From NCBI RefSeq assembly GCF_947494055.1, contig NZ_CANLTR010000029.1, positions 1-43,651 on the forward strand: a stretch of 43,651 bases of DNA, in the 5' to 3' direction. Positions within the stretch are counted from its first letter, which is position 1, and each line of letters opens with the position of its first letter. Positions 1-43,651 of this stretch are shown piece after piece. The position numbers were made by a program, and so were the translations under genes. The stretch comes from an uncultured Jannaschia sp. Lineage in GTDB: Bacteria; Pseudomonadota; Alphaproteobacteria; Rhodobacterales; Rhodobacteraceae. The notes below the pieces were generated by a model. It searched no databases and was not told where the DNA came from. It was given only the letters and a program-made list of their open reading frames with translations.

Positions 1-19
1 GGCCGGTGCCCTTCGTCGG

Positions 20-44
20 GCGATCCTTCCACTGGAAGGCTCGC
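20..44. repeat. Hairpin within an aberrant stretch of IS5 copy A, possible degenerate insert
   Basis: Where a relative reads CCGGACTTCTCGACG, copy A has about 48 extra bases (roughly 11-58). They contain 11-nt arms, GCGATCCTTCC and GGAAGGCTCGC, around the three-base loop ACT, with a single T/C mismatch. The three-base loop and location inside the transposase recall the inserts E1-E7, but the conserved flanks of that family are absent. It could be a diverged member or an unrelated insertion. Confidence 0.35.
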
Positions 45-140
45 TGATCCTCCTCAGTCTCGACGCTGTCTTGGCGGTAAAAGATGCTGGCCGTGCAACT
101 GCCCCACCGCGGCAGCGGCGGCCCGCTGCATCTGCTGATC

Positions 141-182
141 CCCCTCTCGGGACATTGCTTCGCAATGCCCTGCCGGGCAGTG
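141..182 (+). repeat. Hairpin insert E1 (42 bp) in transposase copy A
   Basis: The insert starts CCCCTCTCGGGA and ends TGCCGGGCAGTG. The core hairpin has arms CATTGC/GCAATG around loop TTC, extended by GGG/CCC with one bulged A on the 5' side. It lies between CTGATC and GACAGG. The relative copy B reads CTGATCGACAGC there, so 42 bases were added without target duplication. It adds 14 codons in frame (PLSGHCFAMPCRAV). It is open in all six frames. Confidence 0.9.
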
Positions 183-335
183 GACAGGACCGATATCAAG
201 GTGCGCGGTGAGGGCGAATGGCACGCTCGCAAACATGGTGGGGCGCGCAGGCGGGTTTGGCGCAAGGTCCACCTTGCCGTCGACGAGAGCACGCTCGAGG
301 TTCGTGCAGTCGAGATCACCGGCAGCGGCGCGGGC

Positions 336-377
336 CCCCTTTCAGCAGATTGCTTCGCAATCGCCTGTCGGGCAATG
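336..377 (+). repeat. Hairpin insert E2 (42 bp) in transposase copy A
   Basis: The insert begins CCCCTTTCAGCA and ends TGTCGGGCAATG. Its arms are GATTGC/GCAATC around loop TTC, with outer GC/GC pairs and the bulged A. Compared with E1, C-G is replaced by G-C at the stem base, a compensatory change. It sits between the GSGAG codons and GATGCTTCC, where the family normally continues with Asp-Ala, and adds 14 codons in frame. Confidence 0.88.
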
Positions 378-380
378 GAT

Positions 381-435
381 GCTTCCGTGCTTCCGTGCTT
401 CCGTGCTTCCGTGCTTCCGTGCTTCCGTGCTTCCG
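381..435 (+). repeat. Octanucleotide tandem repeat (GCTTCCGT, about 7 copies)
   Basis: Six perfect GCTTCCGT units and a seventh partial unit directly follow insert E2. The expected transposase sequence Asp-Ala-Ser-Val-Leu-Pro-Asp would need only two units (GCTTCCGTGCTTCCG). The five extra units add 40 bases and shift the frame by one. This looks like slipped-strand expansion of a naturally repeated codon pair. Confidence 0.85.
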
Positions 436-486
436 GACCTGCTTGGCCAAGTCCCTGAGAGCGAGCCGATCGCCTCGGTCACCGCC

Positions 487-526
487 CCTCTCGGGATCAT
501 GCGTCGCATGACCCTGCCGGGCAGTG
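487..526 (+). repeat. Hairpin insert E3 (40 bp) in transposase copy A
   Basis: The insert begins CCTCTCGGGA and ends TGCCGGGCAGTG. The arms are TCATGC/GCATGA around loop GTC, with GGG/CCC extension and the bulged A. The loop-proximal sequence differs from E1 but pairing is kept. It separates GTCACCGCC from GACGGCGCC, the Val-Thr-Ala/Asp-Gly-Ala of the family, and shifts the frame by one. Confidence 0.87.
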
Positions 527-738
527 GACGGCGCCTACGACACCCGCGCCTGCCGCGACGCCATCGCGAACCGCGGCGCGGACGCTGTCATCCCGCCCCG
601 GCGAAACGCCAAACCCTGGAAGAGGGACAGCCCTGGCGCAGGAGCGAGGAACGAGGCTCTGCGCACCATCAAGCGCCTCGGCCGCACCGACTGGCGACGA
701 TGGAGCGGCTATCACCGCCGCAGCCGCGCAGCGACGAA

Positions 739-779
739 GCCTCTCGGGACATTGCTTCGCAATGCCCTGCCGGCCAATG
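739..779 (+). repeat. Hairpin insert E4 (about 41 bp) in transposase copy A
   Basis: The insert contains CCTCTCGGGACATTGCTTCG and ends TGCCGGCCAATG. Hairpin arms are CATTGC/GCAATG with loop TTC, the same core as E1. It splits the Thr-Lys/Met-Asn-Cys junction of the transposase. The boundary can be drawn one base either way; with the boundary used here the following bases are GATG, as at the other sites. Confidence 0.85.
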
Positions 780-961
780 GATGAACTGCATGAAGCTGCT
801 CGGCCAGAAGCACATGGCCCGAGACTTCGACCGCCAGACAGCCGAACTCCAGATCCGCATCGCCATCCTGAACCGCTTCACTGCCCTCGGCACCCCCGCC
901 ACTCAACCCGTCGTCTGACCTCGGCCGGGAAAAGGGGGAGCTCGGCCTTCAGACGTCCCGT

Positions 962-1096
962 GCAACAGAGCCGGCCGAGACCTTACGGATGCTGGTCGAA
1001 AAGATCGTGCTCACTCCGGGGCAGGAACGCGGCGAAATCTGCGCGACACTGCATGGAGAATTGCGCACCATCCTTGAATGGACGGAACGGCAAAGA
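962..1096 (+). pseudogene. C-terminal remnant of a large serine recombinase
   Basis: The frame encodes ETLRMLVEKIVLTPG, then GEICATLHGELRTILEW. This matches the C-terminal end of resolvase/invertase-type recombinases, where a VxxIVLTP strand is followed by a hydrophilic turn and a LxGxLxxIL segment. No N-terminal catalytic domain precedes it; the IS5 copy A ends just upstream. It is probably a leftover of a mobile element cut by the IS or by deletion. The following H-NS-like frame runs through part of it in another frame. Confidence 0.6.
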
Positions 1097-1514
1097 TTGC
1101 CCAGTCCAGCCCCTCGGCGACGAGCGCCCGACCGACATCTATACAAATCACCCCGATGCAGACGGAGACCAACCGATCGTAGGCATCGACGGACTGGACC
1201 TCGACAAACTCAAAGCCCTGCAGAAGGACGTGAACAAGGCGGTCGAGGAGTACGACGAACGCCGCAAGAAGGAAGCCCGCGCCGAAGTCGAGGCCAAGGC
1301 CCGTGAACTAGGCTTCTCGTTGTCCGAACTCGCCGACGGGACCGGTAAGGCCGGGAAGAAGGCGCGGACGCCGCAGCCGGCCAATTACCGTCATCCCGAG
1401 AACGCGTCCCTGACCTGGAGCGGCCGCGGCCATCAGCCCGGGTGGATCAAGGAGGCGCTCGCGAACGGCACCTCGCTCGACGAGTTTCTGATCGAGCCGA
1501 AGAGCTCGTCCTGA
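1053..1514 (+). CDS. H-NS-family DNA-binding protein, start uncertain
   Basis: The C-terminal ~105 residues are typical of alphaproteobacterial H-NS-like proteins. There is a charged coiled-coil region (LDKLKALQKDVNKAVEEYDE, then ERRKKEARAEVEAKAREL) and the DNA-binding segment YRHPENASLTWSGRGHQPGW followed by IKEALANGTSLDEFLI. Members bind AT-rich or foreign DNA and silence transcription. The domain begins near 1188. No good ATG with a ribosome-binding site precedes it: the in-frame ATG at 1053 lies in the recombinase remnant, and a CTG at 1194 would match the usual family length. The native 5' end may have been lost in the rearrangement that placed it behind the IS and recombinase debris. 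Confidence 0.7.
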   Translation: MENCAPSLNGRNGKDCPVQPLGDERPTDIYTNHPDADGDQPIVGIDGLDLDKLKALQKDVNKAVEEYDERRKKEARAEVEAKARELGFSLSELADGTGKAGKKARTPQPANYRHPENASLTWSGRGHQPGWIKEALANGTSLDEFLIEPKSSS

Positions 1515-1557
1515 CGAAGCATCAGGCGACGAACCTCATGGAAGGGCAGGCCGACGG

Positions 1558-1824
1558 ATGCCGCCGACCGACGACCAGCAGGAGGTGTTTCCGACGCGGC
1601 TGAAGCTCCGGCGGATCGACCCGGCGCGCAACATGCGGCGCTTCTATCTCATGCAGGTTTAGCCAGACCTGTTCGGCGGCGTGAGCCTGATCCGGGAATG
1701 GGGCCGGATCGGCTCGGGCGGGCGGACCCTCGTCGAGCATCATGCCGACGAGGGAGCGGCGATCACCTCGCTGCTGAAGATGGCCAAGACGAAGGCGCGT
1801 TGCGGATACGACGACCACTGGTGA
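1558..1824 (+). pseudogene. WGR-domain protein with a premature stop
   Basis: The frame starting at ATG 1558 reads a short WGR domain: LKLRRIDPARNMRRFYLMQV, then PDLFGGVSLIREWGRIGSGG and a C-terminal block ending CGYDDHW, stop 1822-1824. A TAG at 1660-1662 falls where family members have Gln (QV-Q-PDLFG), so a single CAG to TAG change explains it. The WGR motif itself (EWGRIG) is intact downstream. WGR domains occur with DNA ligases, PARPs and as small stand-alone proteins, probably binding nucleic acid. Stop-codon readthrough cannot be excluded. Confidence 0.75.
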
Positions 1825-1904
1825 CCGTCGCAATCTGTGTCGGGATCGCCGTACAAGTTCCGGGCAGATCGTCAGACGTATGAGACGTATTGCAATCCAG
1901 AATG

Positions 1905-1925
1905 GAACGGGCCTTCGGCCCGTTC
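1905..1925. terminator. Rho-independent terminator-like hairpin
   Basis: A perfect 9-bp stem, GAACGGGCC/GGCCCGTTC, with loop TTC is followed by AAGATCGTTTT. It lies 80 bases after the WGR pseudogene and 150 bases after the end of the convergent HAD gene, so it could serve either side. The rest of 1825-2076 holds no gene that I can recognise. Confidence 0.6.
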
Positions 1926-2076
1926 AAGATCGTTTTAACACGAATTACGGATAATGTTCAAAAGTGGTAAAGGATTTCGAGGTAACCTTCATCGTGGGTG
2001 AAAGTTCGTTCCGTGACTGCGCTCCGCAGATCAAACCTCCTATAATTTTACGCGGTAGGCTGCGTGTCCGTTGTCA

Positions 2077-2727
2077 TCATAGGCGTCCGAGTTGCCATGG
2101 AAACGAAGCGAGTTCCGTCAGCGATGCGATCACCTGATCGGCGTCCACGAGATGACCCATATCAGGCGAACGTCGTAAGCCGATCGCCACGAATCCGCCT
2201 GCGCGGGCGGCGGCGAGACCGGACACGGAATCCTCGATCACGAGACAGGCTTCCGGGGGCAGCCCGAGATGCCGCGCTGCAAGCAGAAACGCGTCCGGCG
2301 CGGGTTTGCCGCACGCCACGTCGTTCCCGCCGACGATGACCACGAAGCGCGATTCGAGGCCCGCGAGACCGAGGATGTGCGACGCGAGAGAACTGCTCGA
2401 CGCGACGGCCATCGGCACGCCCTGCCGACCGAGACGCTCCACGACGTCGCGGGCATCGGGAAACACCTCGAACCGTCCGGCATCCACACAATCGCGGTAG
2501 AGCCGCTCCTTCATCTTCACCACGTCGTCGATGTCCTTGTCCGTCGCCGTCGGCATCACCGCGCGCGCGCCGTCCCGGGCAAGCCTGCCGTCGACGAGCT
2601 GCCGGTATGCGGCGGGATCGAAGCCGTACCCATGCGCCGCGAAGCTTTGCTGCCATGCCTCGTAATGAGCCGGAACGGTATCGAGCAGGACGCCGTCGAG
2701 ATCGAAGATGATGCCGGACGCACGCAT
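2077..2727 (-). CDS. HAD-superfamily phosphatase, beta-phosphoglucomutase-like
   Basis: A 216-residue HAD hydrolase of the beta-PGM/sugar-phosphatase type. Motif I is FDLDGVLLDT (residues about 8-17) with both aspartates. An alpha-helical cap follows, then motif II near VASSSS, the motif III lysine in CGKPAPDAFL, and motif IV VIEDSVSGLAAARAGG. Such enzymes dephosphorylate or isomerise small sugar phosphates in the cytosol. The ATG at 2727 was chosen because GAGG lies seven bases upstream and the family starts just before motif I. It is divergent from the SorC-type regulator and close to a PfkB kinase and a symporter, so a role in handling one imported sugar or polyol is likely. The substrate cannot be told from sequence. 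Confidence 0.9.
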   Translation of the reverse strand: MRASGIIFDLDGVLLDTVPAHYEAWQQSFAAHGYGFDPAAYRQLVDGRLARDGARAVMPTATDKDIDDVVKMKERLYRDCVDAGRFEVFPDARDVVERLGRQGVPMAVASSSSLASHILGLAGLESRFVVIVGGNDVACGKPAPDAFLLAARHLGLPPEACLVIEDSVSGLAAARAGGFVAIGLRRSPDMGHLVDADQVIASLTELASFPWQLGRL

Positions 2728-2838
2728 GGGACCTCGACGTCTGAATGGGCTGCCAGCGTTTGGTATCAATCTCTGGACAGAACCGCGGACTGGAATAATC
2801 ATGCAAGTTATGAATGTCGAACCCTGCTTGGTCGGTCC

Positions 2839-4014
2839 GTGACTGCAACGGCGTCGCTGCGTGATGCGTCCTACGAGCGAAGGGCGCGCTTTGCGGCCTA
2901 TCTGTGGTCGATGCACGACATGCCGCAAGCCGAGATCGGTGGCGTTCTCGGGGGGGTATCTCAATCCCACGTCTCCCGCCTGTTGTCGCACGCCGAACGT
3001 GCCGGCTATCTCGTGATCGAGCGCCGCTTCGTCGACAGTGCGCTCAGCGACGAGGACCGGCGCGACCTGCGGGATCTCCTTGCGCCCTCGGGCCTGGTGG
3101 AACGGCTGGAGGCGTTCTGCGCGCGCCATGACCTGCCGGTGCCGAGCCTCGACGTGCACCAGAGCGGCCCCGGCGCGACGGCGGGCGCGATGGCGCTGCG
3201 CCGTCGGCGGTTCGGCCGGGCAGCGGCGGGGGGCATCCTCGCGCGACTGCGCGATCAGGCGACCGTCGGGGTCGCGTGGGGGCGGACCATCGGCGCGGTG
3301 ATCGACGGCATGGCTCAGTCCAAGGCACCCCGGCCCCCGCAGGCCGAGGTGGAGGTCGTGCCGGTCTGCGCCGAACTGCTTCTGACCTCGCAGAGGGAGC
3401 TGTCCTCCAGCCGGATGGCCGAGCGGTTGAGCGAGGTACTCTGCGCTGCGCCGCATCAGACGCCGCAGCTGACCGGGTTCCCCGCCTACGTTCCCCGCCA
3501 CTACGATGGCGCCGGGCGGGACGCGATCTGGCACCTTATTCGGAATGCCCCGAATTATGCGCGCATCCTGCACGGCCCCGACGCGCTTGTCGGGCGCATG
3601 GACGCCCTGATCACGAGCGTCGGCCATGCCGCGCTTCCGGTCCTCGGCGGGTTCGACGACCTGCTTCGCGCGGGCGGGATTGACGCGGAGGACCTGAAAT
3701 CCCTCATCGTCGGAGATATCGGCGGCCTGTTGATCCCCCGGCCCGAGGCGAGCGACGCGGATTGTCGGCTCATCGAAGAGCTGAACGGCATGTGGACGGG
3801 AATTTCGCTCGCGCAGGTTTCGACGATCGCCGCACGGGCCCGGAAAACTCCGCTGCGGGCCGGGGTGATCGTGCTGGCGCTGCGTTCGGAGCGGGCGGCG
3901 ACGCTTCTCGAGACAGTCCGGCACGGACTGGCGTCACACCTGGTGATGGATCACGATGCGGCAGAAGGTTTGAAGGCGCAGCTCGACCGACAGTCGCCCA
4001 ATCACGTGGCGTAG
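2839..4014 (+). CDS. SorC/DeoR-type sugar-binding transcriptional regulator
   Basis: An N-terminal helix-turn-helix (QAEIGGVLGGVSQSHVSRLL, about residues 34-53) is followed by the C-terminal sugar-binding domain of the SorC family, with GRAAAGGILARLRD and VGVAWGRTIGAVIDGM. Members are tetrameric repressors or activators that release DNA on binding a sugar phosphate. A GTG at 2839 is the best start; the upstream frame stays open but is only the shadow of the opposite HAD gene. At about 391 residues it is longer than the usual 310-340, with a larger insert in the middle. The 111-bp divergent space to the HAD gene is the natural operator region. It converges with the PfkB kinase gene, overlapping it by 13 bases. 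Confidence 0.85.
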   Translation: MTATASLRDASYERRARFAAYLWSMHDMPQAEIGGVLGGVSQSHVSRLLSHAERAGYLVIERRFVDSALSDEDRRDLRDLLAPSGLVERLEAFCARHDLPVPSLDVHQSGPGATAGAMALRRRRFGRAAAGGILARLRDQATVGVAWGRTIGAVIDGMAQSKAPRPPQAEVEVVPVCAELLLTSQRELSSSRMAERLSEVLCAAPHQTPQLTGFPAYVPRHYDGAGRDAIWHLIRNAPNYARILHGPDALVGRMDALITSVGHAALPVLGGFDDLLRAGGIDAEDLKSLIVGDIGGLLIPRPEASDADCRLIEELNGMWTGISLAQVSTIAARARKTPLRAGVIVLALRSERAATLLETVRHGLASHLVMDHDAAEGLKAQLDRQSPNHVA

Positions 4015-4949
4015 GCGTCGGCGAGGCAGGCCTCCGCCTCCGCGAGCGTGCCGTAGGCATCGAGCGCCTGGCTAACGCAACGCCGGGCCCCGGCATAGTT
4101 CCCGAGCCGGGCCGCCATAAGGTGATCTCCGTGCAGCAGGTAGCCGAGCACCATGCCCGCTGCGAAGGAATCCCCGCATCCGGTCGTGTCCACGACGCGA
4201 TCGACCTGCACCCGCGGCACGACACGTTCGCGCAACCGCCCGCGCACGCGGTCGTAGACCACGCATCCATGTTGATCGAGCGTCACGTAGAGCGCGCGGA
4301 CCCCGCCCGAGAGGCAAATCTCCGCGAGGCGGGGCAGTTCGTCCATCGTCGGCTCGCCCTCGTCCGTCCGTTCGAACCAGACGTGACGCGCTTCCTCGAG
4401 GTTCATCTTTAGAAGGTCGATATGCGGCAGCCACACGTCGCGGTCGATCCAATCCTGCCGGAACCGCGTTCCGTCGGCGGCGCAGCCCATCGTCGGCCCG
4501 TGCGCATCGAAGGCGATCAGTCCGGTCGAGCGGGACCGAAGCGCACGCAGCGTCGCGAGGGGGACCTCGAAATCCGTGATCGGCACAACGATGAACGCGT
4601 CGTATCCTTCGAGACCGTCCAGATCGGTGCCCTGGATCGGCGTCATGCACCCGACCTGTGTTTCGTCGCGCCGGTTGTGGTCGCGATACTGCAAGCGGAT
4701 CGCGGTTCCCTGGTCCTGCCGGTCCGAGATGCGGGAGGGATCGACAGCGTCGAACCCGGCGAGCAGCGCGCGGATGTCGGCAAGGTTCGCGGCGGAGACG
4801 TGCGCGACGGGATGCACGCGCACACGGCCAGCCCCCAAGGATGCGAGCGCTGCGGTGGTGTAGAGCGCCCCGCCGTATCTCTCGTCGGTCTGCCCCTCGC
4901 AGGTCACGATGACGTCGCGAGGGATCGGACCCAGCACCGCCACGCGCAT
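4002..4949 (-). CDS. PfkB-family carbohydrate kinase
   Basis: A 315-residue ribokinase-superfamily protein. The N-terminal GPIPRDVIV strand and the YGGALYTTAALASLGA glycine motif fit the first PfkB signature. The second signature is VDTTGCGDSFAAGMVLGYLL near residues 255-275; the usual GAGD is GCGD here, but the catalytic aspartate is kept. These enzymes phosphorylate a sugar, nucleoside or related alcohol with ATP. It shares the locus with the HAD phosphatase, the SorC-type regulator and an SSS symporter and probably works on the same compound. The start at 4949 is preceded by a GGGAGG-like sequence. Confidence 0.88.
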   Translation of the reverse strand: MRVAVLGPIPRDVIVTCEGQTDERYGGALYTTAALASLGAGRVRVHPVAHVSAANLADIRALLAGFDAVDPSRISDRQDQGTAIRLQYRDHNRRDETQVGCMTPIQGTDLDGLEGYDAFIVVPITDFEVPLATLRALRSRSTGLIAFDAHGPTMGCAADGTRFRQDWIDRDVWLPHIDLLKMNLEEARHVWFERTDEGEPTMDELPRLAEICLSGGVRALYVTLDQHGCVVYDRVRGRLRERVVPRVQVDRVVDTTGCGDSFAAGMVLGYLLHGDHLMAARLGNYAGARRCVSQALDAYGTLAEAEACLADAYAT

Positions 4950-5125
4950 GCCCCCTCCCGGTCGCCGAACGGGGCGAGCCTAGGCGCCGCTGCACCGCCT
5001 GGCAATCGGCGTGAAGGCCTGCACTGCGCGCAAGGCGGGGCTGTCGATTTGTGCGTTCCGCCGAGCGTCAGGCACGCCTAGATCTGTTCCCGATACCGAA
5101 ACCGTATTCGATACCGGAGACTGAC

Positions 5126-5230
5126 ATGACCCGCCTGACCCGCCGCTTCGCCCGCGCCTTTGCCGCCCTGGTCCGCGAGGCCGCCCACGCCGCCCCGCGC
5201 ATCGACGCCAGCCTACGCGACGGACGGTGA
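5126..5230 (+). CDS. Small basic protein of 34 residues, unknown
   Basis: ATG at 5126 follows GGAGACTGAC, a plausible ribosome-binding site, and the frame ends with TGA at 5230. The product is short and arginine/alanine-rich (begins MTRLTRRFARAFAALV), amphipathic in its first half. A strong hairpin follows eight bases after the stop, as expected for a genuine short transcript. Upstream there is a direct repeat CGATACCG (around 5091 and 5114). I recognise no family. Confidence 0.45.
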   Translation: MTRLTRRFARAFAALVREAAHAAPRIDASLRDGR

Positions 5231-5238
5231 CTTCGAAC

Positions 5239-5270
5239 GGACACGGGCGGCCCGAAGGCCGCCCGTGTCC
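5239..5270. terminator. Perfect 14-bp hairpin between convergent genes
   Basis: The arms GGACACGGGCGGCC and GGCCGCCCGTGTCC pair perfectly around the loop CGAA. It lies between the small ORF (plus) and the end of the symporter gene (minus), so it can act as a bidirectional terminator. No clear T-run follows. Confidence 0.65.
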
Positions 5271-5286
5271 CGGCGTATTCTCCGCG

Positions 5287-6879
5287 TCAGGTAAAGATGA
5301 AGTAGGTTGAGACCACGATCGCCACGATCGCCGCACCCACGGGCTTGGCCAAGGCCCAGGGCGTCATGTCCACCGCGAGGCTGTCGCGCGGCACGAAGGC
5401 GCTCTCCCGCGGGCGGGCCCGTCCGATGGCCAGCATGATGCAGACGTTCAGGACGAACAGCAGCGCCATGACATGCAGGAAGTGCGGATAGTCGTCGGCT
5501 CCGACGACGAACTTCAGCCCGAACTGGCTCAGGATGTAGAGCCCGACGCCCGAGGCCAGCCCGACCTTCGCGGCCAGCGGCGGCACCCGGCGCGTGAAGA
5601 TGCCGACGAGGATGATCGTCAGGATCGGGATGGAGTAGCAACCGTTCACCTCCTGAAGGTACCCGAACAGGCCTTGCGGCGCGTTCGCGATGAACGGGGC
5701 GATGATCATTGATGCGATCGCCAGGACGATGCCGAACTTCTTGCCCGCCGACACGACCTGCCTGTCGCTGGCATCCGTCCGGACGTACTGGCGATAGATG
5801 TCGATGCCGAAGAGCGTCACCGAGCTGTTCAGCGCGGAGTTGAACGAGCTCAGGATGGCACCGAAGAGCACCGCCGCGAAGAACCCCCTGAGCGGGAACG
5901 GCAGGACTTCCGAGACGAGCCGCGGATAGGCCTGATCGGCGACTTCGAGCTCGCCGTTGAACAAGTGCCAGGCGATGATGCCCGGCAGCACGACGATGAT
6001 CGGCCCCAGTATCTTCAGGACGCCGGCGAAGAGCAGGCCCTTCTGTCCTTCCTTAAGGTCCCGGGCCGCGAGCGCCCGTTGGATGATGGCCTGGTTGGTG
6101 CCCCAGTAGAACAGCTGCACGAGCATCATGCCGGTGAAGATCGTGGCGAAAGGGACGCTCGCGTCGGGACCGCCGATCGCGTCGAACTTTTCGGGGTTGT
6201 CGGCGAACAGGGTGGAGAGTCCCACGAACGGATTGCCCCCGCCGATCGCCATGAGACCGAAGAGCGGAACCAGCAATCCCCCTGCGAAGAGGCCCACGGC
6301 GTTGATCGTATCGGACACGGCGACCGCCTTGAGGCCCCCGAAGATCGCATAGATCGAGCCGATGATGCCGATGGCCCAGACCGTGATCCAGAGCGCGGCC
6401 GTGTCGCTCACGCCGAGCAGTGCGGGCACGTCGAACATTGTGGAAAGGGCAAGCGCGCCCGAATAGAGGACGATGGGCAGCAGGACGATCACGTAGCCGG
6501 ACAGGAAGAGCAGCGATACCGCCGTCTTCGTCTGTGCGTCGTAACGTTCCTCGAGGAAGCCCGGGATCGTCGAGATACCCGATTTGAGATAACGGGGAAG
6601 AAGGACGAGCGCGGTCACCACCATCGCGATCGCGGCGAGCGTCTCCCAAGCCATGACGAGGATACCTTCGGAATAGGCCTGCCCCGTCAGGCCGACGATC
6701 TGTTCCGTCGACAGGTTCGTCAGGAGCAGCGAGCCGGCGATCACGGGCGCGGTCAGAGATCGACCGCCCAGGAAATACCCATCCGAATGCTCCTCGTCCG
6801 TCCCCCGCGTCCAGACATAGGACAGAACCGCGACGAGCGCGGTAAACCCAATGAATGCGAGCCAGTTGAAAACGCCCAT
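5287..6879 (-). CDS. Sodium/solute symporter (SSS/SLC5 family)
   Basis: A polytopic inner-membrane protein of 530 residues with about 13-14 predicted membrane segments, the size and topology of SGLT-like symporters. Family marks include YFLGGRSLTAPVIAGSLL near the N-terminus, the STEQIVGLTGQAYSEG loop, an IYAIFGGLKAVAVSDTIN segment and LFYWGTNQAIIQRALAARD. Members take up sugars, polyols, vitamins or sialic acids with sodium. The ATG at 6879 is preceded by GGAGGTGATC, a very strong Shine-Dalgarno sequence. The upstream ATG at 6897 is less likely. Proximity to the kinase, HAD phosphatase and SorC-type regulator suggests it brings in their substrate. Confidence 0.9.
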   Translation of the reverse strand: MGVFNWLAFIGFTALVAVLSYVWTRGTDEEHSDGYFLGGRSLTAPVIAGSLLLTNLSTEQIVGLTGQAYSEGILVMAWETLAAIAMVVTALVLLPRYLKSGISTIPGFLEERYDAQTKTAVSLLFLSGYVIVLLPIVLYSGALALSTMFDVPALLGVSDTAALWITVWAIGIIGSIYAIFGGLKAVAVSDTINAVGLFAGGLLVPLFGLMAIGGGNPFVGLSTLFADNPEKFDAIGGPDASVPFATIFTGMMLVQLFYWGTNQAIIQRALAARDLKEGQKGLLFAGVLKILGPIIVVLPGIIAWHLFNGELEVADQAYPRLVSEVLPFPLRGFFAAVLFGAILSSFNSALNSSVTLFGIDIYRQYVRTDASDRQVVSAGKKFGIVLAIASMIIAPFIANAPQGLFGYLQEVNGCYSIPILTIILVGIFTRRVPPLAAKVGLASGVGLYILSQFGLKFVVGADDYPHFLHVMALLFVLNVCIMLAIGRARPRESAFVPRDSLAVDMTPWALAKPVGAAIVAIVVSTYFIFT

Positions 6880-7261
6880 GATCACCTCCCTGATCACTTA
6901 CTGATGGAGTAAGGATTGGCGAAAAGCGTTTATGATGGGTATGAAAATTGATAGCGGGCATACCTATGTCGCAGCTCAAGCTTCCGCTTAAAAGGCTCTC
7001 GGTCTCCCAATGTTGCTTGGCCTGCCCCTATCGGGTGGTCCGGTTTCAGTCTTAGTGCATGACGGGCCTTGGTGCCATCGTCGTTGCCTGAGGCGGAGAC
7101 GAACCACCGCCGCGTGAAGGCAAGTGGACGGCTTCCGGCGCGGGCGGCCGATATCCCAGCGACGAGTGTGGCCGCGCGGTATTGTAATGGACGCGCCACG
7201 CCTCGATCACCACGCGGGCTTCGGCGAGGGAGTAAAATATCTCCCCGTTTAACAGCTCGTC

Positions 7262-7302
7262 CGTTGCCCGGCAGGCGATTGCAGAGCAATCTGCCGAGAG
7301 GG
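7262..7302 (-). repeat. Hairpin insert E6 (41 bp) in IS3 OrfB
   Basis: Read on the minus strand it begins CCCTCTCGGCA and ends TGCCGGGCAACG. The arms are GATTGC/GCAATC around loop TCT, with GGC/GCC extension and bulged A. It splits the Lys-Leu-Arg/Asp-Glu-Leu-Leu-Asn block between CTCCGC and GACGAG. Confidence 0.87.
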
Positions 7303-7346
7303 GCGGAGCTTCGAGTTGAAGCTTTCGCAGTAGCCGTTCTCCCATG

Positions 7347-7387
7347 CACTGCCCGGCAGGGCATCGCATGGCGATGTCCCGAGAGGG
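7347..7387 (-). repeat. Hairpin insert E5 (41 bp) in IS3 OrfB
   Basis: Read on the minus strand it begins CCCTCTCGGGA and ends TGCCGGGCAGTG. The arms are CATCGC/GCGATG around loop CAT, with GGG/CCC extension and bulged A. It splits the Gly-Ser-Pro/Trp-Glu-Asn-Gly block of the transposase, only about 45 bases from E6. It is the one member followed by CATG rather than GA. Confidence 0.86.
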
Positions 7388-7782
7388 GGCTGCCGGGCTC
7401 GATGAACACCCTCTTAGCCCCCACCGCGTCGATCCAGCCCCGTACCGCCTTGGCGATGAACTCCGGCCCATTGTCCGATCGGACGTGACCGGGCACGCCT
7501 CGAAGGATGAACAGATCGGTCAGGACATCGATTACGGCGGTCGAGTTCAGCTTCCGGTCGATCCTGATCGCCAGGCATTCCCTGGTGAACTCGTCGATGA
7601 CGTTCAGCATACGGAACTTCCTCCCGTCATGCGTCCGGCCCTCGACGAAGTCGTAGGACCAGACGTGGTTCGGGCGCTCGGGGCGCAGACGGATGCACGA
7701 TCCGTCACCCAACCAGAGCCGGCCCTTCTTCGGTTGCCTCGGACGGCACTTTCAGCCCCTCCCGTCGCCAGATCCGCTCGTC

Positions 7783-7825
7783 CGTTGCCCGGAAGGCGAT
7801 TTGCAACGCAAATCTGCCGGAAGGG
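7783..7825 (-). repeat. Hairpin insert E7 (43 bp) in IS3 OrfB
   Basis: Read on the minus strand it begins CCCTTCCGGCA and ends TTCCGGGCAACG. The arms are one base pair longer, GATTTGC/GCAAATC, around loop GTT, with GGC/GCC extension and bulged A. It lies after the NVKR codons and before GAGCGGATCTGG (Glu-Arg-Ile-Trp), in the helix before the integrase core. Confidence 0.85.
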
Positions 7826-8068
7826 GCGTTTCACGTTCACGGCCCAGCCGGCATCATGCAGCATGGCCGCGACCCGGCGGTAGCCGTAGCGTCCGTATTG
7901 ACTGGCGAGCGCGACGATGTCCGCGGTCAGCGCGTCTTCGTCGGGGGCGGCCCCGCGGCATCTTCCGCTGTGTCGAACGATGCTGCCCAAGAACGCGGCA
8001 AGCGAAGCGCTCCGAGACGGAGAACGTTTGACGGACGTGATCGATGCAGGCACGGCGGCGGGCGGGGC

Positions 8069-8368
8069 TCAGAAGTTTTGCTGACGCAGACCTTCGGTTC
8101 CCGAGGCAGCCTCCTTCAAGATCAGCTTCTCGAGCGTGAGATCGGACACGGCCTTCCGCAGCCGTTCGTTTTCCTTCTCGAGTTCCTTGAGGCGCTTCAC
8201 CTGGTCGGTCTTCAGGCCCCCGAACTCCTTGCGCCATCGGTAATAGGTGAACTGCGTCACGCCGATCGAGCGCACCGACTCGGCCACCGATCGGCCTTGC
8301 GATACCAGCACGTCGACCTGCCGGAGCTTCGCGACGATTTCCTCCGGCTTATGCCTCTTCTGTCCCAT
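8069..8368 (-). CDS. IS3-family OrfA (helix-turn-helix protein)
   Basis: A 99-residue OrfA of the IS407-like type. It carries KRHKPEEIVAKLRQVDVLVS at the N-terminus, a helix-turn-helix in SVAESVRSIGVTQFTYYRWR, and a C-terminal leucine-zipper-like stretch (VKRLKELEKENERLRKAV) that pairs OrfA with OrfB. The start at 8368 (MGQKRHKPEE) matches relatives; GGAGGA lies upstream. Normally OrfAB is made by a -1 frameshift near the end of orfA. Here orfB is broken, so OrfA alone could at most bind the ends. Confidence 0.85.
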   Translation of the reverse strand: MGQKRHKPEEIVAKLRQVDVLVSQGRSVAESVRSIGVTQFTYYRWRKEFGGLKTDQVKRLKELEKENERLRKAVSDLTLEKLILKEAASGTEGLRQQNF

Positions 8369-8428
8369 TCCTTCGTCCTCCATCTGGCTCGAAAGCCTAC
8401 TTCAGGGAGGACCACTTTTCAGGGGGCA

Positions 8429-8751
8429 GACCAGCCGTATCTCGGGCCGATGCGGTGAGCGGGAAGCAATGCCGGATAATCGTCGGACTTCGTCGAATTG
8501 ACGGCGATTGCCACGGTGACGATCTCGGGGTGCCGCGGTTTGGCCATTCGGTCTCGTCAGTTCGCCGCGTATGCTTCTCGACCTGCTCCGATACCACCGA
8601 TATCGGTGAAAAAGGCCGGGCACGAGATGTGGCTTTGTTGCGTTCGCAATCGTCGTGACGACGGTTTCAACAGCCTGCCATCCAGCGATCCGCTTCATCA
8701 AGTCTTCCGACCGGGCACGGAAGCCGGGAAGGGACGTATCATGCGGGAGTG
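8429..8751. other. Intergenic stretch without a recognisable gene
   Basis: About 320 bases between the IS3-family element and the small secreted protein. A short string TGGCTTTGTTGCG near 8630 resembles the end of some IS elements, but no partner end is visible. Frames open on both strands show no family resemblance. Confidence 0.4.
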
Positions 8752-9099
8752 TCAGTCAGGCATCAAATCGAGTGCGTCGCCCTCGAGAATTTCGCCCGTT
8801 CCTGCGCTTTCCCCGTCTTTCATCCATTCGAGCAACGTCCCATCGATGGTCGCCTGGTAACAGCCGAACTCCGTATCGGGGTAGCAGACGCCATCGTCGG
8901 TGATCTCGTATCTGCCGGACGTCGAGGCATCGTGGTAGGTGCCGTTTTCGCCGAAGTAGCTCGAATAGCCACCCCCGCCCATGTCGCCCTGGAACGTGTT
9001 GCCGACCAAAGCGTCCTGCAGTTCCTGCTGCGTTGCCGCGTTGACCGAGAAAGCTAGACAACTCGAAGCCGCTGCAGCGGCAATGCGCATGATCGTCAT
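8752..9099 (-). CDS. Small secreted protein next to the serralysin
   Basis: A 115-residue protein with an N-terminal signal peptide: MTIMR, then a hydrophobic run to a likely cleavage after SVNA. The mature part has LVGNTFQGDM, YFGENGTYHD, GRYEITDDGVCY and CYQAT, a pattern of small beta-rich periplasmic proteins common in alphaproteobacteria. Two cysteines (VCYPD, FGCYQ) could form a disulfide. The ATG at 9099 follows AAAGGGA. It lies 100 bases downstream of the metalloprotease gene on the same strand. Serralysins are often paired with a small periplasmic inhibitor of about this size, so that role is possible but unproven. Confidence 0.7.
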   Translation of the reverse strand: MTIMRIAAAAASSCLAFSVNAATQQELQDALVGNTFQGDMGGGGYSSYFGENGTYHDASTSGRYEITDDGVCYPDTEFGCYQATIDGTLLEWMKDGESAGTGEILEGDALDLMPD

Positions 9100-9201
9100 G
9101 GTGGATCCCTTTCTTCGGACGTGAGTGTCAGACAAGCTAGCGGCCAACAGGGCTGCGGTTAGTTGGGTTCGCGGAATAAACTTCCGTAGTCTCGTCGCGG
9201 A

Positions 9202-11298
9202 TCAGAGAATGAACACGTCCTCATCATAGCTGCCTGCGGCTCGCCTTCCATCCTCCAGGAGGACGGTGAAATCCGCGGCGATGTTCCGGTCGACGTTGCA
9301 CATCAGCATCGTGCCGGAGCCGGCTTCATCCTCTTCCAGCCAGAGCGCGCCGGGCCCCGCCTTGCGGACCTCGCGCGCCGAGGCCAGGCCGAGGAAGACG
9401 AAGCTATCGTCGCGCGCCGAGCCCACGCGGGCGTCCAGTACCGAGAGATCGATACGGTCCGTCCGCGGGTCGAAGTCCAGGACGACGTCCATCGCATCGG
9501 GGGTCGAGTCCGCGACATCGGCGAAGCAGAACGTGTCCTGCCCCTTGCCGCCGAACAGAAGGTCGGCTCCGCGCCCGCCTTCGAGCGTGTCGTCTCCCGT
9601 ACCGCCGCGCAGCCGGTCGGCGCCGCCGCCACCCTCGAGACCGTCCTGGCCGGCATGTCCAAAGAGGACGTCGCGGCCAGCCTTGCCGTCGATGCGATCG
9701 GCCTCGGCCGAGCCTCGGATCATGTTGGCTTCGCCATCGCCGCGCAGGACGATCCGCTCCGCTCCGTTCTCCCAGTTCCGGAACTCCCAGTCTTGCAGCG
9801 AAACATCTGCGTCCGCTTCGGATTGGACGCGCAGGACCAGGGTGTCGCTGCTGTCGGCGGCTTCGTTCCCGACGACGATCATGTCGTCGAACCCGCGGGA
9901 AGCCTCGAGCGTCGCGGTCGAGAGGATCAGGCGCTTGTCCTCGTCGGCGCCGGTGGCGAACCGGAACACCTCGACGGACCGGGCGGACAGGCCGGAGAGA
10001 TCGTAGCGTCCGTCGCCCTCGAGGAGGATGCGGTCGAAGCCCTTGTCGCCGTAGAGTACGTCCGCGCCGTCCGCGCGGTCGACATCGCCTGCATACCGGA
10101 AGGTGTCGCTGCCGCGCAGGCCCCAGAGCTCGTCCTGCCCGTCGCCGCCGGTCAGGACGTTGCGGGCGGCGTTGCCGACGATCAGGTCGTTGCCACGCCC
10201 GCCGATGGCGTTCTCGATCCGTGAGGCGGTGTCGCCCTCGTGAAGCGCGGCGTTGTAGATGTTGCCGCGGGCACGGATGTCGTAGCCCTCATCCAGTTCG
10301 GCGAGCTGCCTGTCCCTGAAATGGGAAAACCTGGCGGGCCGCAGATCGAGCGACAGATCGCTCCGGTAGGCGCTCAGGTCGTAGGTGTCGGTTCCGCCGC
10401 CATCCCAGATCGTTGCGAAGATGCGATTGCCACCGGGCCGGATCGCCACTTCGCCGTCGACCAGCGTCTCGCCCGAAGAGGGCGACCAGGAATAGACCGT
10501 GTCCCCGGCGTTGATGTCGTAGTTGGCGCCGTAGAGGTACTGAAGAGCGGCGATGTCGCCCATCATGAAGGTCTGGGGACTGCTCCAACCTTCGATGCGA
10601 TTGTCGGCGAACGGGTCCTCTCCCTCATAGTTCCGGTAGGACATGACCGAGTATTCAACCCAGTCCCACTCCTCGGCAACGGTCTCGATCCAACCCGCTT
10701 TGTCGTGCGGATGCTTGAGGCCGAGACCGTGGCCGGTCTCGTGGAGATGCGTGAACCATCCGAAGTTGCCGGCCTCGGGCTCGCGATAGCCGCTGTAGCT
10801 CGGCCCGAACCAGATATCGCCGTCGTCCTCAGCTGTCGGGGTTATGAGGCCGCCCGGAAAGTCGGCGACCATGGCCGTGCCGAGTTTTTCGCTTCCGGTA
10901 TTCGCAAAACGGAGATGGGCGGGTTGCTCGTTACCGGACGACGTCTGCTCCGACACGTTCAGTCTGGTGAAGCCCTCGACGGCGACCGCGGCACTGGCCT
11001 TGGGACCGACATCCGCGTCTAGGGCGAACGCGACCGCTGTCTCCTGCTGCGCGGTGATGGGCTCGAACTCGCGCAGCACTTGCCTGTGCGCGACCTTGAC
11101 CCTGTCGGTCCCGGGCGATGTGTCGTCGGGCGTGTAGGCGTATTCGGACCGGCTGTCGGGGAACGCGTAGGTGATCTCGCTCCCGACCCATCGCGTGCCC
11201 CAGAGGAGCCCATTGAGGAATGTCTTGACCGTATCGTCATACGGTCCGACCTCGTCCATCGGCCGCACCCGCTCCACGGGATGAAACGTCCCACTCAT
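9202..11298 (-). CDS. Serralysin-type M10 metalloprotease with RTX calcium-binding repeats
   Basis: A 698-residue extracellular zinc protease. The zinc site is HETGHGLGLKHPH (about residues 185-197), the Met-turn YSVMSYRNYEG follows near 217-226. The C-terminal half has two groups of glycine/aspartate RTX nonapeptides, near 360-400 (GGRGNDLIVGN) and 525-590 (GGTGDDTLEGGRGADLLFGG). These bind calcium and fold after export. There is no N-terminal signal peptide, as expected for type I secretion; the C-terminus ends DEDVFIL, an acidic residue plus hydrophobics. No type I transporter genes are in the window. The ATG at 11298 is preceded by GGGGGGAAAG. The GTG two codons upstream is an alternative. 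Confidence 0.92.
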   Translation of the reverse strand: MSGTFHPVERVRPMDEVGPYDDTVKTFLNGLLWGTRWVGSEITYAFPDSRSEYAYTPDDTSPGTDRVKVAHRQVLREFEPITAQQETAVAFALDADVGPKASAAVAVEGFTRLNVSEQTSSGNEQPAHLRFANTGSEKLGTAMVADFPGGLITPTAEDDGDIWFGPSYSGYREPEAGNFGWFTHLHETGHGLGLKHPHDKAGWIETVAEEWDWVEYSVMSYRNYEGEDPFADNRIEGWSSPQTFMMGDIAALQYLYGANYDINAGDTVYSWSPSSGETLVDGEVAIRPGGNRIFATIWDGGGTDTYDLSAYRSDLSLDLRPARFSHFRDRQLAELDEGYDIRARGNIYNAALHEGDTASRIENAIGGRGNDLIVGNAARNVLTGGDGQDELWGLRGSDTFRYAGDVDRADGADVLYGDKGFDRILLEGDGRYDLSGLSARSVEVFRFATGADEDKRLILSTATLEASRGFDDMIVVGNEAADSSDTLVLRVQSEADADVSLQDWEFRNWENGAERIVLRGDGEANMIRGSAEADRIDGKAGRDVLFGHAGQDGLEGGGGADRLRGGTGDDTLEGGRGADLLFGGKGQDTFCFADVADSTPDAMDVVLDFDPRTDRIDLSVLDARVGSARDDSFVFLGLASAREVRKAGPGALWLEEDEAGSGTMLMCNVDRNIAADFTVLLEDGRRAAGSYDEDVFIL

Positions 11299-11446
11299 TA
11301 CCACTTTCCCCCCACACGAGCGTCCTCCGCCAACGGGTAAGACGCTTCACAATGACCCTAGGTCATCTCAATTTTGAGGATTCAGGCAAGCACGAATATC
11401 GTCAGGGCTGCAGATCGCCCTGCTTTCTGTCTTGCTCCCGCAGACG

Positions 11447-12025
11447 CTACTTGTCCGCCGCCGCCCGGGCCGCATCGGCCCTGAGCGCGGTGTAAAGGGC
11501 GGACTTCCCGACCTTCACCCGTGCCGCGGCCTCGCGGACGGTGAGGCCCTGCGCGATCAGGCGGCGGGCACGGGAGACCTTCTCGAGCGTGGCGGCTATT
11601 GGTCGGCCCCCCTTGCGACCACGGGCAGCCGCGGCGGCGAGGCCGGCCCCGGTACGTTCCCGGATGAGGTCGCGCTCGAACTGCCCGAGCGCGCCGAAGA
11701 TGTGGAAGACGAGCCGCCCCGTGGGCGTGGTGGTGTCGATGGCCTCGGTAAGCGAGCGGAAACCCACGCCCCGTGCTTCGAGGTCGGCGACGGTCTGCAG
11801 CAGATGCGTCATGGAGCGTCCCAGACGATCCAGCTTCCAGACGACAAGGGTGTCGCCCTCGCGCAGGTAGCGCAGCGCCTCCGTCAGGCCCGGTCGCTCG
11901 GCCTTCGCACCCGACACGCCGCGATCCTCGAAGACGCGTGTCGTACCCGCAGCGGCAAGGGCGTCGAGCTGCAGGGCGAGGCTCTGCTCGGCGGTCGAGA
12001 TGCGGGCGTATCCGATGAGGGACAT
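11447..12025 (-). CDS. Serine site-specific recombinase (resolvase/invertase family)
   Basis: A 192-residue small serine recombinase. The catalytic domain starts LIGYARISTAEQSLALQLDA with the nucleophile serine, continues with EDRGVSGAKAERPGL and VVWKLDRLGRSMTHLL, and has the E-helix GALGQFERDLIRERT. A C-terminal Hin-type helix-turn-helix (LTVREAAARVKVGKSALYTA) completes it. It cuts and rejoins DNA at res- or inversion-type sites. The start at 12025 fits the family; no good Shine-Dalgarno is seen. Palindromic sites just upstream at 12088-12152 are likely its own binding sites. It is probably left from a Tn3-like or genomic-island element. Confidence 0.9.
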   Translation of the reverse strand: MSLIGYARISTAEQSLALQLDALAAAGTTRVFEDRGVSGAKAERPGLTEALRYLREGDTLVVWKLDRLGRSMTHLLQTVADLEARGVGFRSLTEAIDTTTPTGRLVFHIFGALGQFERDLIRERTGAGLAAAAARGRKGGRPIAATLEKVSRARRLIAQGLTVREAAARVKVGKSALYTALRADAARAAADK

Positions 12026-12384
12026 GGGAAAGGTTCGAAAAGGGGACGTCGGCGCCATCCGTCCACAAACCCGTCCGGCAATCAAGTTGTCCGACATCTC
12101 GTCGCCTAAGGTATTCTCGGACATATTTGTCGCGGCTCCGACAAATGTCGGTTTGCCGGACGCCGTCGTCACCGGACCAGGAAGGTCCGCAGGCGTGTCC
12201 CCGCCGCGGCTTGTCCGATTACAGAGCACCCGGCATCGTCCTCTTCCGGGTGGTCTGTGGGATGTCGGACCGCGATCCAGATCGCACCGTGTTGGACCGT
12301 ATCGACGAAATGGTACGTTCGTGCGTCGGAGCAGGCTTGAGCATTCCGCCTGTGATAACACTCACTGTGAGGCGGGGGATCCAG
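12026..12384. promoter_or_regulatory. Resolvase upstream region with res-like inverted repeats
   Basis: No gene is seen here. Two inverted repeats lie next to each other: TGTCCGA (12088-12094) with TCGGACA (12117-12123), and ATTTGTCG (12125-12132) with CGACAAAT (12139-12146), followed by another TGTCGG. The TGTCSG half-sites repeated with varied spacing, directly upstream of a serine recombinase, are the layout of a res site. Confidence 0.55.
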
Positions 12385-12744
12385 CTAGAGTCCGATTTCG
12401 AGCTCTTCGGCGATTGCGGCGAGACGGCGATCCCGTGTCCAGAGCGACGAGCCGGGTGCCAGAAGACACGACGCGACGAGAGACGCGTCGACATACCCGA
12501 TGCCGCGGCTGAACAGATGCCGGGCGTCGATCAAGGTCCGTACCTCATGGGCCTCTGCCACGGGTAATCCGGGCAATCGGTCGAGAAGGGTCAGCACGCC
12601 GTCCCGGTCCCGCAAGGAACCGAGGGCAATTTCGGCGACCACGAAGGGATGGCAAGCAATCGCTCCCGTAGAAAGCCGACGCGCCAGCTCGGCGTCGCCA
12701 GCCCTTAGATGATCGATCCAGATCGACGTGTCCGCCAGGATCAC
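12385..12744 (-). CDS. vapC: PIN-domain ribonuclease toxin, VapC family
   Basis: A 119-residue PIN domain. The first acidic residue is in MILADTSIWIDHLR, the second in VVAEIALGSL, and the third and fourth in GIGYVDASLVASCLL and SLWTRDRRL. VapC toxins cleave RNA, often initiator tRNA or rRNA loops, when freed from the antitoxin. The GTG start overlaps the antitoxin stop (GTGA), typical of a coupled toxin-antitoxin operon. Confidence 0.9.
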   Translation of the reverse strand: MILADTSIWIDHLRAGDAELARRLSTGAIACHPFVVAEIALGSLRDRDGVLTLLDRLPGLPVAEAHEVRTLIDARHLFSRGIGYVDASLVASCLLAPGSSLWTRDRRLAAIAEELEIGL

Positions 12745-12935
12745 GCAGGCGGCCTGTGACGGGGCGCTGCTTCGATCTCCGGCTCGGTGCCGCCTAGCCG
12801 GGCCAACCGCCTGGCGCTCTCGCGCTCGATCAGCGCCGTCAGAGCCTCCCGAAGGAGAACGCCGCGCTCGCGGACACCCGTCAGCTGCGTTGCCTGATCA
12901 AGAAGCTGATCGTCGAGGGTCACCGTCGTACGCAT
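12741..12935 (-). CDS. vapB: Antitoxin, VapB-like ribbon-helix-helix
   Basis: A 64-residue protein that begins MRTTVTLDDQLLDQATQLTG, the N-terminal beta strand and helix of the RHH/type VapB antitoxins, followed by LREALTALIERESARRLARL. The C-terminal tail (EIEAAPRHRPPA) would wrap around the toxin. It binds its own promoter as a dimer and neutralises VapC. It is translationally coupled to the toxin gene. The region 12936-13170 upstream contains its promoter but no other gene that I can see. Confidence 0.88.
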   Translation of the reverse strand: MRTTVTLDDQLLDQATQLTGVRERGVLLREALTALIERESARRLARLGGTEPEIEAAPRHRPPA

Positions 12936-13170
12936 GGCAAGCTCCGCATTCAGATAAGTGTCATGTGATGCACAAATCCGTTCACGGCAAGCGGTCCGTA
13001 CCGGTCGCCGAAAACCTCCCAGAACTGTCAGAATTCCGAACGGGGTTTCTGGATAGACTAACCCACTGATGCTGCAGAACCGATCAAACGCGCCACAACC
13101 GGCGGTCCGTGGTACGAATGAAATTCGACGCAAAGTGTGTCGCAGTCACAGCAGCGCAGGGTCTGCGCGA

Positions 13171-13593
13171 TCAATAGCGAAAGAAGCAGTCGCGAGGCTG
13201 GGTCAATGTCGCGACCTGACAGGATGGCAAGGTCCGGCTGCACGGCACGTACCGCGTAACCTCACTCGGGCCGATCGAGGCTTTGCACATCTCGCCCTGG
13301 GGCGGGACTGTCCGAACGGGTGGTACGGACGGCCGGGCGGGAGCGAGGATGTCCTGGCGCCGTCCATTTCTTGAATCTGCGTCGAAAACCTGCATCTGAC
13401 CCTGGTTTCGCCGAAGCAGCGTCGCACGAACCTGCGCGTTGTTTTCAGTCTCCTCGTTCGGTGCGCCTGCCGCTCGCGTAAGGGGGACAGGATCGCTCGT
13501 CGACGCTGCGGTCGGTGCGACCCTCTGTTCCGTCGCAGGTTGGCATCCCCCGACGAGTGTCACGGCAAGGACGTGGAACAGGACGTAACGCAT
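13171..13593 (-). CDS. Small predicted lipoprotein, unknown function
   Basis: The 140-residue product starts MRYVLFHVLAVTLVGGCQPA, a lipoprotein signal peptide with Cys 17 as the likely lipidated residue. The next 60 residues are Thr/Ala/Pro-rich and probably disordered. The C-terminal third contains three further cysteines (GEMCKASIG, YVPCSRTLPSCQVA) and ends DCFFRY. I know no family for it. The start at 13593 was chosen for the signal peptide; the reading frame stays open upstream. Confidence 0.55.
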   Translation of the reverse strand: MRYVLFHVLAVTLVGGCQPATEQRVAPTAASTSDPVPLTRAAGAPNEETENNAQVRATLLRRNQGQMQVFDADSRNGRRQDILAPARPSVPPVRTVPPQGEMCKASIGPSEVTRYVPCSRTLPSCQVATLTQPRDCFFRY

Positions 13594-14009
13594 ACCGGAG
13601 GACACCTTGTGATCTTTTCCGACCGAACCGATTGATCTACAGCAACCAACGGCGAAGTCGCAGAGAATGAGTTCGATAACTGCGAGATTCCGGGACGCTC
13701 GGTAGCGGTACGATACGGAAGTCGACGAAAGAACAATCGCATTGAGGGAGTAGAGCACGAGGCGTGGATCGCCACGTCCCCCATCACGCCGTAGCGCAAC
13801 GCGCGCGCCCATGAAGTCCCACGCGATCCGCGCCCGCTTGGTTGCGGATACTTCTGCGGACAGGTGAACGGCAAAACCCTGGTGTATGCTCGGCCACTGC
13901 CCTTGCGAATGGCGATTGAAGGCTGACCATATCAAGATGGAAACTAGAGGCTATCGCCTTCAGTGACTCGTCTCGTCGGGCGGGCGACAAGGACAAAGTT
14001 ACTTCGCCA
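13594..14009. other. Intergenic region with no recognisable gene
   Basis: About 415 bases between the small lipoprotein and the HupE/UreJ-like gene. Open frames exist on both strands, as usual in GC-rich DNA, but none has a family pattern or a good start. I see no RNA gene here. Confidence 0.4.
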
Positions 14010-15305
14010 TTACCGAAGGGTCGCCTTCTTCTGGTTCCGGGTTTTACCCCCCAGCCACCAGATCACCAAGGCCGCGGCAATCGCGAGGCCGATCCACGTC
14101 AGGACGATGAAGAGGTCCGTGCCAAACCCTGTTTCGAGCCGGATCTCCGCAGCGCGCTCTGTCGCCCAATGCAGCGCCTGATGGCCGGTGAGGACGGAGA
14201 TCACCAATATTCCAGCCCTCTCCATCCCCGGGGTCCGGAAGATCGATGCAAGGAAGGGCACGGCGACGGCCAAGAGGAGAACCTGCCCGATCTCGATGCC
14301 GACGTTGAAGAACATGAGGGAAATCACGAGATGAGAGCCGGCGAACTGTACGACGTCTGTCAGCGTGCTCGCGAAGCCGAATCCGTGTACGAGCCCGAAC
14401 CCGAAGGCGAGACGCCAGCGGAACCGGCTGCCGAGGCCCAGGGCGTTCTCGATAGCCATGTAGAGGATCGATACCGCGATGAGCATCTCGACGAGCGGAA
14501 GGAACCAGCTCGCCGAAGGGGCAAACCCTAATGCTGCGGGAACCAACGTAGCGGAATGGCCCAGCGTGAAGGCCGTGACCACGCCGAGGAGCCGCCGAAG
14601 ATCGCGATAGAGTGGAAGGATCAGGCAGAGCAGGAACAGCAGGTGATCCGTGCCGATCAGGATGTGCTCGACGCCTTTGGTAAGGAACAGGAAGCCACTC
14701 TGGTACCATGCGGGATCGAGGGCGATCTCTTCGACGGAGCCGTCGATGTCGAGGACGTTGAGTGCACCATCCTCGCCGACGATGCTGATGGAAATCAGAA
14801 TGCGATCTGTCAGACCCTGTGGCAGGTCCATCCGCAGCGCATAGCGGGCCGCAACACCGACAGCGGGATACTGCAAGCGAATGTCGAAGAACCCCTGATT
14901 CCAGAAGATATTGCTCTCCGCGGGCAGCGGCGGGCCCATGATCGCCTCGGCGGCGCTCTCTAACGTTCCGAAGGTTCGCTCGGACGGTTGCGATATGCGG
15001 CTCTGCACCTCGACCGGCGTTAGTATCCGGTCTGCCGACGCGATCGCAAAGGCGGAGGTCACGGCCCTCTCGGCGCGCGCCATCCCGTCGTCGAGTTTCG
15101 CGAGGTCGAGGTAGCCCGGCCCGCGCTTCGCCAAGTTGACGTTCGTCAGGAGAACCAGCGGCACGCGCAGGACGAGTTCCGGCCTGTCCTTTCGTGCATC
15201 GAAGAATCCCGAGACGAGAATTTCTCCCGGCAGATCGTGCGCCCGCCCTGCGGCCGGCAGAAGCAGGAGCACGATGGCGAGGACGAATGAGACGAGGCGC
15301 AGCAT
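14010..15305 (-). CDS. HupE/UreJ-family membrane protein
   Basis: A 431-residue protein with a cleaved signal peptide (MLRLVSFVLAIVLLLLPAAG), an extracytoplasmic domain of about 190 residues and a C-terminal membrane domain of about seven segments. The membrane part holds the HupE/UreJ marks GVEHILIGTDHLLFLLCL, TAFTLGHSATL and FGLVHGFGFAS with several conserved histidines. Smaller HupE proteins transport nickel or cobalt; this large form, common in many proteobacteria, is of unproven function. It lies 57 bases downstream of the beta-propeller gene on the same strand, likely co-transcribed. Confidence 0.85.
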   Translation of the reverse strand: MLRLVSFVLAIVLLLLPAAGRAHDLPGEILVSGFFDARKDRPELVLRVPLVLLTNVNLAKRGPGYLDLAKLDDGMARAERAVTSAFAIASADRILTPVEVQSRISQPSERTFGTLESAAEAIMGPPLPAESNIFWNQGFFDIRLQYPAVGVAARYALRMDLPQGLTDRILISISIVGEDGALNVLDIDGSVEEIALDPAWYQSGFLFLTKGVEHILIGTDHLLFLLCLILPLYRDLRRLLGVVTAFTLGHSATLVPAALGFAPSASWFLPLVEMLIAVSILYMAIENALGLGSRFRWRLAFGFGLVHGFGFASTLTDVVQFAGSHLVISLMFFNVGIEIGQVLLLAVAVPFLASIFRTPGMERAGILVISVLTGHQALHWATERAAEIRLETGFGTDLFIVLTWIGLAIAAALVIWWLGGKTRNQKKATLR

Positions 15306-15362
15306 CCGGATCTCCTTCGCAGGCGTCCGGCCGCTTCGTTCCGCGGCCGGACGTTCCGCACC

Positions 15363-16478
15363 CTATTGTGAAACGAGTTCGAACTTCTGGGCGCGCTTTC
15401 CCGTGTCCACTTCGGCCGTGTAGATGTTCCCGGACGAATCCAGTGCCAGGTTGTGGACCCAGTGGAACTGACCGGCGTAGCGGCCATGACGCCCGAAGCG
15501 GTCCACCAGCTCACCGGCCTCACGGTTGATGGTCTGGATCTGGTTGTTCTCGCCGTCGGCATTGTGAAGCCAAGTCTGCGCGTCGTCCGGGGAGAGGTCG
15601 AGATCCCAAATCGAGCCGTTGCCGAGAGTTTCGCGGTTGAAGACGAACTCCTCCACGAATGTTCCATCCTTCTGGAACACCTGTATGCGGTTGTTCACCC
15701 GGTCGCAGACATAGACCAGACCGTCATCGGCGATCCTGACACAATGAACCGGATTGCCGAACGTGTTCACGGGCTCAGCCTCGGGATCATAGGCAGCGAG
15801 TTCACCGTCGTTTGGCTCCTCCCCGTAGGCGCCCCAGTGGCGAAGGTATTCCCCGGTCTCGCCGTCGAACACGATCACGCGCCGGTTCTGGTAGCCGTCG
15901 GCGATGTAGGCCTCGTTTGTCTCGGGATCGACCTCGATATCCGCGGGCCGTCCTAGAAGCTCGGTGTCGTTGCTCCCGCCGGTTTCGCCCGGGCGGCCGA
16001 TCTGCAGGAGGAACGTGCCGTCACGGCTGAACTTCAGCACCTGGTGATCGTTTTCGCCGTTTCCGGCGATCCACACGTTGTCGTTCTGATCGACGAAAAT
16101 GCCGTGCTCGTTTTCAGGCCAGTCGTAGCCCTCTCCGGGGCCGCCCCATTGCTGAACGACGTTGCCGTCCTGATCGAACTCCACGACCGGGCTCATCGGC
16201 ACGCAGCACGTGGAACGCGGGGGATTCTGGGCGGCGCCGGCCTCGTCCTCCGTAAGGGAGGCGGGCCTCTGGACGATCCAGATATGGTCCTGTCCATCAA
16301 CCGCGATGCCCGCGACCTGACCAAGAATTTCTCCCTCCGGCATGGTCGGCCAGGATGGATCCACTTGGTATTCGGGCGGCTCCTGCGCCAAGGCCTGGCC
16401 GGTGAGAGCCATGCCCGACAGGGCAAGCGCCACTAGCCCGGCGGCTATGCCGCCGGTTGTCTGATCGATCCGTGTCAT
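15363..16478 (-). CDS. Periplasmic beta-propeller (NHL-repeat, PAL-like) protein
   Basis: A 371-residue protein with signal peptide (AGLVALALSGMALTGQALA, cut before QEPPEYQVD). The body contains repeated NHL-type blades: VAGIAVDGQDHIWIVQRPAS, HGIFVDQNDNVWIAGNGEND, DIEVDPETNEAYIADGYQNR, and HNLALDSSGNIYTAEVDTGK. The arrangement resembles the peptidyl-alpha-hydroxyglycine amidating lyase group of six-bladed propellers, often annotated as hypothetical in bacteria. The start at 16478 is preceded by GGGAGGAGCTGAC. Function and ligand are unknown; it is followed by the HupE/UreJ-like gene. Confidence 0.85.
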   Translation of the reverse strand: MTRIDQTTGGIAAGLVALALSGMALTGQALAQEPPEYQVDPSWPTMPEGEILGQVAGIAVDGQDHIWIVQRPASLTEDEAGAAQNPPRSTCCVPMSPVVEFDQDGNVVQQWGGPGEGYDWPENEHGIFVDQNDNVWIAGNGENDHQVLKFSRDGTFLLQIGRPGETGGSNDTELLGRPADIEVDPETNEAYIADGYQNRRVIVFDGETGEYLRHWGAYGEEPNDGELAAYDPEAEPVNTFGNPVHCVRIADDGLVYVCDRVNNRIQVFQKDGTFVEEFVFNRETLGNGSIWDLDLSPDDAQTWLHNADGENNQIQTINREAGELVDRFGRHGRYAGQFHWVHNLALDSSGNIYTAEVDTGKRAQKFELVSQ

Positions 16479-16622
16479 GTCAGCTCCTCCCAAAGCCTGC
16501 GCAGGAACTTACCGACGGGTCAGACTGGCAATCCGGGTGTTATTCCCTGCGCACGGATCGATTGTGTAACGAATTTGTGATTCGATCAACGAATAAGCAA
16601 GATTGTTTCCTGTAAAGTCGCA

Positions 16623-16641
16623 GCGGTTAGCGGTTAGCGGT
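16623..16641 (+). repeat. Heptamer tandem repeat at the broken end of IS5 copy B
   Basis: The unit GCGGTTA occurs twice, followed by GCGGT. It lies exactly where the transposase of copy B stops matching its family, supplying the last codons and the stop codon. It may mark a slippage-mediated deletion junction. Confidence 0.6.
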
Positions 16642-17157
16642 CCGCCCTACGCCGCTGTCGGTGAACTCGACAGCGCGAACCTCGAGCGTCGCCTCGTCGA
16701 TGGCGAGATGGACCTTGCGCCAGACGCGCCGCCGAGCCCCGCCGTGCTTGCGCGCGTGCCATTCGCCCTCGCCCCGGACCTTGATGCCGGTGCTGTCGAT
16801 CAGCAGATGGAGCAATCCGCCCGAGCCCCGATAGGGCAGCTGCACGGCGAGCGTCTTCTGACGGCGGCACAGCGTCGAGAAGTCCGGCACTGGCCAGTCC
16901 AGGCCCGCCAGCTTCAGCAGGCTCGCCACGAAGCCGATCGTCTGCCGGAGCGGTAGGCCGAACAGCACCTTGATCGTGAGGCAGGTCTGGATCGCGGCGT
17001 CCGAGAAGGTCTGCTGACGGCCGCGCTTGCCCGACGGCGCCGCGTGCCAAGTCATGCCAGGATCGAACCAGATCGTCAGCGAACCGCGCTCACGCAGCGA
17101 CGCGTTGTAGGACGACCTGTTCAGGGTGCGGTAGCGTGTGGGTGCAGGCTTGGACAT
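16627..17157 (-). pseudogene. IS5-family transposase, copy B, C-terminally truncated
   Basis: The first ~170 residues are an intact IS5/IS427-type transposase: an N-terminal domain SYNASLRERGSLTIWFDPGM, LPLRQTIGFVASLLKLAGLD, the DDE-start STGIKVRGEGEWHARK and LEVRAVEF. It ends at DSGVG and runs into unrelated codons (RTANR) and a stop, losing two thirds of the catalytic domain. The last matching residue is exactly where insert E2 sits in copy A. It carries none of the hairpin inserts and thus shows the empty site of E1. It lies next to the metK end; the IS end is probably within 17190-17230. Confidence 0.85.
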
Positions 17158-17262
17158 CCCGCCCAGCTATGCCGCCGGACTCCCGATGTGAATCCCGAGA
17201 AGGCTTTGCGCAACAAGGCCTCCCGCCAGGGGAATCCTGAATCCAATCAAGAGCGACACGCT

Positions 17263-18447
17263 CTAGAGCCGCGAGGTGATTGCCGCCGCTAGATCGGTCC
17301 GCTCCCAGGAGAAGCCCCCGTCCTCGTCCGGCGCGCGGCCGAAATGGCCGTAGGCCGCCGTGCGCTGGTAGATCGGCTTGTTGAGGCCCAGATGCGTGCG
17401 GATGCCGCGCGGTGTGAGGTCCATCGCCCCCGCTACCGCCCGCTCGATCGCGGCGTTGTCGGTCTCTCCGGTCCCGTGCGTATCTACGTAGATCGAAAGC
17501 GGCTTCGCCACGCCGATCGCGTAGGAGAGCTGCAACGTCGCGCGCGTGGCCAGCCCCGCCGCCACGATGTTCTTCGCGAGATAGCGCGCGGCATAGGCCG
17601 CCGAACGGTCCACCTTGGTCGGGTCCTTGCCCGAGAAGGCCCCGCCTCCGTGCGGGGCCGCGCCGCCGTAGGTATCGACGATGATTTTGCGCCCCGTGAG
17701 GCCGGCATCCCCGTCGGGACCACCGATCACGAACTTGCCGGTCGGGTTGACCCACCATTCCGTCGAGGCGTCGAGCCACCCCTCCGGCAGCACTTCGCGA
17801 ATATAGGGCTCGACGATGGCGCGCACGTCGTCGGAGGTCAGGTCCTCGTCGATATGCTGCGTCGACAGGACGAGGGACGAGACGCCGACGGGGCGGCCAT
17901 CCTCGTACCGCAAGGTCAGTTGCGACTTGGCATCCGGCCCGAGCATCGGCTCGCGGCCGGATTTGCGCGCCTCTGCCAGCCGCCGCAGGATGGCATGCGC
18001 ATAGTGGATCGGCGCGGGCATCAACTCCGGCGTCTCGGAACAGGCATAGCCGAACATGATCCCCTGATCGCCGGCGCCCTCCTCCTTCTCGTTCGTCGCC
18101 ACGACGCCGGCCGCGATATGCGCCGATTGTTCGTGCAGGAGGTTCGTCACCTCGACCGTCTCGTGGTGGAACTTCTCCTGCGCGTAGCCGATGTCGCGGA
18201 TGCAGTCCCGCGCGATGCCGTCGATCCGGCCCATCATGTCCGCGAGTCGCGACGGGTCGGACAGCCCGATCTCGCCGCCGATCACCACGCGGTCGGTGGT
18301 CGCGAAGGTCTCGGCGGCTACCCGCGCCTCGGGCTCCTCCGCGAGCAGGGCGTCGAGGACGGCGTCGGAAATGCGATCGCAGACCTTGTCCGGATGCCCC
18401 TCGGAGACGGATTCCGAGGTGAAGGAATAGTTCTTGCGGCTGCTCAT
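17263..18447 (-). CDS. metK: S-adenosylmethionine synthetase
   Basis: A complete 394-residue MetK. It makes SAM from methionine and ATP in the cytosol. Hallmarks are [20 protein letters not shown] at the N-terminus (ATP and metal site), [20 protein letters not shown] (active-site loop), [20 protein letters not shown] and the signature [20 protein letters not shown]. Its length matches the family. The start [12 protein letters not shown] at 18447 follows a GGAGCA ribosome-binding site that is part of a SAM/SAH-type riboswitch. It is essential housekeeping DNA, now flanked by transposon debris on both sides. In relatives an lnt gene commonly precedes it, and here a truncated lnt does. Confidence 0.97.
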
Positions 18448-18451
18448 GGGG

Positions 18452-18499
18452 TGCTCCGATTGATGGTCACGCCCCGTCAGGAAGCCGTTGGAGCGACCG
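18452..18499 (-). promoter_or_regulatory. SAM/SAH riboswitch in front of metK
   Basis: On the minus strand, starting 52 bases before the metK ATG, the sequence reads GGTCGC, then CCAACGGCTTCCTG, then GCGTGACCAT and GGAGCA. The AACGGCTTCCTG loop, the GGTC/GACC stem and the pairing region that includes the GGAGCA Shine-Dalgarno match the SAM/SAH class described from Rhodobacterales, where it lies upstream of metK. Ligand binding would hide the ribosome-binding site and lower MetK synthesis when SAM is plentiful. The helix spacing is slightly longer than in the best-known example. Confidence 0.85.
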
Positions 18500-18506
18500 C
18501 TATCGA

Positions 18507-19262
18507 CTAGGGACGATCGGGGAGACGCACAACTCCGATTCGTCCGGAAAAGATGACACAGCATGCCGCGAGCAAGAAAAGGGTTATCAGCGCCGCCCAA
18601 TCCCCGGTCGCAAGGTACGGGGTCGGCGGAAGCGCCGGCGGGAGGGCGGCGTCGAGATGCCCGTGGACCTGCAGCGGCAGGCTGGCCAGCACCGTCCCGC
18701 GCGCGTCGATCGCCGCCGAGATGCCGGTATTGGCCGCGCGCAGAACCGGGAGCCCAGACTCCGCGGCGCGCAGCCGCGTGAGCGCGAGATGCTGCTGCGG
18801 CCCGAAGCGCCGCCCGAACCAGGCATCGTTCGTCAGATGCAGAATCGCGCGCGGCCGGTCGACGCGCGCGATGTCCTGCGGAAAGATCGCCTCGTAACAG
18901 ATGAGCGGCAGAACGGGCCCGACCCCCGGCGCGTCGAGGAGCGCTGGCCCGTCCCCCGGCGCGAAGGTCCCGGCGAGTCGGCTCGCCAGCGGGCCGATCC
19001 CGACAAGGTCGAACAGGCCCTGCATGGGAAGGAACTCGCCGAAGGGGACGAGCCGGTGCTTGTCGTGGATCGCCGCGACCTCGCCCGACGGGCCCTCAAG
19101 AAGCGCAGCCGAATTGCGCGGGTGCCCGTCCGGGCCGTAGCGCTGCACGCCGATGAGGAACGGCTCGCCCCCCGCCGCGTCCGCAAGGATCGGCCGGAGG
19201 TCGTCGGGCGCCGCTGGCAGCGACACGCCGTAGAACAAGTATCCCTGACCGAGGACCAGCAA
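18507..19262 (-). pseudogene. lnt: Apolipoprotein N-acyltransferase, C-terminal fragment
   Basis: The frame encodes the nitrilase domain of Lnt, which acylates lipoproteins at the periplasmic side of the inner membrane. The catalytic lysine ([17 protein letters not shown]) and cysteine ([14 protein letters not shown]) are present, as is [10 protein letters not shown]. The N-terminal membrane helices and the first catalytic glutamate (in a WPE-type motif) are missing. The sequence leaves the family at about 19215-19225. The final helix near [15 protein letters not shown] is kept. Either lnt was broken by a rearrangement or another copy exists elsewhere. A stray ATG-less leader (GQGYLF) before the junction recalls the end of EAL domains, but this is weak. 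Confidence 0.8.
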
Positions 19263-19558
19263 CGCAACAGTCCTCCGTGCCGTCCCTGCCGCATGATGCG
19301 ACGCCCGAGGAGATGCTGGCCTATCACCAGCGCTTCAGCAGGCTGGCTCACGACCTGTAGAACTGCCTCGAGCTTGAGCACGACCGATTGGGAAAACGGT
19401 GTCTTCTCGGAGGCGGTCGCGGAGGGGCGAACGCGCGAGGTATTCGACGCGAAGATCCCCCCTTTCGGCAAGCCCAGTGCCGATTTGGACGCGCTCCGCG
19501 GTCGGGCCTGGGACGATGTCCTGCATGTCTGCGCCCTCTAGAGGCCGAACAGAAAGGT
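19263..19558 (+). pseudogene. Remnant of an unrecognised gene
   Basis: On the plus strand one frame reads TPEEMLAYHQRFSRLAHDL, a TAG, then NCLELEHDRL; a neighbouring frame continues ENGVFSEAVAEGRTREVF and DAKIPPFGKPSADLDALRG to a stop at 19539-19541. The pieces look like parts of one protein broken by a stop and a frameshift. I do not recognise the family. It lies between the lnt fragment and an IS remnant, so this is a junction zone. Confidence 0.35.
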
Positions 19559-20401
19559 GGACACCTCCGCTTGCTGACTCGCAGCAGCGCTCTGAGCTTG
19601 GCGGGGTGCATGATACGGCCCTGGCGAGCGGCCTCGGACCGTCTTTGGCGTTTTATAAGGCCGGATCGCCCGCCCTTTCCGGTCAGGCGGGTGCAGGTCG
19701 GCTGTCGATCCACCGCCATCGGGTCATGTTGTAGACGAGATTGGCGAGCGTGATCGTCGCCTAGGGGCGCTTCAGCCCGATCGTGCAGATGATTATCCCC
19801 ATGCGGGCCTTCTGCTCGTCAGCCGACTGGCCATCCTTGATCGCCGCCTTCTCCCCCTCGGTGTTCCGCTGCCGGGGCGCCGCGGCCAGGCTCGCGTTGA
19901 CGATCTGGCTGCCCCGCGGCGGGTAGCCCGCGGCCGTGATGGCCTAGTCCAGGCGCTTGAAAAGATTCTCCAGCGCGCCGGCGCAACCAACGCCTCGCGG
20001 AGGTCCCATAGGGTATTCGCGTTAGGGACCCGGTCTTCCGGCCCGAACTGGCAGAACCGCATCCACGACAGCTGGTCCCGGACGAGATACTCGGTCTGGT
20101 CGAGTGAGAGCCCGTGCAGCGATTGCACGACCAACTTCCGGAACTTCAGCACTGGGTCGAACGGTGGCCGGCCGCCCTTCCAGCGCTGCGGCCGACCGAG
20201 GGCACCTTCCAGCACCGGCCGGAACATCTCGAACTCCATCGTCGCGGCCAGCGTCTCCAGCAGATCACCCTGCGCGGAGATCTCCGCCAGCCGCTCCGTG
20301 ATCGACCAGAACCCAGCTGACGCGTCATCGCTACGCCCCTGTTTCTCGGAAACGGAGTGAATCACGAAACCCTGCTCAGAGCGAGGTTTCCGGAGGTGTC
20401 C
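19559..20401 (-). mobile_element. Internally deleted IS5-type insertion sequence
   Basis: Matching ends GGACACCTCCG at 19559 and CGGAGGTGTCC ending at 20401 frame a transposase remnant. The remaining 843 bp is well below a normal length because the catalytic part is deleted. No target duplication is evident. Confidence 0.7.
19683..20365 (-). pseudogene. IS5-family transposase remnant with internal deletion
   Basis: The N-terminal domain is readable (FWSITERLAEISAQGDLLET, RWKGGRPPFDPVLKFRKLVV, RVPNANTLWDLREAL). A frameshift follows, then GALENLFKRLD with TAG, QIVNASLAAAPRQRNTEGEK, and a direct jump from DGQSADE to QKARMGIIICTIGLKRP. About 130 residues between these blocks are missing, including most of the DDE core. 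A second TAG precedes ATITLANLVYNMTRWRW. It is clearly inactive. It differs in sequence group from copies A and B. Confidence 0.82.
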
Positions 20402-20555
20402 AGCGCTCCGCCGGGTGTTCGGCGACAGCCACTACGGCATACCAATATGCAAAGCGCATCCCGTGCGAGCGCGAGGGTCGGATGCACGACGACATTCGCA
20501 TGGCCGGCGTCGAGGAGACCTTATTATCGCGCCGCAGGACGCCGGACTGGGCAGG

Positions 20556-21107
20556 TCAGACATTGGCGCGGGACGGAACACTGCCGGGCCGGGCGCGCGC
20601 GAGCGCGGCCGTCAGCATGCCCGCGATTGCCGCTTTCAGAAGGTCTCCGGGGATGAAGGCCGCAGTGAGGAGGGCCGCCTCGGCCAGCGACCGGTCCAGC
20701 ACCACCGCCATCCCGACGACGCCGAACGCATGGTCGATTCCGATTCCCCCGACCACGGCAGCGAAGCCCGCGACCAGGGCGAGGTTCGCGCCCCGCCAGT
20801 GTTCGACGATCCAGCCGGTAACAAAGGCCGCCACGGGGAAGCCCACGAGATAGCCCACGGTGGGCGAGGCGAAGACGCCGAGGCCGCCGCGCCCGCCGGC
20901 GAGAAGCGGCAGGCCTAGGGCGACGAGGCCGACGAAGAGCAGGACTGCCATCACCCCACGCCGCGCGCCCAGGACGGTGCCGGCGAGCATCACCCCCAGC
21001 GACTGCGCCGTAACCGGGACGCCGAAGGCCAGGATGATCGGTGGAACCAGGCCCAGAACGGCGATGAGAGCCGCGAAGAGCGCGATCATGGCCACGTTGC
21101 GTTCCAT
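20556..21107 (-). CDS. bioY: Biotin transporter substrate-binding component BioY
   Basis: A 183-residue integral membrane protein of about six segments, the S-component of the biotin ECF transporter. BioY marks are VTAQSLGVMLAGTVLGARRG, the LPLLAGGRGGLGVF loop, GYLVGFPVAAFVTGW and AAFIPGDLLKAAIAGML. It binds biotin in the inner membrane and, together with BioM and BioN, drives ATP-dependent uptake. Its ATG follows directly after the bioN stop codon. Genes for a biotin-dependent carboxylase lie in the same island. Between 20402 and 20555 downstream I see only debris (a plus-strand frame FGDSHYGIPICKAHP without a recognisable family). Confidence 0.92.
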   Translation of the reverse strand: MERNVAMIALFAALIAVLGLVPPIILAFGVPVTAQSLGVMLAGTVLGARRGVMAVLLFVGLVALGLPLLAGGRGGLGVFASPTVGYLVGFPVAAFVTGWIVEHWRGANLALVAGFAAVVGGIGIDHAFGVVGMAVVLDRSLAEAALLTAAFIPGDLLKAAIAGMLTAALARARPGSVPSRANV

Positions 21108-21722
21108 TCAGGTCTCCTTGTTGGAAATGAGGCCGCCCCGCGCCTTCAGGGCCTCAGACACACGCTCGGCGTCGTCGAAGGCGAGAAGAGTGAAGGGCAG
21201 GATGATGCGCCAGCCAGGTCGGCGGCGCGAGCGGGCTCGCCACGCTTGCATGAGGTCCTCGGCCCGATCAAGGAGGACCGGCGTCATCCGGATCACCAGG
21301 GCGATGGCGATCTCGAGTGCCCGGGTCTGTAGGCCGAGGCGGCGGAACGGCCGGCATAGGAAGGCGACTACGTCGACCATGTCGGTGAGTCGCGTGGTCA
21401 TGGTAACCAGATTGGCCAGCGCCACGGCGGAGATCATGCGCAGGGCAATTCCAAGCCCGTGAGCGGGGCGTCCCTCAATCGCTGCCCAGGCGATGACGAC
21501 GATCAGAAACGGCCAGAGCCTCGCTAGGCGCCGCAGGCCCGACGCCATAAAGGACCGACCCGGGAGTGAATAGAGCGTCAGGATTAGGACCGCGACCGCA
21601 GCGATCAGCGCTAAGCTGTCAAGATAGAAGAGTGCCGCCGTGGCCAAACATAGCCCGCCAAGCTTAGCGCCGGCCGGCCATGCATGGGCTCGGGTTTCAA
21701 CCGGGGAGGTCAGCGAGATCAT
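21108..21722 (-). CDS. bioN: ECF transporter transmembrane component BioN
   Basis: A 204-residue EcfT-type membrane protein. It has several hydrophobic segments in the first 130 residues and the two coupling motifs near the C-terminus: AWRARSRRRPGW (Ala-Arg-Arg type) and ALKARGGLISN. These touch the ATPase. The start lies 26 bases inside the 3' end of bioM, and the stop is adjacent to the bioY start, so the three genes form one tight operon. Confidence 0.88.
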   Translation of the reverse strand: MISLTSPVETRAHAWPAGAKLGGLCLATAALFYLDSLALIAAVAVLILTLYSLPGRSFMASGLRRLARLWPFLIVVIAWAAIEGRPAHGLGIALRMISAVALANLVTMTTRLTDMVDVVAFLCRPFRRLGLQTRALEIAIALVIRMTPVLLDRAEDLMQAWRARSRRRPGWRIILPFTLLAFDDAERVSEALKARGGLISNKET

Positions 21723-22470
21723 GGTTCCGCCCTAGGTCATTCATAGCAGCGATGTACTCCGGCAGGACCTGTTCGGCAGGTCCGACCATGCAGATCCGGC
21801 CCTCATCCAGCCACAGCACCCTGTCGCAATCGCCGAGATCGGCCGGATCGTGGGAAACGTGGAGGACGTTTCCCTCGAACCGTCGCAGGTGCCGCGACAA
21901 CTGCATCTTCGTCGGGATGTCGAGTCCGGCGAACGGCTCGTCGAGAACGAGAAGTCGGGGGGCCATGGCCACGACCGAAATCAGGCAGACAAGGTGCTTC
22001 TGACCATGTGACAGGGTCGCGACGGAGGCGCCGGCCCAATGGACACGCCCAAATTTCTCCAGCATTCGGCGCGCTTCCGCCTCCGCCTCGGCGCGGGAGA
22101 GGCTCTGCTGGCCGAGACCGAAGGCGATCTCTTCCAAGACGGTGGGAAAGATCAACTGGTGGTCGGGATTCTGGAACAGGATGCCGACCTCGGCCAAGGC
22201 CGCCCGGCGATCCGCGGCTGGGTCGATCCCGTTCAGCCGCACGGTCCCGGAAGTCGGACAGACGAGTCCCGCCAGAAGCCGCGTTAGCGTAGACTTGCCC
22301 GATCCGTTTCTCCCCACCACGCCCAGTCGGCCGACATCGAGGTCGAGATCGAGAACACCGAGCACCCGACGGCCCTCGCGAACGAGGCCGATGCTCGAAA
22401 GTTCGAGCCGGCTGCGCCGCTCGGGGTGATCCATTCCTTGATCGCCAGGCGAGAGGGTTTCTAGTGTCAT
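21697..22470 (-). CDS. bioM: ECF transporter ATPase BioM
   Basis: An ABC ATPase. It contains Walker A GRNGSGKST, Q-loop ILFQNPDHQL, signature LSHGQKH, Walker B RLLVLDEPFAGLD and H-loop HVSHD. The QNPDHQL string and CbiO/EcfA-like order fit the energising subunit of biotin uptake. The length is 257 residues from ATG 22470 or 245 from ATG 22434; neither has a good ribosome-binding site. The signature starts with LSHGQ rather than LSGGQ, a common variant in this group. It precedes bioN and bioY. Confidence 0.88.
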   Translation of the reverse strand: MTLETLSPGDQGMDHPERRSRLELSSIGLVREGRRVLGVLDLDLDVGRLGVVGRNGSGKSTLTRLLAGLVCPTSGTVRLNGIDPAADRRAALAEVGILFQNPDHQLIFPTVLEEIAFGLGQQSLSRAEAEAEARRMLEKFGRVHWAGASVATLSHGQKHLVCLISVVAMAPRLLVLDEPFAGLDIPTKMQLSRHLRRFEGNVLHVSHDPADLGDCDRVLWLDEGRICMVGPAEQVLPEYIAAMNDLGRNHDLADLPG

Positions 22471-22519
22471 CGTCTGAACGGGCACTGCTTCGCCACCGAT
22501 ATATTTCGGCGCGGTGCAG

Positions 22520-22537
22520 CTCGCCGGTACCGGCGAG
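22520..22537. repeat. Perfect 18-bp palindrome upstream of bioM
   Basis: CTCGCCGGTACCGGCGAG is fully self-complementary. It lies 50 bases before bioM and 135 bases after the quinone-oxidoreductase gene. It may be an operator or terminator element; there is no T-run. The rest of 22471-22670 has no gene. Confidence 0.4.
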
Positions 22538-22670
22538 GGCGTGCGCGTGCAAGAACTCGACCATCCCGCATCACCTTCGGCAGGCGATCTGCCGCCCCAC
22601 GCCATGGCGGCGAGGCCGGAGGTTCGGGCGAGCCGGCCGCGCTGCGCCACGTGCCGTTCCCTCACGGCGA

Positions 22671-23657
22671 TCACGCAGGTTCGGGACGGAGCAGTATCTT
22701 GCCCCGGTGATCCGCGGCCTCCATGGTGGCATGGGCCTGTGCGGCCAGGTCGAGCGGTAAGACCCGATCCGTCAGCGTCTTCAGCTTGCCCGCACCGAAG
22801 AACGGCCAAACCTGCTCTTCGAGTTCTCGCGCGATCTGAGCCTTGAACGCCGGGCTGCGCGACCGAAGCGTTGAGCCAGTGAGGGTGAGCCGCTTCAACA
22901 TAAGCGGCATCAGGTCGATCTCGATTTTGGAGCCCTTGTTGAACGCGATCTGCACGAGACGCGCATCGGCCCGCGCCGCCTTGATGTTGCGGGCCACGTA
23001 ATCGCCGCCAATGATGTCGAGAATTGCGTCGGCGCCGCCGGCCTCCCGGACGATCTGCACGAAATCCTCGCGGCCGAAGTCGATTGCACGCTCTGCGCCG
23101 ATCTCGCGGCAGAACGCGCAATCCGCCTCCGCCGCCGTGGTAAAGACCCGCAGGCCCATGGCCTTGCCGATCTGGATCGCGGTGGAGCCGATCCCGCCCG
23201 CTCCGCCGTGGACGAGGAGGATGCCGCCCTCGGGCAGGGCGCCGGGATGGAAGATGTTGCTCCAGACTGTGAAGTAGGTTTCCGGAAGACCCGCCGCGTC
23301 GGTTTCGTCGACCCCGTCGGGGATCGGCAGGCAATGCTCAGCGTCCACTGCCACGTACTCTGCGTAGGCCCCGCCGTTGGTCAGTGCGACCACACGGTCG
23401 CCGACCTTCCAGCGTCCGACCTCCTTGCCAACGGCCACGATTTCCCCGGAGGCCTCAAGCCCCAAAAGGTCGGATGCCCCTTTCGGCGGCGGGTAATGGC
23501 CGCGCCGCTGGACGAGATCGGGGCCGTTGACGCCGGTCGCTGTCACGCGCAGGCGAACCTCGCCGGGCCCCGGCTCGGGAACGAGGCGGCGGCCGGTTGC
23601 AAGGACTTCGGGGCCACCGGGTTCGGAGATCTCGATGACGGTCATGCTCTCGGTCAT
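22671..23657 (-). CDS. NAD(P)H quinone oxidoreductase-type (zinc-free MDR) protein
   Basis: A 328-residue medium-chain dehydrogenase/reductase of the quinone oxidoreductase (PIG3-like) branch. The N-terminal GroES-like part has GVNGPDLVQRRGHYPPPKGA and LGLEASGEIVAVG; the nucleotide-binding part has VHGGAGGIGSTAIQIGKAMG and the GGDYVARN loop. The zinc ligands of alcohol dehydrogenases are absent, as in this branch. It would reduce quinones or unsaturated carbonyls with NADPH. It lies 36 bases after the alpha/beta hydrolase gene, so it belongs to the catabolic operon. Confidence 0.9.
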   Translation of the reverse strand: MTESMTVIEISEPGGPEVLATGRRLVPEPGPGEVRLRVTATGVNGPDLVQRRGHYPPPKGASDLLGLEASGEIVAVGKEVGRWKVGDRVVALTNGGAYAEYVAVDAEHCLPIPDGVDETDAAGLPETYFTVWSNIFHPGALPEGGILLVHGGAGGIGSTAIQIGKAMGLRVFTTAAEADCAFCREIGAERAIDFGREDFVQIVREAGGADAILDIIGGDYVARNIKAARADARLVQIAFNKGSKIEIDLMPLMLKRLTLTGSTLRSRSPAFKAQIARELEEQVWPFFGAGKLKTLTDRVLPLDLAAQAHATMEAADHRGKILLRPEPA

Positions 23658-23693
23658 ATGTGTCGTTTTCTCTCTGCTGAGTGCTGGCGGGAT

Positions 23694-24509
23694 TTAGGCG
23701 GCGATCATTGAGCGCAGGGCGGCCGCGAAGGCCGTTGGCCGTTCGTGCGCAACCCAGTGCCCGGCGCCCGGAATGACGGTAATCGGACAATCCGGGTCGA
23801 CTTGCCGTAACAGGGCGATGCGGTCGGCCATATCGTTCGCTGCGATCGCGTCCTTCTCGCCCCATATCAGGCCAAGCGGTCGGGGAGTGCGGTGCAGACT
23901 GTCGATGAGATACGGCTGAGCGGAGATTGCGCGGCTGTCGAACCGCGCCGCGGCGGCGTTCGCCGCGTGAATTTCCAGTGTCTCAGCATCGAGGGTCGAG
24001 GTGTCGGAGATCATGAGCGTGGCGAGGTTGTGACGATAAACGGACGCTTGGTCCTCCGGCGGTAATGATCGCCAACGCCGAAGCGGAAGGCGTCTTGACC
24101 CCGGAAGGCCAAGCCCGCTCGTCCCCACGAGCACGAGTCGGCCCAAGCGCTCGCCTATACCCTCTGTCAGAAGGCCCGCAACGAGCCCTCCGAAGGAGAA
24201 CCCGACCACGTTCAAGCGCGACGCCTCGGGCATGAGCACGTCGAGGGAGGCGCGCAGCGTATCCACGAGGCTCCGTACGTCTGCGGTGTGCGGCGGCAGG
24301 TCGGAGGCGCCAAAGCCCGGCAGGTCGGGCATCAGCAGTCGGTACTGGTCGGAGAGCTCGGGGATGACGCGGCGCCAATGCGACCACGATCCCGTTCCAC
24401 CGTGGACGAGCACAATCGGGGGGCCGCGTCCCGCCAGATGCCAGGTGACCCAACCGCCGCCGGCCGCGACCTCCCGGCATTCGATAGCGTAACGCTCCGC
24501 GCTGTTCAT
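23694..24509 (-). CDS. Alpha/beta hydrolase
   Basis: A 271-residue serine hydrolase. The oxyanion strand is VLVHGGTGSWSHW, the nucleophile elbow GFSFGG (Ser about 103), the acid near WGEKDAI and the histidine in GAGHWVAHE. It resembles meta-cleavage hydrolases and other C-C or ester hydrolases; the exact reaction is not readable. Its ATG overlaps the aconitase stop codon by four bases (ATGA), indicating translational coupling. In the pathway it could hydrolyse an ester, lactone or CoA thioester. Confidence 0.88.
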   Translation of the reverse strand: MNSAERYAIECREVAAGGGWVTWHLAGRGPPIVLVHGGTGSWSHWRRVIPELSDQYRLLMPDLPGFGASDLPPHTADVRSLVDTLRASLDVLMPEASRLNVVGFSFGGLVAGLLTEGIGERLGRLVLVGTSGLGLPGSRRLPLRRWRSLPPEDQASVYRHNLATLMISDTSTLDAETLEIHAANAAAARFDSRAISAQPYLIDSLHRTPRPLGLIWGEKDAIAANDMADRIALLRQVDPDCPITVIPGAGHWVAHERPTAFAAALRSMIAA

Positions 24510-27187
24510 TGCGCGCCGAGCCTGCGGATAAAAGCTGGCAGGACGCCGCCGCTTCTGATCATCTCCAACTCGTCCGGAGCCATCAATTCCAGTACCGCTG
24601 CGAATCGGTCGGAGCTGCCGTCGCCCCGGCGCACCGACACCGCGACGGGGGCCTTGATGGCCAACCCCTCTGGAAGTTCGATGTCGATTTCGGCCCTAGC
24701 GTCGAGCACAAGGTCGCACCGCGTCGCGCCATCGGCCAAGGCGATCGGCAGGAGGCCCATGCCCACAAGGTTGGAGCGGTGAATGCGCTCGAAGGTCTCC
24801 GCGATCACCGCGCTTACACCCAGCAACCGCAATCCCTTGGCCGCCCAGTCGCGCGACGAGCCCGCGCCGTAGTTGCGGCCCGCGATGATCACCAAGGGCG
24901 TGCCGTGCGACATGTAGGTCCTGGACGCCTCGAACACGCTGACCGGCTCCCCGCCGTCTGCGGGAAGTGCAAAATTGCCGCGCTTCCCTTGGACGAGCTC
25001 GTTCTGGAGAAGCGCGTTGTCGAACATCCCGCGCACGCAGATTTCGGCATTGCCGCGCCGGGTCCCGTAATTGCCTAGTCGGGCGGGTTCGGCCCCCGTC
25101 GCGATTAGGGCGCGGCCCGCCGGGCCGTCGGGGCGGATCGCCCCGTTCGGCGCGATGTGGTCGGTGGTGATGGCGTCGCCCAAGACCAGAAGGAGCCGCG
25201 CGCCCCGGATCGGCGCCTCAAGGTCGAAGGCCGGTCCCAGCCCCGGGAAGGGCGAGGGTCGGATGAACGAGCTCTCCGGATCCCACGGGAAGCGCGTGCC
25301 CTCCGGCGTCTCGAGCGCCTCCCATTCGGGCGTTGTCTCCATCCCCGCGCCGTAGGACCGCCGGAAGTTCTCGGCGCTGACGAAGCGGTCCACGTGGTCC
25401 GCGATCTCCTCTGGATCAGGCCAGATGTCGCGCAGGCGGACGGGGCGGCCCTCCAGGTCCGACCCGAGCGGCTCAGTCGTCAGATCGCGGCGGACCGTCC
25501 CGGCGAGGGCCATGGCGACCACCAGGGGCGGCGAGGCGAGATAGGCTCCGGCGACGAGGGGATGGATACGACCCTCGAAGTTGCGGTTGCCGGATAGGAC
25601 GGCGAACGTGCAGAGTTCGCCCTTCTCAATTGCCTGTGCAACCTCGGAGGCGAGCGGGCCGGAGCTGCCGTTGCAGGTGGCGCAGCCGTAGCCCACGAGG
25701 TGGAAGCCCAGCGTGTCTAGGGGCTCGGCCAGCCCCGAGGCGGCGAGGTAGTCGGTGACCGTGCGCGAGCCCGGGGCGAGTGATGTCTTCACCCAAGGCT
25801 TCGGACGCAGACCAGCGCGCACCGCGTTCCGCGCAAGAAGCCCAGCGGCCATCATGATCTCGGGGTTCGACGTATTGGTGCAGCTCGTAATCGCCGCGAT
25901 CGTGACCGCGCCGTGACCGATGGCGTCGTCCGCACCCGGCGGCGTCTCGGGTCCCCGCAGCTCCGCAAGCCTGTCGTCGAAGGAGGCCGGCACCGCATGA
26001 AGCGGCCGCCGCTCGTCTGGGCGGGTCGGTCCCGCCATCGATGGCTCGACCTTCGCCAAGTCGAAGACGTGGTCCTCGTCGTAGGCGGCGGCCGTCGGTG
26101 CCGCTGGGTCCTGCCACAGCCCCTGCGCCCGCGTCACGGCCTCGATAAGGCGCAGGTGGTCGTCGTCCCGCCCCGTCATCCGGAGATAGTCGATCGTCAC
26201 CCCGTCCACAGGGAAATACGCGCAGGTGGCGCCGTATTCCGGCGACATGTTCGCAATCGTGGCGCGGTCGGCTAGGCCGATCCCTGCCACCCCCTCGCCG
26301 TGGAACTCGACGAACGCGCCGACCACGCCGACGCCGCGGAGGAATTCGGCCATGTGCAGGACGAGATCGGTCGCAGTGGCGCCGCGTGGCAGCGCGCCGG
26401 TCAGCCGGACGCCCACCACCCGAGGCGGCTGGAAGACCAGGGGCGTTCCAAGGATTGCCGTCTCTGCCTCGATGCCGCCCACGCCCCATCCCAGTACGCC
26501 CAGGGCGTTGACCATCGGGGTGTGGCTGTCAGTGCCGATCATGGTGTCGGGGCGCGCCACGTCCGCTTGGGGTCCGTGCAGCGCTACGACGTGGCTTAGC
26601 CATTCGAGATTGACCTGGTGCATAATTCCGCGGCCGGGCGGAATTATCCGTACACCTGCAAAGGCCTTCCCGCACCACTTGATGAACTGAAACCGCTCGT
26701 GGTTGCGCTCCATCTCCATTCTGCGGTTCCGCTCTAACGCGTTAGGGTTTCCTGAGAAAAAGACGGTCAGCGAATGGTCAACGACGAAATCTATCGGGAT
26801 CCGTGTATTCAGCCGTGAGGGATCGTCGTCGGCCGCGGCGAGTACGTCGCGCATGGAGACCATGTCGGCCATCAGCGGAATTCCCATAAAATCCTGGAGG
26901 AGCGCGCGCTGCGGCGCGAAAGTGATCGGCCGGGTCGTATCTCGCTCTACCAGCGCCTCGACCTGGGATCGCGCTTCGTCGGATGGCAGGCGGTAGAGGA
27001 TGTCCTCGGCCAGGACCCGGACTGCGCGCGGCTGCCGGTCCAGCCCATCAATGCCTACGGCTTCGAGGTTCAGGCAATCGGGCAGACCGGCCCCGGCGGG
27101 GCGCAACAGTCCGGGATTGGCGCAGGGCACGTCGGAGACGTGCCGCGGATGTGGCTGCTTCTGATCGCGTGTCTTTCGAAGCTGCAT
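24506..27187 (-). CDS. Aconitase-family hydratase in a catabolic operon
   Basis: An 893-residue AcnA-type iron-sulfur hydro-lyase. Cluster cysteines are in ITSCTNTSNPEIM and VGYGCATCNGSSGPL. Other active-site elements are LLQDFMG, VVDHSLTV, GTDSHTPMV, SGNRNFEGR and AGSSRDWAAKG. It is therefore probably active. It differs from housekeeping AcnA at usually fixed places: QDFMGIP instead of QDFTGVP, GCATCNGSSG instead of GCTTCIGNSG, and SPPLVVAMAL instead of SPPLVVAYAL. It sits in a transporter/carboxylase operon rather than alone, so it may act on a different tricarboxylate or a C-substituted citrate. The start is preceded by GAGAAGG. Confidence 0.9.
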   Translation of the reverse strand: MQLRKTRDQKQPHPRHVSDVPCANPGLLRPAGAGLPDCLNLEAVGIDGLDRQPRAVRVLAEDILYRLPSDEARSQVEALVERDTTRPITFAPQRALLQDFMGIPLMADMVSMRDVLAAADDDPSRLNTRIPIDFVVDHSLTVFFSGNPNALERNRRMEMERNHERFQFIKWCGKAFAGVRIIPPGRGIMHQVNLEWLSHVVALHGPQADVARPDTMIGTDSHTPMVNALGVLGWGVGGIEAETAILGTPLVFQPPRVVGVRLTGALPRGATATDLVLHMAEFLRGVGVVGAFVEFHGEGVAGIGLADRATIANMSPEYGATCAYFPVDGVTIDYLRMTGRDDDHLRLIEAVTRAQGLWQDPAAPTAAAYDEDHVFDLAKVEPSMAGPTRPDERRPLHAVPASFDDRLAELRGPETPPGADDAIGHGAVTIAAITSCTNTSNPEIMMAAGLLARNAVRAGLRPKPWVKTSLAPGSRTVTDYLAASGLAEPLDTLGFHLVGYGCATCNGSSGPLASEVAQAIEKGELCTFAVLSGNRNFEGRIHPLVAGAYLASPPLVVAMALAGTVRRDLTTEPLGSDLEGRPVRLRDIWPDPEEIADHVDRFVSAENFRRSYGAGMETTPEWEALETPEGTRFPWDPESSFIRPSPFPGLGPAFDLEAPIRGARLLLVLGDAITTDHIAPNGAIRPDGPAGRALIATGAEPARLGNYGTRRGNAEICVRGMFDNALLQNELVQGKRGNFALPADGGEPVSVFEASRTYMSHGTPLVIIAGRNYGAGSSRDWAAKGLRLLGVSAVIAETFERIHRSNLVGMGLLPIALADGATRCDLVLDARAEIDIELPEGLAIKAPVAVSVRRGDGSSDRFAAVLELMAPDELEMIRSGGVLPAFIRRLGAQ

Positions 27188-27199
27188 GTCGTTACCTTC

Positions 27200-28213
27200 T
27201 CAGAACAGAACGAGTAGGGCAGTTGCGAGCGCGGCGAGGAACACAGTCTGCGTGAGTACTATTAGCGTATGGCCTGGACCGCCTTCGAACATTGCCTGCA
27301 GCGACGTCTTGATCCCTAAGGCCGCGATCGCCGCGACCAGGAGCCAGCGCGAAACATCCACCATAACCGCCTGCAGGAGCCCCGGGATGAGGTCGAGGCT
27401 GTTCGCCGCCAGAATCAGAACGAACACGAGGGCGAAGACCGGCATCGGCGCGCGGGCGCCCGATCGGCGGCTTACCAACAACACCAGTACCAGCACCACT
27501 ACCGGCATCAGCGCGACCCGCAGGAGTTTGACTAGTGTCGCCGCGTCGCCTGCTTCGGCGGAGACGGCATAGCCGGCCCCGACCACCTGGGCCACGTCGT
27601 GGATGGTGGCGCCGAGAAGTATGCCGATGGTGATCTCATCGAAGCCGATCGCTGCGAACAGGATCGGGTAGAGCACCATAGCGATAGTAGACAGGCCGGT
27701 TACGGCGACGACGGTGAAAAGGGTATCGCGCTCGCGGGTCTCTGAGTGCGGCAGAACCGCCGAGATCGCCAGCGCCGCCGACGCCCCGCAGATCGCCACC
27801 GAACCCGCCGTGAGCATGCCGAACGACCAGCTCCGGCCCATCACCCGGGCAAGAAGGAGCCCAAAAGCGATTGTGGCGGTGAGGCAGACCAGGACAAGGG
27901 CAATCGGAGTAGCGCCTAGCTCCGCCACCTGTCCGAAGGTGATCCGCGCTCCCAGTAGAGCGATGCCGACCCGCAGAAGCCTCTTGGCTGTGAAGTCAAT
28001 TCCCGCGGCGGCGCGCGGATCGGTAGCGAGGAAATGCAACGCCATGCCGATCAGCAAGGCGAAAAGCATGACCGGCGCGCCGTAATGCTCGCTGAGGAAT
28101 GTTGCTGCCGCTGCCACCACGAAGGCGAGGACGACGCCAGGGGTGAGGCCTCTCACCTCGGATCCACCGGTGACAATACGGGACGGCAGTAAATCTCTCG
28201 TCGCCGTCCTCAT
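27200..28213 (-). CDS. YeiH/UPF0324-family membrane protein (putative exporter)
   Basis: A 337-residue inner-membrane protein with about ten segments. It matches the YeiH family (putative sulfate exporter) through LLRVGIALLGARITFGQVAE, GSVAICGASAALAISAVLPH and GATIHDVAQVVGAGY. The function of the family is not firmly known; some members are linked with sulfur compounds. It is 13 bases after the AbrB gene and 12 bases before the aconitase gene, so is co-transcribed with both. A role in exporting a product or by-product is an inference. Confidence 0.88.
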   Translation of the reverse strand: MRTATRDLLPSRIVTGGSEVRGLTPGVVLAFVVAAAATFLSEHYGAPVMLFALLIGMALHFLATDPRAAAGIDFTAKRLLRVGIALLGARITFGQVAELGATPIALVLVCLTATIAFGLLLARVMGRSWSFGMLTAGSVAICGASAALAISAVLPHSETRERDTLFTVVAVTGLSTIAMVLYPILFAAIGFDEITIGILLGATIHDVAQVVGAGYAVSAEAGDAATLVKLLRVALMPVVVLVLVLLVSRRSGARAPMPVFALVFVLILAANSLDLIPGLLQAVMVDVSRWLLVAAIAALGIKTSLQAMFEGGPGHTLIVLTQTVFLAALATALLVLF

Positions 28214-28226
28214 CGCGCCCGACCAG

Positions 28227-29270
28227 TCACGGATTGCGGCGGCTGCAATCCGGTCCGGTTACCGTCCAAGCGTGGATTCTGCCGGCCATCAGATTGCCTC
28301 CAAGGCCTCGCATGACCTGGTATAGGGCGACGAGCGCTGCATCGACCGCAACGGCCTGCGCGGTCAGAACCATTTCCGCCGTTCCACCGGTGGCCGAGGA
28401 TAAGAGCATCGTCGAGGGGTCGAGCCCGAACATGGCGGCGAGCGATAGCCCAACCATGGCCATCACCAGCCCGTTCAGGACTAACACCGCCATGCCAGCC
28501 GTCAGCGCGCGTGGCAGCCGCCGAACCGTAGCCCGACGAAACCGCGCGCCGAGGCTCAGGCCCAAGATCACCTGGGCCGCGGCCAGCAGCGGGGTGGGCT
28601 CGCTTGCCGAGAGGGCTCCCACTGCCGAGAGGGCGGCCACGCCAACCATCGACCCGACGATGAAGGCGCTCGGCAGGCCGAGCCAGTTCCCTGCGACGGC
28701 CGAGGCTGTTCCCGCCGCCAGCGCCAGCAGCAGCGGCAGGTCCCAGACTCCCTGCGGGCGACCGGCCGCGAGGAGTAGCGGATCGCCCAAATGATAGATG
28801 ACCACGGGTAGGATGCAGACGACGAGGAACACCCGCGCCGCGTGCAGCGTGGTCACCACGCCGGTATCGGCTCCCTTCGTCTGGGCAAGGTCCGCCATTT
28901 CGGAGATCCCTGCGGGCACGAGGGCGAAGAACGCCGTGGAACGATCGATATTCCCTGCCCGGACGAGAAGCGGAACCATCGCCCTTCCCAGCAGAATTGA
29001 GATCCCCGCGATTAGTGGCACCAAATAGAGATGCAGTCCGATTCGGTCGAACACCGACGCGTCCACGGTCAGTCCGACCGAAACGCCCACCACCACTTGC
29101 CCGCCACGATAGAGGCGACGGGGAACCGTCGGGGCACCGAGTGATAGGCTCAACCCGGCACAGACCAAGGCCGATCCAATCAGCCAAGCCAGTGGCAAGC
29201 CGAACTGGAACGCTACCCAACCTCCAAAGGTGGACATCGCTGCCGATGCAAGAAGTCCGGCCGCCCTCAT
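28227..29270 (-). CDS. AbrB-family membrane protein (transporter-like)
   Basis: A 347-residue membrane protein made of two homologous halves, typical of the AbrB membrane family (not the DNA-binding AbrB). The repeated motif is seen as ALVPAGISEMADLAQTKGAD in the first half and LLSSATGGTAEMVLTAQAV in the second. Such genes often lie beside tripartite tricarboxylate transporter genes, as here after tctA. I chose ATG 29270 because AAGGAG lies eight bases upstream; the ATG at 29285 directly abuts the tctA stop codon. Confidence 0.88.
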   Translation of the reverse strand: MRAAGLLASAAMSTFGGWVAFQFGLPLAWLIGSALVCAGLSLSLGAPTVPRRLYRGGQVVVGVSVGLTVDASVFDRIGLHLYLVPLIAGISILLGRAMVPLLVRAGNIDRSTAFFALVPAGISEMADLAQTKGADTGVVTTLHAARVFLVVCILPVVIYHLGDPLLLAAGRPQGVWDLPLLLALAAGTASAVAGNWLGLPSAFIVGSMVGVAALSAVGALSASEPTPLLAAAQVILGLSLGARFRRATVRRLPRALTAGMAVLVLNGLVMAMVGLSLAAMFGLDPSTMLLSSATGGTAEMVLTAQAVAVDAALVALYQVMRGLGGNLMAGRIHAWTVTGPDCSRRNP

Positions 29271-29285
29271 GCAGATCTCCTTCAT

Positions 29286-30752
29286 TCATGCCTTTCGCCT
29301 CCGGGCGAGAAGCGGTGAGATCAGGACTAGGAGGGTTAGGAACAACAGTCCGGCGGCGATCGGCTTCGACAGGATGGCGAAAAAGCTATCGTTCCCGGCG
29401 ATCAGGGCACGGCGCAGGTTCGCCTCCAGCATGTAACCCAGCACGAGGGCGAGCACGATCGGCGCGGGATGGATGTCCGCCTTTCGCAACAAGTAGCCGA
29501 TGACGCCAAAGACCGCCGTCACAATCATCTCGAACGAACTATTTGCCGAGGCGTAGGCGCCTAGCATAGCGATGCTGATGACCACGGTCGCGACCACCGG
29601 CCGCGGCACCCGTATCATCCGGACCCAGAGCGGAATGCCGATGAACCCGACGATCACCATGAACGGCAGGCCAACCATCAGGGCGATGATGATAGAATAG
29701 GGCACGGTGGGATCGTTGGCAAAGAGCATTGGCCCTGGCTGCAAGCCGTGGATCGTAAGGCCGCCGATCAGCACCGCCGCGCTGGCTGAACCCGGCACGC
29801 CGAGGGCGAGGAGCGGCGCGAGCGCCCCCGAGACGGCCGCGTTGTTCGCCGCTTCCGAGGCCGCAATGCCTTCGGGATTGCCGCGGCCGAAGCTGTCCCC
29901 CGTAGGGGAGAGCTTCTTCGCTACGCCGTAACTGATTAGGGAGGCGATCGTTGCCCCCGCGCCCGGAATGACTCCAACGGCATAGCCGATGAAGGACGAC
30001 CGGAGGATTGTTCTGCGGAACGGCCAGACGTTCCGGAACGATGCCTCCCGCCTAGTGGAGATCGCCTCGGGCATCGCCTTCCGGCCCTGCTCGATCATCA
30101 GGAAGACCTCGGAGACCGCGAAGAGGCCGATCAGCGCGGGGAGGAAAGGGATGCCGTCGATCAGGGACCAGTGGAACAGGTACCGCGACGCGCCGCTGAT
30201 GGGGTCGATGCCGATCGTGACGACCGTCAGGCCGAACACAAGCCCGACGAGCGACTTCAAAGCCGACCCCGTGCTGAGGACCGCAATTAGGCTGAGGCCT
30301 ACGGCGGCCAAGGCGAAGTACTCCGCCGGCCCGAACACGAGCGCGGCCGAGGCCATGGCCTGGGCGGAGACCATCAGGAGTATTGTGCTAATGAAGGCGC
30401 CGATGAGCGAGCAGACGAGCGAGATGCTGAGCGCCTTCCCCGCCTCGCCACGCTGGGTCATGACAAAACCGTCGAAGGCCGTGACCGCGGCGGCCGGCTG
30501 TCCTGGGGCGTTGACGAGGATCGCCGGAATGGCGCCCGCGAAGTCGGCCGCCATGTAGATCGTCACCAGCATGGCGATGGCGGCGATCGGATCCATGCTG
30601 AAGGTAAACGGGATGAGAAGGGCCATGCCAATCGAGGAGGTCAGGCCAGGCATGGCGCCCACGACGTAACCCACGGCGATGCCCGCCGCGATGCCGAGCA
30701 GCACGTTTAGGGTAAAGACGTAGCCGAGGCTCTCGGCGAGATGCGCGATCAT
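29286..30752 (-). CDS. tctA: Tripartite tricarboxylate transporter large membrane subunit TctA
   Basis: A 488-residue permease with about 12 segments. Signature parts are GYVVGAMPGLTSSIGMALLI, ILVNAPGQPAAAVTAFDGF, SFIGYAVGVIPGAGATIASL, and the C-terminal LGVPGSASAAVLIGGLTIHG. It forms the membrane channel that moves a carboxylate with the help of the periplasmic binding protein, using an ion gradient. It starts ten bases after tctB. Confidence 0.93.
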   Translation of the reverse strand: MIAHLAESLGYVFTLNVLLGIAAGIAVGYVVGAMPGLTSSIGMALLIPFTFSMDPIAAIAMLVTIYMAADFAGAIPAILVNAPGQPAAAVTAFDGFVMTQRGEAGKALSISLVCSLIGAFISTILLMVSAQAMASAALVFGPAEYFALAAVGLSLIAVLSTGSALKSLVGLVFGLTVVTIGIDPISGASRYLFHWSLIDGIPFLPALIGLFAVSEVFLMIEQGRKAMPEAISTRREASFRNVWPFRRTILRSSFIGYAVGVIPGAGATIASLISYGVAKKLSPTGDSFGRGNPEGIAASEAANNAAVSGALAPLLALGVPGSASAAVLIGGLTIHGLQPGPMLFANDPTVPYSIIIALMVGLPFMVIVGFIGIPLWVRMIRVPRPVVATVVISIAMLGAYASANSSFEMIVTAVFGVIGYLLRKADIHPAPIVLALVLGYMLEANLRRALIAGNDSFFAILSKPIAAGLLFLTLLVLISPLLARRRKA

Positions 30753-30762
30753 CGTGTCAACC

Positions 30763-31275
30763 TTAGGGAAGCGGCGTGCCGAGAATCATCTCGAACACGA
30801 ACCGGGCCAGGGCGAGCACCCCGACCGGGACGAGCAGGACGGCGACCCACGAGCGGGAGCCCGCGATCCAGGCAAAGGCCGGCACCCAGATCGCCGCGGT
30901 CGCGTAGTATCCCAACGCGTCCATTGCGATCGGGAACAGCACCACCATTACCATGGCGATCAGCACCGGGAAGGGCCGCTCGACCTCGACCTCAGGCGCG
31001 GTGCCGCCCGTCCGGACGGCCTGCACCGCCCCGATGGCGCAGAGAAGGACGAGAAGCCCGCCGGCGATCATCGGCACGGTGCCAGAGTCGATGGCGTCGT
31101 CGTCTTGGGACAGGCCGAAGGCTCCGACGAAGAAGACGAGGCCCACGCCGCCGAGGGCGGCGTAGACGACGAGGTCGTATAGGATGGAGGACACGTTCAG
31201 CAGTGATTCCGGGGCGGGTCGGCGCGCCGGATCGACGCACCTCTCTTCGCTGCTCGTGACCGGACGGGTAGCCAT
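30763..31275 (-). CDS. tctB: Tripartite tricarboxylate transporter small membrane subunit TctB
   Basis: A 170-residue protein with four predicted membrane segments, the normal size and topology for TctB. Segments include YDLVVYAALGGVGLVFFVGA, IAGGLLVLLCAIGAVQAV and a long hydrophobic block VLIAMVMVVLFPIAMDALGY. The 28-residue N-terminal extension is hydrophilic. Its ATG shares one base with the tctC stop (TAATG). Sequence similarity in TctB is always low; position between TctC and TctA is the main support. Confidence 0.88.
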   Translation of the reverse strand: MATRPVTSSEERCVDPARRPAPESLLNVSSILYDLVVYAALGGVGLVFFVGAFGLSQDDDAIDSGTVPMIAGGLLVLLCAIGAVQAVRTGGTAPEVEVERPFPVLIAMVMVVLFPIAMDALGYYATAAIWVPAFAWIAGSRSWVAVLLVPVGVLALARFVFEMILGTPLP

Positions 31276-32231
31276 TACTGCGTCCAGCTGGTCGACAGCT
31301 CGTTCTGTGCGTCGACAAAGGACCGGAACTCTTCGGGCGGCATGAAGCCAGGGACAAGTTCGGCGTCGGCAATGTACTGCTCCATCGCAGGCGTCTGCAT
31401 GATCGTCTCGACGGCGTCGCAGACGGCATCCTGGATCTCGATTGGCGTCTCGGACGGCATGATGATCCCCCGGAACTGCTGCCAGTTGGTGTTCACGTCG
31501 TATCCGGCCTCAGCGTAGGTCGGTGCGTTGGGCAGCATGTCGAGCCGCTCGTCGGCCATGACTCCGAGCACCCGCAGAGTCCCTGCCTCGACGTGCTGCC
31601 GCACGAGGCCCGGATAGGCGATGACCACCTCGCTATGGTTGCCGAGGGTGGCTACGACCGCGTCGCCCACGCTGTCATAGGGGATCCAGTTGACGGTGCC
31701 GTCCTCGAGGCCCGCGGCCTCGCGGAAGATCATCCAAGCGACCTGGCCGCCGGAATTCTGGCCAAAACCCGCGATCGAGAGGTTGCCTGGGTTCTCTTGG
31801 GCCTTAGCCACGAGATCCTCGAGGCTCTCGATGTCGCTGTCGTCGCGCACCGCGAGGAGGTAGGGATCGAGGATCACGTTGCAGGCCCATTCGACCGAGT
31901 CGATGTCAAACTGACCGGTCTGCTCGAACATCCCCAGATGGGAGGCCGTCACCGAGCCGATCGTCTGGCCGTCGGGCCGCGCCCGCAGGAGCTGCGCCAT
32001 CTGCCGTGCCCCGCTGCCGCCGGGCCGGTTCTCGACGACCACGTTCACCCCGAGCTCCTGCTGCATGCCGCTCGATAGCTGGCGGGCCAAGACGTCGGTC
32101 GCACCTCCGGGCTCGACGTGCAGAATGTAGGTGACGTCGCCATTGGGCCAGCCCGACCCGTCTTGCGCCGAGGTAGGCGCTGCGCAGGCCGCCGCGGCAG
32201 CGGCGAACGCGGCCGTTCTCAAGAAAGCCAT
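31275..32231 (-). CDS. tctC: Tripartite tricarboxylate transporter substrate-binding protein TctC
   Basis: A 318-residue periplasmic solute-binding protein with a signal peptide (MAFLRTAAFAAAAAACAAPT, cut after SAQ-type residues). The fold signature includes VEPGGATDVLARQLSSGMQQ, ENRPGGSGARQMAQLLRARP, IAGFGQNSGGQVAW and AGTLRVLGVMADERLDMLPN. The ligand of this large family ranges from citrate and tartrate to aromatic acids and cannot be read. ATG 32231 is preceded by GGGGAGGAACATTT. It is the first gene of the minus-strand operon that runs tctC-tctB-tctA-abrB-yeiH-acn-hydrolase-oxidoreductase. Confidence 0.93.
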   Translation of the reverse strand: MAFLRTAAFAAAAAACAAPTSAQDGSGWPNGDVTYILHVEPGGATDVLARQLSSGMQQELGVNVVVENRPGGSGARQMAQLLRARPDGQTIGSVTASHLGMFEQTGQFDIDSVEWACNVILDPYLLAVRDDSDIESLEDLVAKAQENPGNLSIAGFGQNSGGQVAWMIFREAAGLEDGTVNWIPYDSVGDAVVATLGNHSEVVIAYPGLVRQHVEAGTLRVLGVMADERLDMLPNAPTYAEAGYDVNTNWQQFRGIIMPSETPIEIQDAVCDAVETIMQTPAMEQYIADAELVPGFMPPEEFRSFVDAQNELSTSWTQ

Positions 32232-32325
32232 AAATGTTCCTCCCCTGTGTTGTTGTCGCCTCCCCCGGCCCGCCACCAATCCGGGCTTGCAGAGCCGAAG
32301 TGGACTTGGCAAAGGTACAAAGACG

Positions 32326-32346
32326 TAGTAGTGAAAGCAACTACTA
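32326..32346. promoter_or_regulatory. Operator-like 21-bp inverted repeat (site 1)
   Basis: TAGTAGT and ACTACTA face each other across GAAAGCA. It lies in the divergent 168-bp gap between tctC and the enolase-superfamily gene. A similar repeat lies at 39949-39969. It is the best candidate for binding the TrmB-type regulator coded at 37279-38154. Confidence 0.55.
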
Positions 32347-32399
32347 TTTCTGACAAAGCCGCAGACTGGTTCGGGGCTGTTTTGAAGTGAGGATGCGAC

Positions 32400-33473
32400 G
32401 TGACAATGATCGCCAGTGTGACGGTGCGCCGGCTCGACCTTCCGCTCATGCGGCCCTATCGACTGTCCTACCGAACCTTCGAGACGTTTGAACCCTATCT
32501 CGTCGAGGTCGTAGACACGGAGGGTCGCACCGGCTTTGCCGACGCCCACATCTCGCCCGGCTCCAGCGCCGAGACGCGGGAGGGTGGCTGGGCCTTTCTG
32601 GCCGAGCAAGCACCCGCCGCCGTGGGCCGTGATGCGGCTGAGGCGAAGGCAGCGCTACTCGAGGTGGCAGATCGCTCGAAGGTCGCGGCGACGGCCATCG
32701 TTACCGCCATTGAGGTGCTGGAGGACCACCCGCTCCTCGACGGGGACGCCGACGCAGTCTTGCCGCTCCTCGCGCCGGTCAACGCCACCGAGCCAGATGC
32801 GATCCGCCAGGAGATCGCGGCCGGGATCGCGGCGGGGTTCCGCACCTTCAAGGTGAAGGTCGGCAAGGACGTGGAGACCGATCTGGCGCGCCTCGCGGCG
32901 GTGCAGTCCGCTGCGGCGGGCCGCGCGACGCTCAGGCTCGACGCCAACCGCGCGTTCTCCCGCGAGGCGGCGCTGCGCTTCGTCGCGGGTCTCGACCCCG
33001 AGGGCATCGAGCTCTTCGAGCAGCCCTGCGACGCCGAGGACTGGGAGGCCAACAGGGCCGTGGCGGCGGAATCGCCGGTCCCGCTCATGCTCGATGAGCC
33101 AATCTCGACTTTGGCTGACATCGAGCGGGCGGGGACGATTCCGAACGTCGGGTTCTGCAAGCTGAAGCTAAAGCGCTTCGTGAGTCTCGAGAAGCTCCGC
33201 GAGGGCCTCGAGGCGGTGCGCGCCCACGGGATGGAGCCCGTGCTGGGCGACGGCCTCGGCAGTGAGGTCCATTCCTGGCTCGAGGCGAGCGTCGCCCGGT
33301 CCACAATCCGCAACGCCGGCGAGTTCAACGGCTTCCTTAAACCGCGCGACCGCCTCTTTGCCGATCCGCTAAAATTTATCGACGGGGCCGTCCGCCTCGA
33401 TGCCGGCTGGCGTCCCCGTCTCGACGCCGCGGCGGTCGAGCGCCACACCGCCGCGCGCGCAACCCACAGCTGA
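32400..33473 (+). CDS. Enolase-superfamily enzyme (mandelate racemase/muconate lactonising type)
   Basis: A 357-residue protein with the capping domain (MIASVTVRRLDLPLMRPYRL) and a (beta/alpha)7-beta barrel. Catalytic elements are the KxK pair in FRTFKVKVGKD (about 149-153), metal ligands in LRLDANRAF, ELFEQP and LMLDEPIS, and a lysine in FCKLKLKRF. The strand-end GDGLGSE is also typical. This combination is used for racemisation, cycloisomerisation or dehydration of carboxylic acids. GTG at 32400 with GAGG upstream is favoured over ATG 32406. It heads a plus-strand operon with the carboxyltransferase and acyl-CoA ligase, 17 bases ahead. Confidence 0.88.
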   Translation: MTMIASVTVRRLDLPLMRPYRLSYRTFETFEPYLVEVVDTEGRTGFADAHISPGSSAETREGGWAFLAEQAPAAVGRDAAEAKAALLEVADRSKVAATAIVTAIEVLEDHPLLDGDADAVLPLLAPVNATEPDAIRQEIAAGIAAGFRTFKVKVGKDVETDLARLAAVQSAAAGRATLRLDANRAFSREAALRFVAGLDPEGIELFEQPCDAEDWEANRAVAAESPVPLMLDEPISTLADIERAGTIPNVGFCKLKLKRFVSLEKLREGLEAVRAHGMEPVLGDGLGSEVHSWLEASVARSTIRNAGEFNGFLKPRDRLFADPLKFIDGAVRLDAGWRPRLDAAAVERHTAARATHS

Positions 33474-33489
33474 CCAGGAGTTTCCATTG

Positions 33490-35025
33490 ATGGCCCATGA
33501 AGACATTCTCGACGAGCTTGATCGTCGCCGCGCGGCGGCGTGTGCGATGGGCGGCGAGGAAAAGCTCGCCCGACGGCGTGAGCGCGGTACCCTGAACGCT
33601 GAGGAGCGCCTCGACGCACTGATCGACGAGGGCAGCTTCTACGAGACGGGCTTCCTCGGCCGCTCGAGCTTCTCGGCGCAGGCGGCCGGGAAGTCCCCGC
33701 GCGACGGCAAGATCACCGGCTTCGGGACGATCGACGGCCGCGACGTGGGCGTGGTGGTGAACGACTTCACCACGATGGGCGCCTCCACTGGAGCCACCAA
33801 CTCCAAGAAGATCGGTTACATCCGCAAGACTTGCACCGAGAAGGGCATGCCCTTCGTGCATGTGGGGGAATCGACCGGGGCGCGGCTACCCGACGCGATG
33901 GGATCGCGCGGCATGGGCCAGATGCTGGGCAACGACACCACCCAGTTCCGCAGGATGCGGGAGTCGCCTTGGGCGGCAGCCGCGCTCGATACGTCCTTCG
34001 GCTCCTCGGCCTGGCTCTGCTGCTGTGCCGACTTCGCGGTCATGAAGAAGGGCTCGATCATGTCGGTGTCGAGCCCGCGCCTTGTCTCTATGGCTATCGG
34101 CGAGAAGGTCGAGCTCGAGGAGCTGGGCGGCTGGCGCATCCACGCCGAGCAGACCGGTCTCATCGATCAGTTCGTTGACACTGACGAGGAGGCAATGGCG
34201 GCGCTGCGCCGGTTCCTCTCCTACATGCCGGGCCACAACGGCGAGCTTCCCCCAACGGCGCCGGTGGCAGAGGGCTCGGGCGACGACCAAGAGCGAATCC
34301 TCGACATCCTTCCCGAGACCCGAAACCGCGTCTACAATATGAAGAAGATCATCGATGTGATCTTTGACGTCGGCAGCGTCTTCGAGTTCAAGCCCCGGTT
34401 CGGAAAGTCGGCGGTTGTGGCCCTTGCCCGGCTCGAGGGCAAGGTCGTGGGGGTCGTCGCGAATAATCCCCAAGTGGGCGGCGGCGCCCTGTCCGCCGAA
34501 GCCTGCCGCAAGATCATCGACTTCACCGTCCTCTGCGACAGCTTCAACATCCCGATTGTACGCCTCATGGACACGCCTGGATTCGTCGTGGGCACCGACG
34601 CCGAGCGGCGCGGCGCGCCGGGTCATATCATGAACTTCATGAACGCGACCTGCCTGACGACCGTGCCGCAGGTCACCGTGATCTGCCGCAAGGCCTATGG
34701 CCGCGCCTACGTGGCCATGGGCGGCGGGGCTCACAACGATTCCATGATCGCCTGGCCGATGGCGGAAGTCTCGTTCATGGATCCGGTTTTCGCCACCAGC
34801 ATCGTCCACAACCGCACCCCCGGCGACGAGGGCTTCGAAGATGCGCTGATCGAGATTCAGAAAGACCTTGAGATCTGGGACATGGCGACGATCTTCTCCG
34901 CCCACGACGTGATCAAGCCGCAGGAGACCAGGAGTTCCCTTATTCGGATCCTCGACATCCACCAACGCCGACGCTCCGGCGGCATTGGAGACCACCTGAT
35001 GCGCAGCTGGCCGACGAGCTATTGA
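33490..35025 (+). CDS. Acyl-CoA carboxylase, carboxyltransferase subunit
   Basis: A 511-residue carboxyltransferase of the propionyl-/methylcrotonyl-CoA carboxylase beta type. The N-terminal crotonase-like half has RRRERGTLNAEERLDALIDE, GESTGARLPDAMG and SSAWLCCCADF; the second half has VGVVANNPQVGGGALSAEAC, LMDTPGFVVGTDAERRG and AYVAMGGGAHND. It moves CO2 from carboxybiotin to an acyl-CoA. It resembles neither PccB nor MccB exactly in SPWAAAALDTSFGSSAWL, so the acyl group is unknown. Its biotin carboxylase and carrier partner are coded at 38299-39893 on the other strand. The start follows AGGAG. Confidence 0.9.
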   Translation: MAHEDILDELDRRRAAACAMGGEEKLARRRERGTLNAEERLDALIDEGSFYETGFLGRSSFSAQAAGKSPRDGKITGFGTIDGRDVGVVVNDFTTMGASTGATNSKKIGYIRKTCTEKGMPFVHVGESTGARLPDAMGSRGMGQMLGNDTTQFRRMRESPWAAAALDTSFGSSAWLCCCADFAVMKKGSIMSVSSPRLVSMAIGEKVELEELGGWRIHAEQTGLIDQFVDTDEEAMAALRRFLSYMPGHNGELPPTAPVAEGSGDDQERILDILPETRNRVYNMKKIIDVIFDVGSVFEFKPRFGKSAVVALARLEGKVVGVVANNPQVGGGALSAEACRKIIDFTVLCDSFNIPIVRLMDTPGFVVGTDAERRGAPGHIMNFMNATCLTTVPQVTVICRKAYGRAYVAMGGGAHNDSMIAWPMAEVSFMDPVFATSIVHNRTPGDEGFEDALIEIQKDLEIWDMATIFSAHDVIKPQETRSSLIRILDIHQRRRSGGIGDHLMRSWPTSY

Positions 35026-37238
35026 TGGAGACGCCCGTGACGAACGCACGCCCCGTCGACGACATTGTCGATCACGCCCTCGAAAACGGTCATGCTGCCC
35101 TGGACGAAGCCTCCGGAAAGGCGCTTTTGTCCCAGTTCGGAATCCGTACGCCCCGCTCTGAGGTAGTCGACGGCGCTGAGGCGGGCGCCCGGACCGCAGC
35201 GCAGATGCGAGGACCCTTCGTGGTCAAGGTCGTTTCTCGCGAGATCTTGCACAAATCCGACGCGGGCGGCGTTACGCTCGGCCTTGCCGACGCCGACGCC
35301 GTGGCCGCCGCGATCCACGAGATGGAGGCGAAACCCGCCATTCGGGCCGCCGAGGTCGACGGGTGGCTAGTCGAAGAGATGGCGCCCGCTGGGCGGGAGG
35401 TCGTGGTCGGCGGTCTGAACGATCCCGAATTCGGACAGATTATCATGGTCGGAATCGGCGGAATCTTCGTCGAACTTCTAAAAGACGTCGCCTTTCGTAT
35501 CTGTCCAATCGACCGGAACGACGCCTTGGCCATGCTCGCCGATCTAAAGGGAGGGGCGCTCCTGCGCGGAGCCCGCGGCGAAGCGGCCGTCGACGAGAAC
35601 GCGCTCGTCGAGGTGATGCTCGCGCTTGGCGGCGCAGATGGGCTGCTCATGCGGTATTCGGATCGGATCGCCGAGGCTGACCTCAACCCGGTCATTGTGT
35701 CGGCGCAAGGCGCCGTCGCAGTCGACGCACGGTTTATCCTGACGCAGGATCGGCGCCTCGCTCCGGCCCCCGAGGTCGATGGCGCGTCGGCCGCCGAGAC
35801 GTTCCGACCCCTCTTCGAGCCGCGGACGGTCGCCGTGCTCGGTGCCTCCACCAAAGACGTGTCCATCGCCAACACGTTCATCCGCCGGCTTCGGACTTTT
35901 GGCTATGCAGGTCCCATTTACCCGATCCACCCCAAAGCGAAGGAGATCGAAGGGCTCGCAGCTTATCCGTCCCTCGCTGATACGCCCGAACCGGTCGACT
36001 ACGCCTACGTGGCAATCGGCGCCAAGCGCATCCCCGACGCTCTGGCTGCGGCGAACGGACGTTGCCGCATCGCGCAGGTGATCTCCTCGGGCTTCGGCGA
36101 GATCGAGGAGGGTAAGGATCTAGAGCGTGAGCTGGTCAAAAAGGCGAATGCGGGCGGGGTCCGTGTACTGGGGCCGAACTGCCTCGGCACCTATTCGCCG
36201 CGGGGCGGGCTCACCTTCCCGTCGGACGCACCGAAGGAGGTTGGCCGCATCGGCATCGTGTCGCAATCGGGAGGGCTGAGTACCGACATCATTAAGCGCG
36301 GTCAGTGGCGCGGCCTGCGGATGAGCGGCCTCGTGACCGTGGGCAACAGTGCCGACGTGAAGCCCCACGAGCTTGTAGAATACTACTTCGATGATCCGCA
36401 GACCCGCGCCGTGGGGCTATACATCGAAGACGTGCGCGAGGGTCGGGCCTTCTTCGAACTTCTGCGCCGCCATCCCGCGCCCAAGCCGGTTGTTGTACTG
36501 AAGGGCGGCCGCACCGCGCAGGGCCGGATGGCCGCCGCCTCCCACACGGGTGCGCTGGCCGGCGACGACCGTGCTTGGGAAGCGCTGGCCGCGCAGCTTC
36601 CCGTGGCGCTTGTCACAACCGTTGACAGCTTCATTGATGCGCTCCTCGCGCTGCAGCATTATGCGCTTCGCCCTGCAAAGCCAACGAACTCAGTGGTGCT
36701 GTTCGGCAACGGAGGCGGCGCGAGCGTATTGGGAACCGATGCCTGCGTCGACTACGGCCTGTCCCTGCGCCCGTTCGAGGGACGGACGCTCTCTCTGCTC
36801 GAGGGGATGGGCCTGCCGCCTGGAACCAGCGTGCTCAACCCCATCGATACGCCGGTGCGCACCCTGCAAGAGAAGGACGGATTCGTCGCGGGCGAAATCC
36901 TGGACACGGTTCTCGAGCACGGCCGGCCTGACGCGGTCGCCATGCATCTGAACCTGGCCGCCTTCGTGGGACGGGGCACGGTCGATCCCATCGGAAACCT
37001 CTTCTCGATGATCGAGGAGGCGATGGAGAAGTTCCCCGGCACGGCCCACATGGCGCTCGCCTTGCGCAGCGACGGCTCGCCCGAGCTGGACGAGACGCGC
37101 CGCGCCTACCGCGCGCGCGCCGCCGCGATCGACTTGCCGATTTTCGACGAGATCCCGGCGATGGCCCAGGCGCTTGCCACGGTTGGTCACTTGGAGCGGC
37201 GTCTGGGCGCGCGGGCCGGATCTCCCGTGGGCACCTGA
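35025..37238 (+). CDS. NDP-forming acyl-CoA ligase (acetyl-CoA synthetase-like), beta-alpha fusion
   Basis: A 737-residue fusion of an N-terminal ATP-grasp part (KVVSREILHKSDAGGVTLGL, EEMAPAGREVVVGGLNDPEF) and C-terminal CoA-binding and ligase parts (RTVAVLGASTKDVSIANTFI, RVLGPNCLGTYSPRGGLTFP, GIVSQSGGLSTD, AAASHTGALAGDDRAW). Such enzymes make an acyl-CoA from an acid, CoA and ATP or GTP, with ADP/GDP release through a phosphohistidine. The ATP-grasp domain comes first, the opposite of the more common order. It starts inside the stop of the carboxyltransferase (TGATG), so activation and carboxylation are coupled in one operon. Confidence 0.92.
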   Translation: METPVTNARPVDDIVDHALENGHAALDEASGKALLSQFGIRTPRSEVVDGAEAGARTAAQMRGPFVVKVVSREILHKSDAGGVTLGLADADAVAAAIHEMEAKPAIRAAEVDGWLVEEMAPAGREVVVGGLNDPEFGQIIMVGIGGIFVELLKDVAFRICPIDRNDALAMLADLKGGALLRGARGEAAVDENALVEVMLALGGADGLLMRYSDRIAEADLNPVIVSAQGAVAVDARFILTQDRRLAPAPEVDGASAAETFRPLFEPRTVAVLGASTKDVSIANTFIRRLRTFGYAGPIYPIHPKAKEIEGLAAYPSLADTPEPVDYAYVAIGAKRIPDALAAANGRCRIAQVISSGFGEIEEGKDLERELVKKANAGGVRVLGPNCLGTYSPRGGLTFPSDAPKEVGRIGIVSQSGGLSTDIIKRGQWRGLRMSGLVTVGNSADVKPHELVEYYFDDPQTRAVGLYIEDVREGRAFFELLRRHPAPKPVVVLKGGRTAQGRMAAASHTGALAGDDRAWEALAAQLPVALVTTVDSFIDALLALQHYALRPAKPTNSVVLFGNGGGASVLGTDACVDYGLSLRPFEGRTLSLLEGMGLPPGTSVLNPIDTPVRTLQEKDGFVAGEILDTVLEHGRPDAVAMHLNLAAFVGRGTVDPIGNLFSMIEEAMEKFPGTAHMALALRSDGSPELDETRRAYRARAAAIDLPIFDEIPAMAQALATVGHLERRLGARAGSPVGT

Positions 37239-37278
37239 GACGTACAGATCCGGGCGGCGCCGGACGCCTGCTTGGATC

Positions 37279-38154
37279 TCAAAGACCGGTTTTCTGCCGG
37301 AAGGTCTCTGCCTGTTCGGGGGTGAAACACGCTAGGCGCAAGTCGCGAAGGTACGGGCCGAAGGCCGCTTCGATCTCTCCGCCGAAGCGCGTACAGATTT
37401 CCGCCATGTAGTAATCATGGCGAATGAGGGATTCCGCTAGGTTTACGATCGGCCGATTGGAGGTATGGACCGCCCGTACCTGTTCTGTGACGTGGGCTGT
37501 TAACATCGAACCGTGATCGACGGCGATGGTGAAGAGGTTGTCCGTACTCCCCATTCTCAATCCGTTGCCCTCGTGGATGTAGGTTCGGCAGCGCGGTCCG
37601 AAGGTGAACCGCTTCGCATCCGGCCCGTAGACCACGATTAGCATCTCCACGCCGCGCTCACCGGCCTCAGTCAGGCTGTCGATATGACGGGCGAGAATAT
37701 CGTCGGCCGCCTTGATCATCAGCGACTCGCGGGCGTTGACGATCAGTCGGTTGACTTTTTCATGGATCGAGCTGTCGCCTGTCAGCGACCAGACCAACTG
37801 ATCGTCGACCGGCGCCGCCATCTCCGATAGACGAACGCTTACGTCGTTGCAGAGCGCCGTAGTCTCCCGTGCGATGGACCCCAGCAATTCCTCGGGCGGC
37901 GTCGCGACATAGCGGGCGGGGCTTTCGCTGACGGCGAGCACGGCGCCCCGTTGCGCGAGCGCCTCCAGCGCGTTGTAGGTGTTGGGCCGCGGCACGCCGG
38001 CATTCTTCGACAGCTCGTACGCCGTGCCGGGCTTTCCCTGTCGGACGAGCTCGATGTAGATGCGCCCTTCGTAATCGGTGAACCCCAAGCGCCGCAAATC
38101 CGCCATAAGATCGTCGGGCGCAGCTTGTACGCGCAATGCCAAGTTGCTGCTCAC
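37279..38154 (-). CDS. TrmB-type transcriptional regulator
   Basis: A 291-residue regulator. A winged helix-turn-helix lies at the N-terminus: DLRRLGFTDYEGRIYIELVR, then YELSKNAGVPRPNTYNALEA. The C-terminal part resembles the TrmB sugar-sensing region (phospholipase-D-like fold) with ARESLMIKAADDILARHIDS and GVEMLIVVYGPDAKRF. The GTG at 38154 was chosen because GGAGG sits six bases before it; an earlier GTG (38166) lies on that site. It sits between the ligase and the carboxylase genes and is likely the regulator of the island. Its operators may be the inverted repeats at 32326 and 39949. Confidence 0.82.
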   Translation of the reverse strand: MSSNLALRVQAAPDDLMADLRRLGFTDYEGRIYIELVRQGKPGTAYELSKNAGVPRPNTYNALEALAQRGAVLAVSESPARYVATPPEELLGSIARETTALCNDVSVRLSEMAAPVDDQLVWSLTGDSSIHEKVNRLIVNARESLMIKAADDILARHIDSLTEAGERGVEMLIVVYGPDAKRFTFGPRCRTYIHEGNGLRMGSTDNLFTIAVDHGSMLTAHVTEQVRAVHTSNRPIVNLAESLIRHDYYMAEICTRFGGEIEAAFGPYLRDLRLACFTPEQAETFRQKTGL

Positions 38155-38298
38155 ATGGACCTCCACGTCGTATCAGATCTACTGAAAGAATAGCATTCCA
38201 TTACCGTACAACGCCCAGATCGCGGCGGGAGGCAAGAGCGCCGTGCGCGAGGGCAGAGAGCCCGCCGCCGTCGGTCTACCGGATCGGAAACCCGTCTC

Positions 38299-39672
38299 TC
38301 ATCCCTTCGCGGCGGTCAGCCTCTTGACATTGTCGTCGACGAAACCGGTATAGACGGCGCCGCTGCGGAACCCCGCATCCTCTAAACAGGCGATCAGGAA
38401 GTCCCGGTTAGTGTGGATACCCTCGACCCGGACGGCGCGGAGCGCCGCTAGCGCCGCCTCGCAAGCGGCCATCCGGTCCGGGCCGTGAACGATCAGCTTC
38501 GCCAGCATCGGATCGTAGTAGGTCGTGACCACGTCCCCTGCTCGGTAACCGCTTTCGATCCGGAGATCTTCGCCCGCCTCGGGCAAGTCGAACACGTCGA
38601 GCGGGCCAGGGCTCGGCATGAACATCTTCGTCGGGTTCTCGGCATATAGGCGGCATTCAATAGCGTGGCCATGCATCTCGATCTCGGCTTGGTCGATGCC
38701 GGTCAGAGCCCCGCGGGCCAGATCAATCTGCATCGCGACGAGATCGCGATCAACGATCATCTCGGTCACCGGATGCTCAACCTGGATGCGTGTGTTCATC
38801 TCGAGAAAGAAAAACTCGAAGCTGTCGGCGTCGACGATAAATTCGATCGTGCCGGCGCCGCGGTACTCGGTTTCCTTGCAGAGCGCGAGCGCCGCCTCAG
38901 CCATCGCGTCGCGCGTCTCTGGGGGCAGGCCGGGGGCAGGGCTCTCCTCGATCACCTTCTGGAATCGCCGCTGCACCGAGCAGTCGCGCTCGAAGAGATG
39001 GATCGCCGTGCCGTCCCCGAAACCGAAGACCTGGATCTCGACATGGCGGGCCTTGGGCACGAACCGCTCGAGAAACACTGTCCCGTCGCCGAACGCTTTC
39101 TGCGCCATGGACTGCGTGGCGGTGACGGTCTTCTCTAGACTCTCTGGCCCGTCGACTCGACGCATGCCGATCCCGCCGCCCCCGGCGGAGGCCTTCACTA
39201 GAAGCGGATAATCGATGACGGCGGCGGCCCTGTCGAGGTCTTGGATATCACCGATGGCGAAGCGGCGGCTTCCCGGAACAACGGGCACGCCTGCCCGTTC
39301 GGCGATTTCGCGTGCACGCTGCTTGTCGCCCATGGCGCGCAAGGAGTCCGGATGCGGGCCGATCCAGATCAGACCCGCCGCCTCGACCGCTTCGGCGAAT
39401 TCGGCGTTCTCTGACAGGAACCCATATCCCGGATGCACCGCGTTCGCGCCGGCCGTCCGCGCTGCGTCGATTACCCGGGCGCCGTCGAGATAGCTGTCAC
39501 GGGCAGGCGCGGGTCCGATCGGCACGGCAGTGTCGGCGTCGGCGACATGGGCCGACCCCGAATCTGCCTCCGAATAGACGGCCACAGTCCGCAGCCCCAA
39601 CTCGCGCGCGGAGCGGATGATGCGGCGCGCAATCTCGCCCCGGTTTGCGACAAGCAAACTCTGCATGTTCAT
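38299..39672 (-). CDS. Acyl-CoA carboxylase, biotin carboxylase subunit
   Basis: A 457-residue ATP-grasp biotin carboxylase. N-terminal LLVANRGEIARRIIRSAREL, the glycine-rich ATP loop KASAGGGGIGMRRV, FLERFVPKARHVEIQVFG, LFERDCSVQRRFQKVIEE and the signature LEMNTRIQVEHPVTEM are all present. It carboxylates biotin on the small carrier protein using bicarbonate and ATP. It has no carrier domain of its own; that is coded by the preceding gene, whose stop overlaps this start by one base. The enzyme would complement the carboxyltransferase at 33490-35025. Confidence 0.94.
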   Translation of the reverse strand: MNMQSLLVANRGEIARRIIRSARELGLRTVAVYSEADSGSAHVADADTAVPIGPAPARDSYLDGARVIDAARTAGANAVHPGYGFLSENAEFAEAVEAAGLIWIGPHPDSLRAMGDKQRAREIAERAGVPVVPGSRRFAIGDIQDLDRAAAVIDYPLLVKASAGGGGIGMRRVDGPESLEKTVTATQSMAQKAFGDGTVFLERFVPKARHVEIQVFGFGDGTAIHLFERDCSVQRRFQKVIEESPAPGLPPETRDAMAEAALALCKETEYRGAGTIEFIVDADSFEFFFLEMNTRIQVEHPVTEMIVDRDLVAMQIDLARGALTGIDQAEIEMHGHAIECRLYAENPTKMFMPSPGPLDVFDLPEAGEDLRIESGYRAGDVVTTYYDPMLAKLIVHGPDRMAACEAALAALRAVRVEGIHTNRDFLIACLEDAGFRSGAVYTGFVDDNVKRLTAAKG

Positions 39673-39893
39673 TAGACCTCGATCCGGGCGACGACAGTTC
39701 CTTCCGTGACGACATCCTCCGGCGACACCAGGATCTCAACCAGCGTCCCGTCTTCGGGGCTGGCGACCGGAATCTCCATCTTCATAGATTCGAGGATCAT
39801 GATCGGGTCGTCCTCGCTTAGAGCTTGGCCGATCTCGGCCTCGATCTTCCAAACATTCCCCGTGATGTCTGTCTTGACGTCGATGGTGGGCAT
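39672..39893 (-). CDS. Biotin carboxyl carrier protein (small, stand-alone)
   Basis: A 73-residue biotinyl/lipoyl-fold protein. The biotinylation motif is ILESMKMEIPV with Lys 38 as attachment site; ESMKM replaces the classical EAMKM. The flanking beta-strand pattern IGQALSEDDPIMI and VVTEGTVVARIEV fits. ATG 39893 follows CAGGAG. It is the shortest form of BCCP, without the usual Pro/Ala linker. It is the first gene of the minus-strand carboxylase operon and needs BirA and imported or made biotin, matching the bioMNY operon nearby. Confidence 0.92.
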   Translation of the reverse strand: MPTIDVKTDITGNVWKIEAEIGQALSEDDPIMILESMKMEIPVASPEDGTLVEILVSPEDVVTEGTVVARIEV

Positions 39894-39948
39894 CGCTTGC
39901 TCCTGAATCGGCAAATTCCCGGTTGACCTCCATAATATCAATCCCTGA

Positions 39949-39969
39949 TAGTTGTTGCAAGTGCAACTA
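39949..39969. promoter_or_regulatory. Operator-like 21-bp inverted repeat (site 2)
   Basis: TAGTTG and CAACTA face each other across nine bases. It lies in the divergent 120-bp gap between the biotin carrier and uspA-like genes. Total length equals that of site 1 (32326-32346) and both contain GCAACTAC. A further nearby dyad, TATCA and TGATA around 39937-39951, may be part of the same control region. Confidence 0.5.
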
Positions 39970-40013
39970 CCCTAGGGCGGCATTTTCGCAGCTGCTGAAA
40001 GGAGGAACGCCGC

Positions 40014-40838
40014 ATGGCTCTGAAGAGTATCCTAGCCGCCTATGTCGGGGACGCTGCTGGCTCGGGTGGGTTGATGTTGGCAAGCCACATGGCCCGGAAG
40101 TACGATGCACATCTGACAGGAGTCGTTTGGCACGGACCAAGTCCGCTCGAACACCGCTTCCATCGTTACATCACTAAAGAAGTTAGAGATGCGATCAGCT
40201 CTCGCGAAGACGAGATCGTGGCCGGCATACGAGCTGATTTTCAGTCGAGGATCAGCGATGAGGGGCTCGACGGCCGGGCGCATTTCATCGACCTGAGAAG
40301 CGACAGCGATTTCAGCTTGGCGAGCTGCGCGCGCAAATACGACATCACCGTGATCGGTCACCGCGCCTCGGCGCTCGGGCGCAACCAGTTCTCAGTCCGG
40401 CCCGACGTCGTGGCGCTCCGCAGCGGCAAGCCGGTCGTCGTGGTCCCTCCGGCCTTCGACCCTGCGAAGCTCGGAACGCGCGCCCTTGTCGCCTGGGATG
40501 GCAAGCGGTCGGCCGCGCGGGCCCTCGGCGACGCACTCCACATCCTGGCCACCAAGGAACAGGTCACCGTCCTCACGATCGGCGAGCCCCCGGCCGACGA
40601 GTTGGGCGACGGACCGGTGGACCTACTCGCTCGCCACGGCATAAGCGCCGAACGGCTCATTCGCCCCGAGGCCTCGGGCGGTGTCGCGGCGACCATCCTC
40701 GCAGCCTGCGCCGAGACACGGGCGGGCCTTCTAATTATGGGTGCCTACGAACACAGCAAGTTTGCCGAGGATCTCCTTGGAGGTGTCACACGGAATATCC
40801 TCAACGCTGCCGAACTGCCGATCCTCATGTCTCATTAG
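40014..40838 (+). CDS. Universal stress protein, UspA family
   Basis: A 274-residue protein with two Usp-type halves. The first is diverged (MALKSILAAYVGDAAGSGGL). The second keeps the ATP-binding pattern: ALVAWDGKRSAARALGDALH at its start and GAYEHSKFAEDLLGGVTRNI, which resembles G-2x-G-9x-G(S/T). Usp proteins help in stress or act as ATP-dependent regulators. The ribosome-binding site is AAAGGAGG. It is divergent from the biotin carrier gene and may be co-regulated with the carboxylase. No function in the pathway can be read. Confidence 0.88.
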   Translation: MALKSILAAYVGDAAGSGGLMLASHMARKYDAHLTGVVWHGPSPLEHRFHRYITKEVRDAISSREDEIVAGIRADFQSRISDEGLDGRAHFIDLRSDSDFSLASCARKYDITVIGHRASALGRNQFSVRPDVVALRSGKPVVVVPPAFDPAKLGTRALVAWDGKRSAARALGDALHILATKEQVTVLTIGEPPADELGDGPVDLLARHGISAERLIRPEASGGVAATILAACAETRAGLLIMGAYEHSKFAEDLLGGVTRNILNAAELPILMSH

Positions 40839-40976
40839 GAGACGTCGAACTGATTTAACACCAATATGGCAGAAATGGCGATCTCGCTTAGATGGCGCCT
40901 ATTTGAGAGGCTGTGTACGAAGTTACGAAAGGCGCCGCTTGTTAAAGCTGTGCTGCGCCGGCCTAGACACGTAAGA

Positions 40977-42480
40977 AGTCCGTCCTGAACATCACGCTGG
41001 GTGCGCGATCTGACGGTTTGGCGGGGTGAGAATCGGGGTTGCGTCGCCCATGAGGCAGAGCAGCGTGGCGAGGATTTCGGCCAGAAGAGCCTGGAGGTGG
41101 GCGAGGATCAGGCGGATGTTATGGCCTGCCCCGCAAAGCACGGCGTGGAGCGCATCGCCGATGGTACCCTCGAGGGGCGAGCGCGACAGGCGGCCGTCCG
41201 TCTTCATGTGGCCGATGGTTGGCTCGATGGCCGACCGTCGGCGCAGGGCCCGTCGGAGCGCGCGGGTCATGCCGCGGCGCTGGCCGGAGATGTAGACGGT
41301 GGTGCCGGTGGCGGGCTCGATGCCGTGACCGCGGTAGCCGCGGTCGACGAAGACGCGCCGGGGGCGGGCGTCGGCGAGGATCTCGACCTGTTCGACGGCC
41401 TCGTGCAGCGTGTGGCCGTCGTAAGGATTGCCGGGCATCGAACGCGTGCCGACGACGAAGCCCTCGCGATGGGTCGTGGCGACCGAGACCTTGCAGCCGA
41501 ACTCGTAGCGCTTGTGCGCCTTGCCCTTCGAGATGCAATCCACGTCCGGCTCGTGCAGCGCGTAGAGCTTGCGCGTGTCGCGGGGCTTCTGGCGCAGCAA
41601 GCGGGCGACGAGGGCGAGCTGTCCTTCGATCCGGGCACGCAGGGCGTCGTCGGTGACGGTGTGCAGCCTGCGGGCGACGTCGCGCATCACGCGGCCGGTG
41701 TAGCCCTTGAGGGTGCGCAGCCCCTTCCTCATCCGCTCGAACTGCCGGGCATGGGCGTAGCGGCCAACCTGCCGGGCCAGGCGGGGGCCAAGGCGGGCAT
41801 AGCTCTGGCGCAGCTCGATCCCCGCCTCGCGCGCCAGGCCCACGAGGCGCAAGCGAGCGCGCTTGTGGAGCCGGGTGTCGGTCGGATGCGCGATCGCCTT
41901 CTCCATCACGGTGGTATCGACGATCACGTCGCGCGTGCTGCGCGTGTCGATCACGCCGGCACGCCGACCGGCCTCGATGGTCTGCGTCAGCAGCCACTCG
42001 ACACCCTCCTTTCCGATGCGGCCCCGCCAGCGGGTCGGCGATGACGGATCGATCGGTGGGCGATGCTGAAAGAACACCTCGCCACAGAAGTGCTGCCAGT
42101 AGGGGTTCTCCGACCATCGCGCGACGACGGCCTCGTCGGAGAGCGCGTGGGCGTGCTGGAGGTAGAGCAGCCCCGCGACTAGCCGGGGCGACGTCGCGGG
42201 TCGACCCGTGTGCGACGGGAAGAACCCTGCCCACTCAGCCTCGAAAAACTCCCAGTCGATCAGCGCCTCAAGCCGCACCAGCTCGTGGCGCATGTCGATC
42301 AGATCGGTAAGCCGGGGGCGAAGCAGGTCGTCTTGGTCAGGCGCGCGAGGTTTGGGCTTCATCGGGCCTCCGAAATCGCAGGGCTCCGGGCTCAAGAATA
42401 CCAAACCCTGCGAAACCAGCACAGCGAACGTCGGTTCGTGGCGTGAAATCAGAACGCTAGACGTTGTTCAGAGCGGACTA
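40977..42480 (-). mobile_element. Intact IS5-family insertion sequence (about 1.5 kb)
   Basis: Inverted ends: AGTCCGTCCTGAACA from 40977 and, reading inward from the right end, AGTCCGCTCTGAACA. One long transposase gene fills it. TAAG occurs at both borders (40972-40975 and overlapping the right end at 42479-42482), a possible 3-4 bp target duplication. The element carries none of the hairpin inserts that riddle copies A and IS3. It appears the youngest IS in the window. Confidence 0.82.
40992..42362 (-). CDS. IS5-family transposase, complete
   Basis: A 456-residue DDE transposase of the larger IS5 group. N-terminal LTDLIDMRHELVRLEALIDW, then HTGRPATSPRLVAGLLYLQH and AVVARWSENPYWQHFCGE. The catalytic core runs from DVIVDTTVMEKAIAHPTDTR through RVFVDRGYRGHGIEP to RRRSAIEPTIGHMKTDGRLS. 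ATG 42362 (MKPKPRAPDQDD) matches the family start; the frame stays open 20 codons upstream. No stop or frameshift was seen, so it may be active. Confidence 0.93.
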   Translation of the reverse strand: MKPKPRAPDQDDLLRPRLTDLIDMRHELVRLEALIDWEFFEAEWAGFFPSHTGRPATSPRLVAGLLYLQHAHALSDEAVVARWSENPYWQHFCGEVFFQHRPPIDPSSPTRWRGRIGKEGVEWLLTQTIEAGRRAGVIDTRSTRDVIVDTTVMEKAIAHPTDTRLHKRARLRLVGLAREAGIELRQSYARLGPRLARQVGRYAHARQFERMRKGLRTLKGYTGRVMRDVARRLHTVTDDALRARIEGQLALVARLLRQKPRDTRKLYALHEPDVDCISKGKAHKRYEFGCKVSVATTHREGFVVGTRSMPGNPYDGHTLHEAVEQVEILADARPRRVFVDRGYRGHGIEPATGTTVYISGQRRGMTRALRRALRRRSAIEPTIGHMKTDGRLSRSPLEGTIGDALHAVLCGAGHNIRLILAHLQALLAEILATLLCLMGDATPILTPPNRQIAHPA

Positions 42481-42572
42481 AGTATGAAATAACCGGCATT
42501 GCCCTCGGTCCGACGCATGACCCGATCTACGGATTGCACGACGTCAATCAGCGGATCCTGCGAAGACAGCAT
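42480..42572 (-). pseudogene. N-terminal stub resembling an IclR-type regulator, cut by the IS
   Basis: On the minus strand ATG 42572 opens MLSSQDPLIDVVQSVDRVM and ends at the IS border. The DVVQSVDR stretch is like the first helix of IclR-family regulators that often sit beside CoA-transferase genes. After VDRVM the sequence no longer fits, perhaps from a frameshift. No continuation was found on the other IS side. The rest of 42573-42768 holds no gene. Confidence 0.35.
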
Positions 42573-42768
42573 CCCGAGCACCCTTCTCAAGGGGTATCTT
42601 CGCGGCGAGAGGACGACTGCGCCGCGTAGGCCTCATCTGCAACGATGATCACCGAGAGATGCGCGAATGCACCGCCTTAATCGGACAAGCCCGCCGAGGG
42701 CGGCGTAATTGACATACCGCTTTTGAAGCCAAGGTTAGGGCGGACCGGGAAGAGGGAGCCGAAACCGT

Positions 42769-43651
42769 ATGGCCGGACCGCTGCAGGGTATCCGTATCGT
42801 CGATGCGACCTCGATGATTGCGGGGCCGCTGGCGACGATGATCCTCGGCGATCAGGGCGCCGACGTGATCAAGGTCGAGAACCCGAAGGGCGGCGACCAT
42901 TCGCGTCAGGTCGCGGGCCGCCGCGCTGGCTGGTCGGCGTCCTTCCTGCAGAACAACCGCTCCAAGCGTTCCATCGCGCTCGATCTGAAACGCGCGGAGG
43001 GCCTAGAGGCGCTTCACGCGATCCTCGGGACGGCCGACGTCTTCGTGCAGAACTGGCGACCGGGCGTCGCCGAACGGCTTGGCCTGTCGGAACAGGCGGT
43101 GCGGGCGCTGCGGCCGGACATTGTCTACGTCTCGATCGCCGGCTTCGGCTTCGAGGGGGACTGGGCCGACCGGCCGGTCTACGATCCGCTGATCCAGGCG
43201 CTGTCCGGCCTCGCGGCGGTGCAAGGGCAGGGGCGGGGCCGCCCCAATCTCGTCCGCACCATCGTGCCCGACAAGGTCACCGCAATCCAGGCGAGCCAGG
43301 CGATCACAGCCGCCCTCCTTGCCCGCGCCCGCACCGGTCGCGGCGATCACGTGCGCCTGTCCATGCTCGACACCGTCGTCGCCTTTCTCTTTGCCTCGGA
43401 CTTCACCGGTCAGACCTTCATCGGCGACGAGGCGGAGGAGGAGACGTGGGACGAGGACGGCGCGGGGCAGGATTACGTGGAGCTGATCTACGAGACGGCG
43501 GACGGCTTCATGGCCGTCAGCGCGCATACGGACGCGACTTGGCAGGGCCTGTCGAAGGCGGTCGGACGGCCGGACTGGCTGGAGGACGACCGGTTCGCCA
43601 GTGTCGAGGCGCGGGAAGTGAACAAGGCGGCACGCCTCGCGCTGACGCAGG
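42769..43651 (+). CDS. Type III CoA-transferase (CaiB/BaiF family), 3' end outside the window
   Basis: The first 294 residues are present: MAGPLQGIRIVDATSMIAGP, LATMILGDQGADVIKVENPK, FLQNNRSKRSIALDLKRAEG, VFVQNWRPGVAERLGL and YDPLIQALSGLAAVQG. The catalytic aspartate is probably in LSMLDTVVAF. These enzymes shift CoA between carboxylic acids (formyl-CoA, crotonobetainyl-CoA, succinyl-CoA types). The ATG at 42769 follows AGAGGGAG. It lies right after the intact IS, so its link to the carboxylase island may be recent. It could provide a second way to activate the substrate. Confidence 0.92.
   Translation, partial: MAGPLQGIRIVDATSMIAGPLATMILGDQGADVIKVENPKGGDHSRQVAGRRAGWSASFLQNNRSKRSIALDLKRAEGLEALHAILGTADVFVQNWRPGVAERLGLSEQAVRALRPDIVYVSIAGFGFEGDWADRPVYDPLIQALSGLAAVQGQGRGRPNLVRTIVPDKVTAIQASQAITAALLARARTGRGDHVRLSMLDTVVAFLFASDFTGQTFIGDEAEEETWDEDGAGQDYVELIYETADGFMAVSAHTDATWQGLSKAVGRPDWLEDDRFASVEAREVNKAARLALTQ

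Follow-up and report, generated by a model that had tools for sequence, protein, structure and literature searches.

The window analysed here, a stretch of 43,651 bases, carries two insertion sequence (IS) copies that are interrupted by seven short hairpin inserts, E1 to E7. The first host, on the forward strand at positions 1..972, is an IS5-family copy (family reference: DDE_Tnp_1 homology) cut off by the contig start, with a stop codon at 916-918 and, by eye, a terminal repeat near 972. It contains four elements, all on the forward strand. E1 (141..182; 42 nt; 74.1 bits with the covariance model) immediately precedes the first catalytic Asp codon (LLI^DRTDIK), E2 (336..377; 42 nt) precedes the GAT codon in G^DASVLP, and E3 (486..526; 40-41 nt) precedes the second catalytic Asp codon (VTA^DGAYDTR), its limits being either 486-526 or 487-526 owing to a shared C. 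E4 (739..779) is a 41-nt insert at ATK^MNCMKLLG, beside the catalytic Glu position. Outside these elements the copy has no in-frame stop over amino acids 121-309, but it aligns in two segments. The second host (7018..8432, reverse strand, ends placed by eye from the terminal repeats) is an IS3-family copy (family reference: rve/rve_3 homology), with OrfA at about 8069-8383 and OrfB below; its 255 aligned codons fall into three segments with one stop. OrfB is interrupted by three elements on the reverse strand: E5 (7347..7387, 41 nt) at IEPGS^PWENGY, the catalytic Glu motif, E6 (7262..7302, 41 nt) at KLR^DELLNGE, and E7 (7783..7825, 43 nt, its stem extended by one pair) at VKR^DERIWRREG. The catalytic residues named for the host transposases are those of these families in general.

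An earlier note on this DNA had described the seven inserts and their shared flanks, and re-reading of the window sequence confirmed both the flanks and the positions. All seven fall within the 40-43 bp given there, yet the usual unit is 41 nt, with an extra C in E1 and E2 and 43 nt in E7. The note had seen no copies elsewhere in the window, and this was borne out by a covariance model (R1) that returned exactly seven matches in the 43,651 bases at E≤0.01, the weakest at E = 1.8e-8; the model was built from 15 copies including E1-E7, whose own matching is therefore by construction. Transposase homology makes up 6.5% of the window and is touched by 7/7 inserts. Rfam covariance models gave no match at E≤1 in window positions 1-8500. 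In the source genome we obtained 68 covariance-model matches, one of which was judged false, and an exact-pattern search found 17 copies as against 0 for the reversed-pattern control. Elements were present in 44 of the 147 genomes searched, the source genome counted; for the gene co-occurrence comparison described below, numbers in relatives were counted up to 43 and the source genome was entered as 68. The carriers of the 41-nt hairpin are marine bacteria.

Insertion is precise, usually of 41 nt (285 of 364 model spans), occurs in both orientations and leaves no target duplication. According to the target logo the insertion point lies immediately 5' of GAYRR, usually after C. Among the loci compared, an ungapped element-free homologue was available for 103 of 268 junctions, and no duplication was present at any of them. 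The nearest such homologue among these loci was 91.4% identical, which leaves the set without any very young insertion. In an alignment of a twice-hit IS on pDSHI04 with Paracoccus copies (two annotated IS1248A), 921 nt of the former correspond to 839 nt of the latter, a difference of 2 x 41. Our data also support an association between element base 37 and host base -1 beside the insertion site: host A stood at -1 in 11/14 copies with T at base 37 and in 11/224 with G, the evidence coming largely from three or four IS sites and the copies with C at base 37 departing from the link. In the guide pairing test of element base 40 against target base +3, no association was found (p = 0.78).

The earlier note had proposed that the inserts are specific to transposase genes. 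A covariance-model search of the source genome and its relatives, with hosts counted, strongly supported this specificity, which is not exclusive. After exclusion of a single truncated match (L151 1-27), 268 copies were classified. About a dozen IS families were represented among the 206 copies located in, or at most 15 nt from, transposase homology; 17 more lay within 300 nt, and 45 were unmatched, most of them resembling, on visual inspection, IS types that the reference set lacks. In the source genome 62 of the 68 matches overlapped transposase homology or came within 15 nt of it, and one more came within 300 nt; of the other five, inspected by eye, four belonged to further transposase genes, either inside them or at their start, and one was the false match. 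Transposase homology accounts for 10.4% of the bases of the same contigs, and the target motif occurs there at the same density as in the remaining sequence, so target density does not explain the transposon bias. Nor does tolerance alone readily explain the scarcity outside transposons. Insertions in either orientation are found at start codons as well as all through the coding sequence, 72 of the 206 copies being antisense. The clear exceptions, two copies in a RelE-type toxin gene and seven in a MITE context where no transposase coding was recognised, indicate a restriction to transposon DNA, in either orientation, rather than strictly to transposase genes. The hosts are overwhelmingly transposons of different families.

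The elements share a conserved hairpin in which one base is bulged. Counts of strand, pair and loop features were taken from 44-nt model spans only (252 of 326 distinct copies; 249 for pair 2-37). Stem cells were paired in 98.5% of cases as against 77.4% after shuffling, and both-sided pair changes were seen in 6/9 pairs as against 3.6 in the shuffles, 3 of 500 of which reached 6; the number of further pair types, one of five covariation measures, was not above the shuffles. An outer 3-bp helix is supported as well, with covariation at pair 2-37 (C-G in 211, A-T in 11, G-C in 8, T-G in 9 and other in 10 of 249); E4 has the G-C variant. Stem wobbles in 187 unique elements were asymmetric, with 47 A.C and 19 G.T (p = 7.6e-4), an imbalance that was weak after collapse to 75 distinct stems (33 vs. 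18, p = 0.049) and opposite in direction to the C>T to G>A background. A GNA loop was found on the complementary strand in 119/187 elements and on the given strand in 3/187. Wobbles and loops thus suggest the complement of CCCTCTCGG...CARTG as the folded strand, for which we propose 5'-YYRTC|CAYTG-CCC-GGCA-GGS-stem-GNA-stem-T-SCC-GAGA-GGG|G-3'. DNA energy parameters count against this fold, since with them the complementary strand yields three small hairpins and not the two-tier stem.

Insertion sites recur. Fifteen further copies, a few of them recombinants, were assigned to the site homologous to that of E1, and ten, two of them recombinants, to the E3 site; at the E6 site, locus L173 carries an identical element. 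Several frequent sites are catalytic Asp codons, which is only suggestive of catalytic-codon targeting as a general rule. For hosts more than 20% apart, the mean differences between same-site elements were 7.3-8.7 of 41 positions across divergence bins, compared to 8.56 for random pairs. Same-site elements thus differ on average as much as random pairs do, so most insertions were independent, and in-situ compensatory evolution at shared sites was considered and rejected on this ground. Against independence, 6-14% of same-site pairs in hosts more than 20% apart had at most one difference (2.5% at random), and four same-site pairs were identical in hosts 26-47% apart (IS5 TKM, IS3 PWENG, IS5 D2 and IS66 DDT). 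Overall, the data show many independent insertions. A single IS copy can hold up to 4-5 elements, and such element-riddled copies still got multiplied, as seen in pDSHI04, G004 and G419. Element-free intact IS5 copies coexist in the source genome.

No candidate for a mobiliser emerged from gene co-occurrence across genomes. Y1, Y2 and reverse transcriptase genes all rise with element number, which is uninformative because general mobile-gene load would do likewise. A Y1_Tnp match (E≤0.001) was found in 9 of 44 element-bearing same-family genomes and in none of the other 35; the single Y1 match of the source genome covers profile positions 77-121 only. A longer autonomous version was not found in the source genome, where 16/16 exact 3' halves belonged to full elements and none was an orphan. 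Likewise, no parent IS with the 3'-half pattern was seen in this genome; a MITE of a DDE transposon would share terminal inverted repeats with a parent IS and would show a target duplication, which is absent here. No relation was seen between IS91 ends and the element. A shared 5' extension that might have revealed a longer parent element was rejected as such, being an IS110-like element inserted into the hairpin. IS110-family elements can target palindromic repeats, and this element resembling IS110 uses the hairpin as its target; it is a parasite of the hairpin and not the hairpin itself.

On our best reading E1-E7 are members of a non-autonomous family of insertion elements, 41 nt in length, in Rhodobacteraceae. 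We favor, with a probability of roughly 0.6, a single-strand-folding element that is moved in trans and is nested in, and carried by, transposons. The element would move as single-stranded DNA (or as an RNA copy), a trans-supplied enzyme would recognise its hairpin, and joining would occur at a short target chosen partly by match to the element. Once inserted, it would break the host frame, and the crippled transposon, mobilised in trans, would carry it along and be passed between species. Copies outside transposons would be purged or never amplified, leaving nearly all visible copies in transposons. Counting against this reading are the negative searches for a mobiliser and for a longer autonomous version, the weak strand test on distinct stems, the three-hairpin DNA fold, the few sites behind the base-37 link, a scarcity outside transposons beyond what tolerance readily accounts for, the lack of very young insertions and the near-identical same-site elements in diverged hosts. 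A doubtful but possible version is that the hairpin is a nucleic-acid-guided hunter of transposons, choosing its site in part through a match of base 37 to host base -1 and delivered preferentially into transposons, often into active-site codons, as a hyperparasite of mobile DNA or an immune writer against it. That a host system writes the hairpin into transposons and some toxin genes as active silencing, with targeting and a benefit to the host, seems unlikely. It would account for a transposon bias that target density leaves unexplained, for the 4-5 elements within one copy, for the several frequent sites at catalytic Asp codons, and for a toxin gene as the sole clear non-transposon gene hit. 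However, no candidate host system was found, intact element-free IS5 copies persist in the same genome, interrupted copies still multiply, elements also occur in the MITE context, and none of the assigned copies lies in sense orientation at IGI^DEET, a conserved GAYRR site.

A regulatory role of the hairpin as terminator, antisense promoter or protein site, selected because it tempers transposase expression, would fit the structure kept by covariation and the strand-asymmetric wobbles. It is improbable, as insertion breaks the very gene supposedly regulated and positions run all along the coding sequence and to the start codons in either orientation. Functional hosts in which the insert is skipped by programmed translational bypass or removed from the mRNA, as for T4 gene 60 and yeast mitochondrial inserts, were favored at one point by open frames and low omega, and the insert breaks the frame like known bypassed inserts. 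In-frame stops were absent outside elements in 23/44 element-bearing IS5 rows, in which some copies appear twice, but also in 24/33 element-free rows, and the element-bearing rows were the more broken (two or more aligned segments in 28/44 vs. 9/33). Host-codon omega of IS3 copies with a PWENG-site element was 0.07-0.20 (dS defined in 7/10 pairs), above the 0.02-0.03 of three intact IS3 copies. The probable folding of the complementary strand, apparently the template strand for sense copies, and the antisense third argue against bypass or splicing; together with the MITE copies, multiplied copies that have antisense elements plus an in-frame stop and the more broken state of element-bearing IS5 rows, they led us to reject this very improbable explanation. 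An insert that adds an in-frame peptide, as Rickettsia palindromic elements do, would suit a palindromic, intragenic sequence and the 42 nt of E1 and E2, but is hardly credible: the usual 41 nt is no multiple of 3, which largely excludes it, both orientations occur, and the hosts are transposases.

IS200/IS605 elements and their MITE derivatives transpose as single strands, without target duplication, into a short target in fixed orientation, and have a bulged hairpin. The present family shares these target and hairpin features, as well as element bases that go with the target. In contrast, it is one hairpin unit and not two ends, 35/44 carriers have no Y1, and its hosts are restricted to transposons; a Y1-encoding element with the same ends was not found in the source genome. 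REP elements (GTAG/CGTC, RAYT-associated) are likewise multicopy, short imperfect palindromes whose foot carries a short tag, and their CGTC-tagged group is described as mainly alphaproteobacterial (PMC3733652). Here, however, the foot is not a fixed CGTC (GACG in 34/237 junctions), the folded-strand target is YYRTC, the stem is bulged with a probable outer helix, and no Y1 gene is consistently present: GTAG REPs have a cognate RAYT/Y1 gene, while Y1_Tnp occurs in 9/44 carrier genomes. REPs are also mainly extragenic, unlike a family in which 206/268 copies overlap transposase homology or come within 15 nt of it. Rickettsia palindromic elements, described as about 150 bp long, in frame and located in ordinary genes (PMC10969869), share the palindromic insertion inside coding sequence, as opposed to 41 nt, broken frames and transposase hosts here. 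The Magnusiomyces mitochondrial inserts and the T4 gene 60 bypass, presented as short inserts that break the frame at many coding positions (PMC5009743), have all of this in common with our elements, whereas here about one third are antisense, the opposite strand seems to be folded and several hosts are dead.

Among titles and abstract openings, with no preprints and few subscription papers, there was no description of this repeat or of such a transposon-hunting bacterial system, and on our best reading the family appears undescribed. Short hairpin repeats are common in bacteria, and within that literature we came across none confined to transposons of several types. The insertion reaction is open to experiment, since its target is short and defined and one element base seems to go with this target. 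Should the bias arise at insertion, there is a mechanism that distinguishes transposon DNA from other genomic DNA; should it arise by retention, the family documents selection and the passage of transposons between species in a natural setting. In both cases it accounts for many broken transposases in Rhodobacteraceae.

The seven hairpin inserts of the window, E1-E4 in an IS5 copy and E5-E7 in an IS3 OrfB copy, were confirmed in the sequence where the earlier note had placed them. Fifteen copies, E1-E7 among them, were used to build a covariance model, which returned exactly seven matches in the window (E<=0.01); an Rfam search of window positions 1-8500 yielded no family matches. The hairpin stem was supported by covariation: 98.5% of stem cells were paired (77.4% in shuffles) and both sides changed in 6 of 9 stem pairs (3.6 in shuffles); the measure of further pair types showed no excess over shuffles. 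The source genome gave 68 matches (E<=1), with flanks listed for all, and one of them (C6:66705, 23.5 bits) was judged false. With stricter filters, matches were found in 44 of 147 genomes, source genome counted (E<=0.01; per-genome counts are minimum values where 43 was reached); as read from the listing, carriers made up 44 of the 90 genomes of the same family and none of the 57 others. A class-wide sample held 9 carriers among 385 genomes (E<=1e-4, source counted), four carriers belonging to other families. Scanning named genomes with a sequence pattern recovered at least 116 stretches, nearly all Rhodobacterales by record title, and a 68-nt query that joins the hairpin to IS5 flank matched 105 plasmid records. 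Two stretches carrying the family (L189 and L193) belong to records titled Enemella evansiae TN21-6, an actinobacterium; this assembly is probably mislabelled.

A length of 41 nt was found in 285 of 364 model spans, a set in which some copies count twice where loci overlap. On the strand that places the target to the right, the element is laid out as CCC-TCTC-GGS-A-stem6-NNN-stem6-SCC-TGCC-GGG-CARTG, with host GAYRR directly after it. At 237 distinct junctions, the host carried C (73%) on one side of the insertion point and G (81%), A (78%), Y (89%), R (82%) and R (80%) on the other. Target duplication was absent at the 103 of 268 junctions that had an element-free homologue, among the loci compared, with no alignment gap <=15 nt from the junction; for 19 junctions this homologue was >=85% identical. 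In pDSHI04, 921 nt of an IS with two elements align with 839 nt of several Paracoccus copies, annotated IS1248A in two cases; the difference is 2 x 41.

The proposal that the inserts are specific to transposase genes held for most copies. Transposase homology covered or lay <=15 nt from 206 of the 268 copies examined, 17 were within 300 nt and 45 were unmatched (62, 1 and 5 of 68 in the source genome). Homology was called with 26 reference proteins drawn partly from match flanks, so these counts tell what the hosts are; the sample was chosen by hairpin sequence alone. A Pfam scan of 20 pieces, which covered 18 of the 26 references, assigned 17 to transposase or IS helper families, one to an HTH domain alone and one to RelE, and a 41-aa piece to none. 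The host families were rve groups (IS3, IS30 and IS481 types), DDE_Tnp_1 groups (IS5, IS1380 and ISAs1 types), IS66 TnpC and TnpB, the IS21 families IstB and a Mu-type C-terminal domain, HTH_Tnp_1, and Mutator, IS240, DUF772 and DDE_3 (IS256, IS6, IS1182 and IS630, respectively). By eye, most of the 45 unmatched copies look like inserts in further IS types, with Tn3 and IS91-associated genes among them by their motifs; a few hosts, e.g. L116 and L121 2284, had no assignment by eye.

Two other contexts did not fit the proposal. A hairpin interrupts a RelE-type toxin gene in two copies, L228 1471-1514 (PF06296 match) and L119 1345-1388 (by similarity), and these are the clearest non-transposon hosts. 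Both adjoin a probable antitoxin gene, one in a MAG and one in a viral contig. Seven further copies, at four loci in three Sulfitobacter strains, lie in a MITE context: the L184 MITE (about 5990-6385) holds two hairpins between inverted ends AGGCTCTGGACCCATTAAT, identified by eye in L184 only, and L125, L224 and L139 have similar flanks.

The bias towards transposons was not explained by target availability, since C|GAYRR density was equal inside and outside transposase homology (6.4 and 6.5 per kb) in a control set of 823,852 bases (loci L112-L231). Homology with 15-nt margins made up 10.4% of these bases, and 134 of 200 elements touched it (nominal p about 1e-81; copies are non-independent).

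Within hosts, 148 of the 268 copies, including a few recombinants, could be assigned to sites. Recurrent sites in IS5 were the first catalytic Asp (16 copies), the second (11), GDAPV (6), two sites near Glu (8 and 3) and antisense ACLT^MKV (7); in IS3, PWENG (5) and DELLN (5); in IS66, ^DDTPV (4) and ^DGYAGF (3); and in IstB, Walker B (3) and antisense Walker A (3). Two intact IS5 genes offer 13 and 9 sense GAYRR sites. A preference for catalytic codons is suggestive, both IS5 catalytic Asp codons being used, but it is no rule, since the conserved IGI^DEET had no sense copy among those assigned. Same-site elements in hosts >20% apart differed as much as random ones (means of 7.3-8.7 of 41 per bin vs. 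8.56), so sites were hit repeatedly; inserts in closely related hosts reflect common descent. Same-site pairs with <=1 difference were in excess (6-14% vs. 2.5% at random) and may be old shared inserts or the result of transfer between homologous sites. In three cases (C18:8694 of the source genome, L203:1952 and L225:2901) one hairpin joins the flanks of two different sites, as expected if two hairpins in one gene had recombined and deleted the DNA between them.

The hairpin itself serves as a target. An IS110-like element, its 329-aa transposase named by eye, lies inside a hairpin in contig C56 of the source genome (L085 about 855-1962), between CCCTCT and CTCGGG. The right end of this element also borders hairpins in IS5 and IS3 hosts of genome G017, on C6 (L052, L307) and C34 (L306, same record as L173).

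Several observations suggest folding of the complementary strand. Non-Watson-Crick stem pairs in 187 unique elements were A.C in 47 cases and G.T in 19 (p = 7.6e-4), and 33 and 18 over 75 distinct stems (p = 0.049); A.C on the given strand is G.T on the complementary strand. Mutation bias is unlikely as the cause, since background transitions, counted away from the main stem at four columns of C and four of G, were 42 C to T and 14 G to A (7 without G columns 35 and 36, which fall in the proposed outer helix). A GNA loop was present in 119 of 187 complementary strands and 3 of 187 given strands; d(GCGNAGC) mini-hairpins are unusually stable single-stranded DNA. By RNA energies, 140 of 187 elements fold better on the complementary strand. 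With DNA parameters this strand of the consensus was again the more stable (-9.5 vs. -8.1 kcal/mol for the given strand), but folded as three small hairpins, not a two-tier stem. The complementary strand of a sense copy serves as template for transcription, and this speaks against a role of the hairpin in host mRNA.

Element and target bases were also associated. The outer pair 2-37 covaries (n = 249; C-G 211, A-T 11, G-C 8, T-G 9, other 10), and host base -1 was A in 11 of 14 copies with T at 37 vs. 11 of 224 with G (odds ratio 71, p = 8e-11), or 9 of 12 vs. 11 of 171 for distinct flanks (p = 6e-8), though three or four IS sites contribute most of the T copies, which are hence non-independent. 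Ten copies with C at 37 followed no simple rule (host -1 A 5, C 3, G 2), and base 40 showed no association with target +3 as a second guide pair (p = 0.78).

The state of the hosts fits recent death better than function. No in-frame stop outside elements was seen in 23 of 44 element-bearing IS5 rows vs. 24 of 33 element-free rows, and 28 of 44 vs. 9 of 33 were in two or more segments, because the frame shifts or the excision was inexact; a few copies occupy two rows. Among IS3 hosts at PWENG, dS was defined in 7 of 10 pairs, and omega was 0.07-0.20 in these 7 and 0.02-0.03 among three intact IS3 copies. Orientation was sense in 134 copies and antisense in 72. Broken IS copies multiply: pDSHI04 has three identical copies (919-923 bp), each holding two elements in antisense and interrupted by an in-frame stop; genome G004 has two identical IS5 copies of 1,092 bp whose frame is broken by an element; and four IS3-type copies in genome G419 (L329-L332), 97.8-99.6% alike in aligned pieces, carry three to five hairpins each in mixed orientation. 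Intact element-free IS5 copies, also present in the source genome, could supply transposase to broken ones. The window IS5 copy has a second frame-breaking change directly after E2, a tandem 8-nt repeat TGCTTCCG (372-443), with fewer units in the copy on C6 of the source genome. The second IS5 copy of the window (about 16642-17157, minus strand; start 16642 and end 16995 in one reading) is shortened and has no element.

The evidence fits a discrete unit with precise insertion at a short target and folding of one strand. On the model of single-strand transposition, an enzyme in trans would act on a single-stranded copy of the element. Genes of the Y1, Y2 and reverse transcriptase types all rise with element number; a Y1 match was lacking in 35 element-bearing genomes, and the element was not seen in any longer version. 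Confinement to transposons could stem from targeting, for which the scarcity of elements outside transposons is the main point, or from selection for knock-outs. Most likely, it results from retention and hitchhiking.

A literature search of titles and opening lines of abstracts returned no description of this hairpin family. It resembles REP sequences and IS200-type MITEs in make-up but lacks the tags and linkage that define them; it follows neither the in-frame rule of the Rickettsia elements nor the orientation rule of bypassed inserts. We regard the family as a variation on the small palindromic mobile repeats; its host range is unusual and could turn out to be something new.
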